This document shows positions 1-64,000 of a DNA stretch of 64,000 nucleotides, one piece after another. The notes under the pieces were generated by a model. The model saw only the letters and a list, made by a program, of their open reading frames with translations, was not told the DNA's origin and made no database searches. Origin of the DNA: Polytrichum commune (Eukaryota > Streptophyta > Polytrichopsida > Polytrichales > Polytrichaceae). The stretch spans positions 48,844,796 through 48,908,795 of the forward strand of contig OX485807.1 in NCBI GenBank assembly GCA_950295325.1, written 5' to 3'. Each line of letters begins with the position of its first letter. Position 1 is the first letter of the stretch. The position numbers and the translations under genes are program-made.

Positions 1-1226
1 TTGCATTGGAAGTTCAACTTCATTTCTAAGATCCAGGTGGACCCCCCCTTGCACAACACAAATGCATCCATGTTTAGGCCAAGGTTTTAATCTTGATATG
101 CGCCTTTATTGTATTTTGGCTTTCACCAATAGGGAATACCTTTGACAAGATGCATTAACACTTGTCCAATAGCCATGCTCTATAAAGCTGTTTACGGTTC
201 ACATATGAGGTTGTGGCTGTGATCAAAGATCCCGGCGGGTGGACTCTTAATTGAAATGGTAAATGATGTACGTGGGTCACTATGATATTAAACCCCTTAT
301 ATACGAAAAGTTTATAAAGAAAAATAAATGTAAACGTACTAAGGGCATGCTAGAAAATGGACTCGTGTATTTATACTAAGCTTTTGAATTTAATTTTATA
401 AATGCCTCCACTATATATACAATATAACAAATCAATAACGTAATAGGATTTTATTACATATAAAATCCACTTTCAATTTCCAATGTGAAAGTCACTGAAC
501 ATTTTCTCATGCATAGCATGTAACTCAATACAATAATTTACCCACAATCCAAAGAGCAAAATTCAAGGGAGCCCATGAGCTCTCCAAGAGCCTTCAATTT
601 GTAAAACCCATAACCCAAATGCCAATCCTAACAACAATGGACATGGTAAGTATTGAGGACAATTACCATATGACAACAATGGATGAGAATGTGAATTGGT
701 GAAACTAACCAATCTATTGTCAATTTTGTTCTTTAAACCATAGGCCCCCCTCTTGTACATCCACCTTTACTTCACATTTTTTGATATTAGTTTTTTCAAA
801 TGTACACACCAAAGATAAATAATACCTCTCCCATATGTATACCATGTACGATAATGCCTCAAATAATAACTCTTCTTACACTCACGTTAGTTTGGACATG
901 GTACAAAGAGTCCACCCCCTAGGTCAAAGTTGAAGCATCCATCAGTTATGTTAAATTCACACCAACCTTTGCTTGGCGTCGTCTTTGGTTTTTCTGCTTA
1001 AAAGAGAGGTCATGAAGATTTTGAAGTGTTTGTCAAGTTGAATAGATTTCAATGGCTTACAACCAATGATGTTAGATAGTTTCACAATCAAGCTCATATA
1101 TTTAGTTGTTCACATATTGATTTGTCAATAATCCATGGCTCACATATTTAGTTTTTCAAATATTGATTTGTCAATAATCCATGGCTCACAAGTGAATCAA
1201 AAGCCTTATGCATTGAAAATGTGTAC
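1..1226 (-). repeat. Intron 3 of receptor copy A, duplicated at about 58134-59355
   Basis: This stretch holds no gene of its own. It aligns almost base for base with 58134-59355, the third intron of copy B, including the TTGCATTGGAAGTTCAACTT start. It contains a short local duplication of the word ATTGATTTGTCAATAATCCA at about 1115-1190, which copy B also has in altered form. Confidence 0.8.
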
Positions 1227-3250
1227 CTTTTTCTCCTTTAATAATGATAAGGACTTAGGCATCCATGAGCGGCGTGTACTATCCCCCGCTTCAACTCTTT
1301 CAATGTTGCGTCCCATGTCCCTTAAGTGGTCATGCATTGTAAAGCAACCTCTTTCATCCACTGAAATGAGTGCCTTCTTTTTAAGATTCCGGACGCCCAA
1401 CCTAGGCTCCCATTCTTCGGATCTCCAAATGCACATACCCATATCTTCTGACTCTCCAAGTAAAGCACATGCAATATCCAAAAAAATATTTTTCTCTTGT
1501 TCTTCGAGAGAATCATAGCTGATTCGAAGACAATTCAAGATATTGTTATCATTCAGTATCCCACCGGAATTCAACTTGCTCTTCACATCCTTCCACACAT
1601 CCAAATTCATCTCACCCTTCAAGAGACATCCGCAAACTTTCAACACCAATGGAACTCCACAACACAGCTCACTGATCTTTGTCGCCAATGTTTCATATTT
1701 CGGTCTCACTTCACAATCCCTTCCAAAGGCAAAAGATGTGAACACTCGTTTCGAATCTTCATTGTTCAACATTTTGACCTCATGAATGTAAACATCTTGC
1801 TTGTTGAGTTCAAATATGTTCGAAGCTTCAAACACACGCTTGTCGCGTGATGTCACAATGCATACGCTACCTTCTTTTAGCATCTTGCGTGTCATAATGG
1901 AATTCAACATCTCAACATTAGAAACATCATCCAAGACCACTACAATTTTTTTCTTGCTTAGCCTTTCCTCAAGAATAGGTTTCAACTCCGATTTGTTAGA
2001 ATTCTTGGTTGTAAATGAACAAAGATCTTCCAACATCCGCTTTTGAATCTCCACCACTCCATGACCTTGCATTATCTTGTCTGTTACATCCTCAACATAA
2101 CAACTTGCTTCGAAGCTTTTGCACAATTGGTTATATAACTCTTTTGCCAAAGTCGACTTTCCAATTCCACCCATTCCCCACAAACCCAACGCAGAAACTT
2201 CCTTCCCGAAAACTTGGCATTGAATTAGCTTGTCGGCAACTCCTTTAACACCAGCCACATGTTCACCCACATCCAAAGGCAATGACTTGTTCGCCAATTC
2301 CAATACTCTTTCGACAACCTTCGCCACCAAATCCACTTCGAAGCTTTCACAAACAAGAAAATATCATAAAATTTAGTTTGGGATGACAATAATGTAGAAT
2401 AAACATCTAAAACATCTAATAGCACAATACATGCACATACGATAACATTCTAGGTCTAGTGTCAAGAATGATGTAGTGCTACCATCTAGACCACTTTACA
2501 ACACGATATATTATCCATGGAGATAAAGTACCTTGTCGATTTATCGGAGTGCTCCCAACCCATAAGTTTAGAAGCTACTTCCAAATCTGCTTTCCATTGA
2601 TCAATAAGATCTGAGTCGAATTTCTTTTTCAACTTCTCGAATCCATCTTTGAATTGACCTCTTTCTGGATTACGCAAATCCCAAGGCGTCACATTGTAGA
2701 ATATTGGAAGAATCTTCTTGCATGAATGAGCCTCCAACATGACATGTAGTTCCTTCAAACACCACTCGGACTCTGCATATCTCTTAGAAAAGACCACCAC
2801 AACTATCGGAGTATTCTTGATTCCATCCTCGATAGAATTCCAACACTCTTCACCAATACGAATAGATTTGCAATCTAGGTATGGTTGCAACCCATGTTTT
2901 TTGAAGTCCTCAAACAAAAAGCCCACAAACCCTGTCTTTGTGTCTGGGCCTCTATGGCTTAAAAAAACATCGTACTTTTCAAATTTATCTGCACATCAAC
3001 AAATTGATTGATTGGTATAAGCCACCGCAATGTCTAACTTTCCAAACTATAATATTACCAAAGGTCGTCCACTTCGTGCCCTCCATGAGAAAGTATCAAA
3101 ACCTCTAGTATGGACAAGAAATAGTCCAATATTCCACACAAGGAAATTTCTAAAAAAGTCAAAACGCCTCGGTTCAAATTGGATCTTACTCTCCCTTGTG
3201 GGTTCCATCGTGATAGGTAAATGGTGGGAGCAACTAGCCTCACTCGCCAT
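1227..3250 (-). CDS. TIR-NB-ARC-LRR immune receptor, copy A (partial, LRR exon beyond the left edge)
   Basis: This tandem paralogue of the receptor at 56407-61344 has the same exon structure. Exon 1 is 3190-3250 (starts MASEAS, donor GTAAGA), exon 2 2532-2988 (TIR) and exon 3 1227-2343 (NB-ARC). The TIR shows KYDVFLSHRGPDTKTGF and SEWCLKEL. NB-ARC shows GMGGIGKS, KKIVVVLDDV, CCGVPLVLK and FTMHDHLRDMG. Exon 3 is one codon shorter than in copy B, near the RRSWMPK segment. The three exons are open with matching phases, so this part looks functional. Bases 1-1226 match intron 3 of copy B, so the LRR exon must lie left of base 1 and was not seen. Whether the whole gene is intact is therefore unknown. 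Confidence 0.88.
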
Positions 3251-4490
3251 AGCTCCGTGACACTGAGTAAATTCTGCATTGAAATTGATTGCACAAAATG
3301 AATATAAAATGATGCAAATGTGCGATTTTTATTATTTTCCCGTCCTCATTCAACCTATGGGCAACGTTATACAATCAACATAATCATATAACCAATGCAA
3401 ATCATGTGAAAGACATGCAAATGATGCTAATATTTACAAATGTTGCCAACAAGCTTGAGTCCCTCATACATTACAATCTTCAACAAATGTTGACATACTA
3501 AATGCTTGCTTAACAACTTTGATGTGGACGCCTCATTGCAGTTTAGGGATAAATGCCACCTAGGCTTTACTTTGTGAGCAAGACGTTACTCTTGAACTAA
3601 ATAGTGAGTGAGACAAATGGACGCCTAAGTAGTATTGAAGACTCAGTATATCATTGTACATACCTCGTTTGCTTGACTCGCCTTTCAAACCTTATATATG
3701 TTAAGAAACCCTAAGAAACCTAGAAAGAGCCTTCAAACACAACATCGCAAACATTCTAAGAGTAGAGGGAGAAGGGGTTCTCTCTGCAACATTTTACCCT
3801 ACGATTGCAATGTACTTGCAACACAATCTTTGAAGCATCACAAAGAGCAACATAAGTGTCTAATGCACAAATGATTTCCGAATAGACAAGAAACGTCCCC
3901 ATTCTCAACCAAGACGAAAGCACCGCACAAATACAACTTATAAAGTATTCAGGTAACAATTAATACACCAACAACACACACCATGCTGGTCTAAGGAAGG
4001 AGTTGGGTCGACTATTCTCAACTACGACGTAGCAATGCATAGATAGCAAGGAAACTGAATAGTACATAATACAAATCTTGACAAAAGCCAAAACAATACA
4101 ACCGGGTGGTCACATGAAGGACCTAGATCGAACAATACACCGGAGGAAGCAACCCCACCTTTAAATACATCCCACTCTCATATATGCAAGCCAACCTTCC
4201 GAAACACCACATCAAGATACTCACAATCTCGGACTTGATACCGACAACACCCATGACAAGTGGATTTAACCATCTCTCCACTTCTAGAATTTAGAGAAAC
4301 ATTTCGCTATCTATCTGGAGTCTGTCAATTGCAGTGAAACACAAGTGAAACACCACATGGAGAAACTCAAAACCAACTCCTCCCTGTGATACTAAGTTAA
4401 CCCTAGGAATGGAAACAACCACCTAACTCCTCACACGTGCCCAAAAACTCCCCATTCACAACTAATACACCATTAACGTCGGTCGACCAA
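3251..4490 (-). repeat. 5' flank of receptor copy A, duplicated at 61345-64000
   Basis: This upstream region is shared with copy B. It matches 61345-61620, 61750-61994 and 63293-64000, with a 125 bp difference near 3540 and a 1.3 kb element present only in copy B. Promoter elements for the receptor should lie in the first few hundred bases, which are conserved in both copies, but I cannot point to a defined TATA box. The homology is still running at the right end of the window, so the duplicated unit is longer than what is visible. Confidence 0.75.
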
Positions 4491-5985
4491 GATCACGGTC
4501 ATTCAAGATTTTGAATCGTTCCACGATTCTCAAAACAGAATAACACAAATGACCAAGGTATTTTCCTTGTCAAAAATTATGGCTTGCGATTGGTGACAAA
4601 CTTCCTGGTTGCTCATGTCCTCGTGTGTGAGTCATGACTTTCTACTGGAACGCTTTATCAGAACGTTAGACGTTTGGGATCGTTGGGACTCGTACACACG
4701 AGGCTATTTTTTTAAAAACGTCCACCGTTCAGGGTGTGCAAGCGGTGTATAAGACAAAACAAAACATGTAAGCACAAACAAAAGTTCATGAGTATTGAGA
4801 ACATACCCGTGGTGATAAAAGAGCGAAGCCAATGCAGTATCAAAAATTTGTTTGCCTTGGAAGTATCAAAAATTGTGGTATATTCGTTTCTTAATTTCAC
4901 TCTGAACTTAGACTATGCCGGTCACCAAATCCCCAACTTTAATTGCACAACATCATAGTACGTTCCAAATTTATGGCAACTCCAAATTTTTGCAATCCCT
5001 AGCATCACAATTGACATGTCCACCCTCCCATCAGACAATTTAACCTTATACCACATCATCCAACCATAAACTTTTGCAGTCCTCCAAAGTTACGCATGTC
5101 AAATAATATATACAATTGTTGTTCATATTTCCTTGGATGGACAACCTGGATGGCTCTATACATTCCTCCACAGAAACACCTTTTCGATATGATTTCTCAA
5201 ATTGTTACCGATTGTTCATTATATTTGCCTTCGAAAAGAGTTGTACATCATGACAAAACAACCAACATAAGCGAAGAGAGTTGAGGCCAAAATGAAACAA
5301 CCCGACTTCCTTACTAACTTAAACCACTTCCATTAGAAACTAAGTTTGATTTGTGACATACAGTACCCTTCGTTTCCTCAAACAAAAGGATTTCAAGTTA
5401 TACTTTCCGAAGATGGAAGGTGTTGTATTCAAAACAACCAACTCCTGGCAGAAGTCGAGTTGAGTTGAAGGACAACTCTCAAGTGTATTCCAGCCTATGA
5501 AAACTTCCTTTTGGTTTTGAAGGTCACGAAAAATGTCTCCTTCCGTGGTGGACAAAGACAAAGACGACCTTCAATGTAAGTATGTGATTTGATTCTCAAA
5601 AGTCTACAAGTACATGGATTCAAGAGCTACAGAACAACTCACACCACCAACACCCAACCCTCAAACAATTCCACTGCTCCGCACACAGCCTCCCCACAGA
5701 TCTGAAACAAACTGTGCAGGTGAAGTAAAATGAGAACTATGGCGTTCCCGTCGACTGGTCGGCTATGGCGCACGTCGCAGAAAGGGTTGCTTTGCCTGCG
5801 AGGAAGTTGAAGGAGCTTGGGTAGACAAAGTACCGATGATGAGGTTGGCAGAAAGGGAGCCACAGAGACGGTGAAGTGTGAGCAGAGCTGGGTGTGGAGG
5901 AGGCTTCCAGCGAGAGTCTGGGGGGGAACACACCTCGTGGCTTCATCAGCAGCAGTGTCAACACGCTTTCCCCATCTTCCGGGAA
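4491..5985. other. Intergenic; no recognised gene, with a GC-richer patch at 5640-5985
   Basis: No gene is recognised here. The patch 5640-5985 is clearly richer in G and C than its surroundings and is open on both strands for up to 126 codons, but no known motif appears in any frame. It could be a captured gene fragment or part of an old element. Confidence 0.4.
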
Positions 5986-5991
5986 TCTTCC

Positions 5992-7255
5992 TGAATATTA
6001 TACTTATATTGAGCTGCAATAAAACAACAGACTACGCTAAATATTAAGTCTTCTGGGGATCCTCCGGAGAGCCGGTAGCAGAGTTCGGGAAGTTTTTGAA
6101 GCCTTAGTGGCTAATTGCCGGTAGTTGCTATGAAGGGTCGGATTTTTTCCAATTTACATCGGCAAGAGCCGGTCTTTTGTAACATCAATCGGCCAATTGC
6201 TTATATTTTCATATTTTCATTGGTCAATATCCGATTAAATGGAATTCATATCGGCACTAATTGTTTAAAAAATGTATGAAAAGTTACTAGAAATCATTTC
6301 TTAGTACAAATTCTTGAATAAGTGAAAAGAAAGGCATGTTCAAAACTTTAAATTTGAAGAGTTAATATCCTTGGCAGGAATTGAACCTAGCAATGCCTTC
6401 ACCTCTTGAAGGCCAAGGGTCCCCCAATTCTTCATAGAAGCAATTGGATGTGGTCATGAAAAGGTTGTACAATCAAAAAGTTTAAGGTTTAGGGTACTTC
6501 CTCAAGTGCATCATCAGATGCCCCATACAAATAGTGCTTTGGATGCTTCCGGCTGAAATCCAGTAACTCACAAGAAGAATCGGCTACATTTCCGGGACAT
6601 TTTTGGGTCCATCGGCTAATTGCCGGAGGATTGAAATTACAGTCGGATTGCCATCCGATGGTTGGAAATGGAGACCGGCCATGAGGGGAAATCCATCGGC
6701 TGATAATGAACTAGCCGTCGGTTTTCCCTGAACATAGGCCGGTAACACGTCCTCTGGCCAGCTTCTGCGGCAAGCATCTGCGTTTCGTGGACCTTCAGTC
6801 ACCGCCGGGCCCATGAAGTTTCTCCAACACTGGAGGAAGTTCCTTGCAACTTGCTGACATCGTACTCAGCGCCGAGCAGGGCCTGAGATGCCTGGGACAG
6901 TCAGTCTGTCACATCAATTAATTCATACTTTCTCCAACTGATAATAATAATAAGAAGAATAAGAATATCATTCTTTGAATGACATGATTGAATGACTTGA
7001 CTTGAGGGCCGCAGAGAGTTCACCGACCTAAATAAGTCATCATAGCTGAGTAGTAGTAGTAGTAGTAGTAGTGAATAGGAGCTGTGTCAAACGGTAGGAA
7101 GCTTACTTTGGAGTCGTTCTAATTCCGACCAGTCTCGTCTAATTAAGATAATTAAGGATGTGGATACTAATTAAGAGGAGCATCTCCACACGTTGCCAAG
7201 AATATTATACTTATTGAGTTGCTGAAAAACAACATACAACACTAAATATTCTTGT
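5992..7255. repeat. Segment bounded by two about 52 bp direct repeats, with many CCGGT/CGGCTAATTGCCGG words
   Basis: The sequence GAATATTATACTTAT...CTAAATATT occurs at about 5992-6046 and again at about 7200-7249, in the same orientation with small differences. The 1.15 kb between them is unlike its flanks and repeats the words GCCGG and CGGCTAATTGCC many times (for example 6108-6125 and 6612-6626). It holds a (TAG)n microsatellite at about 7049-7072. It may be an insertion flanked by duplicated host DNA, or a segment left by unequal exchange. No coding signal is convincing. Confidence 0.4.
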
Positions 7256-7499
7256 ATTTAGTGTCACCTACTACTTGGAATCACGCAATGCTCAAATTAT
7301 TTACTGTATATTTCATTTTTTGGCTAATAAAGGTCAAATTGGTTGTTTGGATGTTATAGAACATTAACATGTTAACCTCGTAAAAATCTACATTAATAGG
7401 GAGAAAAGAATAGGATTGTGTAACTCCAAATAGTAAGTCACACTAAATATCATATCTAGTGTAGCAAGGAGGATATTTTCTTATAAATGAGTGGTGAAA

Positions 7500-9330
7500 T
7501 TTGGCAACCAGGGCTAGACACCCACTTCTTTGAGTTGTGGTCACATAAATACAAGAGATTGTGTACTTCTATCCGAAGTCCACTTCTAGAGATAAAACAC
7601 ATACAATTCTTGGTTGTTTTATAAGTCGTAAAAAGACTAGCCCAATCTAAAAATAAATAAACAAATTTCCTTCTTTGACAACCAATTTCACACGTTGATC
7701 AAGTCTCTCTCCAAGTAAACCCAATTTGATTTTAACATTGCCAACACTAATGAATATGTTGTCAAGACTACTGCTATTCACGGGGGGGTCACACCCCCTT
7801 ACATTTCATAGCCACGTGCGATAAAAGTTTGCTACCCTATATTACATGCCATAGATCATTTTTAAAATTATGATATTTTTTCTACATACACATAACCATT
7901 GGTAATATCTTTTGTATATTTTTTTGAAAATTTTAGTCATCTTCATTTTTTGTAGTAATTATTTTAGTTCAATGTTGCGTCATTCTAGTTAGAAACGGTA
8001 TGTTTTATTAAAAAAACAAATCATCAAATTTGGTTACAAATTTTTACTATGTAATAGATACCATGTATATCTACTCATGAAAAAAAATCATAAACTTTTG
8101 AACCATTTTGGTGATGCTTTATGTAAAAAGTAGATTTTGTTTTATCGCACGTGGTGTTCAACTTGACAATGAAGTGCACCCCCCGTGCTGCTATTGTCAC
8201 TCAAATGAGAATGAGAATGAGAAAAACAATAATTGAGATTAAGTAGTTAGATTAGCATATCATGGTGGACAACCCACTCTTGCTTTGATATTTGACCCAC
8301 TTGAATCTTATCCAATCCCCAAAACTAGCTAGTACAAAACTTGTGAATCACACTCAAGCTTGTGGAGAAACTTCGCTACAATTCGTTTAAGGAAGGTTGA
8401 ATGTTGAAACATGCTCTTATTCAAAACAAAAATAAATTTTATAAAATAACCTAAGTCTTAGATCGTCTTATGTTACATATTTAGAAATTAGCTTCAAAGA
8501 CCCCAAATGAATTGAACGGGACTCATTTAAAATGAATCATTGTAGAGTGAGGTCTCGTCCAACACTTTGAGTGCCGCAAACTAATGTCCACAAATTTATA
8601 TTGAGCATGATCTTGACCAATGAAGTGTGTGCTATTTTTCCCCATAAATAAAAGATGGTTGACACAATTGTAGGGGATAGTTGAAGTTTGACGATGGGGA
8701 CTAGACCACCTCGCTTTTCCATATCCCTTCATTTGATTCTCAATCGAGCAGAAAAAACATGATTTTCATAATCATGTTGGTGTGGGCATGAAATTGTTTT
8801 TTTTTACATTGATGTATATTTCATGATGCAATATTCTTATTATTCCAAAAAATTCCAATTCTTTTCATAATTTATGGATTATGAAAAAAATGCTTAAGAT
8901 TAGTTGTTATATTGAATAAAAGCATCTTAAGTGGGAATCAGCCCCTAATGGGTGTAGGCACTAAACCTAAAGGTGTCCCATTGGCTCACCCCTAAGACCA
9001 CGTACAAGAGAACAAGCTCAATTTAAATCGCATCAAAACGACATTTCTTTTCCAATTTCTTTTTCAAATGGGATATATCGAAATCAAAATACATCTCAAA
9101 TAAATTTTTTGTATATATTTGGGTGGGTCCAACACCATGGTTTTTGCCCTTCAAATGTTCTTTTGAGATTTATGACCAATATCTTACATGAATAAAAGAG
9201 AATTACCTGAATATCTTACATGAAGATAATCTTCTTTTCTTTTTTTTTATAAGAGAGTCAACTATTCTTTGATCAAATGAAATCCTAGCTTCAATTTCTT
9301 TTCAATGCAGAGCTTTGTATAGTGTACAAA
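7500..9330. repeat. Dispersed block copy R1 (related to 11505-13530 and 24440-24770)
   Basis: This block aligns in direct orientation with 11505-12425 (GTGGTCACATAAATAC through the ATGATTTTCATAATCATG region). After a gap of about 0.8 kb present in the other copy, it aligns with 13215-13530 and also 24470-24740. No reading frame of note is conserved between copies, so it looks noncoding. It carries one hAT-like insertion not shared by the second copy. Confidence 0.7.
7779..8187. mobile_element. Non-autonomous hAT-like element (MITE), 409 bp, TSD CTGCTATT
   Basis: The element starts CACGGGGGG and ends CCCCCCGTG, and is flanked by an exact 8 bp duplication CTGCTATT (7771-7778 and 8188-8195). 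A second inverted pair, CCACGTGCGATAAAA, lies inside each end (about 7813-7827 and 8137-8153). The homologous block near 11735-11760 lacks the element. An 8 bp target duplication and CA..TG termini fit the hAT superfamily. It has no coding capacity. Confidence 0.85.
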
Positions 9331-11504
9331 ATGAATTGTTATTATGGGACCCATAGAAATGTGAAGAACTGTCTTGAACGTGGACTCAAATGTACTATAA
9401 AGGGGCTACTAGATCCTCCAAATGAAAGCTGCCAGATTAACACCCATTCATGTTAGTGCTTGGTGTATGTGTGTTAAACGTCTAAGTTTAAGTTCAAGTT
9501 AAGTTTGTGCACCCAACATGATTGTGTATAAGAGTCTTCCTCTGCTCATTTCTTTCCAAGAAAATTTTCCCAATGTCCCGATAACAATGCTGATAACTTG
9601 CCTGCAAAGTTCAATCGATGTGGTACTAAGGTAGATGTGCCTAATTCCAACATAGCAATAATTTGGACACCTATATTTGAGTGGTACATGGTTAGATGTG
9701 GATCTAAGAATGGACACCAAGAAGACATGTGTTTAGTAGAGGTTGGATTACGTGCTCAAAATATGCTAACCATTTTAGTTTCAATAATCAACATGATTGC
9801 GGAGACCTATATGACCACTTGATGAGTCCGAGAATCTTCACTTTGAGAATGAATGAGAGATTGATATAAGCTTCAAAATTTATGAGGCAAATGACTACAT
9901 GCATGAATTAGAATGGCTAATCATCTCCCACTAATTGCGTGTTTCATATCCTACGAGAAATGGGTGCAGAGAATGTTTTTCCAAATAACACACGTCTACC
10001 TTAGTGGGTCCGTATCGTAGAACCCCATGTTTCATAATTTCCATGCGGGAGGGAATAAGCCAACATGTAGGTTATCCATTAGCCTTGGACACAAAAGATA
10101 TACACAATAGTTCTTGCCTACTTTCAAGAGCTTTTAACTTTGCATATACATGTCTTCGTCTAAAATATTAATAAATTCCAAATGATTAGTAAGGTGTCCA
10201 ACACTCGCGGCTTTGTAAGTAAGTTACGTGGTCCTATCGTGAGCACTTCCAATTCCATAAACAATTTTGATTTTTGGGACTAATCGAGAATCGTCTCATC
10301 ATGTAAGAAATTGCAACGCAAAGAAAATGTGATTTCAAGTTTCATAATCAAAGTTGAGATGCAAACATTATAGGAGGTCAAAGTGAAGGTTCTCATTTTC
10401 TTGGAGTGATCACATAGGCCCTCCCAATTCTTAGGGAGTAGGGATATCGAGAACATTTATTCTACTTGTTGAAGTAATTTGAACTTTGTCAACTCTCAAA
10501 GTTGGATGCGAGTTGGATTTACCTCTTGGATAATATTGGACATCCATGCATGCATGCTAACATATGTATGACCATGATAGATGGTGTTGATGTTGGGCAT
10601 GTCTACCTTAACATAATTTATTTGACCCTTAAATAGTAGAAGAGCTCAAATTTAAAGTCTAGAAGACCCATTTGAAATGAGTTAACCACAAACTTATAGG
10701 TGGTGATTTTTACTAGAGTCTCTATATTGCCAATGGATGAGTTTACATTGTTGCTAGGACACAATGTCTTATTTTAGATATCATGTAGTCAATCATTGAT
10801 CACATCAATCATACTTTGCAAAAGATTGGAACAACTTATAATAGAGTTACCGTAAAGTATGAGGATCCATTGGGGTTGACATCCCCTGATGGTCCCTTGT
10901 GTCAATGTAATCATAAAGTCTTGGAGGGCTTCTTTGAGTTTTAGGGGCTGACATGTTTCGTCTTTATGTAACCAAAGAATTATTTTATTTTATTTTCCAT
11001 GTATATGCACATGCTTATCTAAGAACTCCTAGCTCCTCTCACAACTTGTGTACACCCCAAATAGAATCAAACTCAAGAAAGGAACTCAAATGTTTCTCAA
11101 AGGTTTTTTAAGCCTTGACTTAGAAACAAGAGGAGTTTGCTTCTTTCTTTGAATTATTTTGAAATAATCTCACTAACACAAGTCTTGGAAGTGGAAAATA
11201 ATGGAGATTCCTTCAAAATTGAGGTCCTTGGATCCCTACTCTCGGTGACTTCATGGTTGACTTTGATGACTAGGTACCAATGCACTAAGAAAAATGCTCA
11301 CAAAGCATTTGAAAGAGGCCTTTGGATCTCCTAACAAGGTTGAAGTCCTTGTATGCACTTCAAATTGAAGAGCACCAAAATAAATGCACTACACATGAAC
11401 TTTAACTTTTTCAAGAGCCCTTCACATTTTTAAAATTTGAATTTTGTTGTTTTTGTTGTAACCATGTTTTCGAAGCTTTGAAAGCAACGTGTTATTCAAA
11501 ATTG
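9331..11504. other. Intergenic; dispersed repeat at about 9540-10010, otherwise nothing recognised
   Basis: The part at about 9540-10010 (AAGGTAGATGTGCCTAA onward) recurs at about 33800-34170 and, more diverged, within 14638-14800 and 25720-25860. The remainder, 10011-11504, shows no gene, RNA or element that I can support. Confidence 0.5.
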
Positions 11505-13812
11505 ACATAATTTGGTCACATAAATATAGGAGATTGTGCACTTCTACTCAAAGTCCACTTCTAGAGACAAACACATACAATTTTGGTTGTTTTGTAAGTC
11601 ACAAAATAGTAGCCCAATCCAAAAATAAATAAAGAAATTTCCTTCTTTGACAACCAATTTCACAAGTTGCTCAAGTCTCTCTCAGAGTATACACAATTTA
11701 ATTTTAATATTGCCAACACTAATGAATATGTTGTCAATACCACTCCCACTCCCACTCAAATGAGAAGAGAAAAACAACAATTGAGATCAAGTAGTTAGAT
11801 AAGCATATCATGGTGGACATCCACTCCTGCTTGGATTTGTGACCCACTTGAATCCTATCCAATCCCCAAAACTAGCTAGTACAAAACTTGTGAATCACAC
11901 TCAAGCTTGTGGAGAAACTTCACTACAATTCGTTTAAGGAAGGTTGAATGTTGAAACATGTTCTAATTTAATTTAAGATAAGATTTGATAAAATAGCCTA
12001 AGTCTTAGATCGTCTCATGTTACATATTCAGAAATTAAACTCAAAGACCCCGAATTAATTGAATGGGACTTATTTGAAATGCATTATTGTAGAGTGATGT
12101 GTGGTTCAACACTTTGAGTGCCGCAAACTAATTTCCACTAATTTACATTGAGCATGATCTTGACCAATGAAGTGTGTGCTAATTTTCCCCATAAACGAAA
12201 GATGGTTGACACAATTGTACGGGATAGTTGAAGTTTGAGGATGGGACTTGACAACCTCTCTTTTCCAAAACCCTTAATTTGACTCTCAATCGAGCTGAAA
12301 AAAAAGCTTGATTTTCATAATCATGTTGGTGTGGACATGGAATTGTTGTGTTTTACATTGAATTATTGTCATGATGCAATATGCTTGTTATTCAAAGTTT
12401 GCCCGATTTTTTTTCATAATTTATAGATTTATTGTCATTTTTCTAGCATCTCAAGATAAAAGTTCAATCAATCTAGCCATGCAACATTCAAAGTGGGTAA
12501 GTGCAGGGGCACACCACATTCCAACTTCCATGTTGGACAACAAGGCAAATCTACTATCTCACATTTTGGCCCCCCCTACGGGCTCAGCCAAAAGGGTGCT
12601 TCAAGATACTAGCAAAAGCTTTGTTGTTGTCATTGAACTCTATTTTGCTTTACCAGGACGGCCAATACATAAACGTGTGCTCTTATTACAATAGGACTAA
12701 GTATTTACCTATAGAGAGCATGTCCTAGAAAATAATTCCATACCTCTTTGGAGGAATTTACAAATAAGTTTAATGTTTGAATTCTTTCTATCTTTAAGAT
12801 GGCCGATATGTCCAATGTTCCTTGTAAATGGTCATCCCACACTAGTAGTTGCTTAGCATACACTTGTCTTATGCAAAAACCTTTATTCCAGTGGTAGATG
12901 CCAAAGGCTTGTAGTTAAGAACAAATGTCAAAAACACATGTTACAATGAGATTGGACTAGGTTCATGCTCAAAATAAGGACATCATTCTACATTCACCAT
13001 ACAATTGGGAGGGCCTATGCAATCGCTTGAAGAACGAGAAAAAATAAAAATAATATTGTGACATGTTACAACTTTTACATCTCAAGTTTGATTTTGACAC
13101 TTGAAAGAACAATATTCATGATTCACAATTGCTAACTAGACTATTCACGATCCCATCCAACGGCCTGAAGTGTATGTGGAGTTGGCTAAGAGCAACTACA
13201 CATGGTCCTCAAACAAATGCTTGAGACTAGTCGTTCCATTGAACAAAAGCATCTTCAAGTGGGATTCGACTCCCAATGGATGTAGGCACTAAACCTATAA
13301 GTGTCCCATTGGCTCACCCCTAGGACCATGTATAGGAAAACAAGCTCAATTCACATCACATCAAAATGACCTTTTTTTCATTTCATTTTTAAATGGGATA
13401 TATAAAAATCAAAACACATCTCTTTTTTTTTTTTTTTTTTTTTTTGTTATACATTTGGGTGGGTCCAAGACCATGGTTTTCCCCCCTCATTTTTTTTGGG
13501 AGATATATGCCCAATATCTTACATGAAATAAAAGAATCGTCTTACATCCAAACTAGGATAAAGTAAAACTATAATCCACGTCAATTTCATGGAAAAACAA
13601 TTATTGTGGATCACATTGATTTTGAACTAAAAATTTGGTATGTGTTAGAAATTAACATGGCCCACACTAATAGGGTTATTTCGTATACCATTGTAGATAA
13701 CAATCCCCTCTACAAATCTTAGGGGCAAGTTTATTTGTCATGTGCATTAGTAAAACCTAGTATACAAAGTTTGTGGTCTACGATATTATGTCAACAAGAT
13801 TATCCTCTCATC

Positions 13813-13848
<36 letters not shown>

Positions 13849-14880
13849 TTCACCTTCAATCTTTTCTATGTATAACCTTTGATCGTAACAATGCAGGAAA
13901 TCCTTGTAGACATTAGGAGTAGAAGACCCATGGAACATAAACCATGATGAGCTCAAGTTATGCTAAAAATTGCATTGTGCACCCAACTCATTTCAATAGA
14001 TTTGAGTGTATCAATATGTGTATCATTGTAAGGAGCATTGTACTTCAACTTATTCTAGATTATAACCATTCAAATTTCCAAAATGACGTACAATGTGGCT
14101 ATTAGAGTGAAAAATGTACTACTAATTGTTCTTTTGCACATTTGTTCAAACGCACTCAAATCGCACAAGAAAATCACAAGGTACGTGGCCCGGTGTTATA
14201 CTCTACCTTTTATTGACCATGTGTTGTGTCTTCACATTTGTGTTGCATTAGCAAATATGTGATGCACCCTCAACAAAACTAGTCTGGAAATTAGACCTCT
14301 CCTTGTTTAGTTAGGTTATCAAAAGTGCATGTTTGTTGATTCCTTAACTGGATCCATAGTTCCTCCAAATTGTGTTCATTATTGAGTGTGGAGTAGCTAA
14401 TAAAATTAGAAGACGTAGTAATAAAATTATTGAGTGAGGAGTAGTTAATTGAATATATACGTCTCTATGGTATTTGTTCTTTGATCCTCACCTAACCATT
14501 CACCAATCAAATATATGTGTATGATTAAGAAAACTAACTAAATAACACCCGCATACCATAGCTTAGCAAGAACAAGGCAAGCTAAGGTGCGGGTGTCATT
14601 TGGTTACTTTTCATAATTAGGGGCGGGGGGAGGTGTATGACCATTTAATGAGCACAAAAATCTTCACTTTAATAATTAATAAGATATTCATATGAGCTCC
14701 AAAAATTATGAAGAAAGTGATACTTTCCTCGATTTGGATTTACTAACCATTGCGTACTAATTGTGTGTTTCGTATTCCAAGAGAAGTGGGCTAGTTGGAA
14801 AAAGTAACCAATTAAGGTACATTTTCCTTATGTGATCAAGAACGCACATCATGGTGACAAGTTACAGTTTTCATGGGACC
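11505..14880. repeat. Dispersed block copy R2, first part
   Basis: The region 11505-12425 matches 7505-8880. The region 13080-14880 matches 24340-25950 nearly continuously, including the shared text around TGGTTTAACATGGCCCACAC-type sequence and AATTAATAAGATA. A poly-T run lies at about 13423-13445 and an (AAT)n/(ATT)n self-complementary microsatellite at about 13817-13850; both are lacking or shorter in the other copy. Bases 12430-13080 have no partner in this window. No gene is recognised. Confidence 0.65.
14535..14606. repeat. Short hairpin (ACACCCGCA/TGCGGGTGT), conserved in the second block copy
   Basis: The arms TAACTAAATAACACCCGCA and the reverse complement of TGCGGGTGTCATTTGGTTA pair around a short loop containing CTTAGC/GCTAAG. 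The same hairpin is at 25614-25685. It may be a tiny foldback element or a stem in a transcript; nothing shows that it is transcribed. Confidence 0.5.
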
Positions 14881-14884
14881 CTAA

Positions 14885-15770
14885 GTAAAATCTAACCTCG
14901 TTAATACGACACTCATTTATACAACACCCTTGATATTATGACACATTTTTGCGAGACTAAACTTTTTAGTTCTAAACTCTCTCTTTTATACTACTATGAC
15001 ACCCAATAATGAGACATTTGGAATCCCCATTTTTGTCATATTGAAGAGGTAGTTAATGCTAAATTCCTTACAACTATGTTATGTACATCTAGAATACATT
15101 TATTTTCACATGGGAAGTACTTGGGAACTTTACTTATTATTAAGAACTTAATGATAATTAGGGTTACTAGTGTAGAATGGACATGATTAGGGTAAGAGTG
15201 GCCTCCTGCCTAGTATGTTGCCATAAATTGATTTATGATGAGTTGGTGGATGTTGATTTGGGAACCAATTATGCACTAGACTTTGATCTTAATATTGATC
15301 TACATCAATAGATGTGGATGATGTTGTTCCACCTATAGTAAAGCGTACTGATGCTCAACGTCATGCATCATTGTTGTCTAGTTTCTTATTGGAGAACTCT
15401 TTATGCTTTTGTGTTAATGAAATTATTAGTTTTCAAAAGTTAGTAGGCAATTCAAAAAAGATGACAGATGCTAACTTGGGTATGCAACACCAGAGATATT
15501 TGGACTCCTATTTCAAGAGTTCTTGAAAAAAATTACATTTTTTTGAGGTTATAAGTTATTATTTCATACCATCTATACAACTTAAATTGGTTGTGTGCAT
15601 ATATATATATATATATTTCAAGCTCATATTACTTATGTTTTCGTATTCCCTCAATAATACGACAACTTTATGCCATTTGTCATATTAATGAGGAGATGAC
15701 ACCTCGATAATACGACTTTTGTGTTTCCCAATGTGCCATACTAAAGAGGGACAACAATAGTAGGAAGTCC
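14885..15770 (+). mobile_element. Degenerate Tigger/pogo-like (Tc1-mariner) DNA transposon remnant
   Basis: The ends carry AACCTCGTTAATACGACAC on the left and, inverted on the right, CTCTTTAGTATGGCAC and GTCGTATTATCGAGG, which resemble pogo/Tigger-type terminal sequences. Inside, 15314-15526 reads as a transposase C-terminal tail ending QRYLDSYFKSS, like the xxTLDSFF-type tail of plant pogo transposases. The upstream piece (DELVDVDLGTNYAL) is out of phase because of a small indel. Only a small 3' fraction of the gene remains. The whole remnant recurs at about 25955-26765, so insertion preceded block duplication. Family assignment rests on short motifs. Confidence 0.5.
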
Positions 15771-16682
15771 GAAAGAAACAAACATTTTAAAACTATCGAT
15801 AATGCAAAGCACCAAGAGAAAATCATTGGATATGAACATCTCTCACTCACTGAATGAAAACACCCTAAAATAGTATGTATGTTCAAAGCCACTTTTGGAA
15901 AATAATTACAGCCTTCACTCCATTGAACAGGGACAACTGACAGCTAGTTACACATGAACTGGTTGAAGTTGGAGACTTCAGGAGAATATCCTATCATTGT
16001 AGAGGAATCTATGGAAGAACATACTTTAAATGAATGAATTCAAAGCAAAACCGGAGAATGTGAACATGTAACCGGCTGGATTTATTTATTTATTTTTAGA
16101 CAGAAGGCCAAAGGCTAGCGCCATGTCGTTGAAAGAGAAAACGTGCCCACTTCAAGGGGAGGCGGGGCTCCTCAAGCGCGTATAACCGGCTGGTTTTGGA
16201 ATCACTGGGATCTTGACCAACTATGACTGAAAACAAAATTTGTTTCAAAGTCCAGGGAGTCAAAAGGGGTATGGGACTAAAAACTACTTCAAGATGATGT
16301 CAAACTGGCTAATTCCCCATAGTGGAGGAGTGTGGTAGCCTTTGTGAGATAGAGGCTAACATCGACTCAATCGTCCATATGAAAGAAGGACTTGAGACTC
16401 CCTCATTAATATTACGTTCTCAAATAGTGATTGAACTTATCCGTGACGGAGTTGAACAATTTCCTTTGCCGGATTAAAGTCTTCCCCTCGTTTGGTTTCC
16501 TTGGGTGGGCAATCCAAAAAGAATGTTATGCTTGTATATGTACTTAGCGCAAGGTATCCTTTAGTAAAAGACGAAAGAATAGTTGGCTCTACATGTTTCC
16601 AATTCGAAAGCCCCTATCTGTCTCATATATTGTGTTGTTGGATTTAGACTATGTTCTGACGGAATGGTAGATATGTGGTTTA
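15771..16682. repeat. Dispersed block copy R2, middle part
   Basis: The sequence matches 26755-27110 and then 28255-28620 of the second block copy. The intervening 1.1 kb of that copy (27120-28250) is missing here. A short AT and GC-mixed insert at about 16080-16190 (AACCGGCTGG repeated at both sides) is specific to this copy. No gene is recognised. Confidence 0.55.
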
Positions 16683-17267
16683 GGGGTTGTTCACACCATG
16701 GACCATGAAGTTGTCCCATGTCAAAGGGCATTTTTCCATGGTCACACTTTCATGGTCCGATTTCTTAAACATGTACTTTTAAACTCTTTGGGCCCCTGAC
16801 TAGGTGTAAACTGAACGTAGATAAAGAGAAGTGAACATGCACCCAAAAATGGATGTGCATACTTTTTTGAAATATATGTCCAAAAAGGGCAATTTTGGGA
16901 ATTTTCTTCATGTTCGATTTTCTCCCCTTCTTCTTTCCTTCTTTCCTTCTTTCCTCGTAACCATGGAAATGTTTGGCAAAAAAGAAACAATAAAAAAACA
17001 AAATTATTAGAAAATATTAAAACTGCCTCTCTTTGCCACGGTCCCTTCATATGTAGCGAGAAAACCTCTTTTGCCTCTCCCACTGCAAAACCCTTTGGAC
17101 CATGACAATGCATAATGTAGGCATGAAAATAAACATTTTGGAGATCTCAAGTTTCATGGTCACTCTTACATTTTATTTTTCTTGATACAAACTGAAGTGA
17201 TCTTGGAATGAGTTCAATAGCCAATGACGTATTGTAGAGGAGCAAGGTCCATGACGTAAACAACCTC
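16683..17267. mobile_element. Inverted-repeat element D1 (MITE), about 585 bp
   Basis: It begins GGGGTTGTTCACACCATGGA and ends with the inverted equivalent (GGTCCATGACGTAAACAACC), giving terminal inverted repeats of roughly 25-35 bp. The flanking 3-mers are TTA and TCA, which would fit a T-N-A target as in PIF/Harbinger, but the match is imperfect. Three relatives lie at 17393-17964, 23674-24234 and 28637-28992. The central part has no conserved frame, so it appears non-autonomous. Confidence 0.6.
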
Positions 17268-17392
17268 TCAATGGTGGTCAATTGTTGGTAACTCTCCACT
17301 CACTCCTATTATATTGTGCACTCCTATCTGCCTCATGTATTGTGCTACTAGTTCTAGATTATGTTATGACAATACGGTAGATATGTGGTATA

Positions 17393-17964
17393 GGGGTTGT
17401 TCGCATCATGGGCCATGTGAGAGGGCATTTTTCCATGGTCACATTTTCATCGTCTGATTTAAAAAAAACGCATTTTAGAGCCTTTGGGCCCTTCACTAGG
17501 TGTAAACCAAACATGGACCAAGAGAAGTGACCATGCACCAAAGAATGGACGTTCTGGTATTTTTGTAATATATGTCCAAAATGGGAAATTTTGGGAATTT
17601 CCTCCATGTTTGGCCTTCTTCCCTTTTTCTTCCTCCCTTCTTTCCTCATAACTATGGAAATATTCGGCAACAACAAAAAACAAAAAAATATCCCAAAAAA
17701 TATCAAATATTTATAAAAATTGCATTTCTTTTGTCATGGTCCCTTGACATTTGTAGTGAGAGAACCTCTTTTGCTTCTCCCGTCGCAAAATCCATTGGAC
17801 CATGACAATGCATAATGTAGGCCTGAAAATAGGCATTTTGGGGACCCTAAATTCCATGGTCACTCTTACATTTTTTTCCTTGATGTAAACCGAAATGGTC
17901 CCGGACAATCACATATTTTAGAGGAGCGAGGGCCAACTTCATGGTCCATGACGTAAACAACCCC
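17393..17964. mobile_element. Inverted-repeat element D2 (MITE), about 572 bp
   Basis: This tandem neighbour of D1 shares the GGGGTTGTT start, the internal CATGCACC and TGGACCATGACAATGCATAA segments, and the right end TTCATGGTCCATGACGTAAA. The flanking sequence before it (17280-17392, CTGCCTCATGTATTGTGCT) also repeats the flank of D1, so D1 and D2 arose by a roughly 710 bp tandem duplication that included flank, not by two independent insertions. Confidence 0.6.
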
Positions 17965-18229
17965 TCAATGTCGGTCATTTACTGGTAACTATCCGCTCAC
18001 TCCTGCTATAAGGATGCTATTCTTCTGGAAGGAATGACCATGAAATATTTTCTGATGTAGTTTGCCTTTTGGACTTGATTATAGTTGAAACCTATAACCA
18101 CCATAACTTCATAAAATACTAAAGCTGTCAGTAAATATCGCAAAACGACTGGAAGTCTTGGCAGAGGTGACGTAAAATTCGGCGGTTTCAGTATATATCA
18201 CGCACCCCAGCAAGAAGTATGAATGCTCT
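17965..18229. other. Intergenic, nothing recognised
   Basis: This is single-copy-looking sequence between the D2 element and a solo LTR. No feature is supported, apart from GCTCT at 18225-18229, the left target duplication of the next element. Confidence 0.4.
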
Positions 18230-21066
18230 TGTGAACCCTTTGAGTGGTCCACCACTCTGCGGGATCACTTTTAGTTAGAATGTTAGCATTAAAAGTTAGA
18301 ATTGATAGGGAATTAGGAAAAATTAGTTCATTTAGCATTTAGCCTAGAAGAAGGAAGGTCAAAATGAAACTAAGTAGTGCTAGAAGATAGCAAAGTAGAA
18401 AAAATGTGCTAGCTAGTAAAAACAACTAGCTAAGCAAATATTAGTAGATGCTAGTTATTAAGCAAATGTTAGTAGATGCTAGCTAAGCAAGTGTTAGTTT
18501 ATTAGTTAGTGTGAGGCACACAAGACTATTGGAGGTGTTTTACGTAAGAAGATAAAATCGGCGTGAAGAATTTTGAAGAAAAAAAGAAAGAGAGCAAGGG
18601 GGATACTTGCCCACTTGCCCCCTTGCCAACTCGATGGCGGAAAAATTAGAAAGATTTCTAAAGGTTTTTTGTCGGAGCCACCTCGGCGAGAGGGTGGCAA
18701 CCTCAACCGGGAAAACCCCCGAGCCAAAATTTCGGGAAAGGGTTTGAAAAATGGATCCGGTGGAGGAGGGGTCCAACCCTTTTGTGAGAGGGTTTAAAAA
18801 CCCCTCCTTCCACCTTGTAGCTCTCTCTCTTTCTCTAGTTTTTGGGCGAAGCCCTGCTTCAATGTAGTTAGGAAAAAATCCTTTAGCATGTATTCTCAAT
18901 GGTCTAAAAGAAAGGCTTGAGAACCTCCTCTACTCTCTCTCTCCTAGTTAGGTTGTGTGTTTATTAACACACCAACAAAATTATTCCTTCTTTTGTAGAG
19001 GTAGGTTGGATGGTAGAGTTTTGAGTAGAGGCATTATAGACCTCATCTGCCAATGCCCTGAAGGCTTAGTTCAAAAGCTAGAACAAGATACTTATCATTT
19101 TTCTCTTAGAGAGATTTCATATAGCTATCCATAGCCGTTTCCCATTTGTGATTTGGTTGAGATGACAATTAGTTATGAATTTTCAAAGATGGAGTAGAAA
19201 AAACTGGGTGGTCTTGTGGGTAGCGGCTGCTGGATCAGACCTGCGAGCCCAATAGGAATTTTAATTCCAAGAAATTATATTTTTCCCAAGTAGAACTTTT
19301 GTGTAGCTTTCCAAAATGGCTTAGAACATTTGATTTGAGCATGATTTGAATTAGATATGAATTGTGCAAGATGGGACACATAGTTTGAGAACTTTTGGTT
19401 GACTGCTGCATTACAGAGGACCTGCTGGGTTCACTTCGGCTTACCTTTCTAATCACATATTTTTATCAAATACATCTTTTTAATATCTCTCCAGGGTCAT
19501 ATAGAACGTTTGATTTGACTAAGATTTGAATTAGATATGAATTGTTGAAGGCGAGATACATAGTTTAAGCCTTCTTGATTGACTGCTGTGTTACAAGGAG
19601 TCCGCTGAATTTCTATTAGCTTAACCTGCTGATGTCATAATTTTCCTAGTTAGAGCTTGTTCATAGCTTTCCAATGGTATAAGGAAAGCCTAGATCCAAG
19701 TAGTAAGGAATGTGCTATGAATATTTGAAGTTAGAAGGTAGATAGGTGGGTTGGAAGGGTCGGTTGAATCGACCTCACACTTCCAACCCTCATAACTTTT
19801 GCATTTCTTATCCGATTAGAGTGATTTTTAGATCATTGGAAAGATAATTTGGTGCACTAAGTATAAATATTATGCTTAGGATTAAATTACAGGGCAGAAT
19901 AACACTTTATATTTTAATTGTTAACTAAGGTACGCTTACTACCAAACTAGTTACAAAGAAGGAGGCAAGGTCGACGCTCGGAAAGTGGAGCAAGGAAGGA
20001 GGTAGCGGCTCGGCCTACATCAAGCCCAAATCAACCGAGGAAAATTGAGGTAAATTAACTAACCTTAAGCCTTCCATTTAGGATTGGAGGGAGCACGGCT
20101 AAGGTACGCATTTCTAAACCCACTCACCTATCTCGTAAGGTCAAGTGGCTTGACCACTTGACCGCCAAGGGAGTACCCAATTCCATTGTTTTCGGGGCCC
20201 TTGGTATGTTTTGTGGTAGTAGCTTCATTTATTAGCAAGTTTCGTGTGTGGTAAGTCGGATTAATCACCGACACGACCACTCTGAATGTTGTTGGTGGAA
20301 AGGTGGGGTTAATGACCCGCGAATCCACTATTATGTTGTTGGCCCCATAGATTGGGAGTAATGGCCCAATTTATGAAGATTGCGCAACAGGTTGAACCTA
20401 CAGGTCGCCCGTCACCCTGGTCCCATTGAGTTGCATTTCGTGGTCTATCCAGTGTAAACACATTTAACAATCAAAACATACCAAATAAATCGTAAACCCT
20501 TGTTGGCAAGAGACCCGAGGTAAGGGGTGATGCCTAATATGTTAATGTAGTAAGTTAGGACGTGCAAACAAAAGTAAGTAATTAAGAAGGAATTTGTGTG
20601 AAGGGTGGGACTTAGGCCAAGTTCCCCCGCTTAGAAAACTAAATAGAACTAAATAAAGAAATAGGAAGAATTGAATGGTCCATCAAATTGTCGTTATTCC
20701 GTTCGTTGAGTTAGGGTGGTATGAGTCACACCCGGTTGGGTGTATCAGAACCATCCCAATTCACAAATTAGGATTGCCTTGGTTTCAAGGCTGGTGCGTC
20801 TGTGCGTAGAATAGGTTGTAGGTTAAGGTTAGAACTAGATATGAAATTGGTTAGTGGAGTTTAAAGCCACACTAGTAAAAAACTAAGGCCTAACCTCCGG
20901 AGGTACTACGACGCATATTTAATCTCCCTTAAAAATCTAACTACTCACGTTATACACCTATCATCCGGGTTCGGCTTGGGCGCCTGCAAATGCAGGCCAC
21001 CTTCACCGAAGGGCTTGTGTGATACTTTTAGGCTCCCTCGAAAGGGGGTGGCCCAAAAGTACCACA
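18230..21066 (+). mobile_element. Solo LTR of an LTR retrotransposon, 2837 bp, TSD GCTCT
   Basis: It starts TGTGAACCC, ends AAGTACCACA and is flanked by an exact 5 bp duplication GCTCT (18225-18229 and 21067-21071). It includes two modules with a 180 bp period (about 19300-19480 and 19480-19660) sharing GATTTGAATTAGATATGAAT, a pattern common in long plant LTRs. No gag or pol sequence is present, so it is a recombination remnant (fossil). Its TGTGA.CCC start resembles the LTR at 53636-55308, but the bodies differ, so it may be a separate subfamily. Age cannot be read from a single LTR. Confidence 0.75.
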
Positions 21067-21215
21067 GCTCTCATCATCACACGAGTGAGCAGACTACCAA
21101 ATGCAGATTGCAAAGAGCCTCACTGTTAAGTTATTCTCGTGTGTGTTGTGTGGAGCGGATTGAATGGAATGTGTCACGAAACACGGACCGGATGCGGACC
21201 CAAAGAATTTGAAGC

Positions 21216-21875
21216 GTGAGAGATGACTGGACCTGCAGAGCACCTCAACAGTACTACTGGAATATAGAGCATAGTGAACGTTCTCACCCCCAATTTAACA
21301 AACCAAACAGACCAAAACATTTCAATGTGGAAGGACGTCACGGCTGTGGAAGAAGAGAAGCCGAGTCCACATCCCCAGCGCCCAAAACCTGGAGTGTTTG
21401 GGTTTCTTCTTCCAATGGTAGCTTAATTAGTTCGGACGCTGGCACATGTGTCTCGTGTTATGACTCCACATTCGCCTCGCTTGTCCTCTTCTTGAGGAAT
21501 ACAGACACTTTCTCAGCACACGTGTCCCCAAGTCACTTGAGCTCACTCCGTGCAATCTTCACCGTTGATAGCATGGAATTTGTGACTTACCACTTGACAC
21601 AGTGTTGCAAGTCCCAAATCCCGAGTATGACATGGATGCCTGCATGGCATCATTTCTTGGAGGCGAGGCTTGGGAAATGTGTTGAGTGTTGGGTCGACCA
21701 AAAAGCTACACCCAACTCTCTTGCAAATATTTTCGCCTACATTAATCAAGATCCCACTCTAATGATAGTTATGAAGCTCAACAAATGGGACTTGGTCTCC
21801 ATGTTGGGACTTTCTAACATGCTAAGCGTGGAATGCGTGTTGGAGATCTTTCGAAGGGTTCGCGAGATGGAGTAG
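21216..21875 (+). CDS. Open frame of 219 codons, unrecognised; doubtful gene
   Basis: This open frame contains GRREAESTSPAPKTWSVW and a tail AEST..FRRVREME. No domain is recognised. About 560 bp of it (from about 21285) is repeated at 29010-29570, where the same frame is kept for some 100 codons and is then lost through a net 7-base deletion. The other copy also has an added (CGTCCA)n run that keeps the frame. Loss of frame in the only paralogue argues for noncoding repeat DNA, but the local GC content and codon-like look leave a small chance of a real orphan gene fragment. Confidence 0.2.
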   Translation: MRDDWTCRAPQQYYWNIEHSERSHPQFNKPNRPKHFNVEGRHGCGRREAESTSPAPKTWSVWVSSSNGSLISSDAGTCVSCYDSTFASLVLFLRNTDTFSAHVSPSHLSSLRAIFTVDSMEFVTYHLTQCCKSQIPSMTWMPAWHHFLEARLGKCVECWVDQKATPNSLANIFAYINQDPTLMIVMKLNKWDLVSMLGLSNMLSVECVLEIFRRVREME

Positions 21876-21932
21876 GCCGGTGCCAACCTACCTTGGATGT
21901 AGTGCAGATATTATCAACAAAGTCGACACGGG

Positions 21933-23673
21933 TGTCAGCCCTAAACTCCCACCCTTATGCGTCGTAGTCCGGGTGGAAGCCTGAGGCTCACATGTACTTA
22001 ATTAACTTCCTCTCTCCCGTTGACTTGGATCCATGCTCCAACCACATTAATGCCAAACACACCGTTTACTCCAATTGAACCAAGGTTACAAGCATTTAAA
22101 AATGCTTTACTCTATTATGCATTGCTCAGTATCTTCACTTGTGAGTTTTAACACACCACCCAATCACAATACTCCTACCCTTCTTCCTATAAAGTAATCT
22201 AACTAGTGATGCATTCCTATGCTACCACTAAGTTGGGTTTCCCTAACTAACCACCCACTAATTACTACGCTAGTTGACTACCTAATTACCAACTCCAGGG
22301 CTATGGCTACCCAATGCTAACGGTTGCATTCGGTCCAACAGCTCTGCTCCTCTGCTCCACTGGTCCCCTGTTCCTCCTCCTTTGTGGGTCCCACCTCAAC
22401 CTTCCCACATACTCAGTCTCGTCGCGGACTTCCCTCTGTGTGGATTTTCCCAGTCTTGTACTCCCTAGAGAAGCTTTGCTTCTATGCTGGACTTAGCGAC
22501 CTCCTGGAACCATCACAGATAGGCATGACGGTCCTGGTGACCTCCGATTTGAGGGAAGCAGAGCCTTCCTTCAACCAGCGTTCGGCCAACAGGTTTTTGG
22601 ATCCTCCCATTGTCCCCGAGTTCTGTACAGCAGCAACTCTTGACCTTGCTCCTCCGCAACCAGCCATAGAAACTCCGCTCAATCTGTCACCGCCATCATA
22701 GATGTGTTCATTCAACCAAAGGTAGCTGAGCTCCTGAACCTCCTCGCAATGTGAGTGTTCTCCTGAGGCAGCCACATTGAACATGTAACCGTCGTAATCG
22801 GCAGTGCGCTCGCCTCCAATCCACTGTGACTTAATGATGTTGGGTTCGCCGTTCCCTCACACAATGCTGCTGCTGGTCCTTCTCAGCATCGGTCTCTCCT
22901 GACGCCGCTCACGGCATCTGTTGCTTGGATACCTGAGCTGCCCGAAGAATCACAGGAAGCCCAGAAATTCCCTACCGCCCGACTCAACAGTTTCAGTAGA
23001 TCAAATGCTCATTTACTCAACTTTTTAGAATGGACACCCAGGGTTCAGCAATGCGCCCAGATCCCCGCACACCAACCGCCTCAAATCTCTGGCAAATTCA
23101 ACGCCCAATGCTGGGCCGGTAGCTTGTCACTCAGCCCTGCAATAGAATCTATATGTCATGTGGCCCTCTTCGTTTTCCCTTCCATACACGGTATCCTGGA
23201 GCCTCTGCTTCCTCGAACAGTGGGTTCCTTTGAGCCAGTTGTAGATTTCGGCAGGGGCTCCGCCCGACCTCCTCTATCTCCCTCAGAGTTTTTTGAGAGA
23301 ATGGAAGAGTCTGCTCCTCGGCCGAGACCCCACCCTGGATCCGGAAATCAAGCAGTTACCTCATCCACAATTTGGAGGGACCCCCCCCTTGAATGAACAA
23401 TGGCCTAAGCCCAAACGACCATGCCCTTGCCTCAAGCCACTTGAGCTTAAGTGACTTGAGCTTAAGCATCACCTAAACATAATTGAATTACTTACTTGTC
23501 TTTTGGTCTTTTTCTCTTGTACTAACTCAAGTCCAACACTTAACTCAACTATAACTGAATTTTAACACATCACTCTTTTTTGTATGCTTTTGACTATTCA
23601 AACAAACACGAATTCTAAGGTTTTCATAATTTTTAAGCTTAAGAAGACATGTGGGCACAATCTTGGGCTCACA
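21933..23673 (-). mobile_element. Solo LTR, 1741 bp, TSD ACGGG
   Basis: Read on the minus strand it runs from TGTGAGCCCAAGATTGTG to a TGACA end. It is flanked by exact ACGGG duplications (21928-21932 and 23674-23678). The end region shares ACGCATAAGGGTGGG-like sequence with the LTRs at 37682, 45947 and 53636, so it belongs to the same family. Its middle is GC-rich and fairly open but shows no gag or pol. It is a fossil remnant that inserted at the edge of the D3 element. Confidence 0.78.
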
Positions 23674-24234
23674 ACGGGCCAATCTACATCATCGACCGTG
23701 AAGTTGTCCGCTATCAGGGCGTTTTTCCATGGTCTAGTTTTTGAAGAAATGTATTTTTGAAGCTTTTGGACCCTTGAGTAGGTGTAAATTGAACGTGGAC
23801 CAAGAGAAGTGACCCTGTACTAGAATATGGATGTCCTGAATTTTTTTTCAATATGTGTTAAAAAAGGACAGTTTTGGGAATTTTCTTCATGTTTGATCTT
23901 CTTCCCTTCTTCACTTCTTTCCTCATAACTATGAAAATGTTTGGCAAAACATTAAAAAAAAAACATAAACAAAGAAAGTTTGTCACAACTGAATTTCTTT
24001 GTCATGGTCCCCTGACATTTACAATGAGAAAACCTTTTTTGCCTCTCTTAGTGCAAAATCCATTGGATCATGACAGTGGTAATCGGCCTCTTGGGGATCT
24101 CAAATTCCATGATCACTCTTGCATTTTTTTCCTTGATGTAAATTAAAGTGGCCCTACAAAAGAGTTCAACAACCAATCACATATATATTTTAAAGGAGCA
24201 AGAAACGACTTCATGGTCCGTGATGTCAACAGCT
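23674..24234. mobile_element. Inverted-repeat element D3 (MITE)
   Basis: This is a diverged member of the D family. CGACCGTGAAGTTGTCC is at the left, ACTTCATGGTCCGTGATGTC at the right, and the GTGACC and TTTTGGGAATTTTCTTCATG interior is shared with 16683-17267. Its left edge abuts the solo LTR. Confidence 0.5.
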
Positions 24235-24242
24235 TAAGCCTT

Positions 24243-24310
24243 CTATCAAATATTCAACTGACAGGAACAGACACCACACTTGATCTTAGCCAAAAGGCCA
24301 AGGAAGGTAA
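24243..24310 (-). pseudogene. U2 snRNA 5'-end fragment
   Basis: On the minus strand the sequence reads TACCTTCCTTGGCCTTTTGG, then CTAAGATCAAGTGTGGTGTC and TGTTCCTGTCAG. This is the 5' end of U2 snRNA, including the region that pairs with U6 and leads towards the branch-point recognition element. About 68 bases are present with several substitutions; the Sm site and the 3' stem-loops are absent. It is therefore a truncated pseudogene, probably moved by a retroelement, and not a functional snRNA gene. No upstream sequence element or TATA box is seen on the proper side. Confidence 0.8.
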
Positions 24311-24319
24311 GAATACGTC

Positions 24320-25949
24320 CACAATATTGTGATCAATTTTCATGATCACAATTGCTAACTAGATGAGATGATTCACGACCCAATCCAAGAGCTTGAAGTG
24401 TATGTGGAGTTGGAAGTGGCCTACATACCTTAGCTTAGACCAACTACACATGGTCCTCACACAAATGCTTGAGATTGGTTGTTACATTGAATAAAACCAA
24501 CTTAAGTGGGAATCGGCCCCTAATGGGTGTAGGCACTAAACCTATAGGACCACGTACAAGGGAACAAGCTCAATTTACATCGCATCAAAATGACATTTCT
24601 TTTCCATTTCTATTTCAAATGGGATAAATCAAAATCAAAATACATCTCAAATAATTTATATATATATATTTGGGTGGGTCCAAGACCATGGTTTTTGCCC
24701 CTCAAATGTTCTTTTGAGATTTATGACCAATATCTTACATGAATAGAAGAGTCATCTTACATCAAGAGTAGGATAAAATAAAACTATCATCCACGTCAAT
24801 TTCATGAAAAAAAACAATTGTTGTGGCTCACATCGATTTTGAACTAAAAATTTGGTATGGGTTAGAAATTAACATGGCCCACACTAATAAGGCTATTTAG
24901 TATACTACTGTAGATAACAACCCCCTCTACAAATCTTAGGGGCAAGCTTATTTGTCATGTGCAATTCTATGTATAACCTTTGATCTTAACAATGCAAGAA
25001 ATCCTTGTAGACATTAGGAGTAGAAGACCCATGGAACACAAACCATCATGAGCTCAACTCATCCTAAAAATTGGATTGTGCACCCGATTTGTTTCAATAT
25101 AATTGAGTGAATAAATATGTGTATCGTCGTAAGGAGCTTTGTACTTCAACTTATTCTTGCTTATAACCATTCATACTTCCAAAATGATACACAGTGTAGC
25201 TATAAGAGTGAAAAATGTACTACTAATTTGTGAGCCTCTTCTCTTTTGCACATATGTTCAAATGCACTCAAATCCCACAAGAACATCATAAGGTACGTGG
25301 GTGTTATACTCTACCTTCTATTGACCATGTGTTGTATTAGCAAACATGTGTTGAACCCTCAACAAAACTAGTATGCAAATTGGACCTCTCCTTTTTTAAT
25401 TACGGTTATCAAAAGTGCATATTTGTTGATTCCTTAATTGGATGCATAGTTCCTCCAAATTGTGTTCATTATTAGGTGTGGAGTAGTCAATAAAATTAGA
25501 TGACGTAGTAATAAAATTATTGAGTGAGGAGTAGTTAACTAAGTATATACGTCTCCATGGTATTTGTTATTTAACCATTCACCAATCAAATATATGTGTA
25601 TGATTAAGAAAACTAACTAAATAACACCCGCATACCATAGCTTAGCAAGAACAAGGCAAGCTAAGGTGCGGGTGTCAATTGGTTACTTTTCAAAATGGGG
25701 GGGGGGGGGGAGGTGTACTTCAGTTTAATAATTAATAAGATACTCATATGAGCTCCAAAAATTATGAAGAAAGTGATAATTTCCTCGATTTAGATTTGCT
25801 AACCATCGCGTACTAATTGTGTGTTTTGTATTCCAAGAGAAGTGGGCTAGTTGGAAAAAGTTACCAATTAAGGTACATCTACCTTATGTGATCAAGAACG
25901 CACATCATGGTGACAAGTTACAGTTTTCATGGGACCCTAAGTATAGTCT
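24320..25949. repeat. Dispersed block copy R3, first part
   Basis: The block aligns with 13050-14880 throughout and, for 24440-24770, also with 8890-9200. A poly-G run of about 14 lies at 25697-25711. No gene is recognised. Confidence 0.65.
25614..25685. repeat. Short hairpin, second copy
   Basis: This is the counterpart of 14535-14606, with ACACCCGCA and TGCGGGTGT arms. The single difference near the outer right arm (CAATT for CATTT) leaves the core stem intact. Confidence 0.5.
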
Positions 25950-25954
25950 AACCT

Positions 25955-26765
25955 CGTTAATATGACACTCATTTATACAACACCCTTGATATTATGACAC
26001 ATTTTTGCGAGACTAAAATTTGTAGTTCTAAACTCCCTCTTTTATACTACTATGACACTCGATAATGCGACATTTGGAATCACCGTTTTTGTCATATTAA
26101 AGAGGTAGTTAATGCTAAAATTTATTACATCTAGAATACATTCATTTTCACTTGGGAAGTACTTGGGAACTTTACTTATCATTAAGAACTCAATGATAAG
26201 TTGGTAAATTGATTATTGATGAGTTGGTGGATGTTGATTTGGGAACCAATTATGCACTAAACTTTGATCTTAATATTGATCTACATACAATAAATGTGGA
26301 TGATGTTGCTCCACCTATAGTAAAGCGTAGTGATGCTAAATGTCATGCATCATTGTTGTCTAGTTTCTTATTAACAAACTCTTTATACTTTTGTGTTAAT
26401 GAAATTATTAGTTTAAAAAATTAGTACGGAATTTGAAAAAGATGATAAATGCTAACTTGGAAAGGCAACACCATAAATATTTGGACTCCTATTTTAAGAG
26501 TTATTGAGATTTTTTGCATTTTTTTTTGGTTATAAGTTGTTATTTCATACCATCTATACTACTTAAATTGGTTGTGTATGTGTGTGTATTTTTTATTTTA
26601 TTTTTATTTTATTTTTCAAGCTCATATTACTTATGTTTTCGTATTCCCTCAATAATACGACAACTTTATGCCATTTGTCATATTAATGAGGAGATGACAC
26701 CTCGATAATACGACTTTTGTGTTTCCCAATGTGCCATACTAAAGAGGGACAACAATAGTAGGAAG
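25955..26765 (+). mobile_element. Degenerate Tigger/pogo-like transposon remnant, second copy
   Basis: It matches 14885-15770. The part 26209-26424 is open for 71 codons (IIDELVDVDLGTNYAL onward, PPIVKRSDAKCHASLLSSFL) and keeps in one frame two pieces that are out of phase in the other copy. It then meets a stop in the ISLKN region where the other copy reads on. Both copies are therefore dead, with different breaks. Confidence 0.5.
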
Positions 26766-28636
26766 TCCGAAAGAAACAAATATTTTAAAACTATCGATAA
26801 TGCAAAGCAACGAGAGAAAATCACTGGATATGAACTTCTCACACTCATTGAATGAAAACACCCTAAAATAGTATGTAGGTTCCAAGCTACTTTTGGAAAA
26901 TAATTACAGCCTTCGCTCCATTGAACAGGGACAACTGACAGCTAACTTAATTACAGATGAACTGGTTGAAGTTGGAGACTTCAGGAGAATTTCCCATCAT
27001 TTTAGAGGAATCTATTGTAGAATATGCTTCTAACGAATGAAAGCAAAACCGGAAAATGTCAACATGTAACCGGCTGGAGTTAGAAGACACTTGGATCTTG
27101 ACCAACTATGCCCGAAAACTTCTCAAACACACCACCTACCAGTTGCACAACAACCATTTGGTCAACACGCTGAAGTTTCTTAGTAAAGGTAGCTTGCTCT
27201 TCAAGTTCAAATTCTTATTCCAAATTTAGCTTTTGTGAAGAATGATGACGACTCATGCTTCAAGTTTTTGGGTTTGCAGTCACCTAATAACTTATAAGTG
27301 ATGAGAGACATCAAAAACGCCGTTTTTTTTTTGCATTAATCTTTGGATGGAAATGACACATTTTAGGAAATAGTATGTAGAGCTGGAAGTGTCCGTTATG
27401 GGCCCGCATACCAATGTAATTTGTCATGTTTGGCACAAGAACACACATGTTAACTTAACTTTTAAATGTTTTTTAGCATGGGTCATATCAATTGTATATT
27501 CTCTCTTGGTATTGAATGATATGAAATTTTCATCAAAATCTTTTCAAGGTATGATGTGTGGATGTCAAAATTAATAAACTTTGCAAGACAACAAGCAACT
27601 ATCACTATCTACCAGCACCTCGTGTTACAATCTTTGTGAACATTGCACGTCTTCAAATAGGGCATGCATTGCAGGTCCAAATTGGGTTTTGAAACCTTGT
27701 AGGGCTTGTGCACAAGTAAATGAGCATTACAATGTGGTCAATTTGTTGGATCCAATGAAATGAAATGAAATTGATTTAAAAGTCGTGGAAGCAAGAAAGG
27801 CTTATGGGATTAAAAGTACGTCAACATGGTGTTAGAGCCATTAATTCCCTGGAGTAACGAAGTGTTGTGGCCTCAATAAGATAGAAAGGTACAACTATAA
27901 TGTATGGTACCAAAGTCGTGTCACACGTCATCATTTTTTCACTATCCTTGAGACTTCTTTAAATAACTACTATGCTTTAAAAAAAACGAACTTCATATAG
28001 GTTGCATAGTTCTATACTATAATAAATATTTGTCATCACATAAGATCGACGGTGGAAAAGGAGAAATAAATTATTTGGGACTCTGTTTCAATTTGTGCAG
28101 ATTCAGCCACATCATTCTCTTTGGAGACAGGTGGTTCAATTGTGTACTTTTCCGGCCGGAATATATATATATATGACCCACCTCACTGCCGATGATTATA
28201 AAGTGCAATTCAAGTGTATTGTCAATTTGTCAATGTCCAAGCTAGTGTCACTTACTAAAATGAAAATGAAACAAAATTGATTTCAAAGTCCGGGGAGTCA
28301 AAAGGGGTATTGGACCTAAAAGTACATCAAGATGGTGTCAAATTGGCTAATCCCCCAAAGTGGCAGAGTGCGGTAGCCTCCATGAGATAGAGGCTAATAT
28401 CAACTCAATGGTCCATATGAAAGAAGGACTTAAAACTCCCTCATTAATATCACGTTCTCAAATAGTGATTGAACTTATCTATGATGGAGTTGAACAATTT
28501 CCTTTGCCAGATTAGAGTCTTCCCCTTGTTTGGTTTCCTTGGGTGGGCAATCCAAAAAGAATGTTATGCTTGTGTATGTACTTAGCGCAAGGTATTCTTT
28601 AGTAAAAGACAAAAGAATAGTTGGCTCTGCGTGTTT
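26766..28636. repeat. Dispersed block copy R3, later part, shared with 52904-53635 and 55309-55505
   Basis: The part 26770-27070 matches 15770-16070. The parts 27120-27570 and 27575-27765 match 53185-53635 and 55318-55500, which in that copy are separated by a solo LTR. The part 28255-28620 matches 16240-16610. A small frame at 27640-27720 encodes a Cys-spaced stretch (CEHC..C..PCRAC) that is kept in the other copy. No complete gene is seen. Confidence 0.55.
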
Positions 28637-28992
28637 CATGTTCGATTTTCTCCCCTTCTTCTTTCCTTCTTTCCTCGTAACCATGGAAATGTTTGGCAAA
28701 ACAAAACAATGACAAAAAATTATTATTAAAAATTATTGAAATTGCATTTCTTTGACATTTGAAGCGATAGAACTTGTTTTGCCTCTCCCGTCGCAAAACC
28801 CATTGGACCATGACAATGCATAATGTAGGCTTGAAAATAGACATTTTGGGGACCATGAATTCCATGGTCACTCTTACATTTCTTTTCTTGATGTAAAATG
28901 AAATGGTCCCAGGATGAGTTCCACGACCAATCACATATTGTAGAGGAGCAAGAGCCAACTTCATGGTCCATGATATAAACAACCCCTCAATG
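28637..28992. mobile_element. Inverted-repeat element D4, left-truncated
   Basis: This has the right two thirds of the D-family element: CATGTTCGATTTTCTCCCC, TTGGACCATGACAATGCATA and the right end TTCATGGTCCATGATATAAA, then CAACCCC. The left third and the left terminal repeat are missing. It is followed by the same TCAATGTCGGTCA flank as 17965. Confidence 0.55.
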
Positions 28993-29004
28993 TCGGTCAA
29001 TTGC

Positions 29005-29615
29005 TGGTAACTACCCGCTCACCCCCAAATTAACAAACCAAACAGACCTAAACATTTCAATGTGGAAGGACGTCACGGCTGTGGAAGAAGAGAAGCCGAG
29101 TCGGCGTCCACGTCCACGTCCACGTCCCCAGCGCCCAAAACCTGGAGTGGTTGGGTTTCTTCTTCCAATGGTAGCTTAATTAGTTTGGACGCTGGCACAT
29201 GTGTCTCGTGTTATGACTCCACATTCGCCTCGCTTGTCCTCTTCTTGAGGAATACAGACACTTTCTCAGGACATGTGTCCCCAAGTCACTTGAGCTCCAT
29301 CCGAGCAATCTTCACCGTTGATAGCATGGAATTTGTGACTTACCACTTCACACGGTGTCCCAAGTCCCGAGTATGACATGGATGCCTGCATGGCATCATT
29401 TCTTGGAGGTGAGGCTTGGGAGATGTGTTGAGTGTTGGGTCAACTATAAAGCTACACCCAACTCTCTTGCAAATATTTTTGTCCACAATAATCAAGATCC
29501 CACTCTAATGATAATTATGAAGCTCAACAAATGGGACTTGGTCTCCATGTTGGGACTTTCTAACATGAGTGGGACTTGGGACTTGGGACCCCATGTGAAT
29601 CGGCTCTTAATGTAA
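29005..29615 (+). repeat. Second copy of the 560 bp segment at 21285-21850
   Basis: It begins at CAAATTAACAAACCAAACAG and matches 21285-21850 closely. It contains a short (CGTCCA)n expansion at about 29103-29126 and a small deletion near 29360 that breaks the frame seen in the other copy. It joins directly to the D4 flank here, whereas in the first block a 3.3 kb segment carrying a solo LTR separates the two parts. Confidence 0.5.
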
Positions 29616-29832
29616 TGACGGAGGGGAGGTCTCAGAGCTCAGTGGAGCCCATCTCCATGAAGGAAATCTAGAAGCACTTACATTGGAGAGGCAAGTACCG
29701 AAAATTAGGACACAATATCTCTACTTAGTTATGACAATCATGATTTAAAGGATAAAATAATTCCTTCCTATTCCTTCGCTATGATTGGTTGCTAGGGTGT
29801 CAGACTCGAGACACCTGGTGCATAACATTATT

Positions 29833-29976
29833 CATCGTAAAACTCTCGTTCCGTCGGCCCTCAAAATATAACAATGAGATGCTCAAAACGATGCCCATGG
29901 AGACTCTGATACAAACTAAACTCCCAACATCTCATTGTCATATTTTGAGCGCCCATGAAACGAGAGGTTTATGATG
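29833..29976. repeat. Inverted repeat, two 49 bp arms, 46 bp loop
   Basis: The arms 29833-29881 and 29928-29976 are reverse complements at roughly 80-85 percent. The best stretch is CTCAAAATATAACAATGAGATG on one side against its complement with one change. It could be a small foldback element or a hairpin transcript. No target duplication was found. Confidence 0.55.
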
Positions 29977-30649
29977 TGAGGGTATTTAAAGCCAAGTTAG
30001 TGTGTAGTAAGCTCACTAGGTGTCAGTTCCTTGAAGACACGTGATGATTGTTTATAGATAAACTTAGAGGTAGAGAATCATTACTCTCTATGAATGGGTC
30101 TACTAGAAATCTAAAATATGAAGTGTCATTGGGTCCATCATAGACCAACCTAACATAACGCTTAAAAAACCTGTAAGTAATTCATATAATGTCTCAAAAT
30201 ATATGACATAAATCCGGACACTCAATTCCAATTTTTTTGATTTACGGTAAATGTCTCTTGAAGAAACGTAGAAGCATGTAAATGATAAAATTGCTCAAGA
30301 TGTACACTAACTATTGTATTGAATGTCATTTGGTATTTTATGTCACTATGGTACCTTTCCTAATAACATTTTCTATGAATAAGTTCACAAGTATTGCCAT
30401 GGAGGATTGCAATGTCTGCAAGATCTATGTCAATTCTTGAAACAAAGTTTTGTATTCTTGCATGTCAGAGTAGAGACGTCACCAAGAAAATGAGAAGCCA
30501 CGTGAAAAATGAAGAATGAGAGGCCACCAAGAGAAGGGTGAGAAGCCACTGAGAGGTGTCAAGAAGAGAGTTAGGATTAGGCTTACATTTTCATTCATTT
30601 TTGGGTAAACGATGTGTCATTTTTCATCTGCCCTCGTGATGCATGCGCA

Positions 30650-30890
30650 CAAAATTTATTATACTAAACATACATCCTAGGATCCTTAGTTTTAGCCCTT
30701 ATATTATTTTTACAAAAAAGGAATGGCCCATATTTTAGACCTATCTATCTTACTTGTAATGGGATTGTCTACTTTCAATGGACCCCTTATTGTTTGGAAT
30801 TCTTTTATAAAGTTTATGTCAAACAAATTTAATCCTCCCTATATTATGCTACACATTGTTTTTTAAATGCATTGAGTGAACCCCCCCCCC
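30650..30890. repeat. About 240 bp direct repeat, partner at 31970-32205
   Basis: Both copies share ATACTAAACATAC, TAGGATCCTTA, AATGGGATTGTCTAC, TTTAATCCTC and TATATTATGC in the same order, at roughly 80 percent identity and in direct orientation. TG..CA ends, a primer-binding site or a target duplication could not be found, so an LTR pair is not supported. Confidence 0.55.
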
Positions 30891-33759
30891 CCTCTGAAGT
30901 CAATGAAGTAGAGTCTTGCAACCACATCTTCAAACCATTTATAAATTATAACCCTAGATGAGGGTTCATGTGAATGCGTTTGGTTGCAACTAGTGGATGG
31001 TTTCATCAAAAAATCTTGTAGAATTTTCTCTTATCCTTGCCGCATGTCCAATCGTCAATCCGATTGCTTTGACTCTTTGATTTCCAAAAGACAATAGGCA
31101 GGTTATAGATTTTGATTTTGACACTTCATTGACGATGTTTTCTTTGCTTATGGCCCTTATTAGACTCCTCTTTTATACGAAAATTAGATATTAATATTCT
31201 TGTTATGGTTCAACACATATTTTGAGTATTTTCATTTCAAACAATTGTTTTCTCATTTAACAATTATACAACACAAGATTTCACATCTTGGTTTCGTAGA
31301 AGACTGTATTAGTTTATTCAACTTTTATTAATTCCTTCTCATCAAACCATTTACCAGTATCACACTTGTTCTCAATTACAACAAATAGTCATACCCAACC
31401 ATGAGATGGGAACTTATTGGATCATTGTTAGGGGCTTCACACTCCAGACAATAGGATTTTCACTTTGACCATAGTACAAAGCTTTACACCTTGGCTCTTC
31501 TTTCAATTAGATTATGGTTTCCCACAATTTAGTTCTATGATAATCTTTCACTCACCACATGAGAATAAAAAATAAAGCAAACCACAATTTGAAGGTTATC
31601 TTTCCAACAACACAAAGACTTCTCACCCTGATTAACTCATCTACAAACTATGGTTTCAATAGATTCTTCAAAGTTTCTCATCATGTAGACCTAATTCAAG
31701 CTATTACACACGGGTAGATCACTCTAAGGCATTTTTGTGCACCACGTGCAGCTGGGGTTTTTTTATTTTGGGGCTATTTACCTTCAAGGGTTGAATTAAA
31801 GCCTCCCTATAATTACTTAAATTTCAAAAATGGCCCATTTGTTTGCACCCTTCCATTACTTATATTGTCCAAGTCACTGCAATTTTTTGTACTCTATATT
31901 CCTTTTAAGCCATTTTTGGACACACGGAAATCCCAATTATCATCCATCCCCGTGAGTCCTAAACCCATCTACATACCATACTAAACATACCTTCTAGGAT
32001 CCTTATCTTCAGCCCCTATATTAATTTTACAAAAAAATAATGGCCCACGTTTTATGTCCATCTAACTTACATATAATGGGATTGTCTACATTTAATGGCC
32101 CCTTCATTATTTGGAATTGCTTTATAATTTTTATTTCAAATGATTTTAATCCTCTCTATATTATGCCGCACGTCGTTTTTAAAATGCACTAAGTGATCTA
32201 CCTGTGCTATTACATTAATGATAATCTTGATACAAAACATTTGCTGTCTTGAGAATATGGTCACTCAAATCATATGAAACACTTCATCAAGCTTAACATC
32301 GCTTAACATAATGGACAACATACAAGTGGACTAAAGACAAATGTATATCCACAATTTCCAATTAAAATTGATATTATTCATTTTAGGGTTCGATCCCATG
32401 ATCACTCGATCACAAAATATGGGAATATAATGACTTTCAACGCAAACCATCCACTTGATCAAACAAGCATTCAAGGTTATTTGTTAGCCCAACCACAATT
32501 TAAGAGACTTTGACTCCTCGACCACAGGCTTCACACCCTAGACTGCACTAGAAAATGTTATTAATCAAACTTTCAACTCAATTATATATTTTCTTCTCGA
32601 GAATCAACATCTTCATCATTCAGATACAACAATCTATCACATTCAAAAAGAGATATTGGCCAACAAAAACGTTTCATATCTCGGTACTCCCATAAACAAT
32701 GATATTAATCAAATTCTTCTTTTAATTTACATGCTCTCTTCCCGAGAGTCAAGACAATAGTTCAAACAATACACTTGACAAACTGCTACAACCATAATTT
32801 ACTCATAAAAGACAAACTTACAAAACCAGGGGCTTCACACCCAAATAATTCAGTTTGATTGTGGTGTTTGCATGATTAAACATCAAAATCAAGTCCGTTT
32901 GTTTCCCAAAAGAGATCTCAAATTTTACATTGTCTTGTGAATCTTGATTTTTTTACCATGGCCTATAGGGTTATATGGGGAGGACGAGGAAAGAAACTTT
33001 GGCATCAAAAGGTACATCCATCCATAGCTAGATCCAAAAGCTTCTCCTTAATCGCCACATGTCTATTGTAGCCTCACTAAAACTCCTCTCATCCTTGCCA
33101 ATGGTCAACAAGTACAAATTTAGCAACTACTAACGATATTTTGACTCGGTTGTTACTAATTTAAGGGTTTTCTTCACTACATCAACATTTATATAGAAGA
33201 TCTTAGCTAGCAAATCATTTAAATTCAAAAATCAGCTAATTTGGGCCAAAATTTAGATGACTTTGGTATTAAGGGAGATTTTTTTAAATTTGTATTTTTA
33301 ACAAGCACAACAACAAACAAAATCGAATAGTTACACTCAATGCAATTATATTGTCAAAGAAAAAAGGGAAGCATAAATGAACCATATTTTTTGACAAGCT
33401 TACTTGACGAGCATGGTTGTAAATTATATTTGAGATAGAATACAATTGAGTCGTAGGCAATTGACCTGGGTCACTCGATACTTGTCATGTGTAATAGAAA
33501 AAATTGCAATCTAGCCCAGTGGTAGATTTGCATTGTTCTTTCACCAATATGGGACAATTTCGTAGGACTCATATACTAGTAATAAATGACTCCCTTATGT
33601 TGAAGTCTAAAGATCTTGGTTCATGAGCAATTTCCAACACTTTCAACCTATAGTCGAGGTTTGGCCCTAATTAAATTGGTTTAGATAAGAGTGGTACTTA
33701 CTACTTAAGGTATCAGTTTTCTTCCACTCTACCCAAAGCTTCCCAACTGCAAATGACTA

Positions 33760-34170
33760 TTTCTTGCATGCAACTATGATAGTTTGTTCTAATGATGATA
33801 ATTTTGAACTAAGATAGATGTGCCTAAATCAAACACAACGATGATTTGGACACCTATATTTGATTGGTATGAAGTTAGGTGCAGATCTAAGAATTGGCAC
33901 CAAGAATACACGTATTTAAAATAGATTGGACTATGTGCTCAAAATATGCTTGTCATTCTAAACTCAATAATCAACATGATCGGGGGACGTATATGACCAC
34001 TTAATGAGCATGAGAATTTTCACTTTAATAATGAATCGAATATGCTTATGAGCTCGAAAAATGGTGAGGCAAATAGCTCTCAAATGGCTACATGTGCGAT
34101 TTGGATTTGCCAATCATCTTGCATTGATTGCATTTTTCATATCGTACGAGAAGTCAGTGCGGAGATAGAG
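33760..34170. repeat. Dispersed repeat, related to 9540-10010
   Basis: It shares GATTTGGACACCTATATTTGA, TGGACTATGTGCTC-like and CATATCGTACGAGAAGT-type sequence with the first copy. No frame is conserved. Confidence 0.55.
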
Positions 34171-35758
34171 GTATCTATTTAAGGCACGTCTACATTGAAG
34201 TGCATAGAAATTGACACACAACTTGGAGGTTTTTGCTATATTGCAGTGATGCGATAAGTTAAAGTCTAAATTGGGTCCAGAATGTTTTTCATCACTCAAA
34301 ATCTACAGATTGTTTGAAGGACAATGCCCAATGGGTATTACCACTAGCTTTGTCCATTTTCTCTATTGATAGGGTTTTTTTTTGCATGTGATGGAAAGCA
34401 TGGCACATATATAATGTCAGTTCCTCCATATCCAGTATCTGCAATCCATAAGGTTGAGGCATCTATAACCTCTCAAATAAGAGAGTTTGCATCTGTTTAG
34501 GAGGACTAGGTAATTATTTTTTTTGCAAAGAGAAACAAATTCTATTGAGAATGCTATGTTTTTACAATTTAAAACTTTTTACAAGAATAGGGAAATTGTT
34601 ACAAATTTTGAAGCAGTAATGTTTAGGGTAACACAAAGTTGATTTATAGGTTAACCCATAACCGCTCATCTAAATGTTGATGCTTAGCTACAACAATTGT
34701 CAAAACTCTTATGAGGGCAATCAATCACAAGCCGCCACCACATCAACCTTAACTCCGTTTGCCTAAAAAGTATTGATCTCATTTATGTCAACATTACATG
34801 ACCCTAGTGAGTGGTTAAACGGACATGGTTAATTATGGATGCCTCAACCTTTTAAGACATCATGATTCTTCATTAGGGCCACTTCACACACAAGCCAAGG
34901 GCCGTGACCATGTAGTTGTGAGGGTCCTTGATTCTCATCCAAAGACTGTAGCATTGCCATGATTTGCTGGAATTTGTGTCAAGCCTACCTTCTAGAGGTA
35001 GGCATGGTGCAAATTCAAGCAAACCATGAAACATTGTTTGTAGTCTACCATGTAGGAATCCAAGTAGACTTTTCATCCATGATATATTCTTTGGGCCCTT
35101 AGGCCATCAACTTCTAGTTTGAAGTGAACTTGGACAATCTCCACCTTTTTGACCAGTAAGAGATCTTTGGATGCAATGGTCACAAGCCTTCACTCTTGTA
35201 GGTGAAGTGGCCCTTATTTTCATAAGGCATGACATGAAACAAATGTGTAGTGATTGGTTCCTCATAAAATTATCTACCATGGAGTTTTGAAAATGGAAAC
35301 TTGACAAGGATCCGGTTGTTTTGCCTGTATTTGTATTCTTGTGTACGAATAATTAAGGAACCAAGCCCACGGGTTGTGAGAGAGAAAGAAACTATACCGT
35401 AGTACCATAGCTGGTTCGTTCAAAAATAATTCTAAAAATAAAAAACGTAAAAATTATGAAATTATGAAGACAGAAAAACGAAAATAAAATAAAATAAATT
35501 TTGCAATTTTTTGGTGTTTCTAAGCCATTTAAGGTCATTTTTACTGATTTTTTTGCTAAAAATGAAAATTGAGAAATTCAGTTTTTTGAGAGGCGAACCT
35601 TATTTTTTCAAAATAAATAAATATTCGTTCGCCAGGGGACGAACCAGCTATTGTGTTACGGTATCCTACAGTCATTGTGTGTGTGTGTTGGGGGGGGGGT
35701 CCTTATAAAAATCACGCCTTTCATAAAAATAACCAAGAAAATGTCTACATACACTTGG
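34171..35758. other. Intergenic with a dispersed repeat at 34865-35110
   Basis: The part 34865-35110 (GGGCCACTTCACACACAAGC onward) recurs at about 39928-40340. No gene is recognised; the remainder is AT-rich and plain. Confidence 0.45.
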
Positions 35759-35767
35759 ATCCAGTTG

Positions 35768-37052
35768 GGGGGACGTTAAATACCCCCCCACGAACTTTCC
35801 GGGGTGTCAGATCCGGGCTGGGGCAGCCGCCCGTCCATAAAATCTGGATTTTTTGGACCCGACCGAAAACTGTTGCCCGCCCGTCCGATTTCGAAAAAAC
35901 CATTGCCCTTGCATTCTTGAAGGCCACTTACTCACAAATACCATATTGAGTGCACTTCACCTTCAAGGGCCAAAATCCAATATATATGTTCATTTCCATT
36001 GAGTAAATAAGCAATTGACTGGGGTTTCACTATCAAAGTGAAACCGTTAATAAAACATGTAATTAACTTGGAAGTCAAAAATATTACAAAACCCTCACTA
36101 GCATTGAGGTTATAATTTTTGTGACTCACAATTTGAAATTGTCTTTGTCATTCTAAAATGACACTTAAATTTAGTGTGCTGATTTAGTATGTGTATTTTA
36201 TAATATTTCAGGTAATGCCGTCTACTTTCACAAGTATTCATACGCATTCATTAATCAATTATAAGAATTAATTCATTGGACTTAATTATTAGAACTAATT
36301 CACTGGAATTAATTATTATAATTAATTCACTGAAATTAAATTCCAGATATTAATTATTATAATTAACTCACTGGAATTGATTCCAGAAATTAATTATTAG
36401 AATTAACTCACTGGAATTAATTCCAATAATTAATTAATTACAGTAAGTACATTTTATAATCAATTAGTTTTACTTAATTTGGTAAGCATAGTTTCTGATT
36501 TATTTGGGATTAATGAAGATAAATGAAGATTAATTAGACTTAATTATATTTAATCACACTTGATTCTAATGAATGCGTATGAATACTTGTGAAAGTAGAC
36601 GGCATTACCTGAAATATTATAAAATACACATACTAAATCAGCACACTAAATTTAAGTGTCATTTTAGAATGACAAAGACAATTTCAAATTGTGAGTCACA
36701 AAAATTATAACCTCAGTGCTAGTGAGGGTTTTGTAATATTTTGAACTTCCAAGTTAATTACATTTTTTATTGACGGTTTCACTTTGATAATGAAACCCTA
36801 GTCAATTGCTTATTTACTCAATGGGAGTGAACATATATATTGGATTTTGGCCCTTGAAGGTGAAGTGCACTCAATATGGGATTTGTGAGTAAGTGGCCTT
36901 CAAGAATGCAAGGGCAATGGTTTTTTCAAAATCGGGCGGGTGGGCAGCAGTTTTCGGTCGGGTCCAAAAAATCCAGATTTTATGGACGGGCGGCTGCCCC
37001 AGCCCGGATCTGACACCCCGAAAAGTTCGTGGGGGGTAATTTAACGTCCCCC
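35768..37052. mobile_element. Mutator-like foldback element with about 490 bp terminal inverted repeats
   Basis: The element begins GGGGGACGTTAAAT and ends with its complement. The two arms (about 35768-36255 and 36562-37052) are reverse complements over nearly 490 bp at high identity. Flanking 9-mers ATCCAGTTG (35759-35767) and ATCCAATTG (37053-37061) differ at one base. A 9 bp target duplication with very long TIRs is typical of Mutator-like elements. The 300 bp centre is AT-rich and made of diverged GGAATTAATTATTA-type repeats, with no transposase, so it must depend on another element. A rearranged relative lies at 51897-52898. Confidence 0.8.
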
Positions 37053-37681
37053 ATCCAATTGTTGTCATCGCAACGGATCCTTGTCTAGAAAATTCTCCCC
37101 ATCAAACAAACCATACCATTTTATTTAAATATTTTAATTTCTCCCCATGGTACCATAAGTCTTCTACACAGTTTGTGATCTAACCTCCATGTACTAAACC
37201 CATGATGCTATCATTGATCTCACAAACGTTTCTCCGCACAACTTTGTGCCCTCCCCAAGCTAGAAAAAATCTGGAGGTACTAAAATATGCATGAGAAGCA
37301 GAAGATATCTAGTAGTTGCTTTCACATCACCCTAATCATTTTAACGACTATAAATTTTGTGCTTTTTTAATTTCTTCTCAGCACTGAAAATGAAGACCTT
37401 TGGCTTTGGATGCTGACCTATGCTTTAGGAAACTGCTTCTGTTAAATCTAAAACACGGTATCTGAGGTGTAAACTTTTTGTAATTCAAACACCATTGGGA
37501 GATCACTGCATTCCTCTCAAATTATGCCTCCCTCTCCAAGGCTAGTGTTGCTCTATTGTGTTGTAACAGAACTTCAATTCATTAGAAGCATTAGAAGTGA
37601 TTTAGAAACACGTGAGCTAAAGGGAGAGTTGCCACCTTGAAAAATTATGCATGACATGAGGTTTCAATCAAGTATGTAACT
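37053..37681. other. Intergenic, nothing recognised
   Basis: Plain sequence between the foldback element and a solo LTR. No feature is supported. Confidence 0.4.
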
Positions 37682-38019
37682 TGTGAGGCCAAACCGCCCA
37701 CCCTCAAGCGTCCTAGTCCGGGTGAGGGAATGGATATCACATTCGTTTCGCATAGCTCCCTCTTACCCACTTCATCGGAAGGCATTATATTTCTCATTAA
37801 TTCGTACACCCAATTTATTCCATAACAAGATTACAAGTGTTAAGAAACACTCTTCTCTATCATGGCGCTATTCGCGTGCTCAAGTACAATCCCACACAAC
37901 TCAATCACAACTCTAATGAACTAATTCTTTTCCTTCTTGTTTGAAACCAACACTATGTACTAACCTACTTGACTACGCTACAATTTAGTCTAGTGTGACT
38001 ATTAGCTCCCCCGAATGCT

Positions 38020-39250
38020 ACCAGTTGCTCCTTGGTAAAGCTTTAGCCTCAGCCTTGGTAACTTGCTAGTCTCGGCCAAGCAGATTCTGTCCTCCTAGTG
38101 ACTGCTGGTCTCGGCCAAGCAAGTTTCTGTCCACCTAGTGACTGCTGGTCTCGGCCAAACAAGCTTCTGTCCACCTAGTGACTGCTGGTCTCGGCCAAGC
38201 AAGCTTCTGTCCACCTAGTGACTGCTGCCTTAGCCTTGGTAACTTGCTGGTCTTGGCCAAGCAGCTTCTGTCTTCCTAGTGACTACTGGTCTCGGCCAGG
38301 CAAGCTTCTGTCCACCTAGTGACTGCTGGTCTCGGCCAAGCAAGCTTCTGTCCTCCTAATGACTGCTGCCCTCGGCCAAGCAAGTTTCTGTCCACCTAGT
38401 GACTGCTGGTCTCGGCCAAGCAAGCTTTTGTCCACCTAGTGACTGCTGGTCTCGGCCAAGCAGCTTTTGTCCTCCTAATGACAGCTGGTCTCGGCCAAGC
38501 AAGCTTTTGTCCACCTAGTGACTGCTGGTCTCGACCAAGCAAGCTTTTGTCCACCTAATGACTTGCTGGTCTCGGCCAAGCAAGCTTCTGTCCACCTAGT
38601 GACTGCTGCCTCAGCCTTGGTAACTTGCTGGTCTCGGCCAAGCAGCTTCTGTCTTCCTAGTGACTGTTGGTCTCGGCCAGGCAAGCTTCTATCCACCTAG
38701 TGACTGCTGGTCTCGGCCAAGCAAGCTTCTGTCCACCTAGTGACTGCTGGTCTCGGCCAAGCAGCTTTTGTCCTCCTAATGACTGCTGGTCTCGGCCAAA
38801 CAAACTTCTGTCCACCTAGTGACTGCTGGTCTCGGCCAAACAAACTTCTGTCCACCTAGTGACTGCTGGTCTCGGCCAAGCAAGCTTCTGTCCACCTAAT
38901 GACTTGCTGGTCTCGGCCAAGCAAGCTTCTGTCCACCTAGTGACTGCTGCCTCAGCCTTGGTAACTTGCTGGTCTCGGCCAAGCAGCTTTTGTCCTCCTA
39001 ATGACTGCTGGTCTCGGCCAAGCAAGCTTCTGTCCACCTAGTGACTGCTGGTCTCGGCCAAGCAGTTTCTGTCCAACTAATGACTGCTGGTCTCGGCCAA
39101 GCAAGCTTCTGTCCACCTAGTGACTGCTGGTCTCGGCCAAACAAGCTTCTGTCCACCTAGTGACTTGCTGGTCTCGGCCAAGCAAGCTTCTGTCCACCTA
39201 GTGACTGATGCCTCAGCCTTGGTAACTTGCTGGTCTCGGCCAAGCAGCTT
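38020..39250. repeat. Minisatellite, about 39 bp unit, roughly 29 copies
   Basis: The unit is close to CTGCTGGTCTCGGCCAAGCA followed by AGCTTCTGTCCACCTAGTGA. Variant units carry CTCAGCCTTGGTAACTTG at intervals of several units, giving a higher-order pattern. The array creates open frames on both strands with no protein character. It lies wholly inside the solo LTR. Confidence 0.9.
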
Positions 39251-39329
39251 CTTCTAATCACTATGTTCTAAGCTCCACCTAATCACTACTTTTATAAGCT
39301 CCCCCTAATCAACTCTAATTCTAACACTC

Positions 39330-39332
39330 TCC

Positions 39333-39367
<35 letters not shown>

Positions 39368-39405
39368 CCCCACACCCACACGAGAGAGAGAGAGAATGAG
39401 AGAGA
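39330..39405. repeat. Compound microsatellite (CA)n-(GA)n
   Basis: A CA run of about 14 repeats is followed by CACCCC variants and GAGAGA repeats. It sits inside the solo LTR, to the right of the minisatellite. Confidence 0.9.
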
Positions 39406-39801
39406 GGAGTGAGGAATTTAAGAGAAGATGAAGAGAGAAGAGGAGGAGGAGGAGAGGGCACCCAAGACCACAAGCCCCTTAACCTTCTCCTACTTAGTAG
39501 GACCTTATCCTATCCACTAAACCCTCACCCTCTAAACCAACAAGAGCATGTTCTAATTCAAACATTTAAATCCCAAGCCCTTCCTCTTGCTTCATCCAAC
39601 ACTACTCACGTAACCAAAACACTCCTAATGTCACTAAGCTTTTAATTACCCAAACAAAATAGGCTTAAGGCCTAAAACATAAACCACACCAAGCCTTACT
39701 CTTTTTATACTTTTGATTGTTTCAATAATACTCCGAATGCAATTCTAAGTAGATCCTAAGCATAAAACAAATATGAGCAACCATTTTGGGCTCATATAAC
39801 T

Positions 39802-40943
39802 ACATATATCACCGCCATAGCCAACAGATTAATAGAGATGACAAGAGAACACGTTGCCCTAAAGTTATTATAAAATTTTACCCGAACATCAAACTCCAAA
39901 TTCAAAGGATTTGACTATTCTTGTGCCAAAGGCCGCTTTACACACATACCAAGAGCCATGACCATGAAAATCTAAGGGTCCTTGAAAATCATCCAAAGGT
40001 CGTGTATACCGTGGGAAATAGAAATCCAATTTTGCAATGAATGGCCCTCAATCTTAATTATGCAAATTGAAAGTGGACTATGTGGAGGGACCGCAACATA
40101 TGTATGGGTTCAGTTTGTCCATATGGCAATATGATATTTCTAGGAGCCCATGGCAATTTAACTTGATTGCCACAGTCCCTAGTTTTGTATAAGATCCACC
40201 TTGTTTTCATGGGCCTTACGCAATATCCGGTAGACCATGAAACGTTATCCACTTCATGCCATGTAGAATGCCATGTAGAATGCCATGTAGATTTTTCATC
40301 CTCTCGGATTTATTTGGTCGCTTAGGCCCTCAAGGTTTGTTGTAAAGTGGTCCTAAGAACAACACCTTTGGCACATCCTAGCTCCTCCGGAGAAAGAAAA
40401 TATTGTACATCATTCAAATTCTATAGTTGCACAAGCATAAGGGGAGGGACATACATTTCCATAGTCTAGGGCTGAAAAATGGGAGTGAATTACGGAGCAA
40501 TCAAGGTGTTTAAGGGTTTTATGAGGATCAACATGTTGGCTGCACAATACATAATGAAGAATGCCATTTGGTATTTCATTTTATTTTACCTAAATCTAAA
40601 GATGGCAATATGATGCAATTTTTTCCTAAACACTGGAGTTCAATCACAAGGGAGGAGCTATCATGGCTCATTTGTTGGCAACAACGTGGGCCGAGTACGT
40701 AACATTTGATGCGGAGTGGCATTAACCCGCTAGACCACGTTGCTTTGTTGGTTTTTCTCAGCCTTTTTGTCAAGTTTTTGTTCTAAAGGGTAAAAAAACA
40801 CCTTACTATTTTTGGTGCAATTTAGTCTCATAAAGCCAAAAAATACACTCAAATCATTGGAGTTGCTGAGCTTGAAACAAGATCTAGATCTATCAATGGA
40901 ACATGGTTTTAAAGCTGATGATGGGGATAGTGCACAAAGAATG
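39802..40943. other. Intergenic; dispersed repeat copy at about 39928-40340
   Basis: The part 39928-40340 is a diverged copy of 34865-35110 and its neighbourhood. ATGCCATGTAGA is repeated three times in tandem at about 40257-40292. No gene is recognised. Confidence 0.45.
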
Positions 40944-41139
40944 AGTGGAAGCAGCGTATATGTTTGACAAAGTTTTTGCAAGTTTTTCTCTTTTGACACG
41001 CAAAAACTTGCACAAAAAAAAAATGCACGTCAATTGACACGCACAATCTAGAAATTGACACGTACTGTGACTTGTGAAGAAAAAAACCACACGTCAATTG
41101 ACACACTAGAAATTGAAATGACACGTATTACTTGAGTAC

Positions 41140-41146
41140 TATAAAG
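41140..41146 (+). promoter_or_regulatory. Possible TATA box of the hAT transposase gene
   Basis: TATAAAG lies just inside the left subterminal repeats, about 190 bp from the element's end and 1.35 kb before the start codon. With a 5' UTR intron ending at 42489 this spacing is reasonable. It is inferred from motif and position only. Confidence 0.4.
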
Positions 41147-41345
41147 TGCAGCTCAAATATCCGGAAAACATAACCCATAACAGTAGGAGAACTTCCTACA
41201 CTCACTCACATACTTAAGTTCAACTTTGCTCTTGCAATTTCCTTTGTAACCGGGAGCTAAGACGGTGATCGGAGAGCGAGACTAACTAGGAACATGGCGA
41301 GGCAAATGTTTGTATCACCGTGGTGCTTGCACATCCTCCAGTCCA

Positions 41346-41432
41346 TATGAGTTTTTTCTTGCTTCCAACAAATGTGAGTTTTTTCTTGCTTCCAACCAAT
41401 GTGAGTTTTTCTTGCTTCCAACCAATGTGAGG
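41346..41432. repeat. Three tandem copies of a roughly 29 bp unit in the hAT leader
   Basis: The unit ATGTGAGTTTTTTCTTGCTT plus CCAACCA is repeated three times between the presumed promoter and the transposase. Each unit contains a GTGAGTTTT word that resembles a splice donor. Confidence 0.7.
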
Positions 41433-42499
41433 CCAAAATTACCAAGGCGAGTCAATATACTTCAGAGTTTTCTAGAGGCTACATTGCATGAGAAGGCAAT
41501 CATTCAGTTCCCAAGACAAGATATTGTGTTTCTTGTTTTTGGGGAACAATGTCGATTTTCTGTCATGAAATTGTGGTTCTTCGTATTCTGAAGTAGTTTG
41601 TTGCAAATGGGCACACTTGATGGTGGAGTAGTTGGTTGTATAGACTAATAAAGCAGCTTCTGAGAGTGACATAGGATACAGTAATTCGCGTAGTCGAGTC
41701 TCTGCTGGTTTGAAATGATTTGAGGTCAGGGACCTTGATTTTTATTAAGAAACACATAACTGGCCTTGACTTTTGATATAGTTTCGCATTTTGTCCTGAT
41801 ACAATTTGTTCTGATACAGTAGCGCACTTTGTTCTGATACAGTGGAAAGGCTAGTTTTCCCCCTTCAGTGTTGTATATGGTTTGGTGGAGCTTCTGTGGA
41901 AATTTCACTTTGAATTGTGTAGTTTTTATGATTGTGAATAAAGTTAATCACTATTTTCCTAATTTGTCTTTGTAATTCGATGCACTGGCGGGATTTCACT
42001 CAACATCTGCATATTGAAATTCACATAAGTAGGGTTTTTTTTTCTATAATGTCAAGCCTTCATGAAGTTGGAAACATAACTTGTGAAAAGGGATGCCAAT
42101 TTTGTTTGAAGCTTGTTTTTCCTTGGCTAGATTCATGATGGATTCAATACATAAGTTGGGGTTTATGATTTGTTTACGAAATTCATGTTTCTTAATTTAT
42201 GAATTGTTTACAAAATTCCACTTTGCATTGTGTAGTCTTTGTGACTGTGAATAAAATTAATCATTCTATTTTTAATTTGCCTTTGTGATTCTACATACTC
42301 AAGGGCGTCACCAACATCACATTGAAATTAGATTGTTCAGGATTCTTTTCATGATGTAAAGGCTTTGTGAATTTGAAAACATATTGTAGGGGAATTTTCA
42401 CTGACTTATTATTGGATAAGAATGAAATTTGAATATTGTTTGTTGATGAGTGTATTAAATTTATATGATTAGAATTGAATTATTTTGCAGACATAACAT

Positions 42500-44734
42500 A
42501 TGGCTTCTGAAAGTAACAACAACCGTGGAAGAGCTCGTCAACTTAATTTGAATGAGATTTTTGGTGGAAGAGTGTCTTCTCAATCTTCATTTCAGTCATC
42601 TCAACAAACTCCAGGATTTGAACATGAAATTTATTCTCTCAACATGAATAATGAGAGTGAATCTCAATCAGATGATGATGTTGGAAATGATGTAATTCGA
42701 GAACTTGCTCATGTCATTCCCAATCAACAAAGGTATCGAAGAGTTTTTAAGGCTTCATGGAAAATTGGTAGGCCATGGTTATTACATTATAGACCAAATG
42801 ATGGGCCAGCAACAGGTTTTATGAAATGCGCTGCTTGCCAAGAAATGCGTGTTGAATCCAGATGGGGGACATGCATTGGTTGCAAAAGTTTACAAAAATC
42901 AGTTGTCAAGGTTCATGAAAAGAGTGCTGATCACAAACATTCGGTAACTCGTTGGGAGGATATACATTTTCCTCAACGTGCAAATGCACCTCCAGTGATT
43001 CAAGGGTTGAATGTCATGATAGATAGAGAACAATCAAGAATCATCACTGTGATGAAAGTTTTATATTTTACAGTATGGAATGATCGTTCAATATTGACTT
43101 ATCAAGATACATGCCAATTGCTTTCACTACTACAAACTCCAAATATGCCTGTCAATGATGAATATGGTTCATATACTTCAGGATATGCAGCATTGGAATT
43201 TTTATGGGCAATTTCAAAATATCTCAATGATAAACTTTTATCAGAGGCGCAATCCTCTTCATTTTTTTCTTTGATGATAGATGAAGCCACTGATCGAACT
43301 CTTGAACAACATTTGATTGTTTATGTTGTTTATTTATCAAATAATGGGAAAGGACCTCATGTTACAAGATTTGTTGAGCTTTTGGCTCTTCGAGATGGTA
43401 CAGCTGAATCTATGTTTCAAGTTGTTACTGGATTATTGGAGAAAATGCATTGGATGCCTCTAAAACAAGTAGCTCTAGCCACTGATGGGGCTTCTAGTAT
43501 GACGGGACATCGTACAGGACTAGCAGCTAGAATGCGTGCAGAGGTTCCAACTCTCATAAATGTGCATTGTATTGCACATCGTGAGGCTTTAGCTGCAGGA
43601 GATGCAACTAGATCTTTTCCAGATTTTCAAATGTTGGATCGTTTTGCCAACAAAGTTTATGAGTGGGTGGGCCGTAGTACAAATCGACGCAATGAGCTGA
43701 AACGATTGTTGAAAGATGTATTTGAAGAAGATTATGTAGTGGTTTTACAAATTCATACAGTACGGTGGCTTTCTTGAGGTAATGTTATGACCCGCTTACT
43801 ACAGTGCATGCCGGCATTATTGGAATTGTTCAGAGATGAAGAACCACATTGGTATGAGATTATGTGTTCTTTCAAATTTCATTTTTATTTGAACTTACTT
43901 GTGGATGTTTTACAAGAGTTGAATAAATTGAATATCAAATTTCAGTATGATATGGTTGATATCACAACTATTAGTGCAACCATCGATATCACCATTTCAA
44001 TTTTATCACGTCATTTTTTATCCGGGAATGGACCTATGTTTGGTCGTACAAGCAAGAATTTAGGAAAATTCTTGAGAGAATCTGCAGAAAATCTTCAATT
44101 GAGTTATGAAAATAATACAGGAGATCGTATTATTCATGCATTGGCAATTGATGGGCCCAATGAATTACAACAATGTGTATTGTTGGGTGCATCTTATGTG
44201 CAAAGAGTTGTTCATGCTTTGAACGATCATTTCCCAGACCTTCCAATATTCAGTGCGGCCAAACTTTTCAGCCCTCGTAATTATCCAAGCGATGATAGTG
44301 ACCGAATCACAAATACCGAATTGTGGCTCGAAAGAATATTGTTGAAGTTTCAATACACTAAAGAAGAGAGTGACATGTGTAAGGGAGAACTCTTGGAATT
44401 TACGGAAACACTTCGACATGAGTGTGAGAACAAAACGATATTTGAGGCTTGGTGCATATGTGGTAGCAATTTGGAATGGCATACAAATTGGCCTAAACTT
44501 ATGCAACTTTGGCAAAAAATTATACTCATTCCATCAAGTATAGCTATTTGTGAGAGAGGATTTTCCAAACAAAATGCAATCAAAAGCCACTTGCGCAATA
44601 GGTTGAACTTGAAGACCCTTGATGCTCTTATGCGGGTTTCTCTCTGTGGGCTTGAAGTGGATGCAATGGATTGGGCTACCATCTTCAACATTTGGAGAAA
44701 CACGCGAGACCGAAGGATACTTACGCTCGATTGA
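42500..44734 (+). pseudogene. hAT transposase (TTF-type zinc finger, RNase H-like core, hATC dimerisation domain), one in-frame stop
   Basis: The protein would cut and rejoin the ends of the surrounding hAT element. From the ATG at 42500 the frame runs 425 codons, meets a TGA in the motif RWLS-stop-GNV, and stays open in the same frame to 44734 (744 residues in all). TGA lies where CGA (Arg) would give RWLSRGN, so one transition explains it. Residues about 90-150 form a TTF-like zinc finger (CAAC...HEKSADH). The catalytic core shows MIDEATD (D near 261), ATDGASSMTG (D near 329) and CIAHREALA. The C-terminal hATC segment reads ICERGFSKQNAIKSHLRNRL, with Glu near 685. It resembles the ZNF862/KIAA1586-like hAT group. 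TATTTTGCAG just upstream (42480-42489) looks like the acceptor of a 5' UTR intron. Confidence 0.88.
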
Positions 44735-44950
44735 TTTTTATTATTTTTGTTACAAATAAAGTTTGTTTTATTATTATTCAAAATATTAGTTTTCTAAAAT
44801 ATTGTGTAAGCCAAAAATTGAGGTGACATTTTGAAATAAAATGTAGATGTCAATTGACATTCATTTTTTTTTTTGAAAACGTCACGTGACACTTTGGATT
44901 TGAGGTTGAACGTCACATGAAATTTGTCAAACATACACCCTGAGTGGAAG

Positions 44951-45696
44951 TATGGAGGCTAATGGTCAAGAGGAAGAGGAGGAAGAAAAGTCAATGTAGA
45001 GTTGAGATTCACATTAATGTCTAACTTTTGAAAAGAAGAATATACCCTTAAATAGAATGCAAATTATATTATTATAAGATATTATATCAAAGTTTTCTTG
45101 TAATAAAGTCGTTAAATTTTCTTGGGGGCCGGGATCTGGGGATTTGGACTAGTGTTACATTGGTATCATCTTACCCATGGGTAGGTTCTTTGATACTTTT
45201 ATTAATGTTGATTATTGATACTATTATTAAGGTTGATTATTGATACTATGCATTCACCTTTATGTTGGTCCAATGTTGGTTTGGATAGTGACCTCCACAT
45301 GTAAGAAATTTTGAATTATAATTTTTCAAATTAAGTTTTGGAGGTCCATGGATTGTAGATTGAACCAAACAACATGGCAAAAGTAACTTGAATGTCAACT
45401 ATCAAATTGTTAAATGCCCTTGCACTCTTGGAACTCACCTCTTGCCCCGCTCTTACAATCTTTGAGCATATGGGAATCACGAGGTAAGCCCTAACATGAC
45501 TTACACTAGGCACGAGCCTTGACAGGTACAAAAGCATGTACTTGAGCAACTTTACTTCCACTTCTAGCTATTTTTTCCAAAAATAGTCATATATAAAATT
45601 AACTCGTTCATCAAAATTATGTAATTACAAATTTAGTTGGATACATCAACGCAATTGATGATTCAAATTCAATGACACAATTAGAGTGTCCTTGAA
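44951..45696. other. Intergenic, nothing recognised
   Basis: AT-rich sequence to the right of the hAT element. TTGATACTATTATTAAGGTTGATTATTGAT-type short repeats are visible near 45190-45250. No gene is supported. Confidence 0.4.
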
Positions 45697-45946
45697 TGTA
45701 AATGCACACTTTGCATGATGATTATATTTCAAATATGACTATATTCAAATTTTCTCCTCTAGTTACATAATTCAAACCTATAAAAAAGAATAGTATCTAT
45801 TATGGAGTAGATCGTACATTGAGCCCCTAAGACCTTTAAAGGTCAAAAAGACAAACATCCATTGTTAGTAAGAGCCATATTTGAAGCCTTAGTGTTTGGG
45901 AAGACAAGCCAAGGATGTCAAATATTACTCACATGTACATGTGTTC

Positions 45947-47866
45947 TGTGAGGCCAAACCCCCCACCCTTAAGCGTCCGTAGTCCGAGTAGTGGGTTTGG
46001 GCTCACATTCCTCCGCGGTATTGGATTTGGACTTGGATGAGTCCATAGTGCAAGGTTCACCCTTCAAGTGGTCTTGGATTTAACTTTGGTCTTTGCTTCC
46101 TTTGTCTTGCCATCGCGAGAGTGCTCCACATTCTCCATTAATTTGTGCACGTGGTTTATTTTTAAAGAGAGGATGCAAGTGTTAAAAAAACACTATTCTC
46201 TATAGTCAATCTCAAATACATTTACTTGTGAAAGCCACCATAACACTAACTAGCATAATGTAACTAACTACTTGTCTATGAGCTAATTAGGTAGGCTATC
46301 TACTAAGCTCCTTCATGAACCCATCTCTTTACTTTCTAATTACATAAACCTAGCTCCTTCATAAACCTAGCTCCTTCATAAACCCAGCTCCTTCATAAAC
46401 CCAGCTTCTTAGCTTCTAACTAAACAAACCCAGCTTCTTAGCTTCTAACTAAACAAACCCAGCTCCTTCATAAACCCAGCTCCTTCATGAACCCAGCTCC
46501 TTAGCTTCTAACTAAACAAACCCAGGTCCTTCATAAACCCAGCTCTCTACTTTCTAACTAAACAAACCCAGCTCCTTCATAAACCCAGCTCTTTACTTTC
46601 TAACTAAACAAACCCAGCTCCTTCATAAACCCAGCTCCTTCATGAACCCACAACTTTGTAGTTGTAATCCCCAACTACCTCACTAATTATTCAAGCCCTT
46701 AACTAATCTTCCTACCTAATTTCCCTAATTCTACTAACAACCCCTTTCTAATCACACAATTCTTCTCTAATCCTAAAATCCTAAAATCCTAGAGAGGAGA
46801 GGGGGAGAGAGAATTTCCTAACTTCACTAAGACTAACTAATCCACACAAGTATATTTTTGCACTCATCACAACATCAAGTGCTCAACTCTTAAACATAGA
46901 ACTTGCAACCACGTGTATTCAAAACATGAACTTTAAGTACCACAAATTGGAATCATGAATTAACTTTAAAATCCTTCACGTCAACACTAATTCTACCAAG
47001 AGGTCAAGCCCTCTTCAAGGCTAACAAGCCTTGGCTCTCAAACTAAAAACTAAGCACACACATGTGCTCCAATATGGCTTCCCACACCCACACTTATAAC
47101 TCGTGGGGTGCCTTGGAGCACAAAGGAAAGAGAGGATGAGTGAGGGAAGAATGAGGGATTATATAGTAAGCTTGAGGGGGTGAGCACCCTCAAGGCTCAC
47201 GATAAGCCCTTGAGATTTCCTCCTACTTAGTAGGCGCCAATCCTATCTTCTAAGCCTTCCTCCCTCAAATGATCAACAAGGATCCTAATTCGAACATTTA
47301 ACTAGCCTTGGCTTTCTACCTACCACACTTTACCAAACTTGGGATGCTTCAACCCAAACTTAGCCTCCTTCGCTTTCCGCCGCCATAACTTTCTCCCCTT
47401 ACTTTCCCAAATCGTCGCTCACCACTTAATTCAAACCACGATGCTTAACTCGTGATTTGATTGGTGCTTTGAGAATTTGCTTATCCTCCACCTTGCATTC
47501 TTCCTTGGGCCTTCCCCATTAAGTGGCCATGATGAGGTGGTCCACTTGTGCGCTCCATGTGATCCTCCATTCATCCCAATTCGAATGCACTTGCCTCTTG
47601 AGTCACTTTGGTTGTCTCCATCCATTTGTACTAGCCTACTCACTAACTACTCAATCCAAGTTCTCCTTACCTATCCTCATTCACTCAAATCCTTCCGAAG
47701 GTAAAAACACAATAACAACTCACATCCTAGCCTCTTACAACATGGTACTTCTAAGACTAACATTTCACTCTTTTTATATTTTTGTGAAGTAACATGCTAC
47801 TTCAAAGTGCATCAACTAACGTTTCAAGGGTCTAAGACTAAATGTGGGCACCCTTTTGGGCTCACA
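45947..47866 (-). mobile_element. Solo LTR, 1920 bp, TSD TGTTC
   Basis: On the plus strand it starts TGTGAGGCCAAACCCC and ends CTTTTGGGCTCACA, with a TGTGAG/CTCACA inverted pair at the ends. It is flanked by exact TGTTC duplications (45942-45946 and 47867-47871). The duplicated flank at about 55745-55770 has the empty site. It contains a tandem array at about 46300-46650 (CTTCATAAACCCAGCTC and CTTCTAACTAAACAAACC units). No gag or pol is present. Confidence 0.88.
46300..46650. repeat. Tandem array inside the solo LTR (16-26 bp units)
   Basis: Units CCTTCATAAACCCAGCT and TAGCTTCTAACTAAACAAAC alternate irregularly. The array starts about 360 bp from the LTR's left end, the same place at which the unrelated minisatellite of the LTR at 37682 begins. 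Confidence 0.85.
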
Positions 47867-48529
47867 TGTTCATGTACACAAGCATGTATTTGATGTACTA
47901 AAAAGGCAATAGAACTTTTGTGTCTACGTACAGTAATTGGACCATTAGGAAGGTGTAAGCGCAACAAACTGTTTTATAACAAGTAAAAGGATTTTTTAAG
48001 ATTTTTTATTACGGGAATGACATGAGAGATCCCCAATTAGACTGTAATTAAGGCCCTGTTGGATTTAATCGGTCCGCAACATGTAGGGGTCTTGTTTTAA
48101 CTTGAGCCCTTTCATCCAACGATGAATGAGTTTACATACTCCACATCAATCCAAGACTAATCAAAATATTGAATGTTTAAAGACACAATATAATGTTTGA
48201 ATGATCTACTTTTCCACCTCTTAACCATCTACAAAACCGGAACTATAAATTTATTATAGTTCAAGGATCACATTCTAGAATGGCTCAAGACATTTTGGTT
48301 ACTATAGCTATATGCACTAGTTGAAAGCCCATCTACTACTTTGTACTTTCAAATTCACATTTTCGAACATTTGTGAGACCATACATGGATGAGTATGAGA
48401 CAAAGCCTTTGAAAGTAGGGCGGTCTCAATCACATGTGTTTCACCCAATTGTAACATAGCCATGCCCATTTCAAGCCTGCAATTACAAGTATCAAAAACC
48501 CCATGAATTGGCCCAATTGTTTTGCCCCA

Positions 48530-50433
48530 TGTAAACGCAATTTTTGGGCTATCGCCTGGCTGGAGAGCTACCATTTTCAAATTAGTGACAATTAGCGGCG
48601 ATAGTCGTTTAAAGGCAAATTACCTGTGTGAAACGAGGGTGATAGTCGTTCCTAGACGGTTGCAACCGCCTTCACCTCCCCCGCTGATAAGGAGGAGGCT
48701 GACCATCGCCAAGAGAGGCTATTTTCCATTTGATAGAATCTGACATAGTCTCTACTTAGGATAGCAATAGGCTTTAGCAGTATCAGATCTCAGTGATTGA
48801 GACTGAGTGCAATTAGTCTTTCTCCGAGAGGGAGAAGCAGCAATAGCCGTATGAGAACTGAGTGATTCAGTCTCAGGCAATGTTATATTTGAATATGAGT
48901 AAAGCATCATTTCAAAGAGCAATAGTCTTGTGTGTGTGTGTAATGTGATTGTGATGTGGACGTAGTCGTCTGAGACCGAGGCGAGTTGTCTTGAGTCGAA
49001 TTGAGTCTATAGTAGTAGCAAGCAGTAAAGTGTGTATGCTTTGATATGAAAGAGAGACGTGAGGCCAAGTATATCTTGAGAGATTCTGGCAATAGCCGTG
49101 AACATTGAAATAGACGTATCATCCACCGAGAAGGTGAGGAATTTTGTAATTGAGTCTGGAAATAGCAATGGTCGAAGTCGGACTATGGCCATTGTCTTGC
49201 GAGTGAGTCATGTCAATGGAGTAAAGGCTGATTGCCGAGAAAGAAGGGCAATAGTCTAGTGAAAGAAGGAGGAGTCGGAGTCTGAATATGGCCATAGGCA
49301 GGAGAGAGACTTCTCTCAGCCTGGTGCACAGGTTAAAGTCTATTTGCCTGAGAGAAGGACAAAGGCAATGGCCGCAAGAAGGACAGGGAAGCGTTGGCAA
49401 TTAGGCAGTGAGTGGTAGAGTCTTGGAAGTCTGTAACTTCCGTGAGGCAAGGCCTGGGCGATAGATTGTGTCGAGAGAAGTCTGTGAGGGCAAATAGTCG
49501 AGGTTAGGGCCATCGCCTGCTCGGACAGAGAGCCGAAGCGTCGAGGAATGGCTATCGCCTGAGTCCTTTGGCTATCACCCATCTGGTTACTGAGAGACCT
49601 TGAGCGAGAGTTGAGAGAGTAACGACCTGTAGGGCTATAGGCTTAGCAGGTGTCGTCCCTGAGAGAGAGGAGAGACAGAGAACAGAGGGGCCGCTCGTGG
49701 GAGCATAGCCAAAGGCCTACTCTAAGACACTACCTGGCGTGTAGCCGTTGCAGTGACTGCAGTGACGAGATGAGTTATCCGCAGGCGTGAGCTGCAAAAG
49801 ACATTACCATCTCAGGAAAGAGAAATTGCCTACTTAGTGTAAGACATTGCCAAAGGCTAATGCTTTCAAGCTTAAAATGTAATTAGGCCTTAATCAAGGA
49901 ATATCGCCTACATTGTTGATGCATTGATCATATATAATGTTGTGGGGATTTGTGTGGACAAGTTGCCAAATCAGTTGAAGATGAAGATGATGATTACAGT
50001 CTTGTGAAGATAGCTCGAACGACTGTAAGTTAAATTAAGATGAATTAATTTGAAGTTATTGCAAAGCTCAATTCTTGTTATGCAAAGACGATGTGGTTAC
50101 AAAAAGACATTACCCCGGACTTCGGTCCTAACGAATTGCCAAGGACTATTTGCCAAGCTTTTGAGCTTCACGACTGAAATAGGTCAAAGCCGTAGAGTGA
50201 TAGACAATTTCCCTGAAGATAGGACGGAATCACTTTTGACGGAGGAAGCACAAGGAACCATAAGAGTGGAGAATAAGTGGAATTAAGAAGGAATGAAGGA
50301 AGAAAGACCCTAAATTGTTATTATAGTCCTTAAATCCAATGTGACATTAACCCTTATAGACACTATCTCAGTCTTCCTGGAGACTTTGTTCCCTGGGTTT
50401 TGTTGTTTTGAGACATAGCAAAAACTTACTACA
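48530..50433 (+). mobile_element. Solo LTR of a second family, 1904 bp, TSD CCCCA
   Basis: It starts TGTAAACGC, ends ACTTACTACA and is flanked by exact CCCCA duplications (48525-48529 and 50434-50438). The homologous flank of receptor copy B at about 56385-56400 lacks it. The body is purine-rich on the plus strand and repeats CAATAGTCG, CAATAGCC and GGCTATCGCC words many times. It shares no sequence with the other solo LTRs in this window. Orientation is assumed. It has no gag or pol. Confidence 0.72.
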
Positions 50434-50451
50434 CCCCACTTCCATGGCTTG

Positions 50452-51896
50452 CTAGAAGTGTAAGTCTAATTTCAGCCCAGGACACATTGCTTCTAGTTTC
50501 GTAATCTCATCCGTAGTCAAAGATATGCTCTCACAAGAACAAAAAGCCAGCAACATCTCAAAAGTCTACATTGACTCAAATCGGGCACTTCTTGCAATTC
50601 ATGGCAGAAAAATATTTCAAGCCGCTCCAAAGCAGTCATGGGCAATGTCCGGGGACAACCGGTATTTAGTGTAATGGCGGCTGGTTGGTTTTGTGAAAAG
50701 TCCGGTTGAATTGGGAAAATGGACGATGTGAAACCGGAGCTCTTTTAAAAATTAAAAAAAAACCGGATTTCAACCGGCAACCAATTTGAGGAGGAGGATT
50801 TTTACCCGGATGAATTGTGAAGTAGGTGGATTTCATCCGGTTTGATTCATCTAGGGCCAAATATCATTTGGTTCTAGGGTTTAGGTTATGTGTTTCTTGA
50901 AGGCTTGTATTGATATGGTGAATGGCGGATAGGCAAAGCTTTTGCTGTATTATTGCATTTCATTGTTGACGGCTAGCGTTTAGAATGTATCATGAGTATG
51001 TCTATGAAAGATCTTCGTGGTGATCTTGATGACATACTAATGGAAGCCATAGCTTTATGGAGGAACTTTACAAAGTTTAGATGGTTGTTTTCACATCCAA
51101 AGAGATACCTTTCAGGGCGTTTTCCTCTTGAAGGTGAAGATGATACTGCTGATTTTGACTCTATAAGTTGATGAATTTCATTTTTGTATATAGTATGGTA
51201 TGTTAGAATACTCTTTTATCATTTTGTGGCCTCAAATCTATTATGAGGTTTTAAGACCTAGGTATGATAAAAAAAAAGTAATTGCACACCCATCAACCAG
51301 TTGATGGGTTATTTTCGGTTCAACTCTTGCTATGGATAAATTGTTGATCATTGTTGTTGTTTCTTGTATGTTATGAATTGTTGATCAATGTTGTTGGATG
51401 TTGATATCATTACATAGTATTGTTGTATGTTGATATGTTCTTTGGACGTTGTTGTTGAATGGTGTATGTTGTTTGTAGATATAATTTTGCTACATTGGAA
51501 AACCGGCTTACTTATCAATGCCCAAGTTTTTTGCTGGTTGTCATTACAATGAAGAGGAAGTTAGCCAACACTTGAAAAAAAATATAGGATATTGGCCAGT
51601 CCAAATTAATGGCAACAAGTTTGCAACCGGTCAAGTCCTTAAAAAACCCGGTAGAAGTTGTGAAGGGGCGGATTTTAGCTGGTTGAGCTCAAAATTCTCC
51701 CGAACCTTGGTCATGGGCATGGTGTTGATCAACCTCTCCAAACTCCGACAATAACTAATACTCAACTTTTTCAATTCCGGGAAAAAACTCAATTTTGGTA
51801 GCTCTCTGCATCCCACATCCCGAAGTGTCAAAGTTTGTAGCGCCATTGCAGTTCCAATTCGAGGTTGGTCGACCCAAAGAGTGTCCAAGGACTTCG
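50452..51896 (-). pseudogene. Receptor copy C: LRR 3' end, interrupted and truncated
   Basis: The parts 50452-50644 and 51710-51896 match the last about 125 codons of the LRR exon of copy B (SLDTLWVDQPRIGTAMALQT, CRELPKLSFFPELKKLSI, HELQEVPDLSQC-like, then EAMCPGLK and a TAG stop). They are separated by a 1.07 kb insertion. The match stops at 51896, where foldback-element sequence begins, so all upstream LRR, NB-ARC and TIR coding sequence is missing. This is a dead host gene fragment. Confidence 0.85.
50645..51709. mobile_element. Unclassified 1065 bp insertion in the copy C LRR exon, 10 bp flanking duplication
   Basis: The word GTCATGGGCA occurs at 50635-50644 and again at 51710-51719, while receptor copy B has it once, so the DNA between is an insertion. 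Ends ATGTCCGGGGA and (complement) CAAGGTTCGGGAGA are only weakly inverted. The body repeats AACCGG words and includes a 58-codon frame at about 50996-51172 (MSMSMKDLRGDLDDILMEAI onward) without a known domain. A 9-10 bp duplication suggests a Mutator-like origin, but the family is open. Confidence 0.65.
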
Positions 51897-52898
51897 ATTT
51901 TTTGGATTTGACCGAAAATTGTTGCCCACCCACCCGACTTCAAAAAAACCATTGCCCTTGCATTTGTCGTGTAAATACCGATCGTGTGTCACTGCAGCTC
52001 GAGTACCAACCACCACTAACAAACAACACTAAAACATAGCAAAGTCATGTCGAGTTCATGTGTGACTTTGCTATGTTTTAGTGTTGTTTGTTAGTGGTGG
52101 TTGGTACTCGAGCTGCAGTGACACACGATCGGTATTTACACGACACCTGAATCATTCAAATTAAGCTCAATCAGATAAGAAAGCATACTTACCAAATTAA
52201 TTAAGCCTAATTAATTATAAAATGTACTTACAGGAATTACTAATGATTTACTGGAATCAACTCCAGTAAATCAACTTGTAATCTACTAGGTTTTATTAAT
52301 TTGGTAAGCTTACTTTCTGATTTGATTGGGCTTAATTATGATTAATCATAATTTATTAGACTTAGTTACATTCAGTCACACTTAATTAGTTTAAATGCAT
52401 ATGAATACTTTGTGAAAGTAGAAGGTATTACCTAGACTACAATATTTGACATTTTTAATGTTAACTTGATTATTATTTCATATTTTAAATACTAATTTTA
52501 GTTGCATATTAGAATGGAAAAGGCCCTTTCAATTGTAAGTCAAAAAAATTATAACTTCAATGTTAATGAGGGTTTTGTCATATTTTTGAATTCTGAGTTA
52601 ATTACATGCTTTGTTGGCGGTTTCATTTTGAAAATGAAATCCTAGTCAATTGCTTATTTAGTCAATGGTAGTGAACATATATATTGGATTTTGGACCTTG
52701 AAGGTGTAGTGTACTCAATATAAGTGGCCCCCAAGAATGCAAGGCCAATAGTTTTTTTGAAGTCGGGTGGGCGGCCAACAATATTGAATCGGGTCCAGAA
52801 AGTCTAGATTCCTTCGACGGGCGGCTACCCTTGCCCGAACCTACCTCCCCCGAAAAGTTTGTGTGTGTGGGGGGGGGGGGGGGAACTTAACGTCCTCC
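51897..52898. mobile_element. Second Mutator-like foldback element, left arm rearranged
   Basis: The right arm (about 52290-52898) matches 36440-37052, ending in AACTTAACGTCCTCC. The left arm survives only as 51897-51962 (TTTGACCGAAAATTGTTGCC onward) and about 52150-52250, and the outer terminal repeat is missing. Between those two pieces sits the perfect palindrome 51965-52145. The left edge joins directly to the copy C LRR fragment. Because the left end is lost, no target duplication can be tested. Confidence 0.7.
51965..52145. repeat. Perfect 83 bp inverted repeat with a 15 bp spacer
   Basis: Bases 51965-52047 and 52063-52145 are exact reverse complements over all 83 positions. The spacer is TGTCGAGTTCATGTG. 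The arm reads TGTCGTGTAAATACCGATCG and onward to CATAGCAAAGTCA. Surrounding element sequence is diverged from its relatives, so perfect arms point to a recent origin or active homogenisation. The arm sequence occurs nowhere else that I noticed in this window. Confidence 0.95.
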
Positions 52899-52903
52899 AA
52901 AGA

Positions 52904-53635
52904 TCATTAGATATGAACATCTCTCACTCATGGAATGAAAACACCTAGAATAGTATGTAGGTTCCAAGCCACATGTTGAAATCAATTAGAGACCTAACTC
53001 AACCTCGTATTTGCAAAAAAATGAATTATTTTAAGACAACACAAACTACTCGCTTGTGTGTAATTTGTTATACGTCCACTCCAATGCTCCGAATCGGCTG
53101 CATGTTTAGAAGAGGTAGCTAGGTATACTAAGTTATTAGTTAAATAAATCATAAGCTAAGTAATGATCCCACACCCTAGTATATATATCACCTGCCAGTT
53201 GCACAACAACCATTTGGTCAACATAAAGGGAGCTCGCTCTTCAAGTTAACATTATTATTCCAAATTTAGCTTTCGTGCGGTATGGTAAAGACTCCTGCTT
53301 GAAGTTTTCGGGTTTGTAGTGACTTGATAATTTATAAGTGGGAGACATCAAAAACATTGTTTTCGTTTCTTTTTGTTTTCTTTTTGCTTTTTAAAAAAAA
53401 AAATTGCTTGGTCTTTGGATGGAAATGACACATTTTAGGAACATGTATGTAGAGTTGGAAGTGTCCGTTATAGGCCCTCAAACCAATGTAATTTGTTCCG
53501 TTTGGCACAAGAACACACATGTTAACTTAAATGTGAAATATTTTTTTTAGCATGTGTCATATCAATTGTGTATTCTCTCTTGGTTTGATATAAAATTTTC
53601 ATCAAATGTTTTTAGAGGTAATCTATGTGGATGTT
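52904..53635. repeat. Dispersed block copy R4, related to 26810-27565
   Basis: ATATGAACATCTCTCACTCA, CAGTTGCACAACAACCATTT and GGAAATGACACATTTTAGGA are shared with the block at 26.8-27.6 kb. The region is interrupted at 53635 by a solo LTR and resumes at 55309. No gene is seen. Confidence 0.6.
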
Positions 53636-55308
53636 TGTGAGCCCAAATTGATGCCCACATTGGTTGTTAACACTTGTAAAACATTACAAGTGGTGTTTTG
53701 GTGATTTATGATTATTCACAAAAATATAAAAAAAGTGAAGCTTGAAGAAAGCTTAGTTTGAAGCATTAGGTTTTTGTGGAGTGGATTTAAGTAGGAGAAG
53801 GACAAACCTTGGTAAAGTGTGGTAGGTAGAAAGCCAAGGTTAGTTAAATGTTTGAATTAGGATCCTTGTTGATCATTTGAGGGGGGAAGACTTAGGAGAT
53901 AGGATTAGAGCCTATAAAGTAGGAGAAGATCTCGAGGGTTTATCGTGAGCCTTGAGGGTACTCACCCCCTCAAATTCACTATATAATCCCTCATTGTTCC
54001 CTCACTCATCATCTCTTCTCTTCGTGCTCTAAGGCACCCCACGTGTTATAAGTGTGGGTGTGTTGGAAGCAAGATTGGAACACATGTGTGTGCTTAGTTT
54101 TTAGTTGGAGAGCCAAGGCTAGTTGGCCTTGAAGAGGGTTTGACCTCTTGTTAGAATTAGTTTTGGTGTGAATAATTTTAAAATATTTTATGGCTTCAAG
54201 TTGTAGTATTTAAGTTCATATTTCTTGGGTATTTCTTGAGTAGTCTAGGTTGTAAGGGGCATAACTTCCGAGCAGAAAAAAATACTTCGTCAAAATTTAG
54301 AGGGTTAGTAAAAAACTTGTTTATATGAACATGGTCAAAATCTGAGAATGTTTAGAGTACTGGAGCAGCAGTTATGACATTCTGAACTTCGCCTACATTT
54401 TCGAGCTGAAATGGGCATAACTCCTAGACAAAGGCTTAGAAACGCATGAAATTTTGAGAGATGCTTTGTTCTTAGGTTTCCTAGTTGTGGTATAAATTTC
54501 AAGTCATTCCGAATAGATGAAAAGGAGATATATCATTCTGAAGTGTTTTCAAGAATTGCAGACTAAAAAGGCCATAACGTTTTGGCAGAAAATGAAAATA
54601 GTTTGAAATTTCAGGGGGTCATAAACAATTAGTTTTTGTGATTGCTCCCAAAATTTAAAGTTCTTTGGAGCCTGTGAGAGGAAGTTATGACATTCTGAAA
54701 TCTGGGTAGATTGACACACTAAAATGGTCATAACTGTCGGACAGAAAATGAGATAGGCTCACAAATTGGTGAGATGTTTTTTTCTTTGTCTCCCTAGTTA
54801 CAGATAAAATTTCAGGACATTCCGAGAAGTAATGGGAAAGTTACACTATTAGCTAGCAAAGTCTAGGGGAACAAAGGAAGTTTGCTTGGTTCCATTAGGG
54901 ATAACCATTAGTTTATTAAACCAATATAGTGGTTGAAGCGTGAGGAGAAAACTACAATAAGTGACAAGTATTTATCAATATTTTAACTTGTGTAATTCAT
55001 AGAATCAATAAGCGAGAACTCATGTAGTAGTGTGGAGTCGACGGCAAGGATTCGCTTCACAAGAGGGATATCTTTGAAGGCATGCGTGGCCAAAGCGGCC
55101 GGGTGGACTTTAGAGAAGTACAAGGATGTGACATTACCCGAGATTAAGGAGTGTAAGAAGACATAGTATAGACTTGGCTAAGTTGTGTATATTCCAACGA
55201 TAGATTGGAATCATACATTGTGTTACAAAAAAAAAATCTCTACATATCATTATAAACTTCTCCATTCGGGCTAGGACGAAATTGAAGGGTGGAGGCTTTT
55301 TCGTGACA
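53636..55308 (+). mobile_element. Solo LTR, 1673 bp, TSD ATGTT/ATGTC
   Basis: It starts TGTGAGCCCAAATTGATG and ends TTTTTCGTGACA. The flanking 5-mers differ at one base, and the uninterrupted equivalent is at about 27555-27570. The start and end match the complement of the LTRs at 45947 and 37682, so it is the same family in the opposite orientation. The middle repeats a module of the kind CATAACT...GACAGAAAATGA, typical of long plant LTRs. No internal coding region is present. Confidence 0.8.
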
Positions 55309-56406
55309 ATGTCAAAAGACATTAACTTTGCCAAACAACAAGCAACTATTACTATCTACCAACAAACTCACTGTACAACCTATGTGAGCATTGCACATCT
55401 TCAAGTAGCGTATGTATCGATGGCCCAAATTGGGTTACGAAACCTTGTAGGGCTTGTGCACTAGTAACCAAGCCTTACAATGTGGTCTATTTGTTGGATT
55501 CTTTGTTGTAAATGCACACTTTGTATGTTGATCACATGTCAAATATAACTATATTCATAATTTCTCCTTCAGTCACATAATTCAAACCTATAAATAACAA
55601 TACTATTTATTATGGAGTAGATTGTACATTGAGCCCCTTACACCTATAAAGGTCAAAGACCAAACATCCATGGCGGATAATAGCCATATTTGAAGCATTA
55701 GTGTTTTGGAGGAGAAGCCAAGGATATCAAATATTAATCACATGTATACCTACATGTGTTCGATGTATTAAAAAAGGTTAACAACTTTCATGTCCATATA
55801 CAATTATGGGACCATTAGGAAAGTGTAAGTGGAACAAATTATTTTATAAAAAGTAAAAGGCTTTTCAAAGATGTTTTTAGTTTAGGAATGACATGAGACA
55901 CCCCCAATTAGACCGTAAGTAAGGTCATGTTGGATTTTATCGGCCCGCAACATGTAGGGGTCTTGTTTTAACTTGAACCCTTTCATCCAATGATGAGTGA
56001 GTTTACATACTCCACACCAATCCAAGACCATTCAAATTATGCAACAAATGATGTTTAAAAGCATAATTTAATGTTTGAATGATCTACTTTTCCACCTCAT
56101 AACCATCTACAAAACATGAACTACATTATATCATGGCTTAGGACATTTTGGTTACCATAGCTATATGCACTAGTTGAAAGCCCATCTACTACTTTGCACT
56201 TTCAAATTCACATTTTGAACATTTGTGAGACCATACATGGATGAGTATGAGACAAAGCCTCTGAAAGTAGGACGGTTTTAATCACATTTTGCATCCACTT
56301 GTACATAGCCATGCCCATTTCAGGCCTGCAACTACAAGTTTCGATCACCAGTATCAAATGCCCGATCAATTGGCCCAATCGTTTTCCTCGTCTTCGATAT
56401 GGGTTG
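55309..56406. repeat. Block R4 tail (to about 55505) and 3' flank of receptor copy B
   Basis: The part 55309-55505 matches 27575-27765. The part 55506-56406 matches the 3' flank of copy C (45697-48524 without its LTR). A polyadenylation site for the receptor should lie in 56200-56406, but no strong signal can be singled out. Confidence 0.6.
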
Positions 56407-59400
56407 CTAGCGGCCGAAGTTTATTTTCAGCCCAGGACACACTGCTTCTAGCTTCGTAACCTCATCCCTAGTCAAAGATATGTTCCCACAATACCAAATC
56501 TTGCAGTGTCTCAAAAGTCTACACTGACTCAAATCGGGCACTTCTTGCAATTCGTGGCAATTATATATGTCAAGCCCTTCCAACGCAGTCATGGGCATAG
56601 TGCTGATCAACCTCTCCAACCTCGGACAATCCCTAATACTCAACTCTTTCAATTTCGGGAACAAACTCAGATCTGGTAGCTCTCTGCATCCCACATGCTG
56701 AAGTGTCAAAGTGTGTAGCGCCATTCCAGTTCCAATTCGAGGTTGGTCGACCCAAAGAGTGTCCGAGGACTTTGATATGCTCACCCCTGCCCATACCACA
56801 ATATTTGGGCACCATTCCACTTTCAATTTTTCTAGTCTTGTCAACTTGTGCATATCAGGTAATGTCTCCAAGCTATCACACAAGGATATTGATAAACTTC
56901 GTAACAAAATCAAGTTGCCCAAACATGACACATCCTTAAAGCGGCAGTAGCTTATGTGTACCCTTTGTAATCTTGCTAGATTCAAGAGGTTGGGCATCAT
57001 TTCAATGCCCCCCCCGGAATCCCGTATCTCTAGATCTTCCAAGCTCGCCACATCGCTAAAAGCTGGTGGCCCCCTCCAATTCCACACATGGAGGGTGACT
57101 AATTTGTTCAACTTGTGAGGATTAAAGCCACCTTGTAGTGCTTCATGCTCAATTCTTAATGTTTGCAAAGCTATTAGTTCACTTAAGCCTGAAACTCCTT
57201 TAAGTGAAGAGGAGTAACTCAAATCCAATCTTTGTAAGTTTGTGAGCTTGTGCATGTCCGGCAACGCAACAAGGCTATAGCACTGTGAGGCTATAAACTC
57301 CTCCAAGGCCACTAAGTTGCCTAACCCCGGCACCGCTACGATTGGCTGACAGATGTTAATGTTCAACTTCCGTAAACGCGTGAGTTGTTGTAGGTTGGGC
57401 AACTCTTTAAGCTTCCAACACCGGTCAAAAGAAAGTTCCTCCAAGGCCACTAAGTTGTCTAACCCCGGCACCGCTACGATTGGACCACAAAAACAAATGT
57501 TCAACTTCCGTAAATGTGTGAGTTGTTGTAGGTTGGGCAACTCTTTAAGATTCGAACACAAAGCAAAAGAAAGTTCCTCCAAGGCAAATAAGTCACCCAC
57601 ACCATGGCAAGACCGTAATGAATCACACCAAGAAAGTTCCAAGTATCGCAAGTTGTAATGCTTTGCAGTAAAGCCTGATATGGCCTTTTCATTGAAAAAA
57701 CTTAGAGTTTTTCTCTCAAAGCTTTTCCAAAAGCCATATCCATGTTTAACGCCCGACCGATTCAAAAATGCCAATCGATTCTTTTTGGGTACTTTTGGAA
57801 TATTTTGTCTCCAAGGACTCTCAATCGGAAAATCTTTTTTGGCATAACGGAGGCAACGCAAATTTTGTGGTATTGAAATCAAATTGACGGTGCCATCACA
57901 TATCAATATTCGTAATTCCTTCATGTCGGAAAGGGCAAGGTTCATGTGTGGTTTTGAATGCGTGATAACCAAAGTTTGAAGAGAATGAGGCAATGCCTGC
58001 ATACAACCATCCATGTCACATGTATTTTAGTTTGACGTTAAATAGTTATTCTATTTAGCACCAAGCTTAGATAAACACAAATCACTATCAAAATGTATTA
58101 TTTAACTCTAATATACTATTACCATCAATTTCCTTGCATTGGAAGTTCAACTTCATTTCTAAGATCCAGATAGATCCCCCTTGCACAACACAAATGGATC
58201 CATGTCTAGGCCAAGGTTTTAGTCTTGATAAGGGCCTTTATTGTTTTTTGGCTTTCACCAAAAGGGACTACCTTCGACAAGATGCAATAACACTTGTCCA
58301 ATAGCCATGCTGTATAAAGCCGTTTGTGGTTCACATATGAGCTTGTGGCTGTGATCAAAGATCGCAACATGTGGACTCTTAATTGAAACCTAAATGATGT
58401 ACAGGGGTCACTATGATATTAAACCCCTTATATATGACAAGTTTATAGAGAAAAATAATTGTATACGTACTATGGGCATGCTAGAAAATGGACTCGTGTA
58501 TTCATACTAAGCTTTTGAATTTAATGTTATAAATGCCTCCACTACATATACAATATAACAAATCATTAACGTAATAGGACTTCATTACATATAACATCCA
58601 CTTTCGATTTCCAATGAGAAAGTCACGGAACATTTTTTCATGCATAGCATGTAACTCAACACAATAATTTACCCACAATCTACAGAGCAAAATTCAAGGG
58701 AGCCCATGAGCTCTCCAAGAGCCTTCAATTTGTAAAACTCATAACCCAAATGCCAATCCTAACAAGAATGGACATGGTAATTATTGAGGACAATTACCAT
58801 ATGACAACAATGGATGAGAATGTGAATTGGTGAAACTAACCAATCTATTGTCAATTTTGTTCTTTAAACCATAGGGCCCCCTCTTGTACATCCACCTTTA
58901 CTTCACAATTATTGATATTAGCTTTTTCAAATGTACACACCAAAGATAAATAATACCTCTCCCATATGTATATCATGTACGATAATGCCTCAAATAATAA
59001 CTCTTCTTACACTTACGTTAGTTTGTACATGGTACGAAGAGTCCACCCCCTAGGTCAAAGATGAAGCATCCATCAATTATGTTGGATTCACACCAACCTT
59101 TGCTTGCCTTAGTCTTTTGTTTTTTTGCTTAAAAGAGGTCATGAAGATTTTGAAGTGTTTGTCAAGTTGAATAGATTTCAATGGCTCACAACCAATGATG
59201 TTAGATAGTTTCACAATGAAGCTCATATATTTAGTTGTTCAAATATTGATTTGTCAATAATCCATGGCTCACATATTTAGTTGTTCAAATATTTAGCTGT
59301 CAATAATCCATGGCTCACATGTAAATCAAAAGCCTTATGCATTGAAAATATATACCTTTCTCTCCTCCAATAATGATAAGGACTTAGGCATCCATAAGCG

Positions 59401-61344
59401 GCGGCGTGTACTATCCCCCGCTTCAACTCTTTCAATTTCGCGTCCCATGTCCCTTAAGTGGTCATGCATTGTAAAGCGACCTCTTTCATCCACTGAAATG
59501 AGTGCCTTCTGTTTAAGAATTCGGACGCCCAACCTAGGCTGCCAGTTTTGTGATCTCCAAACGCATATAGCCATATCTTCCGACTCTCCAAGTAAAGCAC
59601 ATGCAATATCCAAAAACATCATTTTCTCTTTTTCTTCAAGAGTATCATAGCTGATTCGAAGACACTTCAAGATTTTCGTATCATCCAGTGTCCCACCGGA
59701 ATTCAACTTGCTCTTTACATCCTCCCACACATCCAAATCCACCACTCTCTTCAAGAGACATCCGTAAATTTTCAACACCAATGGAACTCCACAACATAGC
59801 TCACTGATCTCTGTCGCCAATGCTTCATATTTTGGTCTCATTTCACAATCCCTTCCAAATGCAAAAGATGTAAACACACGTTTCGAATCTTGCGGATTCA
59901 ACATTTTGACCTCATGAACATAAACCTCTTTCTCGATGGGTTCAAATATGTTTGAAGCTTCAAACACACGCTTGTCGCGTGATGTCACAATGCATACGCT
60001 ACCTTCTTTTAGCATCATGCGTGTCATAATGGAATTCAACATCTCAACATTAGAAACATCATCCAAGACCACTATAATTTTTTTCTTGCTTAACCTATCC
60101 TCAAGAATAGGTTTCAACTCCGATTTGTTGTCCTTATCGATCGCACTTGAACAAAGATCCTTCAACAACTGCTTTTGAATCTCCACCACTCCATGACTTG
60201 GCATTAGCTTGTTTGTTACATCCTCAACATAACAACTTGCTTCGAAGCTTTTGCACAATTGGTTATATAACTCTTTTGCCAAAGTCGACTTTCCAATTCC
60301 ACCCATTCCCCACAAACCCAACGCAGAAACTTCCTTCTCAAAGACTTGGCCTTGAATTAGCTTGTCAGCAACTTCTTTAACATCAGCCACATGTTCACCC
60401 ACATCCAAAGGCAATGACTTGTTCGCCAATTCCAATACTCTTTTGACAACCTTCGCCACCAAATCCACTACGAAGCTTTCACAAACAAGAAAATATCATA
60501 AAATTTAGTTTGGAATAACAATAATGTAGACTTAACATCTAAAACATTTAATAACACAATACACACACATCCAATAAAATTCTCACTCTAGTGTCAAGAA
60601 TGATGTAGTGTTACCATCTAGACCATTTCACAACACGATATATTATGGAGATAAAGTACCTTGTCGATTTATCGGAGTGCTCCCAACCCATAAGTTTAGA
60701 AGCTACTTCCAAATCTGCTTTCCATTGTTCAATAAGATTTAAGTCGAATTTCTTTTTCAACTTCTCGAATCCATCTTTAAATTGACCTCTTTCTGGATTA
60801 CGCAAATCCCAAGGTGTCACATTGTAGAATACTGGAAGAATCTCCTTGCGTGGATGACCCTCCAACATGACATGTAGTTCCTTCAAACACCACTCGGACT
60901 CTGCATATCTCTCTGAAAAGACCACCACAGCTATCGGAGTATTCTTGATTCCATCCTCGATAGAATTCCAACACTCTTCACCAATACAAATAGATTTGCG
61001 ATCTAGGTATGGTTGCAACCCTTGTCTTTTGAGGTCCTCATACAAAAACCCCACAAAACCTGTCTTCGTGTCTGGGCCTCTATGGCTTAAAAAAACGTCG
61101 TACTTTTCAAATTTATCTGCACATCAACAAGGTGATTGGTTGGTACAAATCTCCGCAATGTCTAACTTTCCAAATATCAATATGTGTAATCAAAACCTCT
61201 AGTATGGACAAGAGATAAACCTATATTCTACGCAAGAAACTTTCTAAACAAGTCAAAACGCCTCGGTTCAAACATGATCTTACTCTGCCCTGTGGCTTCC
61301 ATCGTAATGGGCGAATGGTGGGAAGAATTAGCCTCACTCGCCAT
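56407..61344 (-). CDS. TIR-NB-ARC-LRR immune receptor, copy B (complete, four exons)
   Basis: This is a TNL-class intracellular immune receptor. The family senses pathogen effectors, oligomerises through NB-ARC and signals through TIR NADase activity. My exon model is 61284-61344, 60660-61116, 59356-60475 and 57996-56407. All introns are GT-AG (167, 184 and 1359 bp) and phases match, giving 1075 residues. The start is the first ATG; the same ATG and the GTAAGA donor are conserved in copy A. The TIR (about 25-165) opens KYDVFLSHRGPDTKTGF and holds SEWCLKEL with the likely catalytic Glu near 100. NB-ARC has GMGGIGKS (229-236), kinase-2 IIVVLDDV (306-313), CCGVPLVLK (400-408) and MHD (509-511). 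The LRR exon (547-1075) holds many LPxL-type repeats, two of them near-identical. No stop or frameshift is seen. Exon joins are inferred; an extra small exon inside the 1.36 kb intron cannot be excluded. Confidence 0.9.
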
Positions 61345-61994
61345 AGCTCCGTGACGCTGGGCAAATTCTGCATTGAAATTGATTGCACAAAATGCAAATA
61401 GAGTGATGCAAATGTGCAATTTTTATTATTTTCCCGTCATCATTCAACCTATGAGCAATGTTATACAAACAACATAATCATGTAATTGATTCAAATCATG
61501 TGAAAGACATGCAAATGATGCTAATATTTAAAAATGTTGCGAACAAGCTTGAATTCTTCATACATTACAAGGTTCAACAAATGTAGACATACTAAATGGT
61601 AGCTTAACAACTTTGATGTGGACTCCTCACTGCATTTACTATGACAAAGATTGCAAACTTTGGTCCATCCAATCCTAATACATGCTTGTTTACGCCTTCA
61701 AAAACACTCCTGGTAATGTGGACATATTAACCCTAGAATAAGAACTTGCAAGTTAGGGCTCAATGCCACCTAGACCTTAGTTTGTGAGCAAGACGTTACT
61801 CTTGATCTAGATAGTGAGTGAGACATATTGACGCCTAAGTAATTTTGTATATCATTGTACAAACCTCGTTTGCTTGACTCACATTTCAGACCTTATACAT
61901 GTTAATGAACCCTACAAAATCTTGCAAGAGCCTTCAAACACAAGCTCGCATCCTTCTGACGGCACAGGGAGAAGGATATCTCTCTACAACATTC
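61345..61994 (-). repeat. 5' flank of receptor copy B, shared with copy A
   Basis: Matches 3251-3794. About 125 bp at 61621-61745 are absent from copy A. This is presumed promoter and leader sequence for the receptor; no TATA box is certain. Confidence 0.7.
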
Positions 61995-63292
61995 CAAACC
62001 TTGGACAACTAACCAACTCATTCAATTATTAGTTAACTAGTTGCCTTTCGTAACTATAGTTGACCGCGATTTGACATGCCAAAAATTGTAGTTAACTATA
62101 GTTGTTATAAATACAATGTGCCAAAAGGGTCCATTCACGATTGAGGTACTACTTTTGGGACAAAGGACTTAAGGACTTCGCAATATTTGGGTACGTTTAG
62201 GGTATTTTTATTAATTACCAAAGAATCGGGGAGAACCAACGGCCGGGATCTTCTCGGATAAGCGTCAGCGGGAAGGTGACAGGATTTCCAGAGCAACATG
62301 AATCCAAAATAAAAATTGACAATTTGGCGACATCAATGGCATTTTTTGTTATTTAGGTGTGCATTGGTGGTCAATTATTTCCTGTTTTGCATCTTGGTAC
62401 CTTGGCATAAGTGTCATGTGTCCATTCATATAATTTTTTTTATCCAATTCTTATACTAGACATTCCTTTTACGTGTGGCCGTGTACATATGTATTTTTGG
62501 CCATGATTGGTGCCACATGTAAAGTTGGGCAATTGGTATTGAATACATTTTTGGTTCTATTGGTACACACTTGAATGATGATTGTGAGGAAAAAAATGGG
62601 GATCGTTTCGACTAATTCTTGTTGTCCTTTTCATTCCTTGATCCTAAGGTGAACAATTAAGACAACACTCCTAAATGTCCTTTAAGGAATCAAAATGATA
62701 TCTTAGATGACCCTATTCCTTCTAAATTAACTTTGTCGGTGTACTCAATATGGAGTATGAATGGTAGGTATGATCCAAAATATGCTTCACAATACAAATC
62801 CAAGCATACCAAGCATGTGAAGTTATCCAAAAAAGTCATTTTTCCGTTAGACACCCAAAAGTAGTACCCCAACCGTGAATGCCCCCAAAAAATCTAGTTA
62901 ACTATAGTTATATCTAGTTAACTAAATATGTAATTAACTAAAGTTGAATGCAACTTATTCACGGAATTATGTTGTAGTGTTGTAGTGTCACTGGTTTGTT
63001 ATTTGCTTCGATGGTGTACATGGAGATTATTCTGGAGCCCAATATTGTCAGTGATCATATAAAGACATTTCTTGATGATCTACAGTGACCCGAGCATATT
63101 AAAGACCCTCAACTAAAGCAAATCAAGAGATTAACTTCTTCCAATATATAATAATACTTGAAAGTTTTCTAGTTAACTATAGTTGTTCCTCAAATATGTT
63201 TGAAAATTTTCTAGTTAATTATAGTTGTTCCCTAAAATGTATTGAAAAAAATCTAGTTAATAGTAGTTAATTTGGCAGTTGTCCAAGGTCTC
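61995..63292. mobile_element. Non-autonomous hAT-like element, 1298 bp, TSD CAACATTC, with a nested element
   Basis: Ends CAAACCTTGGACAACT and the complement of a right end reading GAGACCTTGGACAACT match at 14 of 16 bases. CAACATTC is duplicated exactly (61987-61994 and 63293-63300). The homologous flank of copy A has a single CAACATTT at 3787-3794, so this is an insertion after the receptor duplication. Subterminal parts repeat AGTTAACTATAGTT words (62020-62110 and 62890-63270). No transposase frame is present. Confidence 0.88.
62127..62886. mobile_element. Nested inverted-repeat element, 760 bp, 33 bp TIRs
   Basis: Bases 62127-62159 and 62854-62886 are reverse complements at 29 of 33 positions (core GGTACTACTTTTGGG and CATTCACG). 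Runs of A flank both ends, so the target duplication cannot be measured. No protein is recognised inside. Removing it would leave a 540 bp host element with symmetric subterminal repeats, which supports nesting. Superfamily is uncertain. Confidence 0.75.
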
Positions 63293-63300
63293 CAACATTC

Positions 63301-64000
63301 TACCCTACGATTGCAATGTACTTGCAACACAATTTTTGAAGGAACACAAAGAGCAACATAAAATGTCTAATGCACAAATGATTTCAAAATAGAGAAGAAA
63401 TTCTCAACCAGGACGAAAGCAACACACAAATACTACTTATAAAGTATCTAGGTAACGAATAATACACCAGCAACACACGCCATGGTGGTCTCACGATGGA
63501 GTTGGGTCAACTATTCTCAACTACAACAAAACAATGCATAGATAGGAAGGAAAGCGAATAGTACATAATATAAATCTTAACAAAAGCCAAAACAACACAG
63601 CTTGGTGGTCACATGAAAGACCTAGATCGAACAATACACCGGAGGAAGGAACCGCCTTTGAATACATCCCACTCTCATATATGCAAGCCCACACTACTGA
63701 GACCACCTTCCAAAACACCACATCAAGGGACTCACAATCTCGGACTTGATATCCACAACACCCTTGATATATGGATTTAACCATTTCTCCACTTCGAGAA
63801 TTTAGAGAAACATTTCGCTATCTATCTAGAGTCCGCCAATTGCAATGAAACACAAGTGAAACACCACATGGAGAAACTCATAACCAACTCCTCCCTGTGA
63901 TACTAAGTTAACCCCAGGACTAGAAACACCCTCCTAACTCTTGACACGTGCCCAAAAACTCCCCATTCACAACTAATACACCACTAACGTTGGTCGACCG
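63301..64000 (-). repeat. Distal 5' flank of receptor copy B, shared with 3795-4490
   Basis: The text TACCCTACGATTGCAATGTA through CTAACGTTGGTCGACC matches copy A to the last base of the window. No gene is recognised; scattered open frames differ between the copies. Confidence 0.7.

Follow-up and report, generated by a model that had tools for sequence, protein, structure and literature searches.

The question raised by this locus is how a perfect palindrome came to lie within a decayed transposable element. The window, by which is meant the whole 64,000-nucleotide stretch of the Polytrichum commune genome that was analysed (C5:48844796-48908795; genome of 407.8 Mb in 64 contigs), contains two 83-nt arms, 51965-52047 and 52063-52145, that are 100% reverse complementary and separated by a 15-nt spacer. 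An earlier note on this DNA had described these exact inverted arms and their 15-base spacer, and direct comparison bears the description out. Folded as RNA, the palindrome reaches -159.2 kcal/mol, against a mean of -47.4 kcal/mol for shuffled sequences (z -27.5), and none of 200 shuffles folds equally well. Together with the fact that the arms are a known genomic repeat, this rules out a chance origin. The palindrome is a real, single and explainable oddity, most likely formed from the misjoined cDNA of a split-repeat Gypsy element. The reading developed below, in which a Ty3/gypsy-type retroelement with split repeats inserted aberrantly by way of misjoined cDNA ends, is given a probability of roughly 60%.

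The features concerned are the following, repeat B being a 106-nt repeat of the retroelement.

35768..37052, no strand: related, uninterrupted foldback element with 486-nt arms, 97%
51883..51964, plus strand: left-arm remnant of the foldback host, junction end ...CCTTGCATT (paralog and relative alignments)
51964..51965, no strand: left junction; in paralogs CTTGAAGG comes next, then 376-382 nt absent from the window (paralog alignments)
51965..52047, minus strand: left arm, the reverse complement of repeat B nt 24-106, its 3' 83 nt (match to B copies)
52048..52145, plus strand: complete repeat B from first through last base, without nt 8-15 (98 of 106 nt; B alignment)
52048..52062, plus strand: spacer, B nt 1-7 and 16-23 (B alignment)
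52145..52146, no strand: right junction; ...AATTAAT or a one-base variant precedes it in most paralogs (paralog alignments)
52146..52863, plus strand: remainder of the foldback host from CCTGAATC on, made up of its centre and right arm (94-96% to 14 paralogs)

The host is a foldback-type element, and its decay and its divergence from the relative at 35768-37052, both proposed earlier, are confirmed by an identity of 70.5-74.5% over 675-760 nt; over 69 nt, the left remnant is 87% alike to that relative. Among the 40 places scored of 2500 candidates, 14 are paralogs of the host with its right flank, 94-96% alike; 10 of them lie on C5 at 47.8-48.9 Mb, three on C2 and one on C7, and two loci with partial cover (L066 and L067, 90-91%) are left out of this number. 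With the segment 52146-53634 of the window, these 14 paralogs form a segmental duplication family; of the places scored, some on C1 to C6 are more distant relatives of 52146-52860, at 76-82%. Several other repeats surround the site. A repeat of ~230 nt at 51480-51711 recurs at 90-94% in 38 of the 40 places scored from 1317 candidates, and an inverted repeat pair, 46965-47336 / 53809-54182, which is 88-91% complementary, encloses ~6.5 kb containing the palindrome.

The paralogs give the state of the target before the event. In 11 of the 14, the two flanks are separated by 376-382 nt; the left alignment ends two bases short in six of these 11, which gives a span of about 376-380 for the junction as it stands in the window. 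The left flank in these copies ends ...CTTGCA or ...CTTGCATT, while the right flank is CCTGAATC or a one-base variant of it. Of the other three, L054 has 880 nt between the flanks with the same bases at both junctions, L065 carries a different deletion at the site and L053 is without the left part. A further locus, L050, is 91.5% alike over 1.5 kb leftward; it reads through the left junction, retains 132 nt of the missing segment and then diverges. The deletion without the insert was seen in none of the 14 paralogs. In these alignments the palindrome stands in for about 376-382 nt of target, with no base gained or lost at either junction, which puts a measure on the several hundred bases of the left arm that had been thought to be replaced.

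A genome search for the source of the arms had been proposed beforehand, and the source was found. The arms are the last 83 nt of repeat B, which starts TGTCGAG and finishes CACGACA. A search of the genome with all 181 nt of the palindrome returned 82 matches (40 places scored of 586 first-look candidates); among the scored places, the window alone is covered in full and the others match one arm plus at most 16 further bases, at 96-100%. A search with one B copy returned 41 matches (40 scored of 583 candidates). The 30 loci taken from it correspond to 26 places, since four loci duplicate a place, and they hold 36 distinct copies of B, of which two (L010 and L009/L011) match the arm at all 83 nt and nine differ from it by one base. 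At another locus, L102 (C2:3295700-3295980), two B lie in direct tandem, the second starting TGTCAAGG, as if the first bases of another repeat of the family, A, were fused to B.

Apart from the window, no inverted B-B arrangement was found in the genome with 15-base ends at a gap of 130-160, nor at the wider gaps of 130-190 and 70-130 with a C/G variant allowed and a G required in the gap; these searches demanded exact ends and thus pass over diverged copies. With no second rc(B)|B insertion found at these spacings, the event stands as a single case. The palindrome occupies one place, has no target duplication and has arms drawn from a retroelement repeat, so it does not qualify as a MITE or foldback transposon, and insertion of such an element was rejected because the arms are repeat B. 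Of the earlier idea of a separate young foldback insertion, then, the separate insertion stands and the foldback does not. A TRIM element with 106-nt LTRs was likewise rejected, since the long copies described below have a 5' A without B there, as well as coding ORFs.

Within the insert, rc(B24-106) is followed by the whole of B minus eight nucleotides. The alignment with B places both outer ends precisely at the 3' end of the repeat and the head-to-head joint, at 52047/52048, precisely at its first base. The start of B with the 8-nt gap is found without mismatch at the window alone; five more places have it with one mismatch, the differing base being the same in all. The absence of any difference between the two 83-base arms fits the recency that had been suggested for the palindrome, which is thereby bounded weakly.

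These exact ends bear on two readings that invoke the chromosome or the assembly. Perfect palindromes are a known type of artefact. However, a fold-back in assembly or library would be expected to carry inverted flanking target, whereas the arms stop at the end of B on both sides; because a different target flank lies beyond each arm, just where the paralogs predict it, such an artefact is very improbable. Chromosomal snap-back repair at the site was rejected on similar grounds, as the copy would be expected to continue into the flank. A chromosomal fold-back copy does not fit, since the joints fall exactly on the natural ends of B and flanking DNA would have been inverted too. The favoured step, a hairpin or end joining in the cDNA of the element, is close to the templated repair or hairpin closure proposed earlier.

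What kind of element carries repeat B can be read from two long copies, L072+L074 on C5 and L071+L075 on C7. Seven ORFs were scanned with profiles and five of them contain a known family; L071 matches PF00078, PF17917/PF17919, PF17921 and PF00665, and L072 matches PF00078. The reverse transcriptase, RNase H and rve integrase (PF00665) of a Gypsy pol are present. In the C5 copy, a methylase-like ORF (L072:3762-4781) matches PF00145 with an E value of 1.3e-9, its best solved chains being DNMT3A (E 7.1e-7); in this one copy the coding region includes a putative C5 DNA methyltransferase of Dnmt3 type. Between them, L071 and L072 also carry a PHD finger. The coding regions of the source element (DNMT3-like methylase, reverse transcriptase, RNase H, rve integrase and PHD finger) lie at L072:3762-4781, L071:454-873 and L071:2410-5202.

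Both long copies begin with a repeat A of ~337 nt, TGTCACGG...CTTCTC, and no B was found near this 5' A in either (44 nt upstream of A scanned in the C7 copy and 2565 nt in the C5 copy). At their 3' ends a purine tract, GGGGGGCA, is followed by a single B. Thus neither carries an identical full LTR at both ends, as a conventional LTR element would. The 26 places among the 30 loci show a variety of 3' ends: tract-B-GC-A-B-flank in 12 (11 distinct by sequence), tract-B-GC-part of A in three, tract-B-flank in four, a tractless end with B preceded by all or part of A in five, and B alone in two. The dinucleotide between B and A is GC in 14 of 15 places, with AC in L013. Extra bases interrupt the A|B joint in three of the 11 distinct B-A-B copies, namely tract-like GGGGGCA (L012), a single T (L024) and primer-site-like ACTA (L034). 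A B stands ahead of A-B in 26 of 40 places and is lacking in 14. The 12 tract-B-GC-A-B places are 3' ends only, while the two long copies with a 5' A have a single B at the 3' end; as no one copy was read with both a 5' A and a 3' B-A-B, the arrangement has to be pieced together from different copies. So composed, the layout of the family appears to be one of DIRS-like split repeats, A-coding-B-A-B.

Many of these insertions are flanked by short direct repeats. Among 14 solo A|B copies, 13 had their flanks compared by eye for a 4-bp target duplication, which is exact in six, agrees at three of four bases in another six and at two of four in one; the fourteenth, L026, agrees at three of four. 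L027 has an exact 4-bp duplication. ATGA lies on either side of the long C7 copy, and the long C5 copy agrees at three of four bases at best. A target duplication of 5 bp, considered at one stage, was replaced by 4 bp on the strength of the solo and long copies. No duplication was found at L030 (GGCT/CCCA) or at the lone B copies L017 and L018. As judged from these flanks, insertions in the family start at A (TGTCACGG) and finish at B (CACGACA), and many have duplicated 4 bp of target.

A second group of joints suggests how the cDNA may be primed. The sequence GGCATTCTTGCCAAGT in repeat A is complementary to ACTTGGCAAGAATGC, the site directly after A1 in the long copies; the complementary stretch is ~15 nt long (A about nt 124-139 against the site after A1). 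A genome search with a query spanning a fold-back joint (40 places scored of 1035 candidates) found the whole joint at seven places, which with L014 makes eight (L014, L028 and L105-L110). In each, sense A runs to nt 137-139, antisense A takes over at the primer site, and B comes last. The inner ends of antisense A lie at nt 321, 209, 190, 186, 186, 184, 173 and 148, seven different positions. Flanks compared by eye show an exact target duplication at four of the eight and agreement at three of four bases at the other four. B starts TGTCGAG in L014, L028 and L107; its first bases are altered in L105, L106, L108 and L110, and missing in L109. Joints arranged in this way are what would be expected of cDNA for which the element's own end had served as primer.

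These observations allow a route to the palindrome to be proposed. By the usual logic of LTR elements, a repeat bounded by a purine tract on one side and a primer site on the other is the LTR. As B lies just after the purine tract and A just before the primer-binding site, the LTR produced by reverse transcription would be B-GC-A. Its ends would be the start of B and the end of A; these would be joined as A|B, and the integrase would cut the internal B|GC|A site, the core of which, GACAGCTGTC, is itself palindromic. Joining of cDNA ends followed by internal cutting would be the simplest account of insertions that run from A to B. Solo A|B copies were discarded as proof of double cutting, since an A-int-B-A-B copy yields the same product when its A1 and A2 recombine. 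In the window event, two B-start ends may have been joined head to head, one of them trimmed by 23 nt, or one cDNA end may have snapped back and copied itself. Either step would give rc(A)-GC-rc(B)|B-GC-A, and cutting of B|GC|A on both sides would release a short rc(B)|B piece for insertion. Were the ends of this piece inserted ~380 bp apart, or the target trimmed, a deletion would arise instead of the 4-bp duplication. This faulty insertion step, with its loss of 380 nt and no 4-bp duplication, is the weakest part of the model.

In favour of misjoined cDNA are the exact ends and joint, the replaced target seen against 11 of 14 paralogs and the unbroken left junction of L050; both arms are identical to the same two of 36 B copies. 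The anatomy of the family adds the split repeats, the inverted repeat of primer and primer site, the 4-bp duplications, the B-GC-A spacing, the extra bases at A|B and the eight fold-back joints. Against it, the rc(B)|B form is a lone case at the gaps searched, and the window insert has no target duplication. End joining requires the trimming of 23 nt from one end and a separate loss of eight nucleotides, and the terminal bases of B show no pairing with the copy point, so that the snap-back version would have proceeded without a primer match. Some copies of the family (L030, L017, L018) likewise have no duplication or a poor one, and the first bases of B are changed or missing in five of the eight fold-back copies. 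Lastly, the bases following the two target breakpoints, CTTGAA and CCTGAA, share five of six positions, as do 0.9% of position pairs in L056; this likeness tips the balance a little from integrase towards repair, and may be a hint of microhomology.

The exact outer ends of B and the missing target duplication would also be accounted for if two family members had inserted in opposite orientation ~380 bp apart, with their B ends outward, and a single deletion had then run from nt 24 of the left B to the start of the right B. The family is large, with 583 first-look candidates, and a right copy of the A-int-B type (GGGGGGCA|TGTCGAG) would offer a 2-nt CA microhomology at the deletion joint. Nevertheless, the deletion would have to end precisely on the first base of B. 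Moreover, when the B copies are compared two by two, no more than 11 of 595 pairs agree over 83 nt (35 pairs of one mis-registered row of the 36 having been dropped), a proportion that overstates chance identity because the copies were picked as best matches to one B. By rough arithmetic, a random scatter of 583 copies over 408 Mb would give ~0.1 close outward-facing pair genome-wide before any exact stop is required. Two insertions and a deletion are thus an unlikely origin, though the least unlikely of the competing ones.

The deletion and the similar breakpoint contexts also fit another origin, in which end joining at a double-strand break took up a palindromic piece of cDNA, with 376-382 nt resected and no part for integrase. 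Such capture has precedents, as far as the parts of these sources consulted go: retrotransposon sequence captured at breaks has been reported (PMC4516963), the transfer of DNA from the cytoplasm, retrotransposon cDNA included, into the nuclear genome has been studied (PMC10802722), and so have short templated inverted insertions (PMC11724301). Random capture does not, however, predict that both ends would fall exactly at B|GC|A, a site internal to the LTR that reverse transcription would make, with GC missing on both sides, and we regard it as improbable. With its source identified, its joints exact and 11 paralogs with the target unbroken, the palindrome can be taken as a readable record of one failed retroelement insertion.

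A wider proposal may be built on misjoined cDNA, namely that a Gypsy element with an rve integrase inserts not from linear cDNA but by first joining its ends and then cutting the internal B|GC|A, much like the circle junctions of tyrosine-recombinase elements. The palindrome would be the one fossil found of a wrong, B-to-B join, which left a 181-bp piece between two cut sites, to be inserted by itself. We hold this tentatively and would not offer even odds on it; if true, the fossil would show joining and cutting to be separate steps. The palindrome itself is of moderate interest. The family's joints are of more: taken with the palindrome, the A|B joints and the eight joints of fold-back type suggest a route of priming, joining and insertion for split-repeat Gypsy elements that have an rve integrase.

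Several known systems share parts of this anatomy. DIRS, Ngaro, PAT and TOC1 are split-repeat elements with the order A-coding-B-A-B, an arrangement that the source family, as pieced together, appears to share. DIRS and Ngaro elements are defined by a tyrosine recombinase and the lack of a target duplication, whereas the source family has an rve integrase (PF00665) and 4-bp target duplications; no tyrosine recombinase was found among the seven ORFs scanned, which places the family outside DIRS/Ngaro. For the A|B joint, the comparison system is the junction of retroviral 2-LTR circles, which it resembles in the tract- or primer-site-like remnants of some copies. The window joint differs from these in that it links B-start to B-start and in that the piece is inserted in a chromosome.

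Self-priming has been predicted in the plant Tcn1 and TAR lineages (PMC6317226, consulted in part). The source family may be like the self-priming LTR elements (Tf1/sushi, Tcn1, TAR) described there, in that its A carries GGCATTCTTGCCAAGT, complementary to ACTTGGCAAGAATGC, and differs from them in its apparently split layout and in its genomic joints, where the primer lies inside sense A and antisense A follows. In maize, Mu killer consists of inverted copies of part of a mobile element (PMC3440606, in the portion consulted). The window palindrome is also made of inverted part-copies and might give a hairpin RNA; it is far shorter, and its hairpin is a predicted fold. If transcribed, a perfect hairpin matching the family's B could silence the family.

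On the literature concerning head-to-head LTR joints, KnitGypsy and split repeats with integrase, no description of a head-to-head insertion was met, a weak absence as it concerns mostly titles and the starts of abstracts. The published descriptions met give, in the parts consulted, the layout of such elements rather than their route of priming, joining and insertion. The closest known element is KnitGypsy-Dnmt3 of Klebsormidium nitens, which combines Gypsy domains, a Dnmt3 and DIRS-like repeats according to the portion of its description consulted (PMC5890265), and which is likened here by description and not by sequence. It belongs to another genome, and the term PHD is absent from the main text of that paper, whereas the source family carries a PHD finger; the head-to-head B-B insertion, the self-primer joints and the 4-bp duplications seen here were not met in that description as far as it was consulted. 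Both elements have Gypsy-type domains and encode a methyltransferase related to Dnmt3, and they appear to share the order A-coding-B-A-B. As KnitGypsy-Dnmt3 and predicted self-priming in plants have already been described, the source family is of a known kind.
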